NCBI RefSeq assembly: GCF_006228325.1
Contig: NZ_CP040231.1
Location: forward strand, 1,375,001-1,439,000
Length of the DNA stretch: 64,000 bases
Direction of reading: 5' to 3'
DNA from: Streptococcus sp. 1643
GTDB lineage: Bacteria > Bacillota > Bacilli > Lactobacillales > Streptococcaceae
Within the stretch, counting starts at the first letter, position 1; each line of letters opens with the position of its first letter. Shown here piece after piece: positions 1 to 64,000 of the stretch. A model generated the notes under the pieces. The model saw only the letters and a program-made list of their open reading frames with translations. It was not told the DNA's origin and did no database searches. A program made the position numbers and the translations under genes.

Positions 1-39
1 ATAATTTTCAATCGTTGCGATATAATCTTTTAAATTCAT
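1..39 (-). CDS. apt: Adenine phosphoribosyltransferase, 5' end only (runs off the left edge)
   Basis: Only the first 13 codons lie in the window, reading MNLKDYIATIENY from an ATG at 37-39. This matches the N-terminus of streptococcal adenine phosphoribosyltransferase as I remember it; the enzyme makes AMP from adenine and PRPP in purine salvage. A purine-rich stretch (GAAAGAAAG) just upstream can serve as ribosome binding site, and an extended -10 promoter sits at 72-77. The catalytic PRPP loop is outside the window, so the call rests on the N-terminus alone. Confidence 0.72.
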   Translation of the reverse strand, partial: MNLKDYIATIENY

Positions 40-71
40 CTTTTTCTTTCTTTCAAAGTTTTTTACTCTCT

Positions 72-80
72 ATTATAGCA
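72..80 (-). promoter_or_regulatory. Promoter of apt (extended -10)
   Basis: On the minus strand the sequence reads TGCTATAAT, a consensus extended -10 (TATAAT at 72-77). No good -35 is seen 17 bases upstream, as is usual for extended -10 promoters. It gives a short leader before the ATG at 39. Confidence 0.55.
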
Positions 81-170
81 CATTTTTTAAGAAAGAAAAA
101 AGGAAAAGCACTATTCTATTGCTCCATCAGGCTATTAATGGAGTTATTTCCCCTGGTGTGAACTTATCAT

Positions 171-202
171 CAAAAAAACGAGCACATTCGTACTCGTTTT
201 TA
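171..202 (-). terminator. Terminator of the rplK-rplA transcript
   Basis: Minus-strand hairpin with arms ACGAGTA and TGCTCGT, followed by a run of seven T. It lies just after the rplA stop codon. Confidence 0.85.
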
Positions 203-214
203 AAAATCTGTTAA

Positions 215-904
215 TTAAAGTGAGTTTACGTCAACCTTGATACCAACACCTTGAGTAGTTGTGATTGTCAAGTTTGTTACGTAAGTTCCTTTAGCTGTAG
301 CTGGTTTTGCTTTTTGGATTGTTTCGTTGAAAGCTTTGAAGTTTTCAACCAATTTTTCAGCTTCAAATGATACTTTACCGATGATTGCTTGAACGTTACC
401 TGCACGGTCTGCACGGTAAGTAATTTTACCACCTTTAGACTCTTCAACTGCTTTAGCAACATCCATTGTTACAGTACCAGTTTTAGGGTTTGGCATCAAG
501 TTACGTGGTCCAAGGACACGTCCAAGACGTCCAACAAGAGCCATCATGTCAGGTGTAGCGATAACTACGTCGAAGTCCAACCAACCGTCGTTGATTTTTG
601 CAACAAGGTCATCTTCACCAACAAAGTCTGCACCAGCAGCTTTTGCTTCTTCAGCTTTTGCACCACGTGCGAAAACAAGAACGCGTGAAGTTTTACCAGT
701 ACCGTTTGGCAATACCATTGCTCCACGGATTTGTTGGTCAGCTTTTTTAACGTCGATGTTCAAGTTGTAAGCAACTTCTACAGTTGCGTCAAATTTTGCA
801 AAGTTAGTTTCTTTTGCAAGTGCTACAGCTTCTTCTACACTGTATGCTTTTGTGCTGTCGATTTTCTCAAGAGCAGCACGAAGTTGTTTGCTTTTTTTAG
901 CCAT
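215..904 (-). CDS. rplA: 50S ribosomal protein L1
   Basis: This 229-residue protein is full-length L1, the 23S rRNA-binding protein of the L1 stalk, which takes part in release of deacylated tRNA from the E site. The N-terminus [16 protein letters not shown] and the conserved [19 protein letters not shown] segment (about residues 125-143) are diagnostic. In bacteria L1 also represses its own operon by binding a leader that mimics its rRNA site, and such a motif lies just upstream (923-949). It is the second gene after rplK and shares its promoter. The ATG has a good site (AAGGAGA) ahead of it. Confidence 0.97.
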
Positions 905-922
905 TTTCTATTCTCCTTGTAA

Positions 923-949
923 GTGGTTCAATCGATTTTCATCTCCCAC
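923..949 (-). promoter_or_regulatory. Candidate L1 operator in front of rplA
   Basis: On the minus strand GTGGGAGATGAAAATC is followed by CCAC, so GTGG and CCAC can close a small stem just before the rplA ribosome binding site. The GTGGGAG-T-AAAATC core recurs in the rplK leader (1444-1480). This shape fits the L1-binding mRNA sites known for bacterial L1 operons. Binding is inferred. Confidence 0.5.
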
Positions 950-1001
950 GTCACTTCTCGAAATGATGAAGTCTTGCGGGTTATATTGGGGGTGTTATTG
1001 A

Positions 1002-1427
1002 TTAGTCAACAACAGTGAATCCCATAGAACGAGCAGTACCTTCGATCATACGCATTGCAGACTCAATGTTTGCTGCGTTCAAATCTGGCATCTTAGTTTC
1101 TGCAATTTCTTGTACTTGTGCACGAGTAACTGTAGCAACTTTAGTTTTGTTAGGTGTACCTGATCCTTTTTCAACACCTGCAGCTTTTTTCAAAAGAACA
1201 GCAGCTGGTGGTGTTTTTGTAACGAAAGTAAATGATTTGTCTTCGTATACTGAGATAACAACTGGAATAATCATACCAGCTTGGTCAGCTGTACGAGCGT
1301 TGAACTCTTTTGTGAATCCCATGATGTTGATACCAGCTTGACCAAGAGCAGGTCCAACTGGTGGAGCTGGTGTAGCTTTACCAGCAGGGATTTGCAATTT
1401 TACAAGTTTTTCGACTTTTTTAGCCAT
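1002..1427 (-). CDS. rplK: 50S ribosomal protein L11
   Basis: This 141-residue protein has the full L11 length and starts [20 protein letters not shown]. It keeps the proline-rich [15 protein letters not shown] segment (about residues 22-36) that contacts the GTPase-centre rRNA and the C-terminal RNA-binding domain. L11 sits at the base of the stalk, and in Gram-positive bacteria it is needed for ribosome-triggered (p)ppGpp synthesis by RelA, whose gene is at 55629. It is the first gene of the rplK-rplA operon, with a strong ribosome binding site (AAGGAGG) and a clear promoter at 1506-1533. Confidence 0.97.
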
Positions 1428-1443
1428 TTTTAAATCCTCCTTT

Positions 1444-1480
1444 GTGGTTTTGGCGGTAATTAAAGATTTTTACCTCCCAC
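1444..1480 (-). promoter_or_regulatory. Candidate L1 operator in the rplK leader
   Basis: The minus-strand leader carries GTGGGAGGTAAAAATC and, 20 bases on, CCAC before the AAGGAGG site. It matches the element in front of rplA in core and arrangement. Two such sites would let L1 control both genes; this is inferred from the shared motif. Confidence 0.5.
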
Positions 1481-1505
1481 AAGTATGCTTTACACATACT
1501 TTTCT

Positions 1506-1533
1506 ATTATACACTATTTATCTAAAAATGCAA
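1506..1533 (-). promoter_or_regulatory. Promoter of rplK-rplA
   Basis: Minus-strand -35 TTGCAT (1528-1533), 16-base spacer, -10 TATAAT (1506-1511). It lies about 80 bases upstream of the rplK start. Confidence 0.75.
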
Positions 1534-1549
1534 GAGAAAAATCACTTTT

Positions 1550-2266
1550 TTAATCGACGTAATCGCCACCTTCAAAGCCATAGTACTCTTCCAAACTGAG
1601 ACCGCTAGCAGCAATTTCTTTGGCTTCTTTTCCGACGTAGCGAAGATGCCATTCTTCTGCCATATAGCCAGTCTCTTTTTCCTTGCCTTTGAGATAGCGA
1701 ACAACAAAGCCATAGTCAGCCGCATGATCCAAGAGCCACTGGGCCGCCTTTTCTTCAGTAACTAAATCTCCATCTGTCCCAATAAGGTCAAATGCAAGAC
1801 CTGTTTGGTGTTCACTATAACCTGGGCGAGCTGAGTAGCGATCAGCAGCTTCCTTACCATCTTGATTCACATAGTCTTGATAAAGTTTGGTTTGAGTTTC
1901 ATAACTTCTAAAACCACTGTAGTGATCGCTGATTGGGTAGCCAGCTGCTTGCATTGCTGCAATGAGCTTCAGCAACTCTGCTTTAGCTGTTGGATTTTCT
2001 CCTGGATTATAGTCTTTTGACAAAGGATAGTGCTTATTAGCTATGACGATTTCATCGTACTTCCCTTGAATACTATAGTAGTCTCCCTTATTGACAACTT
2101 CTGCCTTCTTCTGACTAGAGGCTTGAGATTTGCTCCCTACAGTTCCTTCAGGTTGACTAGTTTGTTCCGTTTTTTGAGTGTTTTCTTCATTTTTAGTTTT
2201 TTCTTGAGAACATGCTGCTAGGGTTACTGCTAGCAAACCAGATAAAACGATGTATCTTTTTTTCAT
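1550..2266 (-). CDS. dacB: LD-carboxypeptidase lipoprotein, VanY/LdcB type
   Basis: This 238-residue lipoprotein has signal MKKRYIVLSGLLAVTLAAC with lipobox cysteine at residue 19, then a low-complexity linker of about 50 residues and a peptidase M15B (VanY/LdcB) domain. Zinc-site motifs are visible: SGFRSYETQ, RPGYSEHQTGLAFDLIG (His and Asp ligands) and EEWHLRYVG (His ligand). Family members cut the D-alanine from tetrapeptide stems of peptidoglycan after DacA has removed the fifth residue. The symbol follows pneumococcal DacB/LdcB by recognition of the architecture. It follows rplKA on the same strand but with its own spacing, and a HIT protein gene lies 14 bases upstream. Confidence 0.88.
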   Translation of the reverse strand: MKKRYIVLSGLLAVTLAACSQEKTKNEENTQKTEQTSQPEGTVGSKSQASSQKKAEVVNKGDYYSIQGKYDEIVIANKHYPLSKDYNPGENPTAKAELLKLIAAMQAAGYPISDHYSGFRSYETQTKLYQDYVNQDGKEAADRYSARPGYSEHQTGLAFDLIGTDGDLVTEEKAAQWLLDHAADYGFVVRYLKGKEKETGYMAEEWHLRYVGKEAKEIAASGLSLEEYYGFEGGDYVD

Positions 2267-2280
2267 TTTTTCTTCCTCTC

Positions 2281-2742
2281 TTATACCAAGTGCTTCTCTA
2301 ATTCATCGGATAGGGCTTTAATCATTTGTTCCAACTCATGGGATTTCACTTGGCAATCTTCTGCCGCCATTTCTTCCCAGGGCACCCACCAGACTGGACC
2401 ACGGCCATTCAATCCATGCCCTCTCATATCACCTGATCGTCTTGGAAAGAGGTGCCAGTGAGCGTGGGCATCTCCATTTCCTAGAAGTTCGATGTTCATC
2501 TTTTCAGCTTTAAACGTTTTGGCGACAGCTTCTTGGACCAAACTCATTTCCTCTAGAAAACGAAGTTTTACATAAGTTTCCATATGGTGGAGTTCTGTGA
2601 CATGCTCTTTTGCCAGAAATAAGGTATAGCCCTTAAAGTATTGGTGGTCTCCAATGACAACATAGCCTGTTTCTAGTTCTTTTACAAAGTAGGGATTTTC
2701 CCCTGCCTTGATCCATTCAATTCTTTGACAAATCAAGCACAT
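2281..2742 (-). CDS. HIT-family nucleotide hydrolase or transferase
   Basis: This 153-residue protein has the histidine triad signature HAHWHLFPR (about residues 93-101). HIT proteins are small nucleotide-phosphate hydrolases or transferases acting on adenosine-containing substrates. The N-terminal CLICQRI resembles a partial zinc site, as in the Fhit/HinT-related branch. It starts one base after the stop of the M42 peptidase gene, so the two are probably co-transcribed. The physiological substrate cannot be read from the sequence. Confidence 0.85.
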   Translation of the reverse strand: MCLICQRIEWIKAGENPYFVKELETGYVVIGDHQYFKGYTLFLAKEHVTELHHMETYVKLRFLEEMSLVQEAVAKTFKAEKMNIELLGNGDAHAHWHLFPRRSGDMRGHGLNGRGPVWWVPWEEMAAEDCQVKSHELEQMIKALSDELEKHLV

Positions 2743-2743
2743 A

Positions 2744-3781
2744 TTAGTCTACCAATGCACTCTTGAGATAGGCATCAACCATACGCTCAGTCGCCACGAC
2801 CGAATCAATGTGTGTTCGTTCGTAAGAGTGACTGGACTCAATACCAGCTCCAAGGAGGGCGTGTTTGACCTCTGCTCCTGCAGACATAGCCGCTGAAGCA
2901 TCCGAACCGTAAAATGGATAGATGTCGAGCTTAAATGGAATATCTTGCTCTTTCGCCAAAGCTACCAAGTGTTGACGGAAGTCATAGTGATAGGGACCTG
3001 AAGCGTCCTTGACACAGATAGACACTGTATACTCATCCGTCTGCTGGTCATCTCCCATTGCCCCCATATCGACAGCTAGATATTCCACCACTTGAGTTGG
3101 AATATTGGAGTTAGCACCGTGGCCCACCTCTTCGAAGACTGAAAAAGCAAAATGAGTTGTTACTGGCAACTCAATTCCCTCTTCCTTATAAACACGAAGA
3201 AGATTGAGCAAAATCGCTGCGCTGACTTTGTCATCCAAGTGACGTGACTTGATAAAACCAGTCTCTGTCACGACAGTTCGCGGGTCAAAGCTGATAAAAT
3301 CACCGACCTCGATGCCCAAGGCGCGGGTTTCTTTTTCGTTGGTTACTTTTGCATCCAAACGCACTTCCATATTGTCCTGTGTGCGTTCAGCAGTTCCCGC
3401 ATCTTTGTAGACATGGCAAGAAGTTTGATGGATGAGAATGGTTCCAGATACCTTTTTACCTGTGCTAGCCACATGAACCGTACAGTTTTCTCCTTCAATC
3501 ATGTTCCAAGGAAAACCACCGATACGATCCAATTTGAGACGGCCATCTGGTTTGACTGCACGAACAATAGCACCCAGCGTATCCACGTGGGCAGTCACAT
3601 AGCGGTGTTGTTCATCATTTTGACCTTTAATGGTCACATTGACACCACCCTTGGCTGTGCGAACAGGCTGGTAACCAAGCTCTTCTAAAGTATGGACTAG
3701 GTAGTCTGAAATCTCACGAGTAAAGCCTGTTGGAGATGCAATAGCGGTTAGTTCTTTGATATAGTTTATAGTCTGATTCAT
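2744..3781 (-). CDS. M42-family metallo-aminopeptidase (glutamyl aminopeptidase/endoglucanase type)
   Basis: This 345-residue enzyme is a standard-length M42 peptidase, a cytosolic dinuclear metal aminopeptidase forming tetrahedral dodecamers in characterised relatives. Metal and catalytic motifs are in order: TAHVDTLG (about 63-70), SRHLDDKVSA (Asp ligand), VFEEVGHGAN (catalytic Glu pair), AVDMGAMGD (Asp ligand) and the C-terminal SSHSYERTH (His ligand). Substrate class (acidic residues, as in PepA) is likely from family resemblance but not provable here. It is the upstream partner of the HIT gene. A good ribosome binding site (AGGTGAAGAA) precedes the ATG. Confidence 0.88.
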   Translation of the reverse strand: MNQTINYIKELTAIASPTGFTREISDYLVHTLEELGYQPVRTAKGGVNVTIKGQNDEQHRYVTAHVDTLGAIVRAVKPDGRLKLDRIGGFPWNMIEGENCTVHVASTGKKVSGTILIHQTSCHVYKDAGTAERTQDNMEVRLDAKVTNEKETRALGIEVGDFISFDPRTVVTETGFIKSRHLDDKVSAAILLNLLRVYKEEGIELPVTTHFAFSVFEEVGHGANSNIPTQVVEYLAVDMGAMGDDQQTDEYTVSICVKDASGPYHYDFRQHLVALAKEQDIPFKLDIYPFYGSDASAAMSAGAEVKHALLGAGIESSHSYERTHIDSVVATERMVDAYLKSALVD

Positions 3782-3879
3782 TTCTTCACCTCTTTCCTAC
3801 CATTATAACATTTTTCTAGTCAGACTCCTTCTCAAAAGGAGAAAAACTGTGTTTAGTTGCTTTCACTATAGATCCATGT

Positions 3880-3885
3880 TATAAT
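3880..3885 (+). promoter_or_regulatory. Promoter of the first DUF1307-type lipoprotein
   Basis: Extended -10 ATGTTATAATAC with TATAAT at 3880-3885. The same string and the following leader recur before the second copy (4753-4758), so the promoter was duplicated with the gene. Confidence 0.7.
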
Positions 3886-3920
3886 ACAAATACTTTGATT
3901 ATGAAAGGAAAGTAACAAAT

Positions 3921-4496
3921 ATGAAATCATACTTTAAAGTATCACTAGCCCTTGTGGCTTCACTTGTTCTCCTGCTCGGATGTTCCAAACAAGCATCAAC
4001 ACCTACCAACAGCAGTAGCAAAGAAGACACAACAACTCAGTCAAGTGAGAGCAAACAAAGCAGTCAACAATCATCTGAAAAGAAAGAAACAACTAAAACA
4101 CATACTTTTGTAAACAAAAATAATTCTGGAATCACTTCTACCTTGGTTTATACTGTAGAAGGCGACAATGTTATCAAGCAATCAGCTAATAACATTGCTG
4201 ATCCTGAAATCCTTGGTGCAACTCCAGAAGATGTCAAGAGTTTTATCGAAGAAAAGTACAAAGGTTATAATGGACTCAAAGGTGTTAAACAAACGATTGA
4301 AATCAAAGATGGAAAAGTTGTTCAAGATCTAGAAGTTGATTTCTCAGTTGCAAGCATTAGCGAACTTAGAAAAGCACTTCCTGAAGAATATTCTGGTATC
4401 GGTAATCGTGTGAGTTTCTCAAACTCTAAAAAAGCACTGGAAAAATGGGATTCACAGAAAAGACGAACTAATCTCCTAAAATTTCATATAGACTAG
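3921..4496 (+). CDS. DUF1307/YehR-type lipoprotein, copy 1, with a 3' frameshift
   Basis: This 191-residue lipoprotein has a signal ending LLLGC (cysteine at residue 21), a Ser/Thr/Gln-rich linker, and a domain like the YehR/DUF1307 lipoproteins. It is a tandem paralogue of the gene at 4790. The two match until the last dozen residues. Here the frame reads KKALEKWDSQKRRTNLLKF, but shifting by one base at the A-run 4441-4445 restores KMGFTEKTN and a stop at 4469-4471, matching the copy-2 ending LGYTEKTN. One A appears lost from a run of six. The product is probably still exported with an altered, longer tail, unless the change is a sequencing error. Function unknown. Confidence 0.85.
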   Translation: MKSYFKVSLALVASLVLLLGCSKQASTPTNSSSKEDTTTQSSESKQSSQQSSEKKETTKTHTFVNKNNSGITSTLVYTVEGDNVIKQSANNIADPEILGATPEDVKSFIEEKYKGYNGLKGVKQTIEIKDGKVVQDLEVDFSVASISELRKALPEEYSGIGNRVSFSNSKKALEKWDSQKRRTNLLKFHID

Positions 4497-4503
4497 TGTA
4501 GGT

Positions 4504-4542
4504 CCACCCCAAAAGTTAGACACAACTCTAACTCTTGGGGTA
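4504..4542 (+). terminator. Palindromic hairpin after copy 1, resembling an insertion-sequence end
   Basis: Arms ACCCCAAAAGTTAG and CTAACTCTTGGGGT form a 14-base-pair stem with one wobble or mismatch, followed by ATTTTATT, so it can act as a terminator. A closely similar 39-40-base sequence, in the same orientation, lies after murN (13024-13063). The CCCCAAAAGTTAGACAC part looks like the terminal repeat of IS3-family elements as I remember it. No transposase is present. From 4543 to 4752 I see only a possible 20-codon minus-strand remnant near 4545-4610 and no gene. Confidence 0.6.
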
Positions 4543-4752
4543 TTTTATTACATCCCTAACCGATGAGTCCAATAGATTCCTCCCAATCCCATAAAAAGTG
4601 CATTTAAAACTTCACACCCTTATAAAGCCATATGATAAAAGATTTTTGAAACAGATAGAGACAAAACTTTAACCGTCAGACTAGTTTCTATTCGTTGTCA
4701 TGTCAGGTCAGATGAGAGGGGAGGTCTAGTTGATTTTGAAGTAGAATCATGT

Positions 4753-4758
4753 TATAAT
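4753..4758 (+). promoter_or_regulatory. Promoter of the second DUF1307-type lipoprotein
   Basis: Extended -10 TGTTATAAT followed by a leader nearly identical to that of copy 1 (ACTTTGATTATGAAAGG). No strong -35 is seen. Confidence 0.7.
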
Positions 4759-4789
4759 ACAAAATACTTTGATTATGAAAGGAAAAGAC

Positions 4790-5329
4790 ATGAACAAATA
4801 TTTTAAAATGACTCTTTGTATAGCTCTACCATTAGCTATCTTATTGGGATGTTCAAAAAAATCAACAACCTCATCAACTAGCTCAGCAAAAAGTGAAACT
4901 ACTCAGGTAGAATCTACTAGCCAGCAAGCTACAGAAAACAAATCTGAAGTAAAAACTGTGACCTTTGTAAATGATACTCGTACTGGCTTTAATTCTACTT
5001 TAACCTACACTGTAGATGGAGACAAAGTATTGAAACAATCAGGTCATAATGTCTATGATCCAGAGGCTCTTGATACTACTGCTGAAACTCTTAAAGCATT
5101 TGTTGAAAAAACTTATAAAGGATATCAAGGCCTCAAAGGTGTTACTCATAGCATCAAAATCAAAGATGGAAAGGTCGTTCAAGATGCTGAAGTCGACTTC
5201 ACAGTCGCAAGTATTGACGAACTTAGAAAAGCCTTACCAGAAGAATACTCAGGCGTAGGTAACTATGTTAGCTTTACTGCTTCTAAGAAAATGTTAAAAG
5301 ATCTTGGATATACTGAAAAAACTAACTAA
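4790..5329 (+). CDS. DUF1307/YehR-type lipoprotein, copy 2
   Basis: This 179-residue lipoprotein has signal MNKYFKMTLCIALPLAILLGC with the lipidated cysteine at residue 21, a polar linker, and the same C-terminal domain as copy 1: KGYQGLKGV, then IKIKDGKVVQD, then DELRKALPEEYSGVG. The chosen ATG at 4790 sits behind GAAAGGAAAAG; an in-frame ATG at 4769 would place seven residues before the signal and overlap the ribosome binding site, so it is rejected. The family is known as predicted cell-surface lipoproteins without assigned activity. Its promoter and leader duplicate those of copy 1, pointing to a whole-unit tandem duplication. Confidence 0.9.
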   Translation: MNKYFKMTLCIALPLAILLGCSKKSTTSSTSSAKSETTQVESTSQQATENKSEVKTVTFVNDTRTGFNSTLTYTVDGDKVLKQSGHNVYDPEALDTTAETLKAFVEKTYKGYQGLKGVTHSIKIKDGKVVQDAEVDFTVASIDELRKALPEEYSGVGNYVSFTASKKMLKDLGYTEKTN

Positions 5330-5347
5330 GTGTCTTTTACAAAAATA

Positions 5348-5377
5348 AAAAACCTCGGCTTATGCCAAGGTTTTTTT
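5348..5377. terminator. Bidirectional terminator between lipoprotein copy 2 and brnQ
   Basis: Hairpin AACCTCGGC-TTAT-GCCAAGGTT with A-run on the left and T-run on the right. It can serve both converging genes and overlaps the brnQ stop codon. Confidence 0.85.
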
Positions 5378-6701
5378 ATTCCATCTCAAAAACATCACTC
5401 TCTTGTTTGTTTGGTAGAACCAATGAAAGCAAGATTCCGATAATAGCTGGCACTAGCCATGGAAGAGAGGCTGACGCAAACGGAAGGGCATTAATCAGAT
5501 TTTCTAGAAACTCAATCTTAAAGGAACTTCCAAGGACGCTTGCAAGAGCAATAGCGGTAACAAGCCCAATAGTTAACTGCATGCCCGGTTTTGATAGGGC
5601 GACAAACTTATTAACAATCACGATCATCACAATGGCGATGGTGATTGGGTACAAGATTACCAGTACTGGCACTGAGTACTTAATGATTGCATCAAGACCA
5701 AGATTAGCAATGGCAAATCCAATCATGGTAAAGGCAGTTGCATAGACCTTGTAGCTGATTTGTGGGAAGCGTCCGTTAAAGAACTCAGCTGTAGATACGA
5801 TCAAGCCAACTGTCGTTGTGAAGCAGGTTACAGTTACCATGGCAGCAAGGAAGAGTTGAGCCGTTGAACCAAAGATTTCCTGAGTTGCTTGTGACAAGAT
5901 ATAAACACCTGGAGTTCCACCCTTCATGACTTCTGCCGGAACTGGGAAGTGATTTCCAAGGAATCCTAGACCAATATAGAGAGCACTGAAGGCAAGAGCT
6001 ACCACAATACCAACAACCCAAATAGTTGAGATGTATTCTTTCTTACTTGAAAATCCAAGTTGTTTCAAGGTTTGAACAGCGATGACACTGAAGGCAACTG
6101 AGGCAAGGGCATCCAAGGTGTTATACCCCTCTAAGAATCCTGTTCCGAAAGCAGATGCTTGATAGGCTTCTGAAGCTACTTGAGGACTTGTTCCGCCATA
6201 TTTAAAGGCACCTAGTACAACTAAGATAACGATAAGCAAAGCAAAGACTGGCGTCAAGATTCGTCCGATACGATCCAAAATCTTTGATGGATTGAGCGAA
6301 ATCAGATAGGCTGCGGCAAAGTAAAGCACGGTAAAGATAATCAATCCTAGGCCTTTATTTGCTTCAGACAAGAGAGGGCTGATGCCGACCTCGTAAGCTG
6401 TTGTTGCTGTACGTGGGATAGCAAAGAATGGGCCAATCGATAGATAGAGGACTGCAAGATAAAGAGTCGCAAACCAAGGTGAGATTTTCTTAGAAATCTC
6501 ATAAATGTATCCTTTAGGATTGAGCGTTCCGATGATAAGTGTCAAGACGGCAATACCGACACCTGAAAAGACAAAACCTGCGATGGCAGGAAGAAACTGT
6601 TCTCCAGATAAGGCACCTAGAGAAGGCGGAAAAATCAAGTTCCCCGCACCAAAAAATATTCCAAACAGGAGCAAGCCTGTTAGGGCACCTTTTTTAGCCA
6701 T
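5376..6701 (-). CDS. brnQ: Branched-chain amino acid:cation symporter BrnQ
   Basis: This 441-residue, twelve-segment membrane protein is a LIVCS-family carrier importing leucine, isoleucine and valine with Na+ or H+. The N-terminus MAKKGALTGLLLFGIFFGAG with the following NLIFPPSLG is typical of the family. The start at 6701 is chosen because AAGGAG stands eight bases ahead; a longer frame from 6782 would add 27 unlikely residues and run over that site. It converges on the duplicated lipoprotein genes and shares their terminator. No T-box or other leader was recognised upstream. Confidence 0.93.
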   Translation of the reverse strand: MAKKGALTGLLLFGIFFGAGNLIFPPSLGALSGEQFLPAIAGFVFSGVGIAVLTLIIGTLNPKGYIYEISKKISPWFATLYLAVLYLSIGPFFAIPRTATTAYEVGISPLLSEANKGLGLIIFTVLYFAAAYLISLNPSKILDRIGRILTPVFALLIVILVVLGAFKYGGTSPQVASEAYQASAFGTGFLEGYNTLDALASVAFSVIAVQTLKQLGFSSKKEYISTIWVVGIVVALAFSALYIGLGFLGNHFPVPAEVMKGGTPGVYILSQATQEIFGSTAQLFLAAMVTVTCFTTTVGLIVSTAEFFNGRFPQISYKVYATAFTMIGFAIANLGLDAIIKYSVPVLVILYPITIAIVMIVIVNKFVALSKPGMQLTIGLVTAIALASVLGSSFKIEFLENLINALPFASASLPWLVPAIIGILLSLVLPNKQESDVFEME

Positions 6702-6821
6702 AAAAATCTCCTTCATATTTCTAAAATACTGACCTAGTATACCATGATTAAGACTCTGAAAAAAGTATCCAAAATTAATCATTGAATGTTTTCAATATTT
6801 TTAAAAATAAGAATTATCTAA

Positions 6822-6858
6822 AAACAAAATCCCTCACTCAGTTGGAACCGAGCAAGGG
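6822..6858 (-). terminator. Terminator of the UDG-rhodanese transcript
   Basis: Minus-strand stem CCCTTGCTCGGT / ACTGAGTGAGGG pairs over 12 positions, using three G-U pairs, then ATTTTG. It lies after the rhodanese stop. Confidence 0.75.
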
Positions 6859-6885
6859 AAGACTAGGATCTATCGCCATATAGGT

Positions 6886-7173
6886 TTAAAGATTTTCAAA
6901 GGCCGTCATTCCACCTTGGACATTGATAACGTCATAACCCTGTTCAGCTAGAAATTGACAAGCACGCGCTGACCTCATCCCAGATTTGCAAATGACATAA
7001 TACAAGAGGTCCTTGCCCAATTGATCATAAGTATCAGCCAATTGACTAAGTGGTAGGTTCTGAGCACCTTCTAAATGAAGCGTCTCGAACTCTTCTACTT
7101 CTCTCACATCCAGCACAGAAAGTGAGCTATTCTGGTAAAGCTGGTAAAAATCGTTAAAAGTAATTTCTTTCAT
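6886..7173 (-). CDS. Single-domain rhodanese-like sulfurtransferase
   Basis: This 95-residue protein is one rhodanese domain, of PspE/GlpE size. The N-terminal VLDVREVEEFETLHLEGAQN and the active-site loop CKSGMRSA (cysteine about residue 64) are intact, as is the closing GYDVINVQGGM. Such proteins carry persulfide sulfur on the active cysteine; the in vivo acceptor is unknown. Its start overlaps the stop of the upstream uracil-DNA glycosylase-like gene by four bases, which indicates translational coupling. Confidence 0.9.
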   Translation of the reverse strand: MKEITFNDFYQLYQNSSLSVLDVREVEEFETLHLEGAQNLPLSQLADTYDQLGKDLLYYVICKSGMRSARACQFLAEQGYDVINVQGGMTAFENL

Positions 7174-7760
7174 TTTGTTTTTCCAAGAATCTTTTGAATT
7201 CTTTTTTTCAAATCGGGCACCACTTCTGACTCAAACCAAGGATTCTTAGCCATCCAGATTTGATTACGAGGTGACGGATGCACCAGAGGGAAAAATTCTG
7301 GTAAATAGTCTTTGTAGTGTTTCACCCGCTCTGTTACCTTGCCACTAACTTTCTCCTGTAAATAGTAGGCTTGGGCATACTGTCCAATCAAGAGAGTTAA
7401 TTGGATATTGGGCAACACTTGCAAGAGTTGCGGATGCCATTTTTCTGCGAAACCTGTACGAGGTGGAAGGTCGCCTGACTTGCCATGTCCAGGAAAGTAA
7501 AAATCCATGGGCAGAACTGCAAAATAACCTGAATTGTAAAAGGTGTCTTCATCCACACCTAGCCACTCACGCAAGCGATCGCCACTCTTATCCTTCCAAT
7601 AAATCCCAGCTTCTTGCGTTTTAAGCCCAGGAGCCTGACCGACAATATTGATACGGGCAGTTTTTGGCGCCGCAAAGAGAGGTTCGATTCCGCGTTCTGT
7701 ATAGCTGGTATTTTGCGGATCCGCCATAATGGCTTGCTTGATTCTTTCAATTTGAGACAT
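7170..7760 (-). CDS. Uracil-DNA glycosylase superfamily protein
   Basis: This 196-residue protein has UDG-fold motifs: VGQAPGLKTQEAG near residue 42 (motif 1, water-activating region), LLIGQYA in the middle, and VHPSPRNQ near residue 156 (motif 2). The layout resembles small UDG-like proteins rather than classical Ung (which has GQDPYH), so uracil excision is probable but substrate range is open. The ATG at 7760 follows GGAGGG; the longer frame to 7787 lacks such a site. It is coupled to the downstream rhodanese gene. Confidence 0.85.
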   Translation of the reverse strand: MSQIERIKQAIMADPQNTSYTERGIEPLFAAPKTARINIVGQAPGLKTQEAGIYWKDKSGDRLREWLGVDEDTFYNSGYFAVLPMDFYFPGHGKSGDLPPRTGFAEKWHPQLLQVLPNIQLTLLIGQYAQAYYLQEKVSGKVTERVKHYKDYLPEFFPLVHPSPRNQIWMAKNPWFESEVVPDLKKRIQKILGKTK

Positions 7761-7813
7761 CTGTTTTCCCTCCAAAAAGAAGTCCAAGCATAAAATCTCA
7801 GACTTCTATCGTT

Positions 7814-9214
7814 TTATTTGATCAATTCATAAATAGCTTCTGCATAGATTGCTGCTGCTCGGAAGAGATCGTCCAAGGCGATAAATTCGTTGGCTTGGTG
7901 CATGGTATCGATTGAGTCTGGGAACATCGCACCGTAGGCAACCCCACGTTCCAGCAAGCGACCAAAGGTTCCACCTCCGATGACTTGTTCGTGACCTTTA
8001 AGCCCAGTTTGTTTTTCATAGACATTCAACAAAGTTTGCACAAGTGGATCTTCCATTGGCACATAGTGAGGGGTGTGACCGTGTTCAGAAAGGCTAACAG
8101 AAGCAACTGGCAAGTTTTCAAGGATTGACTTGATTTGCTCTGGACTTATTCCTTTTGGATAACGGAAGTTGAGAGCAATGGTATTGTCAGCACTTGCTTC
8201 GTCAAAGCGGAAGACACCAGCATTCATAGAAAGGGCACCCATCTTCTCATCCACATGAGCAACCTTGAGATTTTCACCCTCATGGTCATTCAAGAGAATC
8301 TTACCAGCGATGTCGAGGTAGTCTTTGGCTGGTCCAGCAAAGTCAAACTGACTGAGGAAGAGGGCCAGGTAGGTCGCACCATTGACACCTGAAGCAGGCA
8401 TAGCACCGTGAGCTGATTTACCAATGATGGTAACCTTGTATTTGCCAGCTTCTTCTTGAATTTCTCCTCTGAGTTTGTGTTCTGCAACAAAAGCATCTAG
8501 TTTCCCTTGCAAGTCAGCCAAGTCACCTGAAACAACTGCTGTTGCTGATTCAGGTACCATGTTTTCACGCAAACCACCTGTGAAGCTGTGAAGGCGAGCA
8601 GCACCTGTATTATCACCTGCAAAGTGGAGGTATTCCGTGATATTCCCTTTTTCACCATTGATAATAGGGAATTCAGCGTCTGGAGAGAAACCGAAGTCTG
8701 GTTTCGCAAGTCCTACATGTTCAAAGTAGTAGTCCATGTCTGCCCAGCCTGATTCTTCGTCTGTTCCGACGATGAAACGAACTTTCTTAGAAGTTGGAAG
8801 TCCCAATTCTTTGATGATTTTCAAACCATAGTAACAAGCAGTTGTAGGTCCCTTATCATCTGAAGCCCCACGCGCATAAAGGCGACCGTCTTTGATAGTT
8901 GGTGTATAAGGGTCCGTGTCCCAACCGCTACCAGCTGGCACCACGTCCATGTGAGCAAAGATTCCGAGAACTTCTTCTCCTTCACCAAACTCAAAATGTC
9001 CTGCGTAGTTATCAACATTTTTAGTTGGATAGCCATCACGGTCTGCGATTTCAAGGAATTTTTCCAAGGCTTTTACTGGCCCAGGTCCAAATGGATGCTC
9101 AGCATCGGCCTTGCTATCATCACGTTCTGAGTTGATTTCCAAAAGACTAAACAAGTCAGCCAAGAGGTCTTCTTTGCGTTTTTCTACTTCTGCTGTAAAA
9201 TCAATTGCTGTCAT
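7814..9214 (-). CDS. pepV: M20-family dipeptidase PepV
   Basis: This 466-residue enzyme has the exact size of lactic-acid-bacterial PepV, a cytosolic zinc dipeptidase with broad specificity. Motifs in order: GIFAHMDVVPAG (first His/Asp pair, about residue 84), ARGASDDKGP (bridging Asp, about 117), GTDEESGWADM (catalytic and ligand Glu, about 150) and the C-terminal GGGTFGR segment plus DTMHQANEF (His ligand). It probably completes breakdown of imported peptides. The nitroreductase gene ends 12 bases upstream, so the two are likely in one transcript. A good site (GAAGGAAGAAAAA) precedes the ATG. Confidence 0.95.
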   Translation of the reverse strand: MTAIDFTAEVEKRKEDLLADLFSLLEINSERDDSKADAEHPFGPGPVKALEKFLEIADRDGYPTKNVDNYAGHFEFGEGEEVLGIFAHMDVVPAGSGWDTDPYTPTIKDGRLYARGASDDKGPTTACYYGLKIIKELGLPTSKKVRFIVGTDEESGWADMDYYFEHVGLAKPDFGFSPDAEFPIINGEKGNITEYLHFAGDNTGAARLHSFTGGLRENMVPESATAVVSGDLADLQGKLDAFVAEHKLRGEIQEEAGKYKVTIIGKSAHGAMPASGVNGATYLALFLSQFDFAGPAKDYLDIAGKILLNDHEGENLKVAHVDEKMGALSMNAGVFRFDEASADNTIALNFRYPKGISPEQIKSILENLPVASVSLSEHGHTPHYVPMEDPLVQTLLNVYEKQTGLKGHEQVIGGGTFGRLLERGVAYGAMFPDSIDTMHQANEFIALDDLFRAAAIYAEAIYELIK

Positions 9215-9226
9215 TTTTTCTTCCTT

Positions 9227-9832
9227 CTATCTTTTCTCGATGATTTCATCTACTGGCAAGCGATAGCTTGGTTCCAATTTTTCGTCTGTGTAACCCACTG
9301 TAATCAAGAGTTCTGGGCGGAAACGGTCTTCGATATCCAAAACTTCATTGGCTTTTGATTTGTCAAAACCAAGAATAATGTTAGAACCGATTCCCTGGTC
9401 TGTCAGAGCCAAAACCAAATTCATGGCAACCAAACCTGCATTGAGTGCTAGGTAGTCGCTGACTTGTTGTTCACTGTAACGCGCAAACTCGGCAGGCAAA
9501 TTCTTCATGAAATATTGAAGTTGCTCTTCTGAGAAATTCTTTGCACCACCAACTCGGGCAATCTTGCGGGCACGTTTGGCAAGATCTGTATCTGTAAACA
9601 AGGCAATGGTCACTGGCGCTGATGATACCTGCTCAAAGTTCGAACCATAAGCTAATTTTGCCAATTCAGCATTTTTCTCACGAACCACCACAAACTTCCA
9701 TGGCTGGCTGTTATGGGCACTTGGGGCCAAGGTTGCGATTTCGATAGCCGTACGCACATCTTTGGGATCTACCGGTTTATCAGTAAAATGCTTAGTCGCA
9801 TGACGTTTTTTATTTAATTCAAGAAATTTCAT
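9227..9832 (-). CDS. Nitroreductase-family FMN oxidoreductase
   Basis: This 201-residue protein belongs to the FMN-dependent nitroreductase fold. The N-terminal KKRHATKHFTD contains the arginine-rich FMN phosphate-binding segment, followed by LAPSAHNSQPWKFVVV (about residues 36-51), typical of the family; the C-terminal PELLITVGYTDEK is also usual. These enzymes reduce nitro compounds, quinones or flavins with NAD(P)H; the natural substrate is not readable. It lies directly upstream of pepV with its own leader. Confidence 0.92.
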   Translation of the reverse strand: MKFLELNKKRHATKHFTDKPVDPKDVRTAIEIATLAPSAHNSQPWKFVVVREKNAELAKLAYGSNFEQVSSAPVTIALFTDTDLAKRARKIARVGGAKNFSEEQLQYFMKNLPAEFARYSEQQVSDYLALNAGLVAMNLVLALTDQGIGSNIILGFDKSKANEVLDIEDRFRPELLITVGYTDEKLEPSYRLPVDEIIEKR

Positions 9833-9922
9833 AATCGATTTCCTTTTCTAATTCTACTGCATCCATTCTACCATATTTTGAAAGAGCTTGCAGAGATTTT
9901 TCATAGAAAGAAATTGGAACAC

Positions 9923-9974
9923 GGATGAAGCCCTGGATTTAAACTTATTATTAAAATCAGGTTTCCCCTCATCC
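9923..9974 (-). other. Long imperfect hairpin between phosphoesterase and nitroreductase genes
   Basis: GGATGA (9923-9928) pairs with TCATCC (9969-9974), and an inner CTGGATTT pairs with AAATCAG around an AT-rich loop. In the minus direction it follows the phosphoesterase stop at 10009 and could end that transcript, though no long T-run follows. Function undecided. Confidence 0.4.
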
Positions 9975-10008
9975 AGTACCAACTATTTTTCAAGGGGGGG
10001 TAAAGAAA

Positions 10009-10863
10009 CTAGTCTACCTTATATTCTGACTTTATAGCCTCCAAGAAATCTTTCACATCCTCCACATACCCATGCTTTTCAATTAAACTAGCTAAGAGTT
10101 CTAGATTGTGCCCCCGATAGTTGTCATCTCGACGTAGTTCTTCATACATTTCGATAAAAGGAAGACCCTTGGACTTGGCCAATTCTAACTCTGCTTCATA
10201 GTCATAAGCAACTTTTCGGAATAGAATATTTACCAATTCCCCATCTTCCACTTCTATCACGGCATATTGGGCACGGTGATTTTTTAACTTTTCCCAATTA
10301 AAATAAGGCATACCAATGGTACCTGGATTGATGATTTGTTGCCCTTGACTGCCATAACGAAGCAACTGCTTGTGAACATGACCATAGACTGCCACATCAA
10401 CTTCATCATCTAGGAGTTGGTCAAATTTCTCTGTATCATTCTCAACTAGCAAGTCACCACCATAGTTCTTATTTGGCAAATTATGAGAAAGAGAAAAACG
10501 CAGTCCGTCAACTTCTCTCTTTTCTAGCATAGGTAAGCTTCGTAGCCAGTCAATCGTTGCAGGATCCATTCGCTCCATCAAATACTGCGTCATACGCAAG
10601 AGCTGGACTTCCTGTGGGTCTTCCAAGCCATATTGCCCATCTAAAGCCTCAAGGACACAATCATCCCAATTGCCTCGAACACTTGCCGTGATAGGAAGTT
10701 CCTTTAACAGAGCGACCAAGTCATTTGCACCTGGACCAGGGAGGAAAATGTCTCCCATGAGCCAATATTCACTGGCTCCTTGAGTTTTAGCATCTGCAAT
10801 CACTGCTTCTAGCGCCGTCGCATTGCCATGAATATCTGATAAAATTGCGATTTTATGGTTCAT
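10009..10863 (-). CDS. Calcineurin-like metallophosphoesterase (YfcE type), copy A
   Basis: This 284-residue protein has the ordered metallophosphoesterase motifs: [15 protein letters not shown] (Asp and His, about 6-20), GDIFLPGPG (Asp), GNWDD (Asn), SLSHNLPNK (His) and YGHVHKQ (His pair). The set of dinuclear metal ligands is complete, so activity is likely. Relatives act on phosphodiesters or signalling nucleotides; the substrate here is unknown. It overlaps the end of uvrC by 11 bases and is probably co-transcribed with it. A close paralogue, 283 residues long with the same motifs, is at 29706. Confidence 0.88.
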
Positions 10864-12700
10864 GATGATTTCCTTCCGTTTGGTAATCTACTCTCTCTTC
10901 CGCCACTTGAGCCAACTCCACTTCTTCCTGATGATTCAACTTTCTCTGAATAGCTTCTGCGACTGCTCTTGGCACCCCAACTTCGACAATTTCATCCACA
11001 CTGGCTTCCTTGATTTTAGTGAGAGATTTAAAATGCTTCATGAGATTCTGTTTGCGTTTAGGGCCCAGACCGTCAATCCCATCCAATTGAGATGAAAAAG
11101 AATTTTTGGAGCGCAGTTGGCGGTGGAAAGTGATAGCAAAGCGGTGTACCTCATCTTGGATGCGTTGGAGGAGGAAAAATTCCTGAGAATTGCGAGACAA
11201 CTCCACCACTTCCAGCGGATCTCCAAAGAGCAATTCATGGGTTTGGTGCTTATCATTCTTTTGCAGACCTGCAATTGGGATATCCAAACCTAGCTCTTCT
11301 TGGATGACTTGCTTGGCGATATTGACTTGACCTTGTCCCCCATCAATCACAATCAAATCTGGCGGAGTTAAACCTTCTCGCTGTACTCGACCATAACGTC
11401 TGCGAATAACCTCACGCATACTGGCATAATCGTCTGGTCCAACAACCGTTTTTATCTTGTACTTTCGGTAGTCTTTTTTACTCGGTTTGCCATTGACAAA
11501 GACCACCATGGCCGAAACAGGACTGGTCCCCATGATGTTGGAGTTGTCAAAAGACTCAATGCGAACCGGAGTTGGTATTTGAAGCAAGCGTCCTAGATTT
11601 TCAATAGCTCCTTGTGTCTTTTCGACAGATTTTTCTAGCAGATTGAACTTCTGCTCCAGACTGACACGGGCATTTTTGATGGCTAGATTGACCAGTTGCT
11701 TTTTCTCTCCACGTTGGGGTTTGACAATCTTGGTATCCACCAAGGCCTTGACTGCTTCTTCGTCAATATCCTGCGGAATCAATACTTCATTGGGAACCAG
11801 GTGAGATTTTTCTTGATAGAATTGTCCCACATAGGTCAAGAAGTCCTCGTCCGGATCATTGTAGTAGGGGAAGAGATTGACATCCCTCTCAATGAGCTTG
11901 CCTTGACGGACAAAGAAAACCTGAACACACATCCAGCCCTTATCCACATAGTAACCAAAGACGTCCCGATTTTGCAAATCTTTTGCCATGACCCTTTGCT
12001 TGGTCCGAAGCGTTCCAATGGCCTGAATCAGGTCACGATATTCCGCTGCACGTTCAAACTCCATACTTTGTGCTGCGGATGCCATCTTTCCCTTGAGGTC
12101 ATCGATGATTTTGTCATCCTGTCCTTTTAAGAAGTCAGAAACCTCCTGAGCCATGGACTGGAAATAGGCCTCATCTTTTTTACAGATGGTATGGGCCACA
12201 CACTGGCCGATATGGTAATAAAAACAAACCTTAGACGGCGGATTGGTGCATTTCCGAAAAGGAAAAATCCGATCCAGTAGTCGCTTGATTTCATTTGCTG
12301 CCCCTACATCTGGATAAGGGCCAAAATAAAGACCTCCGTCCTTTTTGACCTGACGGGTGATAATCAAGCGAGGATAACGTTCATTGGTGATTTTGATGAA
12401 GGGATAGGACTTATCATCCTTGAGCATGATATTGTACTTGGGCTTATTTTCCTTGATAAGATTGATTTCTAGGAGAAGTGCCTCAATATTGGACTCAGTG
12501 ACGATAAATTCAAAATCCACAATTTCAGATACCAGAGCCTCAGTCTTGGTATCGTGACTTCCACGGAAATAGGAGCGCACACGGTTGCGCAGATTTTTAG
12601 CCTTTCCAACATAGATAATGGTACCGTTTTTATCTTTGTGAATGTAACAACCAGGGCTGGTCGGCAAGAGCTCTAGTTTTGATTTGATCAAGTTATTCAT
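10853..12700 (-). CDS. uvrC: Excinuclease ABC subunit C
   Basis: This 615-residue protein is UvrC, the nuclease that cuts on both sides of DNA damage after UvrAB recognition. Domains in order: GIY-YIG nuclease ([20 protein letters not shown], about 16-35), a cysteine cluster near 150-170, a UVR motif near 195-230, the RNase H-like second nuclease domain ([11 protein letters not shown] and [11 protein letters not shown]), and C-terminal helix-hairpin-helix motifs. The ATG at 12700 is chosen; extending to 12739 adds 13 unlikely residues and lacks a better site. The stop overlaps the downstream phosphoesterase start. Confidence 0.97.
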
Positions 12701-12801
12701 AGTTCCATTATAGCAAAAAGGCCGTGACAGGACGAACAAAAAGCCCCACCGATCACTTGATGGAGGAGCTTGGATTTCATTTTAGATTACACCGACTTCA
12801 G

Positions 12802-12902
12802 CTAGTCGCTACTGGTATAGAGTTCTTGAACAGCTCTCACATCCTGAGGCTGAATCCCATAATAGGAACCTGCTGGCTGCATGACAGAAGTTTCGTTGGT
12901 GT
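12802..12902 (-). pseudogene. Remnant of a matrixin-like metalloprotease 3' end
   Basis: The minus strand reads TNETSVMQPAGSYYGIQPQD, then VRAVQELYTSSD and a stop at 12802-12804. It matches the last 30 or so residues of the intact protease at 15758-16456, which has the same first 20 residues followed by VNKVIELYVGN. Nucleotide identity is very high over about 62 bases (12839-12900 against 15792-15853). The similarity stops abruptly upstream at about 12901, so the catalytic part is missing. The rest of the 12701-13070 gap holds the palindrome at 13024 and no gene that I can see. Confidence 0.85.
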
Positions 12903-13023
12903 CGCTATAGATTTATAGGATACCCTAATATTCTTTGTATAAGTAAAATTTCTATACTACTTCCTAAATTTCCCCTTTTATTCATTTGACTCAAATAAAA
13001 CACAGAAAAAAGAAGTACAGAAC

Positions 13024-13063
13024 TACACTCCAAAAGCTATACAACAACTAACTTTTTGGGGTA
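13024..13063. repeat. Second copy of the CCCCAAAAGTTAG-type palindrome
   Basis: Starting ACACTCCAAAAGC and ending TAACTTTTTGGGGTA, it lines up with 4504-4542 over about 39 bases with roughly seven differences, in the same orientation. It lies immediately after the murN stop and may form a hairpin in that transcript. Its end resembles an IS3-family terminal repeat, by memory only. Confidence 0.6.
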
Positions 13064-13070
13064 GCCGTAA

Positions 13071-14303
13071 TTATCGGCCTAACATCCTTTTTATCAGACA
13101 AATAATTCTATACTTGAGAGGAGAAGGATAATAACGGAAAGTTCCTGCCTTCCTTACAATATAGCCATTAAAGTTTTGCTTAAAGCGAAGAACACCATCA
13201 CTTCCATCAAATATTCCTTGAATCCCTAAGAAATTATAAACAGGAATTCCACGCTTTATACTCTCTAACATAACATGCTCTTGAAGCAATGCTGGTGCAT
13301 AGAACTTATTAAATTCTGTATAAGAACCACTAAAAAGATAGGTACTCTCTTGAGGCATATAGATAAAAAGACTACCAGCCAATACAACCTTTTGTTCCCC
13401 ATACTTGGCTATCAATTTATGTGCTTCTGCTTTACGAACCTCAAAAGTTTCAAATTGATGTAGCAATTCTTTATGCTCTTTTTTCTTCTGAGCTGAATAA
13501 GGAGATTTTCTTAGTGCCTCATCAAAATCTGCTATTTTTTTGGATAGATTTTCTTGATTCTTCTCCAGTTGAGAAAGATAATCTTGAAAATTTAAAGTCG
13601 CAACCATAAATTCAGCCCGGTCTCCAAATGCATCATAAAAATGTTCGTAATATTCTAAACTTTTATCACTGTATTCTCTTCTTTTTGATGTCGTAGCAGT
13701 AATATCTTTAAAAATAGATAATTCATCACGTTTTAATCGTCTCAATTGAATGCCAAAGCTTCTAGCTTTCTTAACCAAGGGTTTTCCCTTTTTACTAAAA
13801 GATCGAATTAAATTCTCCTCTGTGATTCCTTCTAAGTCCTTGACATATAACCAATCAGGTTCCCCACCTGGGTAACCAATCTGTAAACCATCATGACAAT
13901 ATCCTAGATTCGTCAGACACTGAATAATTTCTGGTTGCTCCTCTGTCACTGGATTCCCATTAGTATCAAAACTTTGAAAAGTATCGTAAGGTTTGACAAT
14001 CAACTCCAGAGCCCCATGTTGTTTGGCATACACTTGGAGATCTTTGTAAAATTCCTTTAGATAAGCTGAATCGCTATAAATTGGACCAGAATTGATTTCC
14101 ATGTGCAGTCCACCTGTCATTGGCAAACTATAAACCAATGCGGCAACCTGAATGGTCTCTGTATGCTTTAGAGCAAGGTAGGTCACCGTTGCTCCTCGCT
14201 TCTCTAACAATTCTCCCATCTGGATTGATTGTAAAAACGAGCGGGAGGTAATTGATTCTGAATAAATGCGAAAGTCTTCTTTAGTAAGTACAGTTAGTGT
14301 CAT
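13071..14303 (-). CDS. murN: Peptidoglycan branching aminoacyltransferase MurN
   Basis: This 410-residue FemABX-family enzyme is the second gene of the pair and has the pneumococcal MurN length. MurN adds the second residue (alanine) of the dipeptide branch on the stem-peptide lysine, using aminoacyl-tRNA. Visible features are the FemAB N-terminal GNAT-like half, the helical coiled-coil insertion (about 245-300, with SQLEKNQENLSKKIADFDEA), and the C-terminal FLGIQGIFDGSDGVLRFKQN segment found in the family. It starts four bases after the murM stop, so the two are one operon. The cross-bridge chemistry is family knowledge and not shown by the sequence. Confidence 0.88.
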   Translation of the reverse strand: MTLTVLTKEDFRIYSESITSRSFLQSIQMGELLEKRGATVTYLALKHTETIQVAALVYSLPMTGGLHMEINSGPIYSDSAYLKEFYKDLQVYAKQHGALELIVKPYDTFQSFDTNGNPVTEEQPEIIQCLTNLGYCHDGLQIGYPGGEPDWLYVKDLEGITEENLIRSFSKKGKPLVKKARSFGIQLRRLKRDELSIFKDITATTSKRREYSDKSLEYYEHFYDAFGDRAEFMVATLNFQDYLSQLEKNQENLSKKIADFDEALRKSPYSAQKKKEHKELLHQFETFEVRKAEAHKLIAKYGEQKVVLAGSLFIYMPQESTYLFSGSYTEFNKFYAPALLQEHVMLESIKRGIPVYNFLGIQGIFDGSDGVLRFKQNFNGYIVRKAGTFRYYPSPLKYRIICLIKRMLGR

Positions 14304-14307
14304 ACAT

Positions 14308-15522
14308 TTACTTTCTATGATATTTTTTTCGAAGATTAAATAGGAGATTTATTAACGGATACATAGGATGAATCGGCAGAGTTAACTCTCCTAAATATTC
14401 CTCAATAGTTGGATTAAAATTAGCTTTAAAACGATAAAGTCCACCATCTCTTGTATGTTCAATACCTCCTAGATTTTGCCAGAGAGAACCTCTTTCAAAT
14501 GCACGTTGTAGTGTTCGATACCATGTTAAAATTGGGGCATTATAACGTCTAAATTCTACATCCATTCCTGCATATAAATTTACAGATGTCTGCCCAAATT
14601 CCAAAGTCAAAGTGGCTGATAAGGGAGCAACTTGAACACCTGAAGAAATATGCTTCTCCAAAAATAGAATTTCTTCATTCAACCTTTCGCTTTCTTGTAG
14701 CCTACTTTGATATTTCGAAGACTTAACAGTATCTGATAAGGATTCTAGAATTTTTTGATTCTGATCTCTTTGTTCTTTTAAAATATGCAATCGATTTGAC
14801 AAATCAAGTGTAGATAATGTTATATAAGCATGGCCTGGAAAAGACAATAGCAAATTTCGATAGTAGGCTTCATTCCGCAAATGAATACTTTTTCTTGCCT
14901 CCGTCTTCTTCATTAGAAAAGAAAATAATTCTAATAATTCAATTCCACCAAACTGAGTATTTATTCCTTTGTTTTGTGCAGTTCGAATAGCTTGTCTCGC
15001 CGATTTTGGTAGGTACTTCTCATCAAAATTTTCTTTATACACTTTTGCCTGTATACGAGGCTGAATAGTATCAACCATTCCACTTGTCTGACCAGACCAA
15101 ATAAAACCTAGTTTTTGCAAATAATTTAGCGTTTCTAGAGTTTTCTCTGAGCAATCATAAACTTGATTGTCATTATAAGTTTTACTCAAACAAAGTGCTG
15201 GATCGATTTTAATAAAAAGTGCTCGTTTTTTCTTTGCAATCGTTTTAAGTGAAGAAAATACAAAATCCATCAAAGATTGGTCCGTATAATCCATAATTGG
15301 ACCTCTGGCAATATAGCACATTGTAAAACCAAAGGGTAAAGATCTATAAAGTAAACTAGCTACCGCCACTATTTTATTATCACTATAAAATCCAACTCTT
15401 TCATTTTCCCATTCACTTTTTACACTTGCCCAAGCACTACTTTGCAATAGATTCACTAACGAACTACGTCTAACAAAGCCATCATGTTCTTCAGCGGAAA
15501 TACCAACTCGATAATAATACAT
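14308..15522 (-). CDS. murM: Serine/alanine-adding branching enzyme MurM
   Basis: This 404-residue FemABX-family enzyme precedes murN, the order known from pneumococcus. MurM transfers Ser or Ala from tRNA to the lysine of lipid II and is linked to penicillin resistance through mosaic alleles. The coiled-coil insertion (about 235-280) and the C-terminal NLGGIEHTRDGGLYRFKANF motif are seen. Whether serine or alanine is preferred cannot be read. The start ATG at 15522 follows GGAAAGTAC. The pair is flanked by two copies of the metalloprotease 3' end, which suggests the segment has moved or been replaced by recombination. Confidence 0.88.
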   Translation of the reverse strand: MYYYRVGISAEEHDGFVRRSSLVNLLQSSAWASVKSEWENERVGFYSDNKIVAVASLLYRSLPFGFTMCYIARGPIMDYTDQSLMDFVFSSLKTIAKKKRALFIKIDPALCLSKTYNDNQVYDCSEKTLETLNYLQKLGFIWSGQTSGMVDTIQPRIQAKVYKENFDEKYLPKSARQAIRTAQNKGINTQFGGIELLELFSFLMKKTEARKSIHLRNEAYYRNLLLSFPGHAYITLSTLDLSNRLHILKEQRDQNQKILESLSDTVKSSKYQSRLQESERLNEEILFLEKHISSGVQVAPLSATLTLEFGQTSVNLYAGMDVEFRRYNAPILTWYRTLQRAFERGSLWQNLGGIEHTRDGGLYRFKANFNPTIEEYLGELTLPIHPMYPLINLLFNLRKKYHRK

Positions 15523-15757
15523 GTACTTTCCATTTTCTACTAATATGAATCCTATTTTACTATTTTTTTTTAAAAAAATAAAGAAAAATAATCTTCAAAA
15601 ATCTCCCAGTATAGAGACTAAATAACAGTCACTCGTTCTATAAATAGTTCGAAGAAACAAGGTAGAATATGTCATTTAGAAAATCTTTTTCAACAAAACG
15701 AGTAGTATAAAATTCGTTGAATTAGCTTTTGAACAAGCAAATTAAGCTATTCATCTA

Positions 15758-16456
15758 TCAATTACCTACATACAATTCTATTACTTTGTTTACATCCTGA
15801 GGCTGAATCCCATAGTAAGAACCTGCTGGCTGCATGACAGAAGTCTCGTTGGTATGATCCAATCCAATGGCATGTCCCAGCTCGTGCTCCGCCGTGTGCA
15901 CGATTCGTTCATAAGAATAACCATAGTTTGGATTGGATAGATAATAGTGATTCAGGCGAACCGTTACAGATATAAATTGATTGGTTAACAAATTGGTTTG
16001 ACTCTCGGCTTGACCTGCTACAGCGGTCGATCCATCATTCATCTCACTTGCCACAATATCTGCCTGGCTAGGATCCGCAACCACCTCAAAGGTAAAGGCT
16101 CCCGTTTGATTCCAGTTTTTTATAGCTTCTGCATAGGCACCTTGGAAGGTCTCATCCATTTGAGGTTCAATATAGATGCGAGCTGAGGCCTGAGCCCACT
16201 TGCCTTCTGCATGTTGGTGACTGTCTGTCTGAGACAAGACTTCCAGCGTTCCCGTCTCCTTCCATTGATTCCAGCCACCTTGACTAATCTTACTCATTTT
16301 TTCAACCTGATTGACCGCAGAATGAAAATCACCTGTCAGATACCAAACCACTCCAAAGGCAATGAGCAGTAGAATGACCACAGTCCAAACCAGACGCCAG
16401 AAGAAACGCCAAATTCCCAAAAGAAATCGGAAGAATAATCGAATAATCCAGAACAT
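15758..16456 (-). CDS. Membrane-anchored matrixin-like zinc metalloprotease
   Basis: This 232-residue protein has an N-terminal hydrophobic segment (about residues 18-42, LVWTVVILLLIAFGVVWYL) that likely anchors it with the rest outside. The C-terminal catalytic signature HELGHAIGLDH (about 191-201), followed by SVMQP (Met-turn), is the matrixin/metzincin pattern HExxHxxGxxH. A middle segment with DPSQADIVASEM is also usual in this family. Substrate unknown; a role at the cell surface is likely. A 3' fragment of the same gene lies at 12802. The 235-base gap before murM shows no other gene. Confidence 0.85.
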   Translation of the reverse strand: MFWIIRLFFRFLLGIWRFFWRLVWTVVILLLIAFGVVWYLTGDFHSAVNQVEKMSKISQGGWNQWKETGTLEVLSQTDSHQHAEGKWAQASARIYIEPQMDETFQGAYAEAIKNWNQTGAFTFEVVADPSQADIVASEMNDGSTAVAGQAESQTNLLTNQFISVTVRLNHYYLSNPNYGYSYERIVHTAEHELGHAIGLDHTNETSVMQPAGSYYGIQPQDVNKVIELYVGN

Positions 16457-16481
16457 GACGCCCCACCTTTCATAAAAATAA

Positions 16482-16524
16482 GAACCTATCTTGAAATCAC
16501 ATTCTCCTTATCAAGATAGATTCT
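16482..16524 (-). terminator. Terminator after estA
   Basis: Minus-strand arms AATCTATCTTG and CAAGATAGGTT around a long loop, then CTTATTTTT. It separates estA from the metalloprotease gene. Confidence 0.7.
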
Positions 16525-16559
16525 CTATTTTACTGAAGAAAGCTGAAAGAAACCTAAAA

Positions 16560-17339
16560 CTAAGATAAACGTTCTTCCAAGACAAAGTCAATTGGTAAGG
16601 CAGCCAAAAAACGCTCCAATTGTTTTTCCCAGTAGTACCACTCGTGCTTACCTGGACTGTGACTATAGGTCACCTCAAAACCAAGCTTTTTGAGATTTTT
16701 CACTGCGAGATTATTGGCAGAGTAGAGATAGTCTTGCTCTCCACACCAAGCCCATAGTTTAGTCTTTTTATCGGATTTTGTAGCCATGCTTTCAAGCGAA
16801 TGAGGACTAGCTGTCCAGTCTTTAATCTCTCCAAAAACTCCTCGCCAGTAGGCAAGTGACCCCAGATCCTGACTTTCAGGAGAAAATTCCTGAAAACTGA
16901 GCGCACCAGAAAAACTAGCCGCATGAGAAAAACGATTCGTCGATAGAGCGAGTTTGAAGGAACCGTAACCACCCATGGAGAGACCTGCTATGAAGGTCTT
17001 TTCTCGCTTGCTGGTCATATTGGGGAAGAAACGTTTCATTACCTGAGGTAACTCTTCTGCTAGAGCAGTATAGTAGTTATAGCCGTACTGAGTATCTGTG
17101 TACCAGCCATTGCTAGTATTGGGCATGATGACAATAAGATTGGTTCCACGCAACAAGCGCTCGACATTGGTACGTTTGAGCCAGCTATTTTGATTTCCTG
17201 ACATTCCATGCAAAAGATAAAGAACAGGAATATCTGTGCAATCTGGTTCAGTCACCCGACTAGCATCTGGATAGAGTACCGTAACGCCCCACTCCATACC
17301 CAAAATTTCTGAGTAATACTCAATATTCATAACTGCCAT
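16560..17339 (-). CDS. estA: Tributyrin esterase EstA
   Basis: This 259-residue alpha/beta-hydrolase matches the size of pneumococcal EstA, an S-formylglutathione hydrolase/esterase D-like enzyme. The nucleophile elbow GLSMGGYGS (about residues 119-127), the oxyanion region [13 protein letters not shown] (about 41-53) and the catalytic His in [10 protein letters not shown] (about 229-238) are present. It hydrolyses short-chain esters and, in pneumococcus, has been linked to removal of acetyl groups from sialic acid. No signal peptide is seen. The ATG at 17339 follows AAAGGAGACAACC. Confidence 0.9.
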
Positions 17340-17365
17340 GGTTGTCTCCTTTTACTATTCTATAA

Positions 17366-17391
17366 GAAAAAGCCGAATTTCGACTTTTTCT
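17366..17391 (-). terminator. Terminator after rnjB
   Basis: Minus-strand hairpin AAAGTCGAAATTCGGCTTT followed by T residues, between the rnjB stop and the estA start. Confidence 0.75.
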
Positions 17392-17407
17392 GTAGGTATT
17401 CTGCTTA

Positions 17408-19069
17408 TTATTTTGCTTCCATCACGACTGGCAAGATTGCTGGACGACGCTTGGTTTGATCAAAGAGGTACTTGGTCAAGCCATCACGAACCTTCCCTTT
17501 GAGATCAGCCCAGTCGAAATCTTCACCTTGGAGATAGTCTTCCACGATTTGGTTGATCAATTCTGAACTTTCACGGAGAATATCTCGACTCTTCTTGAGG
17601 TAGACAAATCCACGCGTGTGAACTCGCGCCTTGGCGATGATTTTTTTCTCACGTCTATTTACGGTAATGGCAACGATGAAAATCCCGTCCTCTGACAAGA
17701 CTTTACGGTCACGAAGGACAACATTTCCAACATCTCCGATGGCATTTCCATCAATCAAGACATCACCTGCAGAAACTCCGCCAGCAGGAACAAAGTCCCC
17801 GTGTTCGTAGGACATGGTTGTTCCCTTTTTAGGGATAAAGATACGTTCTGGCAACATCCCCACTGCCATAGCAGCCTTGGCATGCGCATCCAACTCACGG
17901 TACTCCCCTTGGATAGGGAAAAGATACTTAGGTTGCAAGAGATTGATCATCAACTGCAAATCACGCGCATTCCCATGTCCGGATACTCGCAAGCTTTGGG
18001 TAATGAGTTTCACCACACCACCAGCTTGGTAGATCATGTTTTCAACACGCGCCATGACGGCTTCTTTGGCGATAGATGGAGTCGTTACGATATAAACCAA
18101 GTCCCCATCTTTGATTTCCACATAGCGGTGGCGTCCAATAGACATCTTACGAAGTCCATTAATAGGCTCACCCATACGCCCGGTCTCAAGGATAATCAAC
18201 TCATGGTCTTCAAAACGAGACATTTCTTTTGGTTTAATCAAGAGACTTTCGTTGGCTAGAGATAATTTTTTGAGACGAATCGCAGTGCGGACGATATTTT
18301 CAATATCAAATCCAGTTAAAACAACTCGGCGACCTGTATCTGCAGCAGCATCAAAAACCTGCTGGATACGAGAAAGGTTGCTGGCAACTGCGGCAACGAT
18401 GATACGACCTTCCCAGTCTGCAATGGTCTGGGTAATTTCATCCCCAACTTCACTCTCGCTCGCCACCTGGATATTGCTGTCTGCATTGGCTGAATCACTG
18501 AGGAGTGCCAAGACACCATCACGACCAATTTCTGCCAAACGAGCAAAATCCGTCGCATAGGATTCGCTAGCTGTCTGGTCAAACTTGAAGTCCCCTGTAT
18601 AAACGATGCTACCTTCAGCTGTTTTCAGGACTATTCCCAAACTTTCTGGGATAGAGTGAGTTGTACGGAAGAAGGAAACCACAGTCCCTCCAAAATCAAT
18701 CTCCGTATCTTCATCAATCACATGGAAGTCATTGAATTTCTTAACCGTATCATTTCCTTTGACAAAGAGTTTGGCCAACTCAATGGTCAACTCAGAACCA
18801 AACACAGGCACCTTAGCCTCTGCCAAAAGATAAGGCAGGGCACCAATGGCATCCGCATGTCCGTGGGTTAAAAAGACCCCTGCGATACGATCGCTATTTT
18901 CAAAAAGGTATTCCATATTTGGAATGACGACATCAACACCTAGTTGTTCATTTTCAGGGTATTTAAGCCCAGCATCCAAAACAAAAATAGAACCATCGAT
19001 TTCAGCGATGTACATATTTTTCCCATTTTCTCGTACACCACCTAGTGTTGTTAAACTAATATTACTCAT
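17408..19069 (-). CDS. rnjB: Ribonuclease J2
   Basis: This 553-residue protein is a metallo-beta-lactamase/beta-CASP ribonuclease. Its zinc motif reads THGHADAIGAL, so the last metal-binding His of HxHxDH is Ala; RNase J1 keeps it. This degenerate site and the 553-residue length point to J2, the less active partner in the J1-J2 complex that degrades mRNA 5'-3' and matures rRNA. The beta-CASP part (SGHGNARDLQLMI, about residues 360-372) is intact. The ATG at 19069 follows GGAGGG; the longer frame to 19114 is rejected. Promoter at 19163-19190. Confidence 0.9.
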   Translation of the reverse strand: MSNISLTTLGGVRENGKNMYIAEIDGSIFVLDAGLKYPENEQLGVDVVIPNMEYLFENSDRIAGVFLTHGHADAIGALPYLLAEAKVPVFGSELTIELAKLFVKGNDTVKKFNDFHVIDEDTEIDFGGTVVSFFRTTHSIPESLGIVLKTAEGSIVYTGDFKFDQTASESYATDFARLAEIGRDGVLALLSDSANADSNIQVASESEVGDEITQTIADWEGRIIVAAVASNLSRIQQVFDAAADTGRRVVLTGFDIENIVRTAIRLKKLSLANESLLIKPKEMSRFEDHELIILETGRMGEPINGLRKMSIGRHRYVEIKDGDLVYIVTTPSIAKEAVMARVENMIYQAGGVVKLITQSLRVSGHGNARDLQLMINLLQPKYLFPIQGEYRELDAHAKAAMAVGMLPERIFIPKKGTTMSYEHGDFVPAGGVSAGDVLIDGNAIGDVGNVVLRDRKVLSEDGIFIVAITVNRREKKIIAKARVHTRGFVYLKKSRDILRESSELINQIVEDYLQGEDFDWADLKGKVRDGLTKYLFDQTKRRPAILPVVMEAK

Positions 19070-19162
19070 TTTCCCTCCGAAACTCAATTTATCTTGATTA
19101 TAGGGCGAATTCACCCTCTTATTCTAAAAGTTCTCAAACTTTCAGCCGAATCTTTTCCTACC

Positions 19163-19190
19163 ATTATACCATTTTTTTGATTATTTTCAA
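19163..19190 (-). promoter_or_regulatory. Promoter of rnjB
   Basis: Minus-strand -35 TTGAAA (19185-19190), 16-base spacer, -10 TATAAT (19163-19168). The rest of the gap 19191-19540 holds no gene that I can see. Confidence 0.7.
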
Positions 19191-19540
19191 AATGAAGATC
19201 GGATTTTAACCTAAGATCGTTCACTACTAAAAATCAAACCCTTTTACCTTGTTCTCTCTTTTCAAGACTGACTGTAGAAAATCAAACGATTGAACTTTCA
19301 GACATGCCAAATTCCTATACAACTTGATTTCAGGTAGATTTCTAGAATTCTAAAATGTTTATTGTAGTTCATAATAAAAGGATTTCTTACCTTTTACTTC
19401 TCTTTTCTAAAAAAATTTTATACGGATTCATCACTTGTCCACATCCAAAAGTACGAAATTCCTGTCCGCCATAAAGCCTAGAAACTATTCGGCAAATACC
19501 CACTAGAAGCGAGATCACAAAAAGAAAGTTTCACAGAAAA

Positions 19541-19566
19541 AAAGACTTAGAAATTCTAAATCTTTT
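19541..19566 (-). terminator. Terminator after the LysM-CHAP gene
   Basis: Minus-strand AAAGATTTAG-AATTT-CTAAGTCTTT followed by a T-run, nine bases after the stop. Confidence 0.8.
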
Positions 19567-19574
19567 TATCATCT

Positions 19575-20222
19575 TTAGTTTGGATAGATATAAGTGACGT
19601 TACCTAAAAATTCATGTGGATTAAAGAAGCCACGATAATTCGCAATCTGCTTTTGACGTCTGTAGTTTGCTTCCAATACCTGGATAGAGTTTTCACTTTG
19701 AACATCTGTTACATAAGCAACGTGTCCATATTCACCACCATCCCAAACGGCGATTGCTCCTACTACTGGAACACTTCCTGTCTTATAGCCTTGAGCGCTC
19801 GCGTAGATTGCCCACGTGTTGGCATTTCCCCACCAGTTGCTAGCCCAAGGTGCCAATTCTTTCACGCCCCATGTACACTGACCAACAGGATAAGAGTTTC
19901 CATAGTTTGTCGGAGTCTTTTCGACAACATCTTCTGTATCAGATACCACGTTCGCAGTGCTAGCTGGAGCACTGTAGGTTGAGCTAGCCTGAGCGGAACC
20001 ACTCACTTGGAGAACATCTCCTGGGTGGATGGTATCAAAGATGGTTTTCCCATTCAAAGCCGCCAAGTCATAAGGATCCATACCATTGGCAGTAGCAATG
20101 GCAAAAAATGAATCTCCGTCTTGGACAACGTAAGAGTTGGCATGAACCGTTTGAGCACCAACTGTCGCTAAAATAGCGGTAGAAGTCAAACCAAGAGTCA
20201 GTTTCGTAACTGTTTTTTTCAT
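19575..20222 (-). CDS. Secreted LysM-CHAP cell-wall hydrolase
   Basis: This 215-residue protein has signal MKKTVTKLTLGLTSTAILAT cut near AQTVHA-NS (about residue 29). One LysM domain follows (YVVQDGDSFFAIATANGMDP and HPGDVLQVSG, about 31-75), then a Ser/Ala linker and a CHAP domain. Catalytic elements are YPVGQCTWG (Cys, about 113), GHVAYVTDV (His) and EANY. CHAP enzymes cut peptidoglycan as amidases or endopeptidases, so a role in wall turnover or daughter-cell separation is likely. The ATG at 20222 follows GGGAGAACATAGTT; a longer frame adds 13 non-signal residues. Confidence 0.9.
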   Translation of the reverse strand: MKKTVTKLTLGLTSTAILATVGAQTVHANSYVVQDGDSFFAIATANGMDPYDLAALNGKTIFDTIHPGDVLQVSGSAQASSTYSAPASTANVVSDTEDVVEKTPTNYGNSYPVGQCTWGVKELAPWASNWWGNANTWAIYASAQGYKTGSVPVVGAIAVWDGGEYGHVAYVTDVQSENSIQVLEANYRRQKQIANYRGFFNPHEFLGNVTYIYPN

Positions 20223-20351
20223 AACTATGTTCTCCCTATTTTTTGTTGATAAGGAAATCATACCTGATTTACATGTCAGTTCGTTTAGAGTTATATTTAA
20301 GTCATGTTACAAATAGTTATACTTTTACTACATCTGTTCAAGAAAAGACAA

Positions 20352-20380
20352 AGAAAAAGCCGAGATAGGTTATCTCAGCC
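20352..20380 (-). terminator. Terminator after recJ
   Basis: Minus-strand GGCTGAGATAACCTATCTCGGC hairpin is summarised as arms GCTGAGATA and TATCTCGGC, then TTTTTCTTTG. Confidence 0.85.
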
Positions 20381-20389
20381 TCTTTCCAT

Positions 20390-22609
20390 CTATTTTTCCA
20401 TCAAAAAGTCATATATTTCTTGCACGGTCCCCAGGGCCATGATTTCTTGATTTTTGACAGTTTGTTTGAGATTTTGGTAAATATGACTTTCAGCAATCTC
20501 CCTTTTCGGCGCTTCTTTATTGACAGTCATGACACCATCTTTGATCGTCACAAAGCCCAGTTCCTCAAATACCTGAATCATCTTGACCAGCAAAATTTGT
20601 TGGATATTGAGATAAGTTGCCAGATCCTTCAGCTTGTAACGAATATCAAACTCTGGGAACTGGTAAATGGTCTTGTACAATTTAGCAAACTGTTCTCTGG
20701 TCCCATAACCTGTTAGATAATAGGCCTTGTCAATGTCGTTTTTGAAATAGACAGCTGAGAAATCCTGTTTCTGAAAAATGGTCTTCAGCAAGGTAATATC
20801 TTCAGGAATGGTTTTCACAACCACAGCATCACTATTCGCCAAATCCGGCAACTCTCCAGAGAAATCCAAAACTGGAACCCCTTCTGGCAAGACTGCATTC
20901 TTCCCACGAATGTTAAAGAGTTGAACACCTTCCACACGCGCATCCACCATCATCAACTGGAGGGCAGTTTGGCCATTCCATTGATTGACAGACAGGGTGA
21001 CTGCTAATTCTAGGTTTTTGGTTTGAGAAAACTCTGTCGCCCATCTACCTTGTCCAAAGGCCACCACTTCAAAAGTCGCCTCACCCTTGGAAATTTTTAG
21101 TTTGAGGTGGGCATTGCCTGCTCCCATGGTTCTGGCACTTTCGACATGAAAATCCTTGATATAAAAGACAGGTTTCTGATTGTCCATTCCAAAAGGTGCC
21201 AAGCGTTCAAAACTTTTGACCGTTTCCAAGCTAAGCGTCTCCAAGTCTAGCTCTTCATCTAGATTTAACTTGTTCTTACCAGTAGCATCTGCGCCTTTTT
21301 CACGGACATAGTCTTCCAAGACTTGAGATACATCTGAAAGTTTCTCAACTTCCAGCGTCATTCCAGCTGCACCAGCATGGCCGCCAAAGGCGATAAAGAG
21401 GTCTCGATGGGGATCCAGAGCTTCAAAAATATCGACTGCTTCCACACTACGAGCGCTACCCTTGGCACGACCATCTTCTATATTAAGAACGATAACTGTC
21501 TGCCCTAGCTCTTCCAACAAACGACCAGCAACGATACCCAGAACGCCAGGATTCCAGCCTTCCTTGGCCAAAACCTGGACCTTCTTCTCAGGATCCACCA
21601 TGGTCTTAGCTTCTTCATAGATTGATTGGACGATTTCCTTGCGCTCTTCGTTTTTCTGATGAATCATGAGGGCAATCTCGTGAGCTTCCTCGTCGTCAAA
21701 TCCAGTCAGCAAATCAATAGCTGGATTAGGATCGTCCAAGCGCCCCAAGGCATTTAAACGAGGGGCAATCTGAAAGCCAACCGTTTCTTCTGTCACTTCA
21801 TTCGCAGCAATCCCAGCCATGTCCAGCATTTCTTGTAGACCAATACGCTGAGTATGCCCCAGCATTTCCAGACCATATTGAACCATGATACGGTTTTCAT
21901 CTGTCAAGCTCACCATATCGGCAATGGTTCCGATAGAGACCAAATCAAGCAATTCTACTTGCACTTCTTCTAAAAGAGCGCAAGCTAGCTTGAAAGCCAC
22001 TCCACAACCAGCCAACTGTTTGAAGGGATAGTCCGCATCCGGATGCTCAGGGTGAACAATTGCATAGGCTTCAGGAAGGGTTTCCGGCATGGAATGGTGG
22101 TCGGTCACAATGACATCTACTCCCATAGACTGAGCTAGTTCAATAGTCTCGTGACCTGCAACCCCATTGTCCACTGTCACAATCAAGGAAATCCCCTCTT
22201 GCTCGATAAAGTATTTATAGACACTGGCATTAGGGCCATAGCCATCGGTAAAGCGATTGGGCAGGTAAACACGACACTCGGCGCCAAGCTGTTCCAAACT
22301 TTCCTTCACAATCGACGCTGAAGTCATACCATCCGCATCGTAGTCTCCGTAGATGAGAATGTTTTCCCCTTCTTCAATGGCCTGACGAATCCGTTCCACT
22401 GCCTTGTCCATATCATGGAGCAGATAGGGGTCATGCAAGTCCTCTAAAGAAGGTTCTAAAAACTTCTTTAGACTTTCTTCATCCTGAATTCCTCTTTCAA
22501 ATAATAATCGAGCCACCTCAGGACCCAGCCCAGCCTTCTTGGCTATCTTTGTAAAATCCGCATCTTCAACCTGCGGGGCAAACTGCCATTCATAAGTAGG
22601 AGTTATCAA
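20390..22609 (-). CDS. recJ: Single-stranded-DNA-specific exonuclease RecJ
   Basis: RecJ is a 5'-3' ssDNA exonuclease in recombination and repair. DHH-family motifs are clear: ILIYGDYDADGMTS, VTVDNGV, VTDHHSMPE and the C-terminal DHHA1 motif FGGHAGAAGMTL. A C-terminal extension (about 150 residues) is typical of Firmicutes RecJ. The frame is open to an ATG at 22666, but a TATAAT on the coding strand at 22646-22651, in a TGTTATAAT extended -10 context, would start the message after that ATG. I therefore choose the TTG at 22607-22609 (product MITPTYEW..., 739 residues), which also fits remembered homologues. Confidence 0.9.
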   Translation of the reverse strand: MITPTYEWQFAPQVEDADFTKIAKKAGLGPEVARLLFERGIQDEESLKKFLEPSLEDLHDPYLLHDMDKAVERIRQAIEEGENILIYGDYDADGMTSASIVKESLEQLGAECRVYLPNRFTDGYGPNASVYKYFIEQEGISLIVTVDNGVAGHETIELAQSMGVDVIVTDHHSMPETLPEAYAIVHPEHPDADYPFKQLAGCGVAFKLACALLEEVQVELLDLVSIGTIADMVSLTDENRIMVQYGLEMLGHTQRIGLQEMLDMAGIAANEVTEETVGFQIAPRLNALGRLDDPNPAIDLLTGFDDEEAHEIALMIHQKNEERKEIVQSIYEEAKTMVDPEKKVQVLAKEGWNPGVLGIVAGRLLEELGQTVIVLNIEDGRAKGSARSVEAVDIFEALDPHRDLFIAFGGHAGAAGMTLEVEKLSDVSQVLEDYVREKGADATGKNKLNLDEELDLETLSLETVKSFERLAPFGMDNQKPVFYIKDFHVESARTMGAGNAHLKLKISKGEATFEVVAFGQGRWATEFSQTKNLELAVTLSVNQWNGQTALQLMMVDARVEGVQLFNIRGKNAVLPEGVPVLDFSGELPDLANSDAVVVKTIPEDITLLKTIFQKQDFSAVYFKNDIDKAYYLTGYGTREQFAKLYKTIYQFPEFDIRYKLKDLATYLNIQQILLVKMIQVFEELGFVTIKDGVMTVNKEAPKREIAESHIYQNLKQTVKNQEIMALGTVQEIYDFLMEK

Positions 22610-22645
22610 AAAGACATCCACTCTTTCTAAGAATTCTATCGTTTC

Positions 22646-22654
22646 ATTATAACA
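22646..22654 (-). promoter_or_regulatory. Promoter of recJ (extended -10)
   Basis: Minus-strand TGTTATAAT, with TATAAT at 22646-22651. The surrounding string ATCATGTTATAA also occurs in the divergent promoter at 22758 and in the lipoprotein promoters near 4753. It gives a leader of about 30 bases before the TTG. Confidence 0.55.
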
Positions 22655-22754
22655 TGATTTAGGCATTTTCTCTATCCAGATTGCTTTTTTATAATATTTT
22701 AGTGAATTTTTTTCAGATATGATTTGACAAGAACATTCTTTTGTTGTAGAATCA

Positions 22755-22763
22755 TGTTATAAA
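22755..22763 (+). promoter_or_regulatory. Promoter of the amino-acid ABC operon
   Basis: Extended -10 TGTTATAAA (TATAAA at 22758-22763) about 24 bases before the ATPase start, with TTGACA farther upstream at a non-standard distance. AAAGGAG serves as ribosome binding site. Confidence 0.5.
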
Positions 22764-22786
22764 ATCTAACACAAAGGAGATCTCTC

Positions 22787-23545
22787 ATGGCTTTAGTAGA
22801 ATTTAAAAACGTCGAAAAATATTACGGAGACTACCACGCACTCCGCGACATCAATCTCCGTTTTGAAAAAGGACAAGTTGTTGTCCTGCTTGGACCTTCC
22901 GGTTCTGGGAAGTCCACTCTTATCCGTACGATCAATGGTTTGGAGGCTGTTGACAAAGGAAGTCTCCGAGTCAATGGACACCAAGTAGCAGGTGCTAGCC
23001 AGAAAGATTTAGTTCCTCTTCGTAAGGAAGTTGGCATGGTTTTCCAGCATTTTAACCTTTATCCACACAAAACAGTGTTAGAAAATGTAACACTCGCGCC
23101 CATAAAAGTTCTAGGAATTGATAAAAAAGAAGCTGAAAAAACAGCCCAAAAATATCTGGAATTTGTAAACATGTGGGACAAGAAAGATTCCTACCCAGCT
23201 ATGCTGTCTGGTGGACAAAAACAGCGGATCGCCATCGCACGTGGTCTTGCCATGCATCCGGAACTCCTCCTCTTTGATGAGCCAACATCTGCTCTTGATC
23301 CTGAGACTATCGGAGATGTTCTAGCAGTTATGCAGAAACTGGCGCATGATGGGATGAACATGATCATCGTTACCCACGAAATGGGCTTTGCCCGTGAAGT
23401 TGCGGACCGCATCATCTTTATGGCTGACGGAGAAGTTTTAGTAGATACGACAGATGTCGATGACTTTTTCGACAATCCAAGCGAACCTCGTGCCAAACAA
23501 TTCCTCAGCAAAATTATCAACCACGAAAGTGACAAAGTCAAATAA
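22787..23545 (+). CDS. Polar amino-acid ABC importer, ATP-binding protein
   Basis: This 252-residue ATPase is of the GlnQ/HisP type. Walker A GPSGSGKST (about residues 36-44), signature LSGGQKQR (about 143-150), Walker B LLLFDEPTSALDPE and switch His in IIVTHEMGF are intact. It powers uptake of a polar amino acid. The binding protein starts 10 bases after its stop and two permease genes follow, so all four form one operon (22787-25710). Substrate is not certain from sequence; glutamine, glutamate or cystine-type substrates are possible. Confidence 0.93.
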   Translation: MALVEFKNVEKYYGDYHALRDINLRFEKGQVVVLLGPSGSGKSTLIRTINGLEAVDKGSLRVNGHQVAGASQKDLVPLRKEVGMVFQHFNLYPHKTVLENVTLAPIKVLGIDKKEAEKTAQKYLEFVNMWDKKDSYPAMLSGGQKQRIAIARGLAMHPELLLFDEPTSALDPETIGDVLAVMQKLAHDGMNMIIVTHEMGFAREVADRIIFMADGEVLVDTTDVDDFFDNPSEPRAKQFLSKIINHESDKVK

Positions 23546-23555
23546 GGAGGCGCCT

Positions 23556-24350
23556 ATGAAAAAGAAACTCTTTTTATCCGCATTATTGATTAGCCTTTTC
23601 AGCCTTGCTGCTGCCAAACCAGTCCAAGCTGATACCACCGTCGCAGACATTCAAAAAAGAGGCGAACTAGTTGTCGGTGTCAAACAAGACGTTCCCAATT
23701 TTGGCTACAAGGACCCCAAGACAGGGACTTATTCTGGTATCGAAACTGACTTAGCCAAGATGATTGCAGACGAACTCAAGGTCAAGGTTCGCTACGTTCC
23801 TGTTACCGCTCAAACCCGCGGTCCACTACTAGACAACGAACAGGTCGACATGGATATCGCAACCTTCACCATCACAGACGATCGTAAAAAATTATACAAC
23901 TTCACCAGTCCCTACTATACGGATGCTTCCGGCTTTTTGGTCAATAAATCTGCCAACATCAAAAGCATTGAAGATCTAAACGGTAAAACCATTGGGGTTG
24001 CCCAAGGTTCCATCACCCAACGCCTGATTACTGAACTGGGTAAAAAGAAAGGTCTAACCTTTAAATTTGTCGAACTTGGTTCCTACCCAGAATTGATTAC
24101 TTCCCTTCACGCTCACCGTATTGATGCCTTTTCCGTGGACCGCTCTATCCTGTCAGGCTACATTAGTAAACGGACAGAACTACTAGATGATAGTTTCAAG
24201 CCATCTGACTACGGTATCGTCACCAAGAAATCAAATACCGAGCTAAACAACTATCTTGATAGCTTGGTCACTAAATGGACCAAGGACGGTAGTTTGCAGA
24301 AACTTTATGACCGTTACAAGCTCAAACCATCTAGCCATACTGCAGATTAA
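23556..24350 (+). CDS. Amino-acid ABC importer, substrate-binding protein
   Basis: This 264-residue periplasmic-type binding protein (SBP_bac_3, cluster F) has signal MKKKLFLSALLISLFSLAAA ending near VQA-DT. No lipobox cysteine is present, so it may be held by its signal segment or secreted; that is unusual for a Gram-positive binding protein. Conserved IQKRGELVVGVKQDVPNFGY and GIETDLAKMIADEL are typical of this family. The ATG at 23556 follows AAGGAGGCGCCT; the longer frame from 23454 overlaps the ATPase gene and is rejected. Confidence 0.9.
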   Translation: MKKKLFLSALLISLFSLAAAKPVQADTTVADIQKRGELVVGVKQDVPNFGYKDPKTGTYSGIETDLAKMIADELKVKVRYVPVTAQTRGPLLDNEQVDMDIATFTITDDRKKLYNFTSPYYTDASGFLVNKSANIKSIEDLNGKTIGVAQGSITQRLITELGKKKGLTFKFVELGSYPELITSLHAHRIDAFSVDRSILSGYISKRTELLDDSFKPSDYGIVTKKSNTELNNYLDSLVTKWTKDGSLQKLYDRYKLKPSSHTAD

Positions 24351-24363
24351 GGAGGGACACCCC

Positions 24364-25041
24364 ATGACAGATTTATCATCTTGGACAGCCTATTTTCAGG
24401 ATTTTGGACAATTTTTCAATGGTTTCCTCTTCACCCTTGCCCTAGCGGTTGGTTCCTTTATCCTCGCTATGGTTTTGGGCATCTTCTTTGGGGCCATGTC
24501 AACTAGCAAACGCCCATTCTTGCGTTTTTTGGCTCGTATCTTTGTCGAATTTTACCAAAATACTCCCCTCTTGGTGCAGTTTGTCATCGTCTTCTATGGT
24601 TTGCCTCTTATCAGTGAACACACCATCATGATTCCGATTTATTGGACAGCTGTACTTTGTGTGGGACTCTATCATGGCGCTTATATTGCTGAGGTTATTC
24701 GTTCAGGGATTCAGTCTATTCCTAGCGGTCAGATGGAAGCCGCCTTGTCGCAAGGTTTTACCTATATCAGTGCCATGCGCTTGATTATCTTGCCTCAAGC
24801 CTTCCGTATCATTCTCCCTCCATTGACCAACCAAATTGTTAACCTTATCAAGAACACCTCTACCGTAGCTATCATCTCTGGAGTAGACTTGATGTTTGTG
24901 ACCAAGTCTTGGTCGGCTCTCAACGGAAACTATATCCCAGCCTTTTTAGGCGCTGCTCTTCTCTACTTTGCCCTATGCTTCCCTGTTGCCCAGTTTGGTC
25001 GCAAGATGGAGCAAGCCAACAAAAAAGCCTATTCACTTTAG
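24364..25041 (+). CDS. Amino-acid ABC importer, permease 1
   Basis: This 225-residue membrane protein has about five segments and the HisMQ-family EAA-type loop (QMEAALSQGFTYISAMRLII, about residues 124-143), which contacts the ATPase. Start ATG at 24364 is behind AAGGAGGGACACCCC; the longer frame from 24256 would overlap the binding-protein gene. It pairs with the next gene to form a heterodimeric channel. Confidence 0.92.
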   Translation: MTDLSSWTAYFQDFGQFFNGFLFTLALAVGSFILAMVLGIFFGAMSTSKRPFLRFLARIFVEFYQNTPLLVQFVIVFYGLPLISEHTIMIPIYWTAVLCVGLYHGAYIAEVIRSGIQSIPSGQMEAALSQGFTYISAMRLIILPQAFRIILPPLTNQIVNLIKNTSTVAIISGVDLMFVTKSWSALNGNYIPAFLGAALLYFALCFPVAQFGRKMEQANKKAYSL

Positions 25042-25050
25042 GAGGTTACT

Positions 25051-25710
25051 ATGGAATCTATTTTAGAAGTTTTGACACCAGATAACCTAATCTTTATCTT
25101 TAAAGGATTTGGCTTGACCCTCTACATTTCTCTAATTGCTATCGTCCTCTCGACCCTTATCGGAACAGTACTAGCCGTCATGAGAAATGGGAAAAATCCT
25201 GTTTTACGGATCATCTCCAGCATTTATATAGAGTTTGTACGTAACGTTCCCAACCTCCTCTGGATTTTCACCATCTTTTTGGTGTTTAAGATGAAGTCCA
25301 CACCAGCTGGTATTACAGCCTTTACCCTCTTTACCTCAGCAGCCCTGGCTGAGATTATCCGAGGTGGTCTCAATGCCGTGGACAAGGGACAGTACGAAGC
25401 AGGAATGTCACAAGGATTCACCTCTACGCAAATCCTCTACTACATCATTCTCCCACAAGCGATCCGCAAAATGCTGCCAGCCATCATTTCTCAGTTTGTA
25501 ACTGTAATCAAGGATACCAGTCTTCTCTACTCTGTTATCGCCCTACAAGAACTCTTTGGCGCCAGCCAAATTCTCATGGGACGCTATTTCGAACCAGAGC
25601 AGGTCTTCAGTCTTTATATCCTGATTGCCTTGATTTATTTTATCTTTAACTTTGCCATTTCCAGCCTTTCTCATAAGCTAGCAAAACATTGGCAACAAGC
25701 CGCAGAATAA
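25051..25710 (+). CDS. Amino-acid ABC importer, permease 2
   Basis: This 219-residue HisMQ-family permease has the EAA-type loop QYEAGMSQGFTSTQILYYII (about residues 113-132) and about five membrane segments. It follows permease 1 by nine bases and closes the operon before the terminator at 25716. The tight spacing implies one complex with ATPase and binding protein. Confidence 0.92.
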   Translation: MESILEVLTPDNLIFIFKGFGLTLYISLIAIVLSTLIGTVLAVMRNGKNPVLRIISSIYIEFVRNVPNLLWIFTIFLVFKMKSTPAGITAFTLFTSAALAEIIRGGLNAVDKGQYEAGMSQGFTSTQILYYIILPQAIRKMLPAIISQFVTVIKDTSLLYSVIALQELFGASQILMGRYFEPEQVFSLYILIALIYFIFNFAISSLSHKLAKHWQQAAE

Positions 25711-25715
25711 AAACG

Positions 25716-25749
25716 AAATGTGAACTCAAAACAAGGGTTCACATTTTTT
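25716..25749 (+). terminator. Terminator of the amino-acid ABC operon
   Basis: Arms AAATGTGAAC and GTTCACATTT, then T-run. The same ten-base arms form the terminator after the next gene (26633). Confidence 0.9.
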
Positions 25750-25839
25750 GCTATAAATGAAAAAGAGTAACTCAATGCTATGCAAACGTTTTACTTTTTG
25801 GTAAAATGACTTTAAAACCATAAAGCAAGGAGAAAAATC

Positions 25840-26622
25840 ATGATCCACGAACTTTTCAAAGAATTCTCTCAACTGGAACAAGTAGAAGCTATTGCTCTTA
25901 GTGGTTCTCGTGCAGGACAAACCTACGATCAAAATTCTGACTATGACGTTTATGTCTATCTCAACGCTTCTATTGATGAGGCGACTCGCCTCAAAATTTT
26001 GAGCAAATACTGCTCCTATATGGAAATTGGAAACCAGTTTTGGGAGTTAGAGGACGACTGCGTACTAAACAACGGTATCGAAATCGAGTTGATTTATCGT
26101 TCGCTAGAATCATTTGAACAGGAATTGAACTCAACCGTTTTTCAGCATCAAGCCCAAAATGCCTATACAACTTGCATGTGGCATAATCTACTCCACAGCA
26201 AGATTCTATATGACCCGAATGGACACTATGCTTCTCTCCAAAGAACCTACCAGATTCCCTATCCACAGGAACTCAAAAAGCATATCATCGAAAGGCAACT
26301 CCTTTTGCTAGACCAGGCCATGCCTGCCTTCTCTCACCAAATAGAAAAAGCTATCAAGCGTCAAGATCTACTCAGCATGAATCATCGTACGAGTGAGTTT
26401 TTTGCTTCCTACTTTGACTTGTTATTTGCGCTCAATGAGCAAACCCATCCTGGTGAAAAACGAATGCTGGAGTACGCAAAGGCCCATTGTACTCTCCTCC
26501 CTAAACAATTTGAAGAAACTATTCGCAAGTATTTCCAACTACTCTACCAACCACAACAAGGAGAACAAGCGGTCGTGACCTTACAAACCATCCTGAACCA
26601 ACTAAAGGCCATTTTGCCATAA
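25840..26622 (+). CDS. DUF4037-type nucleotidyltransferase-fold protein
   Basis: This 260-residue protein has an N-terminal nucleotidyltransferase motif: ALSGSRAGQTYDQNSDYDVY (about residues 20-39), i.e. GS-x(n)-SDYD with the paired catalytic Asp, then IEIELIY (about 83-89) supplying a third acidic residue. The rest is helical. It is like aminoglycoside-type or DUF4037 nucleotidyltransferases; the substrate is unknown and resistance should not be assumed. It is monocistronic, with its own leader and terminator. Confidence 0.8.
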   Translation: MIHELFKEFSQLEQVEAIALSGSRAGQTYDQNSDYDVYVYLNASIDEATRLKILSKYCSYMEIGNQFWELEDDCVLNNGIEIELIYRSLESFEQELNSTVFQHQAQNAYTTCMWHNLLHSKILYDPNGHYASLQRTYQIPYPQELKKHIIERQLLLLDQAMPAFSHQIEKAIKRQDLLSMNHRTSEFFASYFDLLFALNEQTHPGEKRMLEYAKAHCTLLPKQFEETIRKYFQLLYQPQQGEQAVVTLQTILNQLKAILP

Positions 26623-26632
26623 GTAAAAAATG

Positions 26633-26664
26633 AAATGTGAACCTCTGTTGCTGTTCACATTTTT
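26633..26664 (+). terminator. Terminator after the nucleotidyltransferase-fold gene
   Basis: Arms AAATGTGAAC and GTTCACATTT with a T-rich tail, identical in stem to that at 25716. The following 26665-26908 holds no gene that I can see. Confidence 0.88.
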
Positions 26665-26908
26665 ATTTGTCGTTGACTGTAAAATTCTAGTCTACTCATA
26701 TTCAGTTGCCTATTTTTGACTCTCTCTGAAAATCTGCAGCTAGGTTGGAAATTGTTCAATTGATTGACGAGCAATTATGAAACCGTTCCAAAAACCGCAC
26801 TCACAATCACTTACCCTGCTCTTTCATTACTAGTGACAATTTTTCCCTTAGGGTTACTACAAGATTTTTTAGAGATTCTAACAAGAATTACAATATGAAT
26901 TTTACATA

Positions 26909-27931
26909 TTACCATAGAACACCTCTATAGGAGAAAATCAGAGCTAAAATTAATAAAATATAGAAGGCGAGAAAAAGCCATCTCATCTTCACACATAGAG
27001 CAATGTATTCTCTGATAAAGGCCGATGGGATATAGTAGGCGGCTGTACGGCAACCAAGACCATCTCCCTTCATCCCAATACGGCGAGCATAGGTACTGGT
27101 ACGAAAAACATGGTAATCATTGGTCACAAAGAGAAAACGTGGTCTGGCCACCAGCTTCTCTCCCATTTCTTTTGAGAAGAGAAGATTCTCATAGGTCGTC
27201 GTTGAGTCTTCCTCTAGGAGAATCGCTTCTCTCGGAACATCCGTCTCTTCCAGCAAATAATTACAAATTGCCTGAGCCTCGGAAATCTTCTCATCCCCAC
27301 CTTGACCACCACTTGCGATGATTTTAACATTGGGATTGAGAGACTGGTGATAAGCTTCTACTGCCTTGTCAATGCGACTCTTCAGTAAGGGAGTGACTTT
27401 TTCTCCATTCAACAAGCCTGCTCCGTGAATGATAATAAAATCATAATGTTTTTTCTTAGGAATGAAAAGATACAGAATGGAATAAAGCAGAAATCCTGCA
27501 AAGGCAAAACCAAAAATCAAATACGAATAAATCAAAAAGAAAAAGATAATATTCACTAGATGATTGGTGTAAAACAAGCCCTTGGTATCGCTCACTCGAA
27601 TCGCCATGATTACAAAAAAGAATAGAATCACACACCCTAGCCCCAGAGACAAATAATTTGCCTTGGATTTTCCTTCTTTTCTCAACAATACAAATCCGTT
27701 ATAAATCAGAAAAAAGCCACTTAGAAAAACTAAAAAAGGCAGCAGGAGAAAAATCCCTGCAAAGAAAATCATGTGCACTTCTTCCTGCCCAGCTTCGTAA
27801 AAAAGATTGGCAATGGACATATAAGAAAAGAGCAGAGACAAAAGCAAGAGAGCTGGATTCCAGAGACTGCGATTGTCCCTTAAAAACGAAACGAGAAAAA
27901 GTAGGACAAAAAATCCTGTGATAAAGTACAT
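26909..27931 (-). CDS. DUF218/YdcF-family membrane protein
   Basis: This 340-residue protein has several N-terminal membrane segments (about residues 1-155), a cytosolic or surface DUF218 domain (about 165-310), and a C-terminal hydrophobic segment. DUF218 features are IIIHGAGLLNGEKVTPLLKS, IIASGGQGGDE, EDSTTTYENLLFS and VTNDYHVFRTS. Relatives (YdcF, SanA, ElyC) affect envelope integrity; YdcF binds S-adenosylmethionine. No enzyme reaction is established for this type. Confidence 0.82.
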   Translation of the reverse strand: MYFITGFFVLLFLVSFLRDNRSLWNPALLLLSLLFSYMSIANLFYEAGQEEVHMIFFAGIFLLLPFLVFLSGFFLIYNGFVLLRKEGKSKANYLSLGLGCVILFFFVIMAIRVSDTKGLFYTNHLVNIIFFFLIYSYLIFGFAFAGFLLYSILYLFIPKKKHYDFIIIHGAGLLNGEKVTPLLKSRIDKAVEAYHQSLNPNVKIIASGGQGGDEKISEAQAICNYLLEETDVPREAILLEEDSTTTYENLLFSKEMGEKLVARPRFLFVTNDYHVFRTSTYARRIGMKGDGLGCRTAAYYIPSAFIREYIALCVKMRWLFLAFYILLILALIFSYRGVLW

Positions 27932-27979
27932 AGTCTCCTCCTTTGATGACTACATTGTACCATAATTATAGCAATAGAA

Positions 27980-28001
27980 AAAGAGAACCTTAGTCCTCTT
28001 A
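27980..28001 (-). terminator. Terminator after the Rrf2-family gene
   Basis: Minus-strand AAGAGGACTAAGGTTCTCTT forms a hairpin followed by TTTC; its first arm overlaps the stop codon. Confidence 0.6.
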
Positions 28002-28436
28002 CTTAGAGAGTTTATTCTGAGCATCTGCTACAACCTGAGCCAGACTTGTCTGACGCAGTTGGTTCTCCATAGCTGCTTGAACATCGAACAACTTTTGGTC
28101 CAAGACTGCATGGATATTAGCACCAATTGGGCAATTAGGATTTGGATTGTCATGGAAACTAAAGAGCTTACCAGATTTTCCTAAACACTCTACAGCTTGG
28201 TAGACATCCAACAAACTGATATCCTTAAGGTCTTTTATTATCTCAGTTCCTCCCGTACCACGAGCAACTGAAATCAATCCTGCTTTTTTGAGTTGCGATA
28301 AAGTCTTACGGATAATGACTGGATTGACTCCGACACTAGCCGCAAGAAAATCACTGGTTACCTTGCTGTCTGTATCCTGCATTGCAATAATAATCATCAT
28401 ATGAGTCGCAATTGTAAATCGGCTTGAAATTTGCAT
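27999..28436 (-). CDS. Rrf2-family transcriptional regulator
   Basis: This 145-residue protein has the Rrf2 winged helix: N-terminal MQISSRFTIATHMMIIIA, the helix-turn-helix (about 28-55, VTSDFLAASVGVNPVIIRKT) and the wing ARGTGGTEI. It keeps only one cysteine (in NPNCPIG), so the three-Cys iron-sulfur site of IscR/NsrR is absent; it resembles YwnA-like or CymR-like members. It is followed by the DUF218 gene on the same strand. Its target is unknown. Confidence 0.87.
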   Translation of the reverse strand: MQISSRFTIATHMMIIIAMQDTDSKVTSDFLAASVGVNPVIIRKTLSQLKKAGLISVARGTGGTEIIKDLKDISLLDVYQAVECLGKSGKLFSFHDNPNPNCPIGANIHAVLDQKLFDVQAAMENQLRQTSLAQVVADAQNKLSK

Positions 28437-28600
28437 CTTCTTCTCCTTTCATTGATATTTTATTCATCTTTTCCCGTATAAACATTATACCGTTTTTGGT
28501 TTTCCTGTCAAATATTATCGACTGATTACCTTTTCCATGCAAAAAGTCCTGTATCCCTCTTGGCAACCAGAGCGGTAGAGGGCATACAAAGACTTATTTT

Positions 28601-29542
28601 TTATGCAATTTTACGGACAATCCCTTTTGTTTTATGACTTGACCAAACCGAGCTGATAGACGCCCCAGCACCAACTAAGGTAAACACAGCTAACATAGCT
28701 AGATTATAAAAATAATTTTTTGGGAAATCACCGTTAAAGATTAATTCATTCACCGCTCGGAAAGCAAAGGCAAACTCAACCCCTAGTTTGGAAACGACTT
28801 CCATCGCCAAATCAATTTGATTCACTAGAAAGACAGTAATCACCATCCAAATAGAGGAAATTACAATCCCCTTTCGAGATACCTTTCTTCCAAGGATTTC
28901 ATATCCTTTAATGGTACAAATCCCCAGAACAATCCCCGCTACCATAGCTACATAACCTAGACGAGCGATAAATAGAGCAACTGCTCCACCAATCAAGGCT
29001 CCAAGCAACGCACCAACTGCTCCAAGAAGAACATTTTCCTTTTGATTTTGATAAGAATCCACCTCAATCTGAAGATTGCTCTTCAGCAATTGATAGCTTT
29101 CCTCATTGATAAGGAAAATTGAATCACCTAATTGATAGAGACCAACAGGACCCTCCTGACCACTGTAGGCACAGACTTGGACGAAATGATGGGTTTCAAG
29201 GAATGCAACGAGGTCTGTTATGAGCGTCTGTAACTTTTCAATTGTTTTTGATTTGCGCATGGCACCTTTTACGACAAAAGAAACAAGGTACTGATTGATA
29301 GACAAGGTCGACAAGTTTGGAAGAGATTCACTCTTAAACTCATCCCAAACCAATTCATTTTCTTCTGAATCCGCAGGATTACCATTCAAACTCACACTGA
29401 CACAAAGTCGAAACTGATTTTTCACATCAGTTTCTTGCAGGAAAAGTAAATAGCCTGACTGCGTGCCATAAATACTACGCGAATCTTCGTCAAATTGCAA
29501 GCCCAACTCCGAGGCAATGGCGTGTAACTCTTCTGGTTTCAT
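28601..29542 (-). CDS. Uncharacterised membrane protein
   Basis: This 313-residue protein is not recognised. Residues about 1-180 are soluble and acidic; about 185-310 hold four predicted membrane segments, beginning LLGAVGALLGALIGGAVALF. The start at 29542 (MKPEEL) sits behind GAGGAGACAGATA; the longer frame to 29587 adds 15 residues without a better site. It stands alone between an Rrf2 regulator and a phosphoesterase gene. No function is proposed. Confidence 0.8.
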   Translation of the reverse strand: MKPEELHAIASELGLQFDEDSRSIYGTQSGYLLFLQETDVKNQFRLCVSVSLNGNPADSEENELVWDEFKSESLPNLSTLSINQYLVSFVVKGAMRKSKTIEKLQTLITDLVAFLETHHFVQVCAYSGQEGPVGLYQLGDSIFLINEESYQLLKSNLQIEVDSYQNQKENVLLGAVGALLGALIGGAVALFIARLGYVAMVAGIVLGICTIKGYEILGRKVSRKGIVISSIWMVITVFLVNQIDLAMEVVSKLGVEFAFAFRAVNELIFNGDFPKNYFYNLAMLAVFTLVGAGASISSVWSSHKTKGIVRKIA

Positions 29543-29705
29543 TATCTGTCTCCTCTTATTTTGAATATCAATTAGTATGAGATTCAAATTAGTTATATTC
29601 CGTTATTCTAACATAAATTTGAGAAGCCGTCAATTCGTATCCAGTTCGACTTATCGCGAAACAGCAGCAGTCACTAGACTATCTGATTTCTAGCTAGAAG
29701 TCCTC

Positions 29706-30557
29706 TTAAAACCAATCTTTCTTGTCTCTTTCCATCCAGAGTTCAACATCCTGATCATAACCTTCTTGTTCACTAATCTGACCTAACAATTCATGGTTAT
29801 GAGTGTGGTGAATTCCATTTACCAAACTTTCATAGTAGACCTGGAAATAGGGGAGCTTCAAATCTTTAGCCAACTGCAATTCAGTTTCCACATCATAATC
29901 CACACGACGAAAATCAACATCAGACAAACCTGCCTCATCAAACTCTAAGATCATATACTGGGCCCGCAGGTCCTTACGCAACTTCGCATCTAGAAAGAAA
30001 GGTTGTCCAATGGAACCTGGATTAAGAATCAACTGTCCATCACTTCCATAACGAAGCAACTGTTGATGAATATGGCCATATACTGCGATAGAGGCGTGTG
30101 GATTCGTGACCAATCTATCAAAATCTTCTTGTTTTCCCGTATGAATCAATTCTCTACCCCAGTTTTTATCAGGGAGATGGTGAGTGATTCCCACCATCAA
30201 ATCACCAAACTGACGATGAACTTGCATGGGTTGATTATTGAGGTCTTCGATTTCTTCAGGGCTGACCTCCTCTAAGATGTACTGACTTTGACGCAGGAGA
30301 TAACGATGACTCGCTATTGTAGGATCTAACTTGCGATGCAGACCTCGCCAGAGACTATTCTCCCAATTTCCCAGAACTCTTACTGTAATAGGCAAGCTAG
30401 CTAAGAGGTCCAAGATCCTTCTACGTCCTGTCCCTGGCATCAGAATATCCCCTAAAAGCCAGTACTCATCTACCTCTGCAGCTTTAGCATCATCCAGTAC
30501 AGCTTCCAAAGCTGTCGTATTTCCATGTATGTCTGAAAGAACTGCTATTTTGGTCAT
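29706..30557 (-). CDS. Calcineurin-like metallophosphoesterase (YfcE type), copy B
   Basis: This 283-residue paralogue of the protein at 10009 has the same motif order: VLSDIHGNTTALEAV, GDILMPGTG, GNWENS, THHLPDK, YGHIHQQ. Ligand residues are conserved, and both copies end with a similar domain (VDYDVETELQLAKDLKLP here). The substrate is unknown. Two full-length copies in one 20-kb stretch suggest separate roles or redundancy. It is not in an operon with its neighbours. Confidence 0.87.
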   Translation of the reverse strand: MTKIAVLSDIHGNTTALEAVLDDAKAAEVDEYWLLGDILMPGTGRRRILDLLASLPITVRVLGNWENSLWRGLHRKLDPTIASHRYLLRQSQYILEEVSPEEIEDLNNQPMQVHRQFGDLMVGITHHLPDKNWGRELIHTGKQEDFDRLVTNPHASIAVYGHIHQQLLRYGSDGQLILNPGSIGQPFFLDAKLRKDLRAQYMILEFDEAGLSDVDFRRVDYDVETELQLAKDLKLPYFQVYYESLVNGIHHTHNHELLGQISEQEGYDQDVELWMERDKKDWF

Positions 30558-30643
30558 TCTTTCTCCTCATTCTCTTACTTCTTTTGTTAGTATTATAACA
30601 GAAAACACTCGAAAAGATCACTATCACTGATCACTGGATTAAA

Positions 30644-30672
30644 TTGTAAGAGCTTCTAAATCGTGCTATAAT
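30644..30672 (+). promoter_or_regulatory. Promoter of the small membrane protein gene
   Basis: -35 TTGTAA (30644-30649), 17-base spacer, -10 TATAAT (30667-30672). The leader of about 75 bases ends in GGAGGAC. Confidence 0.7.
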
Positions 30673-30752
30673 ATAAGTAGAGATTTCCCCTTCATTTAGG
30701 ATTATGTGGTCTACAATATCTCTCAATTTTTCCAGATTGGAGGACTATTGCC

Positions 30753-31127
30753 ATGCGGAATTATCTTAAGTATATCCCATACTACCTTGTCACTTTCTTT
30801 TTTTACTGGCCCCTCTATGAGCTCCTCTCTCTACTCATCTCTGACCCATATACACTGAAGGGACTGTACATTTATAACATCATCCTCTTCTCACCTCTGG
30901 TAACCTTTATCGTATCGCTACTTTATAGCTATCGATTTCATTTCTCACTTTGGTGGCTACTCGGTATTGGTCTGCTCTATTGCTTTACCATCATCACCTT
31001 TGGTGAGTTCATCCTACTTTACTTCCTAGCCTATGAACTCTTTGCCCTACTTGGGTTGGCTGCTGGTGTGGGGATCAAGCATGTCTTCCAGCGAGAGAAA
31101 AATAAAAAAATTATACAAAAACCTTGA
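30753..31127 (+). CDS. Small four-segment membrane protein, unrecognised
   Basis: This 124-residue protein is mostly hydrophobic, with four likely membrane segments and a basic tail (FQREKNKKIIQKP). The start ATG at 30753 follows GGAGGACTATTGCC. Its stop codon overlaps the -35 of the T-box promoter downstream, so it has no terminator of its own before that promoter. No function proposed. Confidence 0.75.
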   Translation: MRNYLKYIPYYLVTFFFYWPLYELLSLLISDPYTLKGLYIYNIILFSPLVTFIVSLLYSYRFHFSLWWLLGIGLLYCFTIITFGEFILLYFLAYELFALLGLAAGVGIKHVFQREKNKKIIQKP

Positions 31128-31151
31128 AAATTCTCGCAATCATGCTATAAT
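31124..31151 (+). promoter_or_regulatory. Promoter of the thrS T-box transcript
   Basis: -35 TTGAAA (31124-31129), 16-base spacer, -10 TATAAT (31146-31151), just before the T-box leader. Confidence 0.8.
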
Positions 31152-31159
31152 AATGCATA

Positions 31160-31366
31160 GAGACAAGTCACTTAGTCCCTTTCTACTAGAGAGTGCGTGG
31201 TTGCTGGAAACGCATAGAAAGCCTAAACTGATACTACTCTACTGACTTTTATGCAAACATAAAACGGTGGCCACGTTAAAGCCAATCAGAGGTGTCCCTC
31301 TTTTTTGAGGAACATGAATGAAGGTGGAACCACGTTGCGACGTCCTTTTAGGATGTCGTTTTTGTT
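31160..31366 (+). ncRNA. T-box riboswitch, probably threonine-specific
   Basis: The leader shows the T-box layout: stem I with AGAGAGTG and GGTTGCTGG, then the conserved T-box AAGGTGGAACCACG (31321-31334) that can pair with the uncharged tRNA end, and a terminator CGACGTCC-TTTT-AGGATGTCG with T-run (31338-31363). A candidate specifier codon ACT (Thr) is near 31233-31238; the exact triplet is not certain. It should switch on the following genes when tRNA-Thr is uncharged. Placement before thrS supports the specificity. Confidence 0.9.
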
Positions 31367-31384
31367 TTGTCAGAAGGAGGAAGA

Positions 31385-32011
31385 ATGATGCTTTATATGA
31401 TTGGCGGATCGCCTTGCAGTGGAAAGTCAACAATTGCCTCACTTCTTGCTAGACAGTATCAACTACTTCATATCAAACTGGATGATTTGGTAGAAAAGAT
31501 GATGAGTCAAGCAAGTGAAGACTCACAGCCAATTTGCCTTCTTAGGCAGGATAGAAATCCAGAACAAATCTGGATGAGAAATCCAGAAGAGATGGCAGAT
31601 GAAGAATGGCGCTTTTATGAAGAGATTTTTCCTTATGTAAAATCTTACTTGATAAAGAATCAAAACAGACCTCTCTTGGTGGAGGGAGCAGGACTTTTGC
31701 CTCACTTGGTAAAGAAGCTTGAATGTCCAGCATCTTCCTATCTATGCTTGACTCCGACAGCTGATTTTCAAAAAAAGCATTATATACAGAGAGAATGGGT
31801 TCCTTATGTCTTAGAGGGTACAACCAACCCCGAGCAAGCTTTTGAAAACTGGATGCAACGAGACATTCTTTTTGCTCAAATGGTTCGTAAGGAAGCGGTG
31901 CTATTAGGCTATCCTAGTCTCGTAACAGATGGTAGTCAATCAGAGAATCAGACTGCGGAAGAAGTTGCTCGGCTCTTAAAATTGTCCAACAAAAATAGAA
32001 TAAATATTTAA
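31385..32011 (+). CDS. Small P-loop kinase-like protein under T-box control
   Basis: This 208-residue protein has Walker [11 protein letters not shown] (about residues 6-15) and resembles small P-loop kinases of the adenylate kinase/zeta-toxin-like group, with a LDDL acidic segment following. The ATG at 31385 follows AGAAGGAGGAAGA; the frame from 31367 is rejected. It lies between the thrS T-box and thrS, ten bases before the thrS start. It should therefore be induced by threonine starvation together with thrS. Substrate and role are unknown; no partner antitoxin is seen. Confidence 0.78.
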
Positions 32012-32021
32012 GGAGAAAACC

Positions 32022-33965
32022 ATGATTAAGATTACTTTCCCAGATGGCGCTGTTCGTGAATTCGAATCTGGCGTTACAACTTTTGAAATTGCCCAATCTA
32101 TCAGCAATTCCCTCGCTAAAAAAGCCTTGGCTGGTAAATTCAACGGCAAACTCATCGACACGACTCGTGCTATCACTGAAGATGGAAGCATCGAAATCGT
32201 GACACCTGATCACGAAGATGCCCTTCCAATCTTGCGTCACTCAGCTGCCCACTTGTTTGCCCAAGCAGCTCGTCGCCTTTTCCCTGATATTCACTTGGGA
32301 GTTGGTCCAGCTATTGAAGATGGCTTCTACTACGATACGGACAATCAAGCTGGTCAAATCTCCAACGAAGATCTTCCTCGTATCGAAGAAGAAATGAAAA
32401 AAATCGTCAAAGAAAACTTCCCATCTATTCGTGAGGAAGTCACTAAAGACGAGGCGCGTGAAATCTTCAAGAACGACCCTTACAAGTTGGAATTGATCGA
32501 AGAACACTCTGAGGACGAAGGCGGTTTGACTATCTACCGTCAGGGGGAATACGTGGACCTTTGCCGTGGACCTCACGTCCCATCAACAGGCCGTATCCAA
32601 ATCTTCCACCTTCTTCATGTAGCAGGTGCTTACTGGCGTGGAAATAGCGACAACGCGATGATGCAACGGATTTACGGTACAGCTTGGTTTGACAAGAAAG
32701 ACTTGAAAAACTACCTTCAAATGCGTGAAGAAGCTAAAGAACGTGACCACCGTAAACTTGGAAAAGAGCTTGACCTCTTCATGATTTCACAAGAAGTTGG
32801 TCAAGGACTTCCATTCTGGTTGCCAAACGGTGCGACTATCCGTCGTGAATTGGAACGCTACATTGTCGACAAGGAGCTGGCTTCTGGCTATCAACACGTT
32901 TACACTCCACCACTTGCTTCTGTTGAGCTTTACAAGACTTCTGGTCACTGGGATCATTACCAAGAAGACATGTTCCCAACCATGGACATGGGTGACGGGG
33001 AAGAATTTGTTCTTCGTCCAATGAACTGTCCACACCACATCCAAGTCTTCAAACACCATGTTCACTCCTACCGTGAATTGCCAATCCGTATCGCTGAAAT
33101 CGGTATGATGCACCGCTACGAGAAATCTGGTGCCCTCACTGGTCTTCAACGTGTGCGTGAAATGTCACTTAACGACGGTCACCTCTTCGTTACTCCAGAA
33201 CAAATCCAAGAAGAATTCCAACGTGCCCTTCAGTTGATTATCGATGTTTATGAAGACTTCAACTTGACTGAATACCGCTTCCGTCTCTCTCTTCGTGACC
33301 CTCAAGATACTCACAAGTACTTTGACAACGATGAGATGTGGGAAAATGCCCAAACCATGCTTCGTGCAGCCCTTGATGAAATGGGCGTTGACTACTTTGA
33401 AGCTGAAGGTGAGGCAGCCTTCTACGGACCAAAATTGGATATCCAAGTTAAGACAGCTCTCGGAAAAGAAGAAACCCTTTCGACTATCCAGCTTGACTTC
33501 TTGCTTCCAGAACGTTTTGACCTCAAATACATCGGGGCTGATGGTGAAGAACACCGTCCAGTTATGATCCACCGTGGAGTTATTTCAACTATGGAACGCT
33601 TCACAGCTATCTTGATTGAGAACTACAAGGGTGCCTTCCCAACATGGCTTGCCCCACACCAAGTAACTCTCATCCCCGTTTCTAACGAAAAACACGTAGA
33701 CTACGCATGGGAAGTGGCTAAGAAACTCCGTGACTGTGGTGTCCGTGCTGATGTGGATGAACGCAACGAAAAAATGCAGTTCAAGATCCGTGCTTCTCAA
33801 ACTAGCAAGATTCCTTACCAATTGATCGTTGGTGATAAGGAAATGGAAGACGGAACTGTCAACGTTCGTCGCTATGGCCAAAAAGAAACACAAACTGTCT
33901 CAGTCGATGACTTTGTTCAAGCTATCCTAGCTGATATCGCTAACAAATCACGTGTGGAAAAATAA
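32022..33965 (+). CDS. thrS: Threonyl-tRNA synthetase
   Basis: This 647-residue class II synthetase charges tRNA-Thr. Domains in order: TGS ([20 protein letters not shown]), the editing/SAD domain with [10 protein letters not shown] and the CRGPHVP zinc-linked segment (about residues 70-225), the catalytic core with [10 protein letters not shown] (zinc Cys) and motif 2 [20 protein letters not shown], motif 3 [13 protein letters not shown], and the C-terminal anticodon-binding domain from about 545. Full length. It is transcribed with the P-loop gene under the T-box. Confidence 0.98.
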
Positions 33966-34000
33966 AACGATCACTGTCTGAGAAACATTTTTCAGTAAGA

Positions 34001-34034
34001 AAAAGCAACAACTGAAATAGTTGTTGCTTTTTTA
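34001..34034 (+). terminator. Terminator after thrS
   Basis: Arms AAAGCAACAACT and AGTTGTTGCTTT followed by T residues. Confidence 0.9.
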
Positions 34035-34177
34035 TATTTTATTTAACCTGAGCTAGTCGTGATTGGTCAAACCACCACAAATGGTATCCTCATCAACAAT
34101 CCTTTCTATCCACTAACTGTTGGATATAGGATATCCTCCCAAGATTTGCTTCCTCGAGTTAGAAAAGTTCAATATCC

Positions 34178-35227
34178 TCAATCCTTGTCTGCTTCATTTT
34201 CTTTTACGAGATCTTTTTGTGAATCTTTTTCAGAGAGTTTTTGATCGATATACTTGTTAATGTTTTCATAAAATTCCTTGGTCATCTCACTATCTAATTT
34301 TGTCGAATTATGGACTTGATTGACTTTTAATTGAACAGATTGAATACCGTAAGAGGCTTGTTTTTGATGGAGCGTTTCTAATTCTTCTTCTGAAATCGGA
34401 TCTCCAACAACTGTCAAGACCAATTCATTGTCCCTAGACTTGTAGACTTGATTAATGACCGTATGATTAGAGAACTCTTTTCCTACAAACTGTTTGATCC
34501 CTTCTTTTCGCGCTTGATCTATCGTCAGAGTGACTGCTGAATAACTGGCTGGAAGAACCAATAATACAATCAAGGATATCAAGCCAATTTTCATTTTAAT
34601 GTTTAGCTCTTTAAATGAACTTAAGGGAGATTTTCTCATCAAAATTCTTGTTCCAATAATGTTGGCTAGCATGATAAAGACACAGTTGATCAAGAAAAGA
34701 TAGAGAGCCCCAAATAAAAATCGTACATTTCCGTTAGCTAAACCATATCCTGCAGTACAGATAGGTGGCATCAGAGCTGTTGCAATGGCTACTCCTGGCA
34801 CGATATTGTTTGCTTCTTTTTTCCTTGACCCAATTACACCTGCTATCCCACCAGCAATAGCAATGAGAACATCCCAAATGGTTGGAGAGGTTCGTGCAAT
34901 CAACTCGCTACTTGCATAAGATAAGGGGGAAATCCAGAAATACAAAGTCGAGACAAGCAAACTGACCAATACTTGAGTAAATAAAACCTCTAAAGATTGC
35001 TTGATTAAACGCGTATCAAAAATAGCTAAACCAAATCCGAGTCCAACAATCGATGTCATAAGAGGGGAAATCAGCATGGCTCCAATAATGACAGCTGTTG
35101 AATTCATATTTAAACCTATAGAGGCAATAAAAATCGCACACATCAAAATCACTGTATCTCTTAATCGAACATGAAGATCATCATATAATTTCTCACGATA
35201 TTCACGTGTTGAATAATTTCCAGTCAT
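34178..35227 (-). CDS. DUF389-family membrane protein
   Basis: This 349-residue protein carries the DUF389 (TIGR00271-like) hydrophobic domain, with the typical segment SIGLNMNSTAVIIGAMLISP (about residues 37-56) and about six membrane segments, then a soluble C-terminal half and a lysine/glutamate-rich tail. The start ATG at 35227 follows AAAGGAGTAACC. The family's function is not established; transport or sensing has been suggested for relatives. It is monocistronic and points toward the thrS terminator. Confidence 0.85.
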   Translation of the reverse strand: MTGNYSTREYREKLYDDLHVRLRDTVILMCAIFIASIGLNMNSTAVIIGAMLISPLMTSIVGLGFGLAIFDTRLIKQSLEVLFTQVLVSLLVSTLYFWISPLSYASSELIARTSPTIWDVLIAIAGGIAGVIGSRKKEANNIVPGVAIATALMPPICTAGYGLANGNVRFLFGALYLFLINCVFIMLANIIGTRILMRKSPLSSFKELNIKMKIGLISLIVLLVLPASYSAVTLTIDQARKEGIKQFVGKEFSNHTVINQVYKSRDNELVLTVVGDPISEEELETLHQKQASYGIQSVQLKVNQVHNSTKLDSEMTKEFYENINKYIDQKLSEKDSQKDLVKENEADKD

Positions 35228-35463
35228 TGGTTACTCCTTTTATTTCATATAATCTTGTTTCTGCTTAGATGGTGGCAGAGAGACTTCTTTTCAATTTTAC
35301 ATATTTTAATTCTCACCTGTCATTCTTTTGAAAATAATCCTTTAAATATCCATCAGTCCATCCTTGATATTATATCAAAAATTTTACAGTCTTTCTCCAA
35401 CGAAATCTATCAATTGAACAGATAGAGAAAGGAAGAAATTTTTGTTTCCTTATCCGAAAAAGA

Positions 35464-35499
35464 AAAATACGGTATCTCCTCTGAAAGAAGATGCCGTTT
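35464..35499 (-). terminator. Terminator after the DUF898-type pseudogene
   Basis: Minus-strand arms ACGGCATCTTC and GGAGATACCGT then ATTTTTC. It lies where a terminator for an intact gene would be expected. Confidence 0.75.
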
Positions 35500-35505
35500 T
35501 AATCT

Positions 35506-35807
35506 TTAAACATGATTGGTGTGTTCGACAATCCATTGCTCCATTTTTATTTTCAATCAGAAGCCATAGTTCCCAAACGTGATGATGGTTAGAAGAAACC
35601 CCTTGATCCAGTTGCCGAACAGTTGTTTTCCAGTCCCGTCAAAGTATAGACGTTGACCATCTACTACCGTGTGTTTGGTTTTCAATTTTGCATCATGCAA
35701 ACCGCCCAAGGTGTTGCGTTCCCCAAGGTAAGCCTGAAAATTATGGCTACTAAGATAGAGTATCCACTATAATCTAGGATTCCTCCGTCAAAATAATTTT
35801 CTTTCAT
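35506..35807 (-). pseudogene. Decayed DUF898/YjgN-like small membrane protein
   Basis: The minus frame from an ATG at 35807 reads MKENYFDGGILDYSGYSIL, and after about 40 codons stops (QN*). In a frame shifted by one base near 35690 the protein continues KTKHTVVDGQRLYFDGTGK, then QLFGNWIKGFLLTIITFG, NYGF, an in-frame TGA near 35553, and KIKMEQWIVEHTNHV. Joined, it gives about 100 residues in the order of the DUF898/YjgN-type proteins (FDGG, NWIKW, TLGIY, KHT motifs). One deletion and one nonsense change are enough to break it. The rest of 35228-35971 holds no other gene that I can see. Confidence 0.85.
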
Positions 35808-35971
35808 TTTTGCCTCTTTTATTGTTTGACTATATTCTAGTTGTTTCCTAGTGTAATATTTTTTACATCTGGACAATCTTACAGTAACTTCTAAACGTTA
35901 TCATGAAAATAGAGATATAGACTAGAACAAAAATTCCACAGATGGATAAGGTTATCATCAACTATGCTTGC

Positions 35972-36946
35972 TTACTCAATCATCAGATTCCTATTGGAAA
36001 ACTTGATGCGAACGGTTGTTCCTATCCCAACCTCAGACTCGATGCGAATCTGGTGGCCGAGTTCTTCAGAAATTTTCTTAGATAGGTAGAGGCCCAGTCC
36101 AGATGATTGCTGGGTTAGACGACCATTGTAGCCTGAAAAGCCACGTTCAAAGACTCGGAGAACATCGCTGTTTTTAATCCCGATTCCCGTATCTTTGATA
36201 CAGAGCTCCTGACCTTCCATATAAATCTCTAACCCACCATCTTTGGTGTATTTAAGGCTATTTGAAAGGATTTGTTCAATGACGACCAACAACCACTTCC
36301 TATCAGTCACGATAATTTTGTCAAGGTCATGGAGATTGAGCGTCAGTCCTTTTTGGATAAAGAAAAGGGCATACTTACGAACCACTTCCTTCACCAGATC
36401 CTCCACTTGAACCTTTTCAAATACTAAGTCATCGTGGAAGCTTTCCAAACGAAGATACTGCAACACCAGATTGGTATAGGAGTCAATCTTGAAGATTTCC
36501 TGTTCCAGTTGCTGCTTGACCTCCCGATCAGAGACTTCTGCCACTAAAAGTCGACTAGCCACAATGGGGGTCTTGATCTGATGAACCCACAAGGTGTAGT
36601 AATCCAGCAAATCCGTCAGCTTGCTCTGAGCCTCAGACTTCTTTTGATACAATTCAGATTCACGCTCTTCGAGCTTTTCTGCTAGCGCACATTCTAGAGG
36701 AGACTTGGGGTCTCGCTCAGCATAGAGTACTTCCTGCCGGTAAACCTGAGCTTCTGCAAAAATATCCCAAGCCAAAAATAAGAAGGTCAAAAAACTACTG
36801 AGCAGAAAGAAATAAAGAAAATAAGTTCCTAGACTAGCAAATAAAAACTGAAAGAGAAGGACGAGAAAGCCTAATGAAAAAATATAGGTAAAAACGCGAC
36901 TGCGAGAACGCAGATAGGCTAGACAAAATGATTTCCAATCAAGCAT
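35972..36946 (-). CDS. Sensor histidine kinase, BceS-like (intramembrane-sensing)
   Basis: This 324-residue kinase has two N-terminal membrane segments (within about residues 15-65) with almost no external loop, a helical linker, a DHp domain with HQIKTPIVASR (phospho-His, about 137), and an HATPase domain with EQILSNSLKYT, IKDTGIGIK and SSGLGLYLSKK. The form is like the BceS/cell-envelope-stress kinases and, by remembered order next to thrS, pneumococcal TCS01. It overlaps the response-regulator gene by eight bases. No ABC transporter, which BceS kinases normally use as sensor, lies beside it. Confidence 0.9.
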   Translation of the reverse strand: MLDWKSFCLAYLRSRSRVFTYIFSLGFLVLLFQFLFASLGTYFLYFFLLSSFLTFLFLAWDIFAEAQVYRQEVLYAERDPKSPLECALAEKLEERESELYQKKSEAQSKLTDLLDYYTLWVHQIKTPIVASRLLVAEVSDREVKQQLEQEIFKIDSYTNLVLQYLRLESFHDDLVFEKVQVEDLVKEVVRKYALFFIQKGLTLNLHDLDKIIVTDRKWLLVVIEQILSNSLKYTKDGGLEIYMEGQELCIKDTGIGIKNSDVLRVFERGFSGYNGRLTQQSSGLGLYLSKKISEELGHQIRIESEVGIGTTVRIKFSNRNLMIE

Positions 36947-37616
36947 GTTTCAGTCCGTATCCTATCCCTTTCTTGGTTTCGATAAAGCCTGCTAAACCTT
37001 GCTCCTCCAACTTTTTGCGCAGGCGAGCAACATTGACAGACAAGGTATTGTCATCGATGAAAAAGTCGCTATTCCAGAGTTCCCGCATCAAGTCATCACG
37101 CGCCACGATATTGCCAGCATGTTCAAACAAGACCCGCAAAATTTGAAATTCATTCTTGGTCAAACTCAGAACTTTCCCCTGATAGTGCAGGTCCATAGAC
37201 TTTGTATTGAGGATCACACCCGCATACTCCAGCAGACTTTCATCCCGCCCAAATTCATAGGAACGGCGCAACAAGCCCTGAACCTTGGCAAGGAGCACCT
37301 GCTGGTCAAAAGGCTTGGTCACAAAGTCATCTGCCCCCATATTGATTGCCATGACGATATCCATCGCTTGATCTCTCGAAGACAGAAACATGATAGGTAC
37401 CTTGGAAATTTTACGAATCTCCTGGCACCAGTGATAACCATTAAAGAGTGGCAAACCAATATCCATGAGGACCAAATGAGATTCTGACTGAACAAAAAGG
37501 CTCAATACTTCCATAAAATCTTCTGCCAAAACGACCTCAAACCCCCACTCAGAGAGCAGTTTCCCCACTTGTTGTCGAATAACTTGGTCATCTTCTACTA
37601 GTAAAATCTTGTGCAT
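36939..37616 (-). CDS. OmpR-family response regulator (BceR-like)
   Basis: This 225-residue regulator has a receiver domain with the phospho-acceptor in LVLMDIGLPLFNGYHW (Asp about 52), acidic residues near the N-terminus (LLVEDDQ), Lys in TKPFDQQ, and a C-terminal winged helix with SVNVARLRKKLEE. It starts the operon and overlaps the kinase gene. Targets are probably elsewhere, as no transporter gene adjoins. Confidence 0.93.
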   Translation of the reverse strand: MHKILLVEDDQVIRQQVGKLLSEWGFEVVLAEDFMEVLSLFVQSESHLVLMDIGLPLFNGYHWCQEIRKISKVPIMFLSSRDQAMDIVMAINMGADDFVTKPFDQQVLLAKVQGLLRRSYEFGRDESLLEYAGVILNTKSMDLHYQGKVLSLTKNEFQILRVLFEHAGNIVARDDLMRELWNSDFFIDDNTLSVNVARLRKKLEEQGLAGFIETKKGIGYGLKHA

Positions 37617-37860
37617 GCGCTCCTCCTTTGCTATTTTTCAAAGTATCAAAACCCTTCATATCAGATTTACGGATCAGTATCTCAGACTGTTTAGCAGCTA
37701 TTTCCCAAATTCAGATCAGAAAACAGATGCTAAATAGAGAACATTCCCACTGATATCATACCTTATTTTTAATTATAGTTCCAGCCTTATCCTATATTTT
37801 CCTTTTTGTGCTCATTTAGTTAGCGTTTCTTTAACTTATTTAATAGATCTAGCCTTCTTA

Positions 37861-37889
37861 TTGACAAGCAATCCATGATTTGTTAGAAT
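37861..37889 (+). promoter_or_regulatory. Promoter of the TetR-family gene
   Basis: -35 TTGACA (37861-37866), 17-base spacer, -10 TAGAAT (37884-37889) with extended TG. The operator at 37891 begins right after the -10. Confidence 0.75.
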
Positions 37890-37890
37890 A

Positions 37891-37918
37891 TGAATGAACA
37901 AATAAATTTATTCATTCA
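37891..37918 (+). promoter_or_regulatory. TetR operator 1
   Basis: Inverted repeat TGAATGAA-N12-TTCATTCA covering the transcription start of the TetR gene. The same halves and the same spacer length occur before the downstream gene (38541-38568). Binding by the encoded TetR protein is inferred from position and the shared pattern. Confidence 0.8.
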
Positions 37919-37943
37919 TGAAAACTAAGGAGGTTAAATCCTA

Positions 37944-38507
37944 TTGGACAAAAAACAATCTTTAAAAACAGCAGCCTATGAAGTTTTTTCAAAAAAAGGT
38001 TACAAGGCAACAGGTATTTCAGAAATTGCTAGGCAAGCTGGTGTTGCAGTTGGTTCTTTTTATAACTATTACGAGAGTAAAGAAGCCATTTTTCTAGACA
38101 TCTATATAGATGAAAACAACCGCGTTCGCCAAGCTATGATCGAAGAACTGGATTGGGAAATTGACATGATCGACCTCATTGGTCAACTATTTGCTCAGTC
38201 CAGAACTCTCGTTTCTTCCAATAAAATCCTTGCAGAATGGTACAATCCTGCCATCGCAGATGAGTTGCACAGCTACTATTCCTCGGAAGAAGGCAAAGTC
38301 GCAAATCCTTTTCATCAGTTTCTAGTTAAAACTTTTACAAATCGCATGCAGGCTGAAGGGTACTCGCCAGAAAAGATTCAAGATATTTTACAGGTTTATA
38401 ATCTGTTTTACTATATGGATATGCATATCACGGAAAAAGATTTTCCAGATATTGGCAAAACTGTTGAAATACTTGCAACCAACTTCATAAAAGGAGTTCT
38501 AAAATAA
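37944..38507 (+). CDS. TetR/AcrR-family transcriptional regulator
   Basis: This 187-residue regulator has the TetR helix-turn-helix at residues about 8-50: AAYEVFSKKGYKATGISEI then VAVGSFYNYYESKEAIF. The C-terminal domain should bind an inducer but gives no clue to it. Translation starts at TTG (37944-37946) behind AAGGAGG with a good gap. Its own promoter carries a perfect operator, so it is likely autorepressed, and the second operator puts the next gene under the same control. Confidence 0.9.
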   Translation: MDKKQSLKTAAYEVFSKKGYKATGISEIARQAGVAVGSFYNYYESKEAIFLDIYIDENNRVRQAMIEELDWEIDMIDLIGQLFAQSRTLVSSNKILAEWYNPAIADELHSYYSSEEGKVANPFHQFLVKTFTNRMQAEGYSPEKIQDILQVYNLFYYMDMHITEKDFPDIGKTVEILATNFIKGVLK

Positions 38508-38531
38508 AGAAAATGGTTTTCTTTATTTTTT
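38506..38531 (+). terminator. Terminator after the TetR-family gene
   Basis: Arms AAAGAAAA and TTTTCTTT, loop TGG, then ATTTTTT. It separates the regulator from the next gene, which has its own operator. Confidence 0.75.
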
Positions 38532-38540
38532 GGAAACAAA

Positions 38541-38568
38541 TGAATGAATTTATTTTTTCGTTCATTCA
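38541..38568 (+). promoter_or_regulatory. TetR operator 2
   Basis: TGAATGAA-N12-TTCATTCA, same half-sites and spacing as operator 1, 27 bases before the start of the membrane-anchored reductase-like gene. Confidence 0.8.
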
Positions 38569-38594
38569 GTGATTAAAATTAGGAGTCATAAAAA

Positions 38595-39371
38595 ATGAAA
38601 AGAGGTAAAAAAATGTTTATTATCATTCTATCAACACTTGGAGCTCTATGTATTATAACTTGGGGTGCCATCGCTTATCTTGGACGAAGCCAGACATTAT
38701 CGATAAAATCCATCGAAAACCCCAGCGGAGATCTGTATTTAATTCACATCACAAAACCGAGTCATCAAAACTGGAAAGCTGGGGCTTACGCTCAGTTTAA
38801 GCTCCCCGATACGTCGTCCGCTGCTAGGAAAAACGGAGCTAAGGGAGAGCAGACCAGTCGATGGCTAACCATTGCCTCCACACATGATGAAGATGAAATC
38901 CTCATTTTAACGCATAATAGTGGTAGCCACTTTAAGGAAACCTTGACACATTTACCAGCTGGAAGTGAGATTGAGATGAGTTGGCTGGATTCCTCTTTGA
39001 CTGCTAAAGATACGAATCAGCCACTAGTTTGCTTTGCATCTGATGTCGGAATTTCTGCTCTACGCCCCCTTATCAAAGAATGGGCTGGTAAATGTCCGAT
39101 TATTCTCAACCATTTTGACAAAGGAGTTACTATTTTCGATAATGAGATGAAAGAACTGACTCAAAAAACACCGAATTTTACTTATAAAACGAGCGATGAA
39201 CTTTCTCAAAGTCAAGAATTTTTAAAACGTGCTATTGATGAATACGGCAATCAAGCCAGCTATCTCATCACAGGTCAGCCTGATGATGTAAATGAGATGA
39301 AGAATTTTTTAAAGGAAAATGGGATTGATAGTAAAAACATACAAATAAGCTCGTTTAGAGGTTTGAAATAG
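38595..39371 (+). CDS. Membrane-anchored ferredoxin-NADP reductase-like protein
   Basis: This 258-residue protein has one N-terminal membrane segment (about residues 7-28), then a ferredoxin-reductase-type module. An FAD-site-like SRWLTIAS (about 94-101, compare RxYSxxS), a GSHFKETLTHLPAGSEI segment (compare GxxSxxLxxLxxGDxV), FASDVGISALRPLI (NAD-site region but lacking the usual GGxG) and YLITGQPDDVNEMKNFLKE then GI (compare YxCGPxxM) are in the right order. A redox role at the membrane is inferred; the altered glycine motif leaves NAD(P)H use uncertain. Regulated by the adjoining TetR through operator 2. Confidence 0.75.
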   Translation: MKRGKKMFIIILSTLGALCIITWGAIAYLGRSQTLSIKSIENPSGDLYLIHITKPSHQNWKAGAYAQFKLPDTSSAARKNGAKGEQTSRWLTIASTHDEDEILILTHNSGSHFKETLTHLPAGSEIEMSWLDSSLTAKDTNQPLVCFASDVGISALRPLIKEWAGKCPIILNHFDKGVTIFDNEMKELTQKTPNFTYKTSDELSQSQEFLKRAIDEYGNQASYLITGQPDDVNEMKNFLKENGIDSKNIQISSFRGLK

Positions 39372-39482
39372 GAGCAATCTATCTTCTATGTATTTCAATC
39401 AAACCCTACTAGGTCATTCAAACAAGCCCACTAGCTAATTCTAGGTAAATGTGATAGGATAAACATAGAGAAAGGAGCTTTT

Positions 39483-40559
39483 ATGGCCAATATTTTTGAC
39501 TACCTGAATGATGTAGCATACGATTCCTTTTATGACCTCCCCGTAAATGAGTTAGATGTTCTTGCCTTGACTGAGTTGACCTATCTTGCTTTTGATGATA
39601 TAGTTACCCAAGAACCACAGCGTCTCATTGACTTAGCAACTCAGATCCCTAGAGAAACGACGATGTTGACCAATAAAAACCGTCTCCAGTTGTTGGATCA
39701 GCTCACTCAACACAAACGCTTTAAAAATTGCAAGCTCTCAGACTTTATCAACGACATCGATCCTGAATTGCAAAAACAGTTCGCAGCTATGGCTTATCGT
39801 ATCAGTCTCGATACCTATTTGCTTGTTTTTCGTGGAACGGATGACAGTATCATTGGTTGGAAAGAAGATTTCCATATGACCTATATGAAGGAAATACCTG
39901 CTCAAAAACATGCCCTCCAGTATTTAGAGGACTTTTTTGCTCAACATCCTAACCAAAAGGTGATTCTAGCAGGACATTCAAAAGGGGGCAATCTAGCAGT
40001 CTATGCTGCTAGTCAACTTGATCCAAACTTACAGAAAAACATTGTAGCTGTCTATACTTTTGATTCCCCTGGGCTTCACAAGGAACTAACCGAAACACCT
40101 GGCTATCAAAACATGATGGAAAGAACGAAAGTATTTATTCCACAAGGGTCTATCATCGGGATGATGCTGGAAATTCCGGATAAAAAAATCGTCGTTCGAA
40201 GCACCGCCTTAGGTGGCCTTGCTCAGCACGACACCTTTAGTTGGCAGGTTGAAGACAATCACTTTGTCCAACTAGACGAGACCAATAGTGACAGCCAGCA
40301 AGTCGATACTACCTTCAAGGAATGGGTTGAGACGGTCCCTGATACTGAACTGCAACTCTACTTTGACCTCTTTTTTGGAATTATTCTTGATGCAGGCATC
40401 TCCTCTATCAACGATCTTTCTTCCTTCAAGGTCATTGAACACATTCACCATCTCTTTGTCCAAGCTCAATCCCTCACTCCCGAAGAAAGAGAAACCATGG
40501 GACGACTAACCCAACTCTTGATCGACACCCGCTACCAAGCTTGGAAAAATCGAGAATAG
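39483..40559 (+). CDS. DUF2974 (Mbeg1-like) alpha/beta-hydrolase
   Basis: This 358-residue protein has the lipase-like nucleophile elbow ILAGHSKGGNLAVYAA (Ser about residue 164) and the N-terminal pattern FRGTDDSIIGWKEDF typical of DUF2974 proteins. Activity on a lipid or ester is inferred; the substrate is not known. No signal peptide is seen. The ATG at 39483 follows GAAAGGAGCTTTT. It is monocistronic and ends at the terminator shared with the adhesin gene. Confidence 0.85.
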   Translation: MANIFDYLNDVAYDSFYDLPVNELDVLALTELTYLAFDDIVTQEPQRLIDLATQIPRETTMLTNKNRLQLLDQLTQHKRFKNCKLSDFINDIDPELQKQFAAMAYRISLDTYLLVFRGTDDSIIGWKEDFHMTYMKEIPAQKHALQYLEDFFAQHPNQKVILAGHSKGGNLAVYAASQLDPNLQKNIVAVYTFDSPGLHKELTETPGYQNMMERTKVFIPQGSIIGMMLEIPDKKIVVRSTALGGLAQHDTFSWQVEDNHFVQLDETNSDSQQVDTTFKEWVETVPDTELQLYFDLFFGIILDAGISSINDLSSFKVIEHIHHLFVQAQSLTPEERETMGRLTQLLIDTRYQAWKNRE

Positions 40560-40561
40560 AC

Positions 40562-40597
40562 AAAAAACCAACTAATCTAACGATTAGTTGGTTTTTT
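40562..40597. terminator. Bidirectional terminator between the hydrolase and the adhesin
   Basis: Arms AAAAACCAACTAATC and GATTAGTTGGTTTTT with A and T runs on both sides. Confidence 0.9.
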
Positions 40598-40641
40598 GTT
40601 TCAGAAACTAATGGATACTACTTAGAATCTCGAGTATAGAA

Positions 40642-43600
40642 TTAGTCTTCTTTTTTCTTGCGAGACACAAGTCCAAATCCGCTCATCAAACCAAGTACTC
40701 CTAGAGCTGCCAAAGCTGCATGATCTTCCGTACCAGTATTAGGTAATTCTTTGGTTGCTTTAGTAGTTGGAGATTGCTCAGTCGGTTTTTGTTGAGGGGC
40801 AGTAACAACTTTTTCGTAGACATGTTCTGTGTCGCCGTTTGGAAGTTTCTTAGTCTCTACGAAGCGGTAACCTGGAATATCTTTCTTAGGTTGTTCACCG
40901 TCTTCGCTTGGATGTCCTGGAATGTCATTGCCTTCCTTATCCTTATGACTAGTCTTAACCTTCTCATAAACGTGTTCTGTGTCGCCGTTTGGAAGTTTCT
41001 TAGTCTCTACGAAGCGGTAGCCTGGAATATCTTTCTTAGGTTGTTCACCGTCTTCGCTTGGATAACCTGGAATGTCATTGCCTTCCTTATCCTTGTGACT
41101 GGTCTTCACTTTTTCGTAGACATGTTCTGTGTCGCCGTTTGGAAGTTTCTTAGTCTCTACGAAGCGGTAGCCTGGAATATCTTTCTTAGGTTGTTCACCG
41201 TCTTCGGTTGGGTGGCCTGGAATTTCATTGCCTTCCTTATCCTTATGACTAGTCTTAACCTTCTCATAAACGTGTTCTGTGTCGCCGTTTGGAAGTTTCT
41301 TAGTCTCTACGAAGCGGTAGCCTGGAATATCTTTCTTAGGTTGTTCACCGTCTTCGCTTGGATGTCCTGGAATGTCATTGCCTTCCTTATCCTTATGACT
41401 GGTCTTCACCTTCTCATAAACGTGTTCTGTGTCACCGTTTGGAAGTTTCTTGGTCTCTATGAAGCGGTAGCCTGGAATATCCTTCTTAGGTTGTTCACCC
41501 TCTTCGGTTGGATGACCTGGAATGTCATTCCCTTCCTTATCCTTATGACTAGTCTTCACCTTCTCATAAACGTGTTCTGTGTCGCCGTTTGGAAGTTTCT
41601 TAGTCTCTACGAAGCGGTAGCCTGGAATATCTTTCTTAGGTTGTTCACCGTCTTCGGTTGGGTGGCCTGGAATGTCATTGCCTTCCTTATCCTTGTGACT
41701 GGTCTTCACCTTCTCATAAACGTGTTCTGTGTCACCGTTTGGAAGTTTCTTGGTCTCTATGAAGCGGTAGCCTGGAATATCCTTCTTAGGTTGTTCACCC
41801 TCTTCGGTTGGATGACCTGGAATGTCATTCCCTTCCTTATCCTTATGACTAGTCTTCACCTTCTCATAAACGTGTTCTGTGTCACCGTTTGGAAGTTTCT
41901 TGGTCTCTATGAAGCGGTAGCCTGGAATATCCTTCTTAGGTTGTTCACCCTCTTCGGTTGGATGACCTGGAATGTCATTCCCTTCCTTATCCTTATGACT
42001 AGTCTTAACCTTCTCATAAACGTGTTCTGTGTCGCCGTTTGGAAGTTTCTTAGTCTCTACGAAGCGGTAGCCTGGAATATCTTTCTTAGGCTGTTCACCG
42101 TCTTCGGTTGGATGTCCTGGAATTTCGTTCCCTTCCTTATCCTTATGACTAGTCTTCACCTTCTCATAAACATGTTCTGTGTCGCCGTTTGGAAGTTTCT
42201 TAGTCTCTACGAAGCGGTAACCTGGAATATCTTTCTTAGGTTGTTCACCGTCTTCGGTTGGAATTAATGTATTCCCCTCAGTATCTACAAATGAAGTAAT
42301 TGGACGTACAGTTGGTGTGTATTTTGCAGTTATTTCTGTTCCGTTCTTATCAACTCGTTTGACTGTAACTCCTGAAGCCTTCCCAACAAAGTCTTTTTCT
42401 GGTGTGAAAGTTACCACACCATTTTCATCAATGGTATAAGTTCCTTCTCCCGGAACAACTTTCTTAGTTGTGCCATCATCAAAGGTTGGTTTAACATTTT
42501 CATCAATTTCAACAGTCTTCTCTACACCGTTTACTTCAACTTTACCACCAGTAAAAGTTGGTGTACCGTTTTGTGTTTGTCCTTTAGGTCCTTCAGACTC
42601 ATCATCTGTAGAAGTTGGTTTAACAGGTATTACAGTTGGAGTATACATTGCTGTAGCAGTTGCTGTAATATCCGTATCATTAGCATCTTTTCCTAATTTT
42701 GCAGTAAGTGAAACTGTGACAGGTATAGCTGTACCGGTAAATGTCTTCAATGGAACAAAAGTTACTTCACCTGTTTCATTATTAATTGAGTAGGTACCCT
42801 GACCATCAATTGTTAGAGTATCAACAAATCCACCTGTTTTTGGATCTACTAACTTAGCAGGCGAAGAAGCACTTGGTTTTACTGGTGATCCATCTCCAAC
42901 AGATGTAAAGATTGGAGTTTCTTTTTGAGTAGCACCTTGAATATCAGTCGAAGTCACATTATGTCCTTCAATCGTATCAGTTACTGTAATATGGTAGGTT
43001 GTTGTAGCAGTTGATGAGCCAGCCCCATGATCCACACCAGATTCAGTTCCACCTATTGTAGCATCTGTTGTGTAATTGCCATTACTATCAATAACGTCAA
43101 CTGTTACTGTATAGACTCCCACTTCACTCAGTGTATAACCACTAGCAAGATTATAGTTGTTTGCATCTTGTTTAGTGTCATAAACCTTCTGAACTCCTGA
43201 AGGAGATGTTACTGTAATACGAGTAATGTAAGTTGTTTTTCCGTACTTAGTATCTTCTGCATCAGAGATTGTCACTGCAGCTTTTGCTTCATTACGGAGA
43301 TCTACCGCAGTTCCTTTAGTAGAAGTATAATCTTGTGAAGTTGCTGTTGGTTTTGTATTTACTACAGTTGCCACATCAGTATTTGTTGCAATCGTCCCTC
43401 TAATAATACCACCAAACCCTGACTTAGTATGAACTTCCCAAGAGTCATTTTCAAGCTTAGTAGCAGTCACTTCAGTTCCATCAGATGACGCCCAGGTATT
43501 TGAATGTTTATCGTAAGTGACAGTTACTGACATTCCATCTCCTACCTGATTAGTATTCTTAGAAACATAAATCGTTTCTGGACGAGTTGGCGTTTCTACA

Positions 43601-46164
43601 CTTGTCACTTTCCCAGTGCTATCAAGCTGTCGAATGTACTCATAGATATAAAATTTCATACCACCGTCTTGCTGAGCTTCTGTGTACACTTGACGTTTAG
43701 TCCATCTTGTCGTACCATCACCATTCAGTGTTTTACTTTCAGCATAGTCGCCAGGTAACTCCCAGTGTCCGGTAGCCTTATTAAAAGTAGCAGTATGTTT
43801 TTGCCCATCCGTTCCATTTAACTCAACTTGTTCACGTAAGAAAGTTCCCTTAACATTTTCAGCAGATGCTTCTACTTTGATATTATCAACACCAACTTTG
43901 GCAGTTGCCTCTGATGTCACAGGAATATTAAAGACTGTATCGGAATCTACAATACCTAATTCTTGATTTTCAGAAACAGCTGTGTTGGTTGAAGCACTGT
44001 CTACGAGCCATTTGCCATTAACTGCTTTTAGATTGGTTACAGTACCATCAGGCATTGTTACCTTAGCACTTGATGCACCTTTAGAAATTTTTACTGGTAC
44101 AACTGTTGAGTAAGTTTCAACGTTTTGAACCTCAACCTTTGGTTTCACGACTAATGTTACAGTAGCATGTGCTTCTTGTCCAGATTGGTTCCAGACATTA
44201 TTATTAGCCAATTTATCATAATCTTTTGCAAATACGGAGACTGTGTAAATTCCTGCTTCAGTTAATTTTCCAGAAATGATTCCTCTCCCCATATTCGTTT
44301 GATCAGCAGCTTGCTCATCAGAAGTACTGTTTGCAACACTATAGCTAGTACCTGGAATTAGGACTTTAGAATCATCTAATTGTTCACCAATGGTGTTATA
44401 TCCTGAAACTCCTGTCACTGCTCTAGAAAATCTTTGAGGCACTCTTACAACTTTTCCTTCAACCGTCGTGTAGTTATAAGTTCCTCGACTATTTGCTGGT
44501 GTTGCACTAGCACCTGATTCGTCATAGAATTGAATGTTTACATTAGCATCATCACCTACTTTACGATCATAACGCTCAGAGTCTGACTTTATTTTAGGAG
44601 GTGTGCTATCTTGCCACCCGACCCAACCAGCACGAAGATTCTGAATTTGGAAAGTTACTGTTCGACCATCTGTATTGGTCGCAGTAATATTAAATCGTAA
44701 ATCATAAACTCCATTTTCAATATCCGCTATAACTTTTCCTTGAATTGTGTCTGTTTCTGAATCGTATGTCAATCCCGGCACAAGGTTAGTTGGGGTTACA
44801 GAGGTAAGACTCCAACCAGCTTGCTTAGCATTTTCAGAAACAGCGATACGATCTTTCAAACCTTTAATATAAACTCTGTCAACTCCGTGTTCATACCCAT
44901 AGCCATAAATTTCTGTAGCTAGGTATTCATAACCACCGTTAGCAGAGTATATTGACGTCGCAGCGTTTGAAATTCTTGACCCATCCGCACGGAGTTTATT
45001 TCTCCAAAGTGGTGCTTCTTCAGCTAACTTTTTAGCGGCATCAGGGGTTAATGGATAGTCTACACGTCCTTTGTTGTTATGACCAGTTTTTCCGCCTTGT
45101 TCTGTATGCATCCCATTTCCAGCATTGGTATCTTCACCAGTCCGTTGATTAGAATAGACTTCAATCTCTAGCCCTGTAGCATCAGTACCCGTAATTAATT
45201 TAATTTCTTGTACCGGAATTGTATAGGTATCTTTACCAGTATGATTTGAAGCGTTTGTTTCTGATGCATGAGTTGTGTTAGAACCCTCTTCGGCATAGAA
45301 ATCTTGAGCAGCCAAAGCGACTCCAAAGTTTCCATCTTTTCCGATTCCTGCTTTTTTTAGTTCATTATATACTGCAAGAATTGACTCGTTCAAACGTGAC
45401 AATTGTTCATTGCCTTGTCTAGCTGTAACGCTATCCGTAACTAACACTTTTTTAGCTTCCGCAATAACTTCATTATTATTAGCTATCGCTGCCTCAATTG
45501 CCGCTTTGTTTTCAGCCTCAAGCTTATTTTTCCGGACTGCTTCATCTGCAAGAACATTTGTCACTTCCGCTTCTGACGTGACCTGTTCCAAAACCTTTTT
45601 AGATTCTTCTACAGCTTTTTCTGTAGCAGTGGTCGCCACTGGTTTGACTGCTGTAGTTGCTGCTGTTTCCTCAACTTGTTTCCCAGCTTCGTCTGACTCA
45701 ACTACAACTGTAATCAAAGCTTCAACTTTAGCATGCTCTGCATCGATATCAGCCTGTTTTGCAGTTTCGTTTGCAAGAACTGCCTTTGCCGCAGTCAATA
45801 CTTCATTTGCAGTAGCTATCGCTGTTGCATCAGCTTTCTTTGCAGATGCAATCTTCGCTTCTAACTCAACTACTTTTTTAGTCAGAGCAGTCTTATCAAC
45901 TTTTTTAGTCTCTACTACTTTTTCTGACACCTTAGCTTCAGATTTCTCCGCCGTTATAGTTGACTCCGAATCCTTTGTTGCTACTGGTGTTGTCGTTGCC
46001 ACTGTTGCATCTGCACCTTGTACTTCCGCTGCCGATACCGCACCATTACCTAGGAACATCATCAAACCGGCCGCAATTGCCACCGACGCTGCCCCAAAGC
46101 TGTACTTCCGAATGCCATAACGAATGTACTTCTCCGTTCTAAAATCCTGTTGCTTACTCTTCAT
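40642..46164 (-). CDS. Giant LPXTG-anchored surface protein (YSIRK signal, CshA-type and 50-residue repeats)
   Basis: This 1840-residue wall protein has a YSIRK-like signal (GIRKYSFGAASVAIAAGLM) cut after about residue 46, a charged Ala/Lys/Glu-rich helical region to about 300, a globular presumed adhesive region (about 300-550), Ig-like and CshA-type repeat modules (about 1085-1300, with GEGTYTIDENGVVTFTPE), and about ten 50-residue repeats (about 1300-1790; DIPGYRFVETKKLPNGDTEH core). It ends LPNTG, a hydrophobic segment and RKKKED. Sortase A should join it to peptidoglycan. The ATG at 46164 follows GGGAGG; GTG three codons earlier is too close. It is probably an adhesin; the ligand is unknown. 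Confidence 0.92.
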   Translation of the reverse strand: MKSKQQDFRTEKYIRYGIRKYSFGAASVAIAAGLMMFLGNGAVSAAEVQGADATVATTTPVATKDSESTITAEKSEAKVSEKVVETKKVDKTALTKKVVELEAKIASAKKADATAIATANEVLTAAKAVLANETAKQADIDAEHAKVEALITVVVESDEAGKQVEETAATTAVKPVATTATEKAVEESKKVLEQVTSEAEVTNVLADEAVRKNKLEAENKAAIEAAIANNNEVIAEAKKVLVTDSVTARQGNEQLSRLNESILAVYNELKKAGIGKDGNFGVALAAQDFYAEEGSNTTHASETNASNHTGKDTYTIPVQEIKLITGTDATGLEIEVYSNQRTGEDTNAGNGMHTEQGGKTGHNNKGRVDYPLTPDAAKKLAEEAPLWRNKLRADGSRISNAATSIYSANGGYEYLATEIYGYGYEHGVDRVYIKGLKDRIAVSENAKQAGWSLTSVTPTNLVPGLTYDSETDTIQGKVIADIENGVYDLRFNITATNTDGRTVTFQIQNLRAGWVGWQDSTPPKIKSDSERYDRKVGDDANVNIQFYDESGASATPANSRGTYNYTTVEGKVVRVPQRFSRAVTGVSGYNTIGEQLDDSKVLIPGTSYSVANSTSDEQAADQTNMGRGIISGKLTEAGIYTVSVFAKDYDKLANNNVWNQSGQEAHATVTLVVKPKVEVQNVETYSTVVPVKISKGASSAKVTMPDGTVTNLKAVNGKWLVDSASTNTAVSENQELGIVDSDTVFNIPVTSEATAKVGVDNIKVEASAENVKGTFLREQVELNGTDGQKHTATFNKATGHWELPGDYAESKTLNGDGTTRWTKRQVYTEAQQDGGMKFYIYEYIRQLDSTGKVTSVETPTRPETIYVSKNTNQVGDGMSVTVTYDKHSNTWASSDGTEVTATKLENDSWEVHTKSGFGGIIRGTIATNTDVATVVNTKPTATSQDYTSTKGTAVDLRNEAKAAVTISDAEDTKYGKTTYITRITVTSPSGVQKVYDTKQDANNYNLASGYTLSEVGVYTVTVDVIDSNGNYTTDATIGGTESGVDHGAGSSTATTTYHITVTDTIEGHNVTSTDIQGATQKETPIFTSVGDGSPVKPSASSPAKLVDPKTGGFVDTLTIDGQGTYSINNETGEVTFVPLKTFTGTAIPVTVSLTAKLGKDANDTDITATATAMYTPTVIPVKPTSTDDESEGPKGQTQNGTPTFTGGKVEVNGVEKTVEIDENVKPTFDDGTTKKVVPGEGTYTIDENGVVTFTPEKDFVGKASGVTVKRVDKNGTEITAKYTPTVRPITSFVDTEGNTLIPTEDGEQPKKDIPGYRFVETKKLPNGDTEHVYEKVKTSHKDKEGNEIPGHPTEDGEQPKKDIPGYRFVETKKLPNGDTEHVYEKVKTSHKDKEGNDIPGHPTEEGEQPKKDIPGYRFIETKKLPNGDTEHVYEKVKTSHKDKEGNDIPGHPTEEGEQPKKDIPGYRFIETKKLPNGDTEHVYEKVKTSHKDKEGNDIPGHPTEDGEQPKKDIPGYRFVETKKLPNGDTEHVYEKVKTSHKDKEGNDIPGHPTEEGEQPKKDIPGYRFIETKKLPNGDTEHVYEKVKTSHKDKEGNDIPGHPSEDGEQPKKDIPGYRFVETKKLPNGDTEHVYEKVKTSHKDKEGNEIPGHPTEDGEQPKKDIPGYRFVETKKLPNGDTEHVYEKVKTSHKDKEGNDIPGYPSEDGEQPKKDIPGYRFVETKKLPNGDTEHVYEKVKTSHKDKEGNDIPGHPSEDGEQPKKDIPGYRFVETKKLPNGDTEHVYEKVVTAPQQKPTEQSPTTKATKELPNTGTEDHAALAALGVLGLMSGFGLVSRKKKED
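40800..42264 (-). repeat. Tandem 150-bp (50-residue) repeats inside the adhesin gene
   Basis: About 9.75 copies of a 150-base unit encoding PTEDGEQPKKDIPGYRF followed by V/I, then ETKKLPNGDTEHVYEKV and KTSHKDKEGNDIPGH. Two variants are interspersed: a V type and an I type (the I type also has PTEEGEQ), with the same linked base differences each time. This near-identity suggests recent expansion or gene conversion. Copy number is likely to vary between strains. Confidence 0.95.
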
Positions 46165-46778
46165 AAGATACACAACCTCCCTATTTTTATTATGTTGATA
46201 TTGAAATATAGAAAAACAAAATTTCTTTCTCTCCTTAAAAAGGCTTTTAAATTTTGATATTTCAAAAGGATTATATCCTCATATTCAATATGCATATTCA
46301 TACTAACATTTTTTTATATCTTTTTCAATAACTTTTTAAATTTTATTCAAAAAAATAATAATATTCAAATTATTTGATTCATAAAACTCTATTCAAATCC
46401 TTTATTTACAGCATGTAAACCGTATCTTTTTTACTATATGAAAATTAATAAAATACTTCTTAATGTATCAAACTATTGTATTTATATTTGGATACACTTC
46501 GCAAATATTATTTTTTAACATATTTTATTTATAATTATAACTATAAAATCTAAGTGCATTCTCAATAAAAGAAACTGTATTTTTATCAGTTATTTCTTAT
46601 TTATTCTATGTTCTTATTACCATTCAACTAAAAATATAACAAGTCTTCTCACAGCAATTTCCTTCTTTTTTAATATAAATCAACCAACCTTGAATACAAA
46701 AGTGGGACTTTCTTTTCACTTTATTTCTCTCTTCTATGCTATACTTAGTTTAGTACATTCTTTGAGATTGGAGCCAGT
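46165..46778. other. AT-rich 614-base gap between adhesin and MBL-fold gene
   Basis: No gene is seen. On the minus strand a TATAAT at 46270-46275 could start the adhesin message with a leader of about 100 bases. On the plus strand TGCTATACT near 46737-46745 is a plausible extended -10 for the MBL-fold gene. An ATATGCATAT palindrome lies near 46290. Confidence 0.45.
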
Positions 46779-47408
46779 ATGAAAATCCATAAAACCGTGA
46801 ATCCCGTTGCCTATGAAAACACCTACTACATAGAGGGAGACCAACACCTGATTGTAATCGACCCTGGTAGCCATTGGGAAGCTATTCGAAAGACTATTGA
46901 GAAAATCAACAAACCAGTCTGCGCGATTCTCCTGACCCACACCCACTACGACCATATTATGAGTCTGGACTTAGTTCGCGAGACTTTTGGAAATCCTCCA
47001 GTTTATGTAGCAGAGAGTGAAGCTAGCTGGCTTTATACACCTGTAGATAATCTCTCTGGTCTCCCTCGTCACGACGATATGGCAGATGTGATCGCAAAAC
47101 CAGCAGAACACACCTTTGCCTTTCATGAAGAATACCAGCTTAAGGAATTTCGTTTTACAGTTCTACCAACCCCAGGGCACTCTATCGGCGGCGTTTCTAT
47201 CGTCTTTCCTGATGCCCATCTAGTCTTGACTGGAGATGCTCTATTCCGTGAAACCATCGGACGGACAGACCTTCCTACAGGTAGCACGGAACAACTCCTC
47301 CATAGCATTCAGACGCAACTCTTCACCCTTCCTAACTACGATGTCTATCCTGGACATGGTCCAGCTACGACTATCGCTCACGAAAAGACCTTTAATCCCT
47401 TTTTCTAA
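46779..47408 (+). CDS. MBL-fold metallohydrolase (glyoxalase II-like)
   Basis: This 209-residue protein has the metallo-beta-lactamase signature THTHYDHIMSLD (about residues 52-63, HxHxDH intact), PTPGHSIGG (His ligand, about 129-137), LTGDALFRETIGRTDL (Asp ligand) and VYPGHGP (His ligand), all needed for two zinc or iron ions. It resembles glyoxalase II and related thioester hydrolases. Substrate not determined by the sequence. It is followed by its own terminator. Confidence 0.9.
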   Translation: MKIHKTVNPVAYENTYYIEGDQHLIVIDPGSHWEAIRKTIEKINKPVCAILLTHTHYDHIMSLDLVRETFGNPPVYVAESEASWLYTPVDNLSGLPRHDDMADVIAKPAEHTFAFHEEYQLKEFRFTVLPTPGHSIGGVSIVFPDAHLVLTGDALFRETIGRTDLPTGSTEQLLHSIQTQLFTLPNYDVYPGHGPATTIAHEKTFNPFF

Positions 47409-47412
47409 CAAG

Positions 47413-47444
47413 CAAAAAACCAAGGATAATTTCCTTGGTTTTTT
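47413..47444 (+). terminator. Terminator after the MBL-fold gene
   Basis: AAAACCAAGGA-TAATT-TCCTTGGTTTT followed by T residues. Confidence 0.88.
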
Positions 47445-47511
47445 GTAGCTTCTATTTTTATGTTAATATTTGCTCAGAAGAATCAATATTGACTAGAAAA
47501 GTAATTCAAAA

Positions 47512-48276
47512 CTAATTAGCCGGATTCAATTCTTTCCAACCAATGTTAGACAAATCAAGCTTTTCAGAAGAAATATCTAAAACTTGCTCTGCTTTTTCGT
47601 TGCCACCGATTTGAATAGTTGCTTCTTTAATCTTCTGCACTCCATTTTTATCAAACGAATATAGAGCCAGATTCATTTCTGGACGAGTTGACTGCCAGTC
47701 TGCATAAGAGACTTGACCGTTTTCATAAATATCAAATCCTGAGCGAAAACCACCTGCAGAAGCTATATATGCTGTGTGAAGTAAGCTAGGTTTTTGATTT
47801 TCCAAATAATAAATAGCTGAAACAAATTTTTCATCGCCAATAAGCAACTCGTCTTGACCATCCTTATTCAAATCAACAATTGCGTATTTCCAATCGGTTG
47901 CATTATGATAATCCATTCGAGAGAAAACTAGGCCATATTCTTCTGAAGTAATCTTATCTTGTTTATTTTCCTTGTATAAATCTTCTCTATTACCTTGTTT
48001 TAAAAGGTCTGTAAAGTGATTATAGCGTTCAATCACTTCTTTATATAAATCTTGTCCAGTTCCTTTCTTATTTTCAGCAGTCGATTGTGATTCCTTGGTT
48101 GACGAGTCACTAGTATTTTCAGCCTTTGCTTCTGTTGATACACTAGTCTTATCGTCTTTGGAGACAGATGATAGTGCAGATGAAGGTTCTGTATTGTTCC
48201 TATCTTTATTGAGACCACAAGATGCTAAAACTGAAATCGAAAGAATAGCTGAAAGCGTCATTAAAAATTTCTTCAT
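47512..48276 (-). CDS. Lipoprotein with a calcium-loop-like repeat motif
   Basis: This 254-residue lipoprotein has signal MKKFLMTLSAILSISVLASC (lipidated Cys residue 20), then a Ser/Thr/Lys-rich linker and a domain of about 170 residues. A DLNKDGQDELLIGDE segment (about residues 146-160) is the D-x-N-x-D-G pattern of VCBS/FG-GAP-like or dockerin-type calcium sites. Function is not known; it is likely surface-exposed. It stands alone beside pepO and has no close neighbour on its strand. Confidence 0.8.
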   Translation of the reverse strand: MKKFLMTLSAILSISVLASCGLNKDRNNTEPSSALSSVSKDDKTSVSTEAKAENTSDSSTKESQSTAENKKGTGQDLYKEVIERYNHFTDLLKQGNREDLYKENKQDKITSEEYGLVFSRMDYHNATDWKYAIVDLNKDGQDELLIGDEKFVSAIYYLENQKPSLLHTAYIASAGGFRSGFDIYENGQVSYADWQSTRPEMNLALYSFDKNGVQKIKEATIQIGGNEKAEQVLDISSEKLDLSNIGWKELNPAN

Positions 48277-48364
48277 GTTAACCTCGGTAGTATTGTATTA
48301 TCAGATGGATAAACTTTAAAAATGAATTATTAATCCCAAGATGATACTTGGTTAAGGACTTACT

Positions 48365-50257
48365 TTACCAAATAATCACACGGTCTTCTGGTGAACGCCA
48401 CATACCGTCTCCTTCTTTGACATCGTAAGTTGTAAAGAAGTCATCGAAGTTTGGCACTTGAACATTGACTCGGAGTTTAGCAGGCGCGTGCACGTCGACA
48501 CTGGCCATGAGTTTCATCAACTCTGGACGGCCTTTCATGCGCCAGATACGAGCAAAGTTGTGGAAAAATTCTTCAGCTGAGAAGTCTGGTTCTCTCTTGG
48601 CTGCTTCAAGGGCTGCAGCAATCCCGCCCAAGTCAGCAACGTTTTCTGATACAGTTAGTTTTCCGTTGATTCTTGCACCGTAAGATTCTTGCCCATCAAA
48701 CTGGTCGATAACTTTCTGCGTTTTTTCTTTAAAGGCAGCATAGTCGCTTTCTGTCCACCAATCCTTGAGACTACCATTTTCATCAAAGGACGCACCATTT
48801 GTGTCGAAGGCATGAGAGATTTCATGGGCAATAACAGCACCAATACCACCGTAGTTGGCAGAAGACGACTGATGCAAGTCATAGAATGGAGCCTGTAGAA
48901 TGGCCGCTGGGAAGACAATCAAGTTCTTCTGAGGATTGTAGTAGGCATTGACCATATGAGCTGGCATGCCCCACTCCTTGTAGTCAACTGGTTGATTCCA
49001 CTTGCTCCAGCTGTGCTTGATTTCCACACGCGCAAAGGCTAGGGCATTCTCAAAGAGACTGGCAGTTTCATCCACTACCTTGTCCTTGTAGCGTTCTGGC
49101 AATTCCTCTGGATAACCGATATAAGGCTTGATGACATTGAGTTTGACAATGGCCTTATCACGCGTTTCAGGAGTGAGCCAGTCGTTCTTAGCCAAGCGTT
49201 CCTTATAAACGTCAATCATTGTCGCTACTTTTTTCTCTACGTCTGCCTTGGCTTCTGGAGAGAATTTTTCATGCGCATACCAGAGGCCAAGAGCCTGCTT
49301 GAAAGGACCTTGAGCCAAGTGATAGGCTGCCTTGACCTTGTCCTGAGCTTCTGGAACACCTGAAAGAGCACGACCATAAGCACCTGACAAGACACGAATC
49401 TCGTCTGTGAGATAGCTTGTTGAGAGATTGACCACAGCTAATATCAAGGTTGCCTTAAGCAAAGGCCAAGCTTCTTCACTATAGAATTGCTCTGCTGCTT
49501 GCCAGAAACGTTCCTCATCTACGATAACCTTGTCTGGAGTCTGTCCAATCACTGCTTGGAAGAAATCATCCAAAGGTAGGGCAGGGGCAAACTTTTTGAA
49601 ATCTTCATAAGCGTATGGATGGTAAAGTTTGGCATATTCTGAACTTTCTTCGTTAGAAAGCACCACAGCTGCGATACGACGGTCCAATTCCAATCGTTTC
49701 TCTAATAAGTCTGCGATTTCCTCATCTGAAAAATCATAGGCTTTGAGTAGATTCGTTGTACTTTCCTTCCAAAGAGTCAAGAGCTCCTCACGCTGAGGAT
49801 GGTCTTCAGCGTAGTAAGTCGTATCTGGCAAAATCGTCCCTGGTGCACTGGCCCAGAGAACATTGGTTCTGGCATCCATAAAGTCTGGCGATACACCAAA
49901 TGGAAGGAAGTTTGGTTTACCAGCTAGTTCGAACTCTGCCAGTTTGCTAGTAAAATCTGCAAAGCTCTCCAAATCTTGGTATTCCTTGAGCATTGGCAAA
50001 ACAGGCTTGATCCCATCAGCTTCTCTCTTGTCAAAATCACGTACCATACGATGGTACTTAACAAAGTTTGCGAGGATGGCATCCTCTGGAACATCCTCAC
50101 CTGCCAACCACTTGTCCGTAGTTGCTAGCATCAACTTTTCAATTTCCTCGTCAAGGTCAATAAAACCACCTGTTCGAGATTTGTCAGCTGGAATGACAGC
50201 TGTTTTTTCCCATTCACCATTGATTGCATCATAAAAATCGTCTTGATAACGTGTCAT
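48365..50257 (-). CDS. pepO: Neutral endopeptidase PepO (M13 family)
   Basis: This 630-residue zinc endopeptidase has the M13 set: VIAHEISHAFD (HExxH, about residues 472-482), ENVADLGGIAAAL (ExxxD, third ligand) and NAYYNPQKNLIVFPAAIL, which is the substrate-binding NAYY segment. It has no signal peptide, yet pneumococcal PepO is found on the cell surface and binds host proteins. It is divergent from psaBCA, sharing a 179-base gap with the PsaR box. It probably cuts oligopeptides. Confidence 0.96.
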   Translation of the reverse strand: MTRYQDDFYDAINGEWEKTAVIPADKSRTGGFIDLDEEIEKLMLATTDKWLAGEDVPEDAILANFVKYHRMVRDFDKREADGIKPVLPMLKEYQDLESFADFTSKLAEFELAGKPNFLPFGVSPDFMDARTNVLWASAPGTILPDTTYYAEDHPQREELLTLWKESTTNLLKAYDFSDEEIADLLEKRLELDRRIAAVVLSNEESSEYAKLYHPYAYEDFKKFAPALPLDDFFQAVIGQTPDKVIVDEERFWQAAEQFYSEEAWPLLKATLILAVVNLSTSYLTDEIRVLSGAYGRALSGVPEAQDKVKAAYHLAQGPFKQALGLWYAHEKFSPEAKADVEKKVATMIDVYKERLAKNDWLTPETRDKAIVKLNVIKPYIGYPEELPERYKDKVVDETASLFENALAFARVEIKHSWSKWNQPVDYKEWGMPAHMVNAYYNPQKNLIVFPAAILQAPFYDLHQSSSANYGGIGAVIAHEISHAFDTNGASFDENGSLKDWWTESDYAAFKEKTQKVIDQFDGQESYGARINGKLTVSENVADLGGIAAALEAAKREPDFSAEEFFHNFARIWRMKGRPELMKLMASVDVHAPAKLRVNVQVPNFDDFFTTYDVKEGDGMWRSPEDRVIIW

Positions 50258-50375
50258 CTTGTTCTCGCTTTCATTTTTTCACTTATTCTTAGCTTAGCAA
50301 AAAACACTTGGGAATGCAATTAAAAATGGTTTCTCTTTTTACTTCATTTTTCAGTTATTATTTTAAATTTTTCAA

Positions 50376-50412
50376 AAATTAACTTGACTTAATTTTTTTT
50401 TTAAGGTATATT
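50376..50412 (+). promoter_or_regulatory. psaBCA promoter overlapped by a PsaR box
   Basis: -35 TTGACT (50385-50390), 16-base spacer, -10 TATATT (50407-50412). An inverted repeat AAATTAA-CTTGAC-TTAATTT (50376-50395) covers the -35. Its position and form fit the operator of a DtxR/MntR-type manganese repressor, so PsaR (53954) would block transcription when Mn is plentiful. Binding is inferred from the known psa system. Confidence 0.75.
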
Positions 50413-50436
50413 AAAAGGCAGGAGGAATACAACTGT

Positions 50437-51159
50437 ATGATACGTATCGAAAACCTCAGTGTCTCCTACAAAGAGACGTTGGCACTAAAGGATATTTCAC
50501 TAGTGCTCCAAGGACCAACTATTACTGGAATTATTGGTCCAAACGGTGCTGGAAAATCAACTTTATTAAAAAGTATGTTGGGAATTATCCCACATGAAGG
50601 TCAGGCCTTTCTCGATGACAAAGAATTCAAGAAATCTTTGCATCGGGTTGCCTATGTCGAGCAAAAAATCCATATCGACTACAATTTCCCTATCAAGGTC
50701 AAGGAATGCGTCTCTCTGGGACTCTATCCATCCATCCCACTCTTTCACACCTTAAAAGCCAGCCACTGGAAAAAAGTGGCAGATGCACTTGAAATCGTTG
50801 GACTCTCAGACTATGCTGATCGCCAAATCAGCCAGCTCTCAGGCGGACAATTTCAACGTGTGTTGATTGCCCGCTGTTTAGTGCAGGAAGCTGACTATAT
50901 CTTTCTAGATGAGCCATTTGTCGGGATTGATTCGGTTAGTGAAGAGATTATCATGAACACGCTGAGAGACCTTAAAAAAGCTGGTAAAACAGTTCTCATC
51001 GTGCATCATGACCTCAGCAAAGTCCCCCATTATTTCGATCAAGTTTTGCTTCTCAATAGAGAATTAATAGACCTTGGTCCGACTAAAGAAACCTTTACCG
51101 AAGCCAATCTTAAGAAGGCCTACGGTAGCAAACTCTTTTTCAATGGAGGTGAGCTATGA
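50437..51159 (+). CDS. psaB: Manganese ABC importer, ATP-binding protein PsaB
   Basis: This 240-residue ATPase has Walker [10 protein letters not shown] (about residues 34-42), signature LSGGQFQRV (about 133-141), Walker [14 protein letters not shown] and switch His in VHHDLSK. It powers Mn2+ (and possibly Zn2+) import by PsaBCA. Its stop overlaps the psaC start by four bases. Expression should be set by PsaR at 50376. Confidence 0.95.
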
Positions 51160-52004
51160 TAGCAGAATTTATCGATGGATTGCAACATTTCCATTTCCTA
51201 CAAAACGCCTTGATAACAGCTATAGTCATCGGGGTGGTTGCTGGAGCTGTGGGATGTTTTATCATCCTACGTGGAATGTCTCTCATGGGGGATGCCATTT
51301 CTCACGCAGTTTTGCCCGGCGTAGCCCTTTCCTTTATCCTGGGAATTGATTTCTTTATTGGAGCCATTATCTTTGGCTTGATGGCTTCCATCATCATTAC
51401 CTACATCAAGGGAAACTCTATCATCAAGAGTGACACTGCCATTGGTATTACCTTTTCATCTTTCTTAGCCCTAGGTGTCATCTTGATTAGTGTTGCAAAG
51501 AGTTCGACAGACCTCTTCCATATCCTTTTCGGGAATATCCTCGCTGTCCAAGATACGGACATGTGGATCACCATTGGTGTGGGGGCATTGATTCTCTTGA
51601 TTATCGGGATTTTCTTTAAACAACTATTGATTACATCCTTTGACGAGCTCCTGGCTAAAGCCATGGGAATGCCTGTCAATTTCTACCACTATCTGCTCAT
51701 GGTGCTCTTGACCCTTGTGTCAGTCACTGCCATGCAAAGTGTTGGAACCATTCTTATCGTGGCCATGTTGATCACCCCAGCTGCGACGGCTTACCTTTAT
51801 GCGAATAGCCTAAAGAGCATGATTTTTCTTTCATCAACCCTAGGGGCAACCGCTTCTGTTTTGGGACTCTTTATCGGCTATAGCTTCAACCTCGCAGCAG
51901 GATCCAGCATCGTGCTCACATCCGCCAGCTTCTTCTTAATCAGTTTCTTTATCTCTCCAAAGCAACGATACTTGAAACTAAAAAATAAAAAAATCAATAA
52001 ATAA
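51156..52004 (+). CDS. psaC: Manganese ABC importer, permease PsaC
   Basis: This 282-residue ABC-3-family permease has eight or so membrane segments, with [19 protein letters not shown] (about residues 39-57) and the [17 protein letters not shown] coupling segment (about 167-183) typical of Mn/Zn transporters. It is translationally coupled to psaB and followed 26 bases on by psaA. It forms the membrane channel. Confidence 0.95.
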
Positions 52005-52030
52005 GGGGAGACCCTTTCTGGAGGAATCTA

Positions 52031-52960
52031 ATGAAAAAATTAGGTACATTGCTTGTACTCTTTCTTTCCGTCATTGCACTTGTAGCATGTGCTAGCGGAA
52101 AAAAAGATGCTACTTCTGGTCAAAAACTAAAAGTTGTTGCTACAAACTCAATCATCGCTGATATTACCAAAAATATCGCTGGCGATAAGATCGATCTTCA
52201 CAGTATCGTTCCTGTTGGTCAAGACCCACACGAGTACGAACCACTTCCTGAAGACGTAAAGAAAACTTCTGAGGCTGACCTCATTTTCTATAACGGTATC
52301 AACCTTGAAACAGGTGGCAATGCTTGGTTTACCAAATTGGTCGAAAATGCCAAGAAAACTGAAAACAAAGACTACTTTGCAGTCAGCGAAGGCGTTGATG
52401 TTATCTACCTTGAAGGCCAAAACGAGAAAGGCAAAGAAGACCCACACGCTTGGCTCAACCTTGAAAATGGGATGATTTATGCTAAAAATATCGCTAAACA
52501 GTTGATTGCAAAAGACCCTAGCAACAAGGAATTCTACGAAAAAAATCTCAAAGACTATACTGAAAAACTAGACAAACTAGACAAGGAAGCCAAAGAGAAA
52601 TTTAACAATATCCCTGCTGAAAAGAAACTCATCGTAACCAGCGAAGGATGCTTCAAATACTTCTCTAAAGCCTACGGTGTCCCAAGCGCCTACATCTGGG
52701 AAATCAACACAGAAGAAGAAGGAACACCTGAACAAATCAAAACCTTGGTTGAAAAGCTTCGCCAAACAAAAGTTCCATCCCTCTTTGTTGAATCAAGTGT
52801 CGATGACCGTCCAATGAAGACTGTTTCACAAGACACAAATATCCCAATTTACGCGCAAATCTTTACTGACTCAATTGCTGAAGAAGGTAAAGAAGGTGAC
52901 AGCTATTACAACATGATGAAATACAACCTTGACAAGATTGCTGAAGGTTTGTCTAAATAA
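52031..52960 (+). CDS. psaA: Manganese-binding lipoprotein PsaA
   Basis: This 309-residue cluster A-I binding protein has a lipobox LVAC (Cys residue 20) and the four metal-site regions: GQDPHEYEP (His about 67), EDPHAWLN (His about 139), TSEGCFKYF (Glu about 205) and FTDSIAEEG (Asp about 280). It delivers Mn2+ to PsaBC; Mn supports oxidative-stress resistance. It is the last gene of the psaBCA run before the structured element at 53110. Confidence 0.97.
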
Positions 52961-53109
52961 GCTAGCTATTGGCTTATCTATTACTAGGTTCTTGTCTCTC
53001 TTTACATTACTTCTAATACTAGCTTTGTTAGTTATATCTCCAACTACAAAACAACGTTTATAAGAATAGAGATTTCTTAAATCAGAACGAACGAAGTGAG
53101 CTTTTACCA

Positions 53110-53248
53110 GATATTTCTCACTGTAGTGGTATCCTAGATAAGAACTTTGATCTTATCTAGGACGGAATTTTTGAGACCTAAGGCTCAAAAATTAGGGATG
53201 AAATTCCGAAGGAAGTTGCTCCCGTCCGCACTACCTTCGAGAAATATC
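53110..53248. repeat. Nested palindromic element between psaA and tpx
   Basis: Outer arms GATATTTCTC (53110-53119) and GAGAAATATC (53239-53248), with GTAGTG/CACTAC inside them. Within lie a perfect 12-pair hairpin TCCTAGATAAGA/TCTTATCTAGGA (53132-53162), GGACGG/CCGTCC, and alternative pairs CGGAATTT/AAATTCCG and AATTTTTGAG/CTCAAAAATT. The whole 139 bases fold into a branched structure. I do not recognise BOX, RUP or SPRITE sequences in it. It is likely a small mobile repeat or a structured RNA. The rest of 52961-53375 shows no gene. Confidence 0.75.
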
Positions 53249-53375
53249 AAATAGACAACAAATCTGAAAAACGTCATTCTTACCGAATTGGCGTTTTTTT
53301 CACTTTCCAGTCAAATCATTGGAAAAATCTGACAATTCTCGGTAAAATAAAAGAAAAAAAGAATGGAGTAGTTTC

Positions 53376-53870
53376 ATGACCACTTTTCTCGGAAATCCTG
53401 TAACTTTTACAGGTAAACAACTGCAAGTCGGAGACAAGGCACTTGACTTTTCTCTTACGACAACCGATCTCTCTAAAAAAACGCTAGCTGACTTTGATGG
53501 GAAGAAAAAAGTCTTGAGTGTTGTCCCTTCTATCGATACTGGTATCTGCTCAACGCAAACACGTCGATTCAACCAAGAACTAGCTAACCTTGACAATACC
53601 GTCGTTCTTACTGTTTCTATGGACCTACCATTTGCCCAAGGACGCTGGTGCGGGGCTGAAGGCCTTGACAATGCCATCATGCTTTCAGACTATTTTGACC
53701 ATTCTTTCGGGCGCGATTATGCCCTCTTGATCAACGAATGGCATCTCCTTGCACGTGCTGTCTTTGTTCTCGATACTGACAATGTCATCCGTTACGTAGA
53801 ATACGTTGACAACATCAACACGGAACCAGACTTTGAAGCTGCTATTGCTGCAGTGAAAGAACTGGACTAA
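53376..53870 (+). CDS. tpx: Thiol peroxidase Tpx (PsaD)
   Basis: This 164-residue atypical 2-Cys peroxiredoxin has [15 protein letters not shown] (peroxidatic Cys about residue 58) and QGRWCGAEG (resolving Cys about 92), and ends with the usual [12 protein letters not shown]. It reduces H2O2 and alkyl peroxides with thioredoxin. The N-terminal [20 protein letters not shown] is as in streptococcal Tpx. It follows psaA with a gap of 415 bases, so joint transcription is possible but not proven. Confidence 0.96.
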
Positions 53871-53953
53871 AATCAAAGCCATTAGGGTAGAAGGCTAGAG
53901 AAATCTAGCTTTTTTTGATATACTAGATGGAGAGAAAAGACAAGAGGAAACGA

Positions 53954-54604
53954 ATGACGCCAAATAAAGAAGACTACCTAAAATGTATTTATGAAATCGG
54001 TACGGAGATGCAGAAAATCACCAATAAGGAAATTGCTACCCGTATGCAAGTCTCTCCACCTGCCGTAACAGAGATGATCAAACGCATGAAAAGTGAAAAT
54101 CTCATCCTCAAGGATAAGGAGAATGGCTATCTATTGACAGATATTGGGCTCAAACTAGTCTCCGAACTCTATCGCAAACACCGGTTGATTGAGGTCTTTC
54201 TAGTTCACCATCTCGACTATACCAGTGACCAGATCCATGAGGAAGCTGAGGTCCTAGAGCACACTGTATCTGACCTCTTCGTAGAGAGACTGGATAAACT
54301 ACTGGGCTTCCCTAAAACCTGCCCCCACGGAGGAACCATCCCAGCTAAGGGAGAGCTCCTGGTCGAAATCAACAACCTACCTCTAGCAGATACCAAAGAA
54401 GCCGGTACCTATCTCCTGACTCGGGTTCACGATAGCTTTGATCTGCTCAAATACTTAGAAAAGCATGAAATTCATATCGGTGACCAAGTCCAAGTCAAGC
54501 AGTTTGATAATTTTTCCAATACCTTTACACTGGTCAACAAAGGTGAAGACCTCCAAGTTAGTATGGATATCGCCAAACAACTCTATGTCGAAAAAATCAA
54601 CTAA
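53954..54604 (+). CDS. psaR: DtxR/MntR-family manganese-responsive repressor PsaR
   Basis: This 216-residue regulator (MTPNKEDYLKCIYEIGTE) has the DtxR helix-turn-helix (about residues 20-55, ITNKEIATRMQVSPPAVTEM), the dimerisation and metal-binding helices with HRLIEVFLVHHL and HEEAEVLEH, and a C-terminal FeoA/SH3-like domain. It represses psaBCA in Mn2+. The ATG at 53954 follows AAGAGGAAACG; the upstream in-frame start at 53927 adds nine basic residues. Its length equals pneumococcal PsaR. Confidence 0.93.
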   Translation: MTPNKEDYLKCIYEIGTEMQKITNKEIATRMQVSPPAVTEMIKRMKSENLILKDKENGYLLTDIGLKLVSELYRKHRLIEVFLVHHLDYTSDQIHEEAEVLEHTVSDLFVERLDKLLGFPKTCPHGGTIPAKGELLVEINNLPLADTKEAGTYLLTRVHDSFDLLKYLEKHEIHIGDQVQVKQFDNFSNTFTLVNKGEDLQVSMDIAKQLYVEKIN

Positions 54605-54610
54605 GCCCTT

Positions 54611-54642
54611 ATCCTTGAAAGAAGTTCATTTCAGGGATTTTT
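54611..54642 (+). terminator. Terminator after psaR
   Basis: Arms ATCCTTGAAA and TTTCAGGGAT (one G-U or mismatch), then T-run. Confidence 0.8.
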
Positions 54643-54711
54643 TGTCATTTTAGTTGTAAGTCCCATTCATTTGGTGTAGAATGAAGCTAGATAAAAGAGG
54701 GAGGTCATCTT

Positions 54712-55125
54712 ATGAAAAAGCTCTTTAGAATCCATTTTGTAGCCATTGTACTCTGCGATTTGCTACTGTTGGTAACTTTCAGACCCCGATACGAACTTTC
54801 TTTGGAGAGAGGTCTGATTTTTTGCTTCATTTTCATCCTTACTCAGGGACTACTGCTGTCTCGCTTAGTCTTCCGACTCAAAAAACAGTTCTCTGAGATT
54901 TATCCTCAGATGAACAAAAAAATTCGCCTCTACTACTTAGGGATTCTCTCCGTTGACCTTCTATTATTTGTCTTTTTAGCCATCACTGACCCTCAATATT
55001 TCTACTCTCTTACTCCAGTCTTTACTTCCTGTCATTCTACTTTATACTATATAACGGCTAGCCACCTAAGAGAAAACTATCCCGACTTTTACAACAAACA
55101 CATCACCTTCTGGGAGTGTCTATAA
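54712..55125 (+). CDS. Small membrane protein, unrecognised
   Basis: This 137-residue protein has about four hydrophobic segments, the first MKKLFRIHFVAIVLCDLLLL. The ATG at 54712 follows GGGAGGTCATCTT. No family was recognised and no function is proposed. Its gene ends at the terminator shared with dtd. Confidence 0.75.
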   Translation: MKKLFRIHFVAIVLCDLLLLVTFRPRYELSLERGLIFCFIFILTQGLLLSRLVFRLKKQFSEIYPQMNKKIRLYYLGILSVDLLLFVFLAITDPQYFYSLTPVFTSCHSTLYYITASHLRENYPDFYNKHITFWECL

Positions 55126-55126
55126 A

Positions 55127-55155
55127 CAAAAACCAAGCCAGCTGGCTTGGTTTTC
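55127..55155. terminator. Bidirectional terminator between the small membrane protein and dtd
   Basis: Perfect palindrome AACCAAGCCAGCTGGCTTGG with flanking A and T residues. Confidence 0.88.
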
Positions 55156-55599
55156 TTATCTATTTTTAGTATCAAGAATGATGGTAACTGGCCCATCATT
55201 TACCAGCTCCACCTGCATATCCGCTCCAAAAATACCTGTCTGAACAGGGACTTCCTGAGCTAGCTTTTGGTTTAAAGCCTCATAGAAGGCAGCTGCCATA
55301 TCCGGCTTGGCTGCACCTGTAAAGGCTGGGCGATTGCCTTTCTTAGTATCCGCAAAGAGAGTAAACTGAGAAATAGAAAGGATTTCTCCTTCAATATCCT
55401 TGACTGACAGATTCATCTTGCCTTCTGCATCTGAAAAAATCCGCATATTGACAAGCTTTCTCACAGCATAGTCCAGATCTTCCTCCTGGTCATCTGGGCC
55501 AACACCGACCAACAATAAGAGACCTTGATTGATTTTTCCCTGAACCTGACCTTCGATATTCACTTGGGCTTTTTTAACCCGTTGGATAATGATTTTCAT
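55156..55599 (-). CDS. dtd: D-aminoacyl-tRNA deacylase
   Basis: This 147-residue enzyme removes D-amino acids from mischarged tRNA. Motifs [19 protein letters not shown] (about residues 77-95) and NDGPVTIIL (about 134-142, the cis-Gly-Pro motif) are intact. It follows relA by 29 bases on the same strand, an arrangement kept in many Firmicutes, so the two are probably co-transcribed. Confidence 0.96.
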
Positions 55600-55628
55600 A
55601 ATAGCCTTTCTAGTGACTGAAGGAAGAA

Positions 55629-57845
55629 TTAGCCGTTGGTCCTTTTGACGGAGTAAACCTCTGGCACACTCTTAATCTTGTCCACGACTGTGGTCAGTGT
55701 AGAGAGGTTGGAAATACCAAATGAGACATGGATATTAGCAAATTTCATATCCTTAGTTGGTTGAGCATTAACGGTTGAGATATTCTTGGTCGTGTTTGAG
55801 AGAACTTGTAAAACATCATTTAAGAGCCCTGTACGGTTGAGACCATAGATATCGATGTGGGCAGTGTATTCCTTGCTTGAGAATTGATCTTCCCATTCCA
55901 CATCAAGGAGACGCTGCTCATAGTTTTCTTGGGCACGGAGATTCATACAGTCCACACGGTGAATAGCTACACCGCGTCCCTTAGTGATGTAGCCGACAAT
56001 GTCGTCACCCGGAACTGGATTGCAACACTTGGCAATCCGAACTAGGAGACCTGAAGCACCTTCAATGACCACACCACCCTCATGCTTGACCTTGAGGGTT
56101 TCTTTGTTTTCGACCTTAACTTCGCCACCTTTGACAAGTTCTTCTGCCTCCGCTTTGGCCTTGGCACGCTCTTCCTCACGACGTTCCTTTTCGGTCAATC
56201 GGTTAAAGACGGTAATCGCACCGATTTCTCCAAAACCAATGGCTGCGTAGAGAGCCTCCTCTGTCTTGTAGCTGGTCTTTTGAAGGACCTCATCCATATG
56301 GCGCTTGTCCATAAACTTATTAGCCACATAACCGTTTTCTTGGAATTGAGCCATCAACATTTCACGGCCCTTGTTAACGGATAATTCCTTGTCTTGATTT
56401 TTAAAGAACTGACGAATCTTGTTGCGCGCCTTGCTGGTCTTGACCATGTTGAGCCAGTCACGACTCGGACCAAAGGAGTTGGGATTGGTGATAATTTCAA
56501 CCTGATCCCCTGTCTTGAGCTTGGTTGTCAGTGGAACCATACGGCCATTGACCTTGGCACCAGTCGCTTTTTCACCGACTTTGGTATGGATTTCATAGGC
56601 AAAGTCAATCGGTCCTGAATCTTTTGGAAGGGAGCGAACCGCACCATCTGGAGTAAAGACGTAAATCTCCTCCGCCAGATAGTTTTCTTTAACAGAGTCC
56701 ACAAATTCCTTGGCATCATCAGCCTGGTCTTGGAGCTCCATCATCTCCTTGATCCAGTTCATCCCAATAGCAGATTCCTTGCTGTTGACCTGCCCTTTAA
56801 TGCCTTTCTTATAAGCCCAGTGAGCCGCAACCCCGTACTCAGCCACTTCGTGCATTTCCTTGGTCCGAATCTGGAACTCAATCGGCCCTTTTGGCCCATA
56901 AACAGTTGTATGGATAGACTGGTAACCATTGGCCTTACGATTGGCGATATAGTCTTTGAAGCGGCCTGGCATAGGTTTCCAAAGTTCATGCACATAACCC
57001 AGCATAGCATAGACATCACTCTGGGTATCTAAGATACAGCGAATGGCAATCAGGTCATAAATTTCCTCAAAGCGTTTCTTCTTATCCTGCATCTTGCGGT
57101 AGATCGAATAGATATGCTTAGGACGACCATAGATTTTTCCTTTGAGATTTCTTTCTGTAGCGTACTCTTCCAACTTGGTTACAACTTCATCGACCAAAGC
57201 CTCACGTTCTCTGCGTTTTTCCTTCATCATGTGGGTGATCTTGTAAAACTCAGTTGGATTGAGATAACGGAAAGATAGATCTTCCAACTCCCACTTGACA
57301 CTGGAAATCCCTAGACGATGAGCAAGTGGTGCATAAATTTCCATGGTTTCTCTGGAGATACGCTCTTGCTTATCCTTTCGAAGGTGTTTGAGAGTCCGCA
57401 TATTGTGCAAACGGTCCGATAATTTAACCAAGATAACACGGATATCCTCTGACATGGCCATAAGCATCTTGCGGTGATTTTCAGCCAATTGTTCCTCGAG
57501 TGATTTGTACTCAACCTTACCAAGCTTGGTCACCCCATCAACGATAATCCGAACATCATGACCGAACTCTCTCTCCAAATCATCCAGTGTCGCATCTGTA
57601 TCCTCAACCACATCATGCAAAAAACCGCAGGCAACCGTCACGGCATCTAGCTTGAGTTTAGCTAAAATCCCTGCCACCTGAATGGGATGAATAATATAGG
57701 GCTCACCTGATTTCCGAAACTGCCCACTATGACAGTCAACTGCGTAAATCAATGCTTTTTGTACAAAAGCAACGTCTTCCTTTGTTAAATATTCTCTCGT
57801 TAAAGCGACTACCTGATCGCCCGTCAAATTCACTTCTTTCGGCAT
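55629..57845 (-). CDS. relA: Bifunctional (p)ppGpp synthetase/hydrolase RelA/Rsh
   Basis: This 738-residue long-RSH enzyme has an HD hydrolase domain ([13 protein letters not shown], about residues 77-89), a synthetase domain with [20 protein letters not shown] (about 251-270), a TGS domain, a helical domain, a zinc-finger-like segment [14 protein letters not shown], and a C-terminal ACT domain. Both catalytic sites look intact, so it can make and break (p)ppGpp. It answers amino-acid starvation through the ribosome. It precedes dtd. Confidence 0.96.
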
Positions 57846-57933
57846 CTATACTCTCCAATTCTTCCTACCATTTTATCACTTTTTTAAGGATATGAAAACT
57901 AGAAAAGCCTGTTTTTATGCCAATACCAATCAT

Positions 57934-57969
57934 TAAAAAAACACTGCCAGATTTCTCTAGCAGTGTTTT
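57934..57969 (-). terminator. Terminator after msmK
   Basis: Minus-strand arms AAAACACTGC and GCAGTGTTTT, then T-run. Confidence 0.88.
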
Positions 57970-57983
57970 GACATTTCATTTGC

Positions 57984-59114
57984 TTAGTAGACAGTTTTTT
58001 CAGTTTCTACGTCGAAGAAGTGTGCTTTGTTCAAGTCAAATCCAAGTTCAACTGTTGCACCTGTTTGCAAGTAGTCACGAGCATCCACTTTTGCAACAAA
58101 TTCGTCTTTACCAACTTGGCAGTAAAGGTGAGATTCTGAACCAAGCAATTCTGATACGGAGATAGTAGCTTTGACAACTGACTCTGGGAATGTTTCAAGG
58201 AAAGCAGGTTCTGCATTCACATCTTCTGGACGGATACCGAAGATCAATTCTTTTCCTTCGTAGCCTTTGTCACGAAGAACTTTCAAAGCACCTTCTGGCA
58301 CTTTCAAGCGGAAACCGTCAGAAACAATTTCACCACCAACCAATTTCACATTGATGAAGTTCATAGCTGGGCTTCCGATAAATCCTGCAACGAACTTGTT
58401 AACTGGATTTTTGTAAACTTCTTGAGGGGTACCGATTTGTTCTACACGTCCGATAGTACCTGTACCAGCAGGGTTCTTAGTAGCTGACATGATAACGATA
58501 CGGTCTGCCAATGTCATCGCTTCTGTTTGGTCGTGAGTTACGTAGATGGTTGTAGCACCGATACGACGGTGGATCTTCGCAATTTCAGCACGCATAGATA
58601 CACGAAGTTTGGCATCCAAGTTTGACAAAGGTTCGTCCATCAAGAATACTTTTGCATCACGGACAATGGCACGACCCATGGCAACACGTTGACGTTGACC
58701 ACCAGAAAGGTCAGCAGGTTTACGATCCAAGAACTCTTTCAAGCCAAGGATTGCTGCAGCTTCTTGCACACGTTTGTCGATGTCTTCCTTGCTGTATTTA
58801 CGCAATTTCAAACCGAAAGCCATGTTGTCATATACAGTCATGTGTGGGTAAAGAGCGTAGTTTTGGAATACCATGGCGATGTCACGGTCTTTTGGAGCTA
58901 CGTCGTTGACAACCACGCCATCGATAGATGCAGTACCTTCTGTGATATCTTCAAGACCAGCAATCATACGAAGAGTTGTTGATTTACCACATCCTGAAGG
59001 ACCTACGAAAACGATAAATTCTTTGTCTTTGATGTCCAAGTTGAAGTCTTCAACTGAGTAGTGTTCGCTGTTTGGATATTTTTTGTAAATGTTTTTAAGA
59101 TTTAATTCTACCAT
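57984..59114 (-). CDS. msmK: Multi-sugar ABC importer ATPase MsmK (UgpC type)
   Basis: This 376-residue ATPase has Walker [10 protein letters not shown] (about residues 38-46), LSGGQRQR (about 135-142), Walker [14 protein letters not shown] and a C-terminal TOBE/regulatory domain (about 240-376). In streptococci MsmK is the shared energiser of several carbohydrate importers whose own operons lack an ATPase. No sugar permease gene adjoins here, fitting that role. A likely cre site lies just upstream (59156-59169). Terminator at 57934. Confidence 0.95.
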
Positions 59115-59147
59115 CGAGGTGAACTCCTTTTGTCTTTTGATAGTTTT

Positions 59148-59169
59148 ATTATAGATGAAAACGCTTTAC
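59148..59169 (-). promoter_or_regulatory. msmK promoter with catabolite-response element (cre)
   Basis: Minus-strand -10 TATAAT is at 59148-59153. A cre-like TGAAAACGCTTTAC (59156-59169, plus-strand reading; consensus TGWAARCGYTWNCW fits except the last base) lies just upstream of it, inside the core promoter. CcpA binding there should repress msmK when preferred sugar is plentiful. Inference from consensus and gene role. Confidence 0.7.
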
Positions 59170-59227
59170 TTTTCTATGGCAAGATGACCAAAAAAATAAA
59201 AAAGTTCTGTGCAACTTGCACAAAACT

Positions 59228-60097
59228 TTAAAGAATATCTGGTAAAATCAACTGATAACACAAGGTCAGGTCGGTCAATTCCTTCAACTGAAGCCCTGTC
59301 AATTCTTCCCATCTATCAATCTTGTATTGGAGAGAATTGCGATGTAGATAGAGTTGCTGGGCTGTTTTAGTTAGGACAGCACTATTTTCCCAGAGAGAAA
59401 GAATGATTTCCTGAATCTGGTCCTGATCCAAGATCATCTGGTGCAGGCATTCCTTGGTTACCTTCAGGTCTACTAGTCTTTCTCCCATACTCCAAAGATA
59501 GAGCTGTGAAAAGGTATGTACACCTTGATGCCCCTGACGCCACCAAGTCTTAAACAAATCTCGCTCCGCTTTGATCAAGTCTGATAGGGCTTGAGGGCCT
59601 GTCTGAGGCCAAACCTGGCCTAACATGATCGACAGACGAAGACCAAAGTCATACTCAACCGCTTCAATCGTATCAGATAAGATTGAGCGAACAGAGGTGT
59701 ACTTATCTTGTTGAAGCACAAATACATAATCCTGAGCCCCCACTTGTAGCACTGTTTGGAAGTTGGGAAAAAGAGTCCGCATCATGTCTAGCCAAGAGGC
59801 TAGATTTTCCTGTTGGAAATAGGAAAGATGACAATAAACCAGCTGAATTTTTTTAAATGTTTGCGGTGCCTGCCCCTTCCCCTCGATCAGATAGGGATAC
59901 CAAGGATTGAGCGAATGAGCCTGCTCCTGCTGGGTCAAAAGGGCAACCAGCTGCTTTTCACGCTCGCTGAGCCCAGCTTCCTCCAGTAAAATCCACTGCT
60001 GAGAAGCTAAAGGGAGAGTGAGATAGCCTGGTTTCTCAATCGGCTGATCTGAAATCTGAGCTTCAGGAAACCAGTCTTGTAATTCCTTTGCAATCAT
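59228..60097 (-). CDS. PucR/CdaR-type HTH regulator
   Basis: This 289-residue protein ends in the PucR-type helix-turn-helix: ALTKTAQQLYLHRNSLQYK-like segment (VLTKTAQQLYLHRNSLQYKI, about residues 239-258), then the DRWEELTGL follow-on. The N-terminal 200 residues show no clear domain. It starts three bases after mrnC, in the same run, with GGAGGG as ribosome site. Its target is unknown; it is between msmK and cysS-mrnC. Confidence 0.8.
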   Translation of the reverse strand: MIAKELQDWFPEAQISDQPIEKPGYLTLPLASQQWILLEEAGLSEREKQLVALLTQQEQAHSLNPWYPYLIEGKGQAPQTFKKIQLVYCHLSYFQQENLASWLDMMRTLFPNFQTVLQVGAQDYVFVLQQDKYTSVRSILSDTIEAVEYDFGLRLSIMLGQVWPQTGPQALSDLIKAERDLFKTWWRQGHQGVHTFSQLYLWSMGERLVDLKVTKECLHQMILDQDQIQEIILSLWENSAVLTKTAQQLYLHRNSLQYKIDRWEELTGLQLKELTDLTLCYQLILPDIL

Positions 60098-60100
60098 GTC

Positions 60101-60487
60101 CTAGCCCTCCACTTTTTGGATGCACCAAGAAATTATGGTCTCTAGACGCTCCACATTTTCAGTCAGATGGAGATAGCCCATCACTGCTTCAAAACCTGTA
60201 GACATGCGGTAGGTCACCACATCAGCATTTTTAGCCTTTGTGTGGCTATTGGTATTGCGACCACGTTTGTAGATTTCTTCTTCTTTTTCCGTCAGAACTT
60301 GCTCTTCCAACATGAGGGCAATCAAACGAGCCTGAGCCTTGGCTGACACATACTTAGTCGCCTCTTGGTGGAGTTTATTGGGTTTGGTCATGCCTTTAAG
60401 GATGAGATGGCGACGGATATACATGGAGTAAACTGCATCTCCCTCAAAAGCTAGCGCAATCCCGTTAATGAGATTGACATCAATCAC
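60101..60487 (-). CDS. mrnC: Mini-ribonuclease III (MrnC)
   Basis: This 128-residue protein is the catalytic RNase III domain without a dsRNA-binding domain. NGIALAFEGDAVYSMYIRRH (about residues 8-27) holds the metal-binding Glu/Asp, and EAVMGYLHL (about 102-110) holds the second acidic site. It matures 23S rRNA ends in Firmicutes. It overlaps cysS by eight bases, the usual cysS-mrnC order. Confidence 0.94.
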   Translation of the reverse strand: MIDVNLINGIALAFEGDAVYSMYIRRHLILKGMTKPNKLHQEATKYVSAKAQARLIALMLEEQVLTEKEEEIYKRGRNTNSHTKAKNADVVTYRMSTGFEAVMGYLHLTENVERLETIISWCIQKVEG

Positions 60488-61823
60488 GAGTCCACCTCAC
60501 TCCATCCTTGGTGTCAAGGAGCTTAATTCCTTGAGCCGCTAATTGATCACGGATTTGGTCTGCTGTCGCAAAGTCACGATTAGCACGCGCTTCTTGACGC
60601 TTTTGGATCAAGGCTTCAATGTCTGCATCCAAATCTTCCTCGACAAAGACAATCCCAAAAACCTCCAACATATCTGCAAGAGCTTGCTTAACACTTGCAT
60701 CATAGTTGCCTGAGTTGATCCATTTGGCCATTTCAAAGACAACTGTGATTCCGTTAGCAGCGTTAAAATCTTCATCCATAGCTGCTGCAAACTTGTCTTT
60801 AAAGGCTTGTAACTCTTGAATATCTACAGTCCCAGAAAATGGTTGCTCATAAGTGTTTTTTAGATACTTAAGATTGGTCTCGGCATCACGCACTGCTTTT
60901 TCCGTAAAGTTGATAGGTTTACGGTAATGCTGAGTGGCAAAGAAGAAACGCAACACTTGCCCATCAAGAGTTTTAAGGGCATCGTGTACGGTTATAAAGT
61001 TGCCCAAGGACTTGGACATCTTGACATTGTCGATATTGACAAAGCCATTATGCATCCAGTAGTTAGCAAAAGTCTTGCCTGTTTTTGCTTCTGACTGGGC
61101 AATTTCGTTGGTATGGTGAGGAAACTCCAAATCAGCTCCACCACCGTGGATATCAATGGTATCTCCCAAAATCTCTGTTGACATGACCGAACACTCGATA
61201 TGCCAGCCCGGACGACCAGGTCCCCAAGGACTGTCCCAAGAAATCTCGCCTGGTTTTACAGCTTTCCAAAGGGCAAAGTCTACAGGATTTTCCTTGCGAG
61301 CCGTTTCTTCATCGGTACGACCTGATGCACCTAGCTCCAAATCTTCCAAGGTTTTGTTAGCCAACTTAGCATAGTTATGGGATTTTTCCACTCGGAAGTA
61401 AACATCTCCTTGACTCTCGTAGGCATAACCTTTTTCAATCAAGTCTTCCACAAAACGAATGATGTCAGCCATAAACTCTACTACACGCGGATGACGAGTC
61501 GCAGGTTTCACGCCCAAAGCCGTCACATCCTCACGAAAGGCAGCGATGTACTTGTCCGCAACCTCCAGAGGCGTGATACCTTCTTCCTTGGCACGGTTGA
61601 TAATCTTATCGTCTACATCCGTGAAATTGGAAATATAGGCAACTTCGTAGCCACGGTATTCGAAATAACGACGAATGGTATCAAAAGCTACTGTTGAGCG
61701 GGCATTGCCGACATGGATATAGTTGTATACAGTTGGCCCACAGACATACATCTTAACCTTGCCGTCCTCAATAGGTACAAATTCTCGCAAATCACGAGAC
61801 ATGGTGTCATAAATTTTAATCAT
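60480..61823 (-). CDS. cysS: Cysteinyl-tRNA synthetase
   Basis: This 447-residue class I synthetase has the zinc-site Cys in YVCGPTVYNYIHVGNARS (Cys about residue 28; the HIGH-like motif is HVGN), ECSVMSTEI (second zinc Cys about 209), and KMSKSLGNF (about 266-274, ATP site). It charges tRNA-Cys. The ATG at 61823 is chosen behind GGGAGTGGACCGC; a GTG three codons upstream lies too near that site. It is coupled to mrnC. No T-box is seen. Confidence 0.97.
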   Translation of the reverse strand: MIKIYDTMSRDLREFVPIEDGKVKMYVCGPTVYNYIHVGNARSTVAFDTIRRYFEYRGYEVAYISNFTDVDDKIINRAKEEGITPLEVADKYIAAFREDVTALGVKPATRHPRVVEFMADIIRFVEDLIEKGYAYESQGDVYFRVEKSHNYAKLANKTLEDLELGASGRTDEETARKENPVDFALWKAVKPGEISWDSPWGPGRPGWHIECSVMSTEILGDTIDIHGGGADLEFPHHTNEIAQSEAKTGKTFANYWMHNGFVNIDNVKMSKSLGNFITVHDALKTLDGQVLRFFFATQHYRKPINFTEKAVRDAETNLKYLKNTYEQPFSGTVDIQELQAFKDKFAAAMDEDFNAANGITVVFEMAKWINSGNYDASVKQALADMLEVFGIVFVEEDLDADIEALIQKRQEARANRDFATADQIRDQLAAQGIKLLDTKDGVRWTRD

Positions 61824-61840
61824 GCGGTCCACTCCCTTCT

Positions 61841-62362
61841 CTATTTCTGACTTTTTCGGCTGAAAACCAGCTCTGCAAAAGGGCCAAATTGTCTGAGGCT
61901 ATCCAGTTGGTAAAAGCGCTGCCCTTCCTCTTGAGTAAAGAGGGGAACCCCCTTTCCTAGGATAAGGGGCGCTATCTGAATAATGAGGTGGTCGAAAAGA
62001 TCCGCATCCAAGAGCGGTCCTACCAAGGAATTACCACCAATCACAAAGACATTTTTGCCTTTGTCAATCTGTTGAACAAAGTCCACCACATCCCCAGCTA
62101 CTGGCTGGTAATTGCTGACAGGCAGGTGCCTATCATGTGTAAAGACATAGTTTTCCGTAGCTTGATAAAAACTTTCTACATCTTGCAAATCTTGGATTTC
62201 CTCAAAGGTCCGCTTGCCCATGATGGTGATATCCATTTGCCTGTAAAAGTCATCATAGCCTGTATCCTCTACAGAACCAAGCTGATGCAGCCAGTCTATC
62301 CTGTGCTGGCTGTCTGCCAAGTAGCCATCCATGGTGATACAGCCGTAAAAATATACTGCCAT
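61841..62362 (-). CDS. RibD C-terminal/dihydrofolate-reductase-like protein
   Basis: This 173-residue protein has the RibD-C/DHFR fold pattern: VYFYGCITMDGYLAD at the N-terminus, then TIMGKRTFEEIQ (about 46-57) and FVIGGNSLVGPLLD (NADP site region, about 116-129). Such proteins are NADPH-dependent reductases of unknown substrate. It lies 17 bases upstream of cysS in the same strand run. Confidence 0.85.
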   Translation of the reverse strand: MAVYFYGCITMDGYLADSQHRIDWLHQLGSVEDTGYDDFYRQMDITIMGKRTFEEIQDLQDVESFYQATENYVFTHDRHLPVSNYQPVAGDVVDFVQQIDKGKNVFVIGGNSLVGPLLDADLFDHLIIQIAPLILGKGVPLFTQEEGQRFYQLDSLRQFGPFAELVFSRKSQK

Positions 62363-62370
62363 TCTTGTAG

Positions 62371-63135
62371 TTACCTTTCTAGTTCCTTGGCTATTATCAA
62401 AGCGATAGTGAAAAAAGTCATGGCATCAGCTGTCCGCTCTTCATGACGGGCATCCCAGGCTCGGTTATGATGATCCACATAGTCAGCTGTGTAGAAGAAC
62501 TGATAGACTTTACTCTTGCGAAATTGACTCCAAGCCATGATAGCTGAAGCTTCCATGTCCACCACTTGAGCTCCAGCAGCCAAGCGACGCTTGACCTTAT
62601 CGGCTGCTTCACGATAGAAAGCATCTGTGGTCCAAGCCTTTGTTCGAATGTGCTCAATACCAGATTTGTTCAAAGCTTCTTCCATGGTTAAGAGTAGAGT
62701 TTCATCATAAGCTATCTCATCACTAGCAGGAGCGTAATGGTAACTTGTACCTTCATCACGTAGAGCTGAACTTGGTAGGATAATCTTATCTGCCTGAATA
62801 GACTGATCTAGAACTCCGCAAGAACCCAACACAATAAAGTTCTTAAATCCTCTTGCTTTGAGTTCTTCTAAGAGTCCAACAACCATCGGGGCTCCAATCG
62901 TAGCTATAGCAACTGCTACCTTACTCCCATCTTTTTCATAGATATACCATGGAAATCTACCATTTAGATTGGTTAGATAGCCACCTTCATAAACATCTAC
63001 AAACTGCTTTACTCGTTCAACGATTTCTCCATTAAAAGATAAAATAATCGTGTCACAGATTTCTCCACCACCACGAATACTTCGATCAGTTGGTTCGATA
63101 ACCGCAGGTACATTTTCGAATTCTTCTAATAGCAT
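62371..63135 (-). CDS. Nucleoside phosphorylase-family protein
   Basis: This 254-residue protein belongs to the PNP/UDP phosphorylase fold: FIVLGSCGVLDQSI, KIILPSSALRDEGTSYHY and VVDMEASAIMAW (with the substrate-binding Met-Glu) are seen. Reaction: nucleoside plus phosphate to base plus ribose-1-phosphate; base preference is not clear. The start at 63135 (MLLEEF) avoids overlap with the GNAT gene; an ATG at 63153 is possible but overlaps it by 14 bases without a clear ribosome site. Confidence 0.87.
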   Translation of the reverse strand: MLLEEFENVPAVIEPTDRSIRGGGEICDTIILSFNGEIVERVKQFVDVYEGGYLTNLNGRFPWYIYEKDGSKVAVAIATIGAPMVVGLLEELKARGFKNFIVLGSCGVLDQSIQADKIILPSSALRDEGTSYHYAPASDEIAYDETLLLTMEEALNKSGIEHIRTKAWTTDAFYREAADKVKRRLAAGAQVVDMEASAIMAWSQFRKSKVYQFFYTADYVDHHNRAWDARHEERTADAMTFFTIALIIAKELER

Positions 63136-63139
63136 TTTT

Positions 63140-64000
63140 CTACTCTTTCTCATTCAGATAAACTACCTGTGTCTGTTTGACAAAGCCGATTTTTTCATAC
63201 AAGCGCTTGGCACCTACGTTGCTATCTTCCACGGCAATCTGAAATTCCTTATCATTTTGCTCAATTAGTTGGTTGACAAGGGATTTTGCTAAATAGCTTC
63301 CGTAGCCTTTGCCACGTTCAAGTTCTGATATTGCTAAACCGTAGAAGTAATTCGTATCGCTCGATAAATCAATCGTGCAAGTTCCAATAACCTGACCGTC
63401 TTTTAATAAAATATATAGGCGACTTTCTGAATCCTTCAGAGCTTCAGCGACATATCTATCCACAACTTCTCTCGATTCATGTTCCTCTGAAAATGCCTGA
63501 AATTTTAACTGACTAATTTGATCTTGATACGAACTATCTGCTAACAAAACTTCAAGATTGGAATGCTTTTCTAACGGATAAGGCCTTCTATCCTTACCTA
63601 ACCAGGTTTCTGTATCCTCGTCCTCGACCAATCCCCAGTTGCTGACAAAATCAGGATAATTCTCTAAAAAAATACGTTCTGTCTGAAAAGTGACTGACCT
63701 AATGGGAAAAGAAGCTGTTTCTCTCTCAAAACTAGTAAACAATGCACGCGCAATCCCCTGACGGCGATGATCTGGATGAACCAGCATCGTCACTTCCACA
63801 TCTTGGTCATCTGCATAGACAGTTAATAAACCAACAAGTTCGCCTTTTTCATAATAAAGGAAAAAGGCGGGCATGTTTGGGTCAAAATTAAGCATGTTAG
63901 AAAGATAGGGATCACGGTAGGTACCGTCATAGGCTTGGCAACAGTTAATTAGTTTTTTCGCCTCAGATAACTCCTCTTGGCTTAACTTGTTTCTTGCTTG
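63140..64000 (-). CDS. GNAT-family acetyltransferase, tandem-domain type (5' end beyond the right edge)
   Basis: The frame stays open from 63140 to the window edge with no stop through 64000, adding at least 35 codons ahead of the ATG at 63895 (YDGTYRDPYLSNML), so the true start is outside. Two GNAT folds are visible: VHPDHRRQGIARALF (first acetyl-CoA loop) and ISELERGKGYGSYLAKSLV followed by VEDSNVGAKRLYEKIGF (second). The second is complete. It transfers an acetyl group; the acceptor is unknown. It leads the run into the nucleoside phosphorylase gene. Confidence 0.88.
   Translation of the reverse strand, partial: QARNKLSQEELSEAKKLINCCQAYDGTYRDPYLSNMLNFDPNMPAFFLYYEKGELVGLLTVYADDQDVEVTMLVHPDHRRQGIARALFTSFERETASFPIRSVTFQTERIFLENYPDFVSNWGLVEDEDTETWLGKDRRPYPLEKHSNLEVLLADSSYQDQISQLKFQAFSEEHESREVVDRYVAEALKDSESRLYILLKDGQVIGTCTIDLSSDTNYFYGLAISELERGKGYGSYLAKSLVNQLIEQNDKEFQIAVEDSNVGAKRLYEKIGFVKQTQVVYLNEKE

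Follow-up and report, generated by a model that had tools for sequence, protein, structure and literature searches.

A putative TetR-controlled membrane flavoprotein module in Streptococcus sp. 1643 and its relatives

The tetR and flavoprotein genes at positions 37861–39371 of the window, i.e. the 64,000-nucleotide stretch of the Streptococcus sp. 1643 genome (1,898,954 bases) that was analysed here, probably constitute a module for membrane electron transfer that is inducible, regulates itself and belongs to one TetR subfamily, a reading which we hold with moderate confidence. The TetR protein would bind two operators, O1 and O2 (Table 1), and block transcription of tetR as well as of the flavoprotein gene, until a small, probably lipophilic or redox-active compound frees the operators. 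The flavoprotein would then carry electrons between a donor in the membrane and the inducing compound or a partner protein; instead of NAD(P)H, this donor may be a quinol or a second flavoprotein. Membrane electron transfer is proposed as the output because flavin or heme proteins have repeatedly been chosen as partners.

Table 1. Features of the tetR–flavoprotein locus in the window
Feature	Position	Strand	Measure or basis
tetR promoter: TTGACA 37861–37866, N17, TAGAAT 37884–37889	37861..37889	+	11/12 consensus matches
Operator O1, TGAATGAA-N12-TTCATTCA, over the expected tetR transcription start	37891..37918	.	kept in 56/61 distinct loci
Likely tetR ribosome binding site, AAGGAGG	37927..37933	+	
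tetR, 187 aa, TTG start	37944..38507	+	TetR_N 57.4 bits
Possible terminator: A+T-rich hairpin plus T run, tetR 3′ end	38501..38529	+	-7.8 kcal/mol
Operator O2, upstream of the flavoprotein gene	38541..38568	.	exact downstream operator in 57/61 distinct loci
Likely ribosome binding site of the flavoprotein gene, AGGAG	38581..38585	+	
Membrane-anchored flavoprotein, ferredoxin-reductase fold, 258 aa	38595..39371	+	model and motif counts
Flavoprotein codons 3–30, single membrane helix	38601..38684	+	model
Flavoprotein codons 89–95, FAD motif R-W-L-T-I-A-S	38859..38879	+	family alignment
Flavoprotein codons 147–158, altered NAD(P)H loop F-A-S-D-V-G-I-S-A-L-R-P	39033..39068	+	family alignment

The two palindromes had been noticed in a preliminary description of this DNA, and their coordinates, half-sites and N12 spacers all proved exact. 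None of 100 shuffles reproduced the TGAATGAA-N12-TTCATTCA pair, and O1 and O2 are the sole matches in the 1,898,954 bases of the genome with spacers of N10–N12 permitted (the reversed control pattern gave 0); together with conservation across loci, this rules out a chance origin. Of 88 TetR loci fetched, 61 distinct ones were left after removal of identical copies and of loci with short upstream sequence. These 61 include many close S. oralis/mitis relatives, which are hence not independent; tetR is preceded by an exact operator in 56 of them (54 with N12, 2 with N11) and closely followed by one in 57 (28 with N12, 27 with N11 and 2 with N10; the first operator after tetR is inexact in the other 4). 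The half-sites are exact because the search pattern demands it, and it is therefore these two proportions that give a fair measure of conservation. The 'same spacing' remarked upon earlier holds for the two window operators but is no general rule among the 61 distinct loci. At L040 and L059, an O2 with N10 accompanies an O1 with N12, which raises the question of how one dimer or dimer pair would bind both.

O1 starts 1 nt past the −10 box and ends 25 nt short of the TTG codon; it therefore covers the expected transcription start, and the earlier wording 'over the regulator's start site' is correct in this sense but not for the start codon. The best promoter match stops 1 base before O1 in 56 of 56 loci (TTGACA in 55, TTGACT in 1). 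Since a promoter consensus scan found 6 matches against 6.4 expected from shuffling, the tetR promoter is accepted because it is conserved among relatives and not on the scan result. A sigma-70 promoter scan at O2 gave no good match, which counts against the preferred reading. The possible terminator hairpin of tetR is also present in those relatives whose sequence was inspected, and was not flagged by a G+C-based scan; no Rfam element reached its gathering threshold in 37000–40000. Among 76 different 28-base operator versions, every spacer position is variable, with T or C only at position 9 and A or G only at position 20. By this pattern of conservation the operators are under selection, half-sites and promoter register being kept while the spacers drift. 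O1 was not found at L045 and L046, and one mismatch each occurs in O1 of L053, O2 of L051 (N12) and O2 of L045 (N11); L061 and L062 have two N11 sites each, with one mismatch per site. The operator design is seen again in a sister group (TetR 50–53% identical) and at about 29–39% identity. In the accessible part of PMC9430170, the half-site is present inside primers only.

The regulator scores well above the Pfam cut-off of 24 bits for TetR_N. Sixteen aligned TetRs of this kind all share N-x-IL-x-EW, and their recognition helix has the sequence VGxFYxYY, except that one has TG in place of VG. SMU_1361c and SMU_1360c of S. mutans we take to be a TetR and its neighbour. These two genes were looked up in the accessible parts of PMC8112672, PMC12348008, PMC5361627 and PMC6763767.

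The structure model of the flavoprotein (pLDDT 89) consists of one N-terminal helix and a two-domain ferredoxin-reductase (FAD/NAD) fold; modelling thus yields the fold that had been anticipated for a single-span membrane protein with a reductase-type module. At E 1 the window protein matches zero Pfam families; the Lactococcus copy scores 14.2 bits for FAD_binding_8, below the Pfam cut-off of 22, and the source annotations among the matches listed are 'ferredoxin reductase' or hypothetical. The FAD motif R-x-x-[ST]-x-A-S is present, with R89 in 23 of 24 family rows and A94 and S95 in all 24. A standard NAD(P)H loop, with its G-x-G and T-P, is absent: position 150 is D in 23/24 family rows as against G in 23/23 outgroup rows, and A155 is found in 23/24. 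The earlier statement that the NAD motif lacks the usual glycines needs qualification, in that one glycine has become Asp150 and the following Thr-Pro is lost, but Gly152 is retained. With an altered nucleotide loop beside an intact FAD motif, use of NAD(P)H is doubtful; from this one loop we infer an electron donor other than NAD(P)H, and the flavoprotein, as far as its sequence can tell, has probably changed its donor.

Alternatively, the protein may be an ordinary cytosol-facing anchored NAD(P)H oxidoreductase (a quinone, nitro-compound, ferric or flavodoxin reductase) under a substrate-sensing TetR, with the altered loop still binding NAD(P)H. It shares its fold with NAD(P)H reductases, both domains being modelled; Gly152, Y223 and G227 are conserved in 24/24 family rows, and relatives at about 28% identity have a normal NAD(P)H loop. 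The near-invariant Asp150, the loss of Thr-Pro and the charges flanking the helix, which point to an outward domain in 19 of the 23 helix-bearing rows, nevertheless make this explanation unlikely, though it deserves to be taken seriously. A second flavoprotein homologue, at L094 (2295–2987, in G069), has no helix, is 47% identical and shares the altered loop, which counts against the preferred reading. Neither a TetR of the window type nor an operator was found there in the 6 kb read; an NrdI gene (4380–4841; NCBIfam NrdI 239 bits, above the cut-off of 190) lies about 1.4 kb apart. This helix-less homologue, and the NrdI-like partners described below, which are without an obvious export signal, argue against reading the altered loop simply as the sign of an outward domain.

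Across 147 Streptococcus genomes the flavoprotein gave 33 matches (one with an internal stop) in 32 genomes, and a window-type tetR adjoins it in 32 of 32, the 33rd match being the L094 copy; the gene pair is thus found together in other streptococci. The window protein is 90–94% identical to the S. oralis copies, and on this ground the strain is placed in the S. oralis/mitis group. TetR itself was found at E 1e-30 in 48 of the 147 genomes, at 63–99% identity in 33 and at 50–53% in 15. The one genome among the 33 without the flavoprotein, G126, has kept tetR and the small membrane protein described next, and counts against the preferred reading. Outside Streptococcus, the tetR/flavoprotein pair was found on a plasmid of Lactococcus piscium and in two further genera. 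In distant streptococci, on the L. piscium plasmid and at L060, from another family, a membrane protein of 107–115 aa is encoded between O2 and the flavoprotein gene. It has matches in 28 of the 147 genomes, 27 of them with a window-type TetR (2 copies broken), the 28th being a weak match inside a long frame; it is broken in L052/L053 and absent from the S. oralis/mitis-type loci and S. merionis. Its model (15 alignment rows, pLDDT 88) has four helices. Foldseek gave zero matches to the PDB at E 0.001 and, this result being weak and the protein helical, there is no evidence of a new fold; kinship of the streptococcal protein with DUF4064 proteins occupying the same place was unsupported (hhalign probability 0.9%). 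Where present, it would probably be the membrane partner of the flavoprotein, missing in the S. oralis/mitis form. Judged by gene order in relatives, the window pair is a reduced version of an operon with three genes (tetR, four-helix membrane protein, flavoprotein). Of the 'compact inducible redox unit' of the preliminary description, tetR, the two matching operators and the anchored protein with a flavin-reductase fold stand, but as the remainder of a larger operon.

The broken or absent small membrane protein, like the altered nucleotide loop, might be expected if the flavoprotein were a pseudoenzyme that kept the FAD fold as a sensor or scaffold but had no redox turnover. This is quite improbable, considering that 32 of the 33 flavoprotein matches are free of internal stops and that the same operators recur with other redox proteins.

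Around the pair, an Mbeg1-like hydrolase gene (window 39483–40559, Pfam 300.5 bits) comes next after the flavoprotein gene; a similar gene at L107 adjoins a two-component system, with the TetR pair absent between them. Further downstream, the opposite strand (40642–46173) encodes a surface protein of 1843 aa that contains many near-identical repeats and has LPNTG as its C-terminal anchor. A phage origin of the pair was rejected, since a search of a phage collection gave no match.

In the 15 genomes with a TetR at 50–53% identity the flavoprotein search gave no match. The order there is tetR, small membrane protein and NrdI-like flavodoxin in 15/15, with two or three exact N12 operators; the regulator and the small protein therefore look like the core, with the flavoprotein partner exchanged. 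The sister NrdI-like proteins belong to Pfam Flavodoxin_NdrI (34.6–39.4 bits, cut-off 27, in the four of four scored) and fail to reach the nrdI cut-off of NCBIfam, 74.65 bits (39.7 and 42.7 bits, in the two of two scored). The NrdI-like family is present in 16/147 genomes, namely the 15 with sister operons and G062, which has a paralogue only. A second NrdI-like paralogue, 58–60% identical, occurs at L107 (3464–3844, in G046) and also at L108 and L109; at L107 it comes directly after a two-component system and ahead of an ABC transporter, the operator being absent there. By eye, the two-component system of L107 resembles the pair at 35972–37616 of the window.

The sister operons raise the possibility of a module in the service of class Ib ribonucleotide reductase, in which the flavoprotein would reduce or replace an NrdI-type flavodoxin. 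An NrdI-like protein holds the place of the flavoprotein in all 15, and the helix-less homologue at L094 is a near neighbour of an NrdI gene. According to the accessible part of PMC10294844, the flavodoxin reductase FNR2 of Bacillus cereus is an NrdI reductase, and flavodoxin reductases in class Ib assembly are noted in the part of PMC8463856 that could be consulted. We consider such a role very improbable: the sister proteins score under the NCBIfam nrdI cut-off, L094 is a single case, and the genes at related sites, for cytochrome b5, ApbE and FMN-binding proteins, suit a wider redox role.

These related sites bring us back to the inducible membrane module, which is not isolated because its TetR subfamily and operator recur beside flavin and heme genes of other Bacillota. 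When 398 Bacillota genomes were searched for the TetR, one match came up beyond the window's own (G648, 36%). Operator-only scans matched 6 of 299 Bacillota genomes (the window's own included; reversed-pattern control, 1/299), 13 of 148 genomes in the family of G523 (G523 included; control, 1/148) and, among four genomes of its class, G648 again. Seventeen genomes besides the window's were thereby found, 13 of them with a TetR of the same subfamily at the site. In G153, G1010 and G1032 the site is without such a TetR, which counts against the preferred reading; these operators look like chance. Pfam-supported flavin or heme genes lie at the operator or beside its tetR in nine of the 17: FMN_bind in G523, G701, G918, G933, G965 and G967, FMN_red in G523, G687, G965 and G1009, Flavodoxin_5 in G701 and G1009, ApbE in G967 and cytochrome b5 in G648. 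In G523, G701 and G967 an exact operator is located 5′ of tetR and the redox gene follows tetR directly; in G965 the operators are at the FMN_red and FMN_bind genes, and tetR is absent from the 7 kb read. G975 has a short, flavodoxin-like ORF. The sites in G922, G1013, G1029 and G1037 (4 of 17) contain a four-helix DUF4064-type gene or fragment, with Pfam support in the two scored, and no redox gene was seen there, which again counts against the preferred reading. At L142 and L144 (G1013 and G1037), tetR and the DUF4064-type gene or fragment are followed by a two-component system. In nine Bacillota loci inspected by eye, the −10 box stops 1 base before the exact upstream operator. Operators without tetR in the stretch fetched are found at FMN_red genes (L147, 1753–1778; L140, 2833–2858 and 3692–3717; L138, 2839–2864 and 3698–3723), as if a single TetR had distant targets.

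The switch and its partner may also have moved. Genes of the sigma-70 region 4 and HTH_16 families, presumably of Tn916 type, lie close to the module at L046. At least two relatives of the flavoprotein, P0065 (longest contig 831 kb) and P0115, come from sources labelled Candidatus Saccharibacteria, a label that rests on the source names of these two proteins among the best 120 of 504 matches. In a 57-row tree both fall inside a 14-row set (100/100) within the Lactobacillales family; the set joins the window protein at 86/95, under the strict mark, and long branches are flagged elsewhere in the tree. A viral-contig scan for the Saccharibacteria context gave zero relatives. Plasmid carriage and a very likely spread to Saccharibacteria suggest a benefit in shared niches. 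It is tempting to speculate that one Bacillota TetR subfamily and its near-invariant TGAATGAA-N10..12-TTCATTCA operator run interchangeable inducible membrane electron-transfer modules, that the streptococcal partner faces outward, has abandoned NAD(P)H and is fed from the membrane, and that switch and partner have moved among streptococci, other lactic acid bacteria and episymbiotic Saccharibacteria. We put forward this wider scheme tentatively, as possible but rather doubtful.

Streptococci are without a full respiratory chain and, to our knowledge, their membrane flavin electron transfer has been little described. Among the matches listed from openly licensed PMC papers, none describes the module. 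A regulator–operator combination by which such modules can be recognised across Bacillota would be a search key for redox partners, and makes the question of the inducer directly testable. If true, a reductase fold without the usual nucleotide loop, in the place of NrdI-like proteins or cytochrome b5, would widen the known roles of this fold.

Comparison with known systems sets the pair apart from each of them. The flavoprotein differs from members of the ferredoxin-NADP reductase superfamily, including the FAD domain of NqrF and GcoB, in its altered loop, at 13–19% identity, and in being a 258-aa protein without an iron-sulfur domain. From SpNOX, the pneumococcal NADPH oxidase (dehydrogenase domain 8qq5), it differs in having just one membrane helix and therefore no multi-helix heme domain. 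A further comparison is with NrdI and with the extracytoplasmic flavin systems of ApbE/FMN_bind. In relatives, NrdI-like, FMN_bind and ApbE proteins are encoded at or next to operators of this class, whereas the window flavoprotein is in none of these families. On the side of the regulator, Bacillus FadR is the top-scoring NCBIfam model for the window TetR, but with 43.1 bits against a cut-off of 200 membership is rejected. The half-site TGAATGA/TCATTCA is presumably like the FadR box, while the window spacing is presumably about one helix turn longer than in that box, and fatty-acid genes are absent from the window locus. TetR and QacR are self-regulated repressors with a local target, and the window regulator resembles them in its TetR_N domain and in having operators both on its own promoter and before its target; unlike theirs, however, the window locus is without an efflux pump, and its target is a membrane flavin-type protein.
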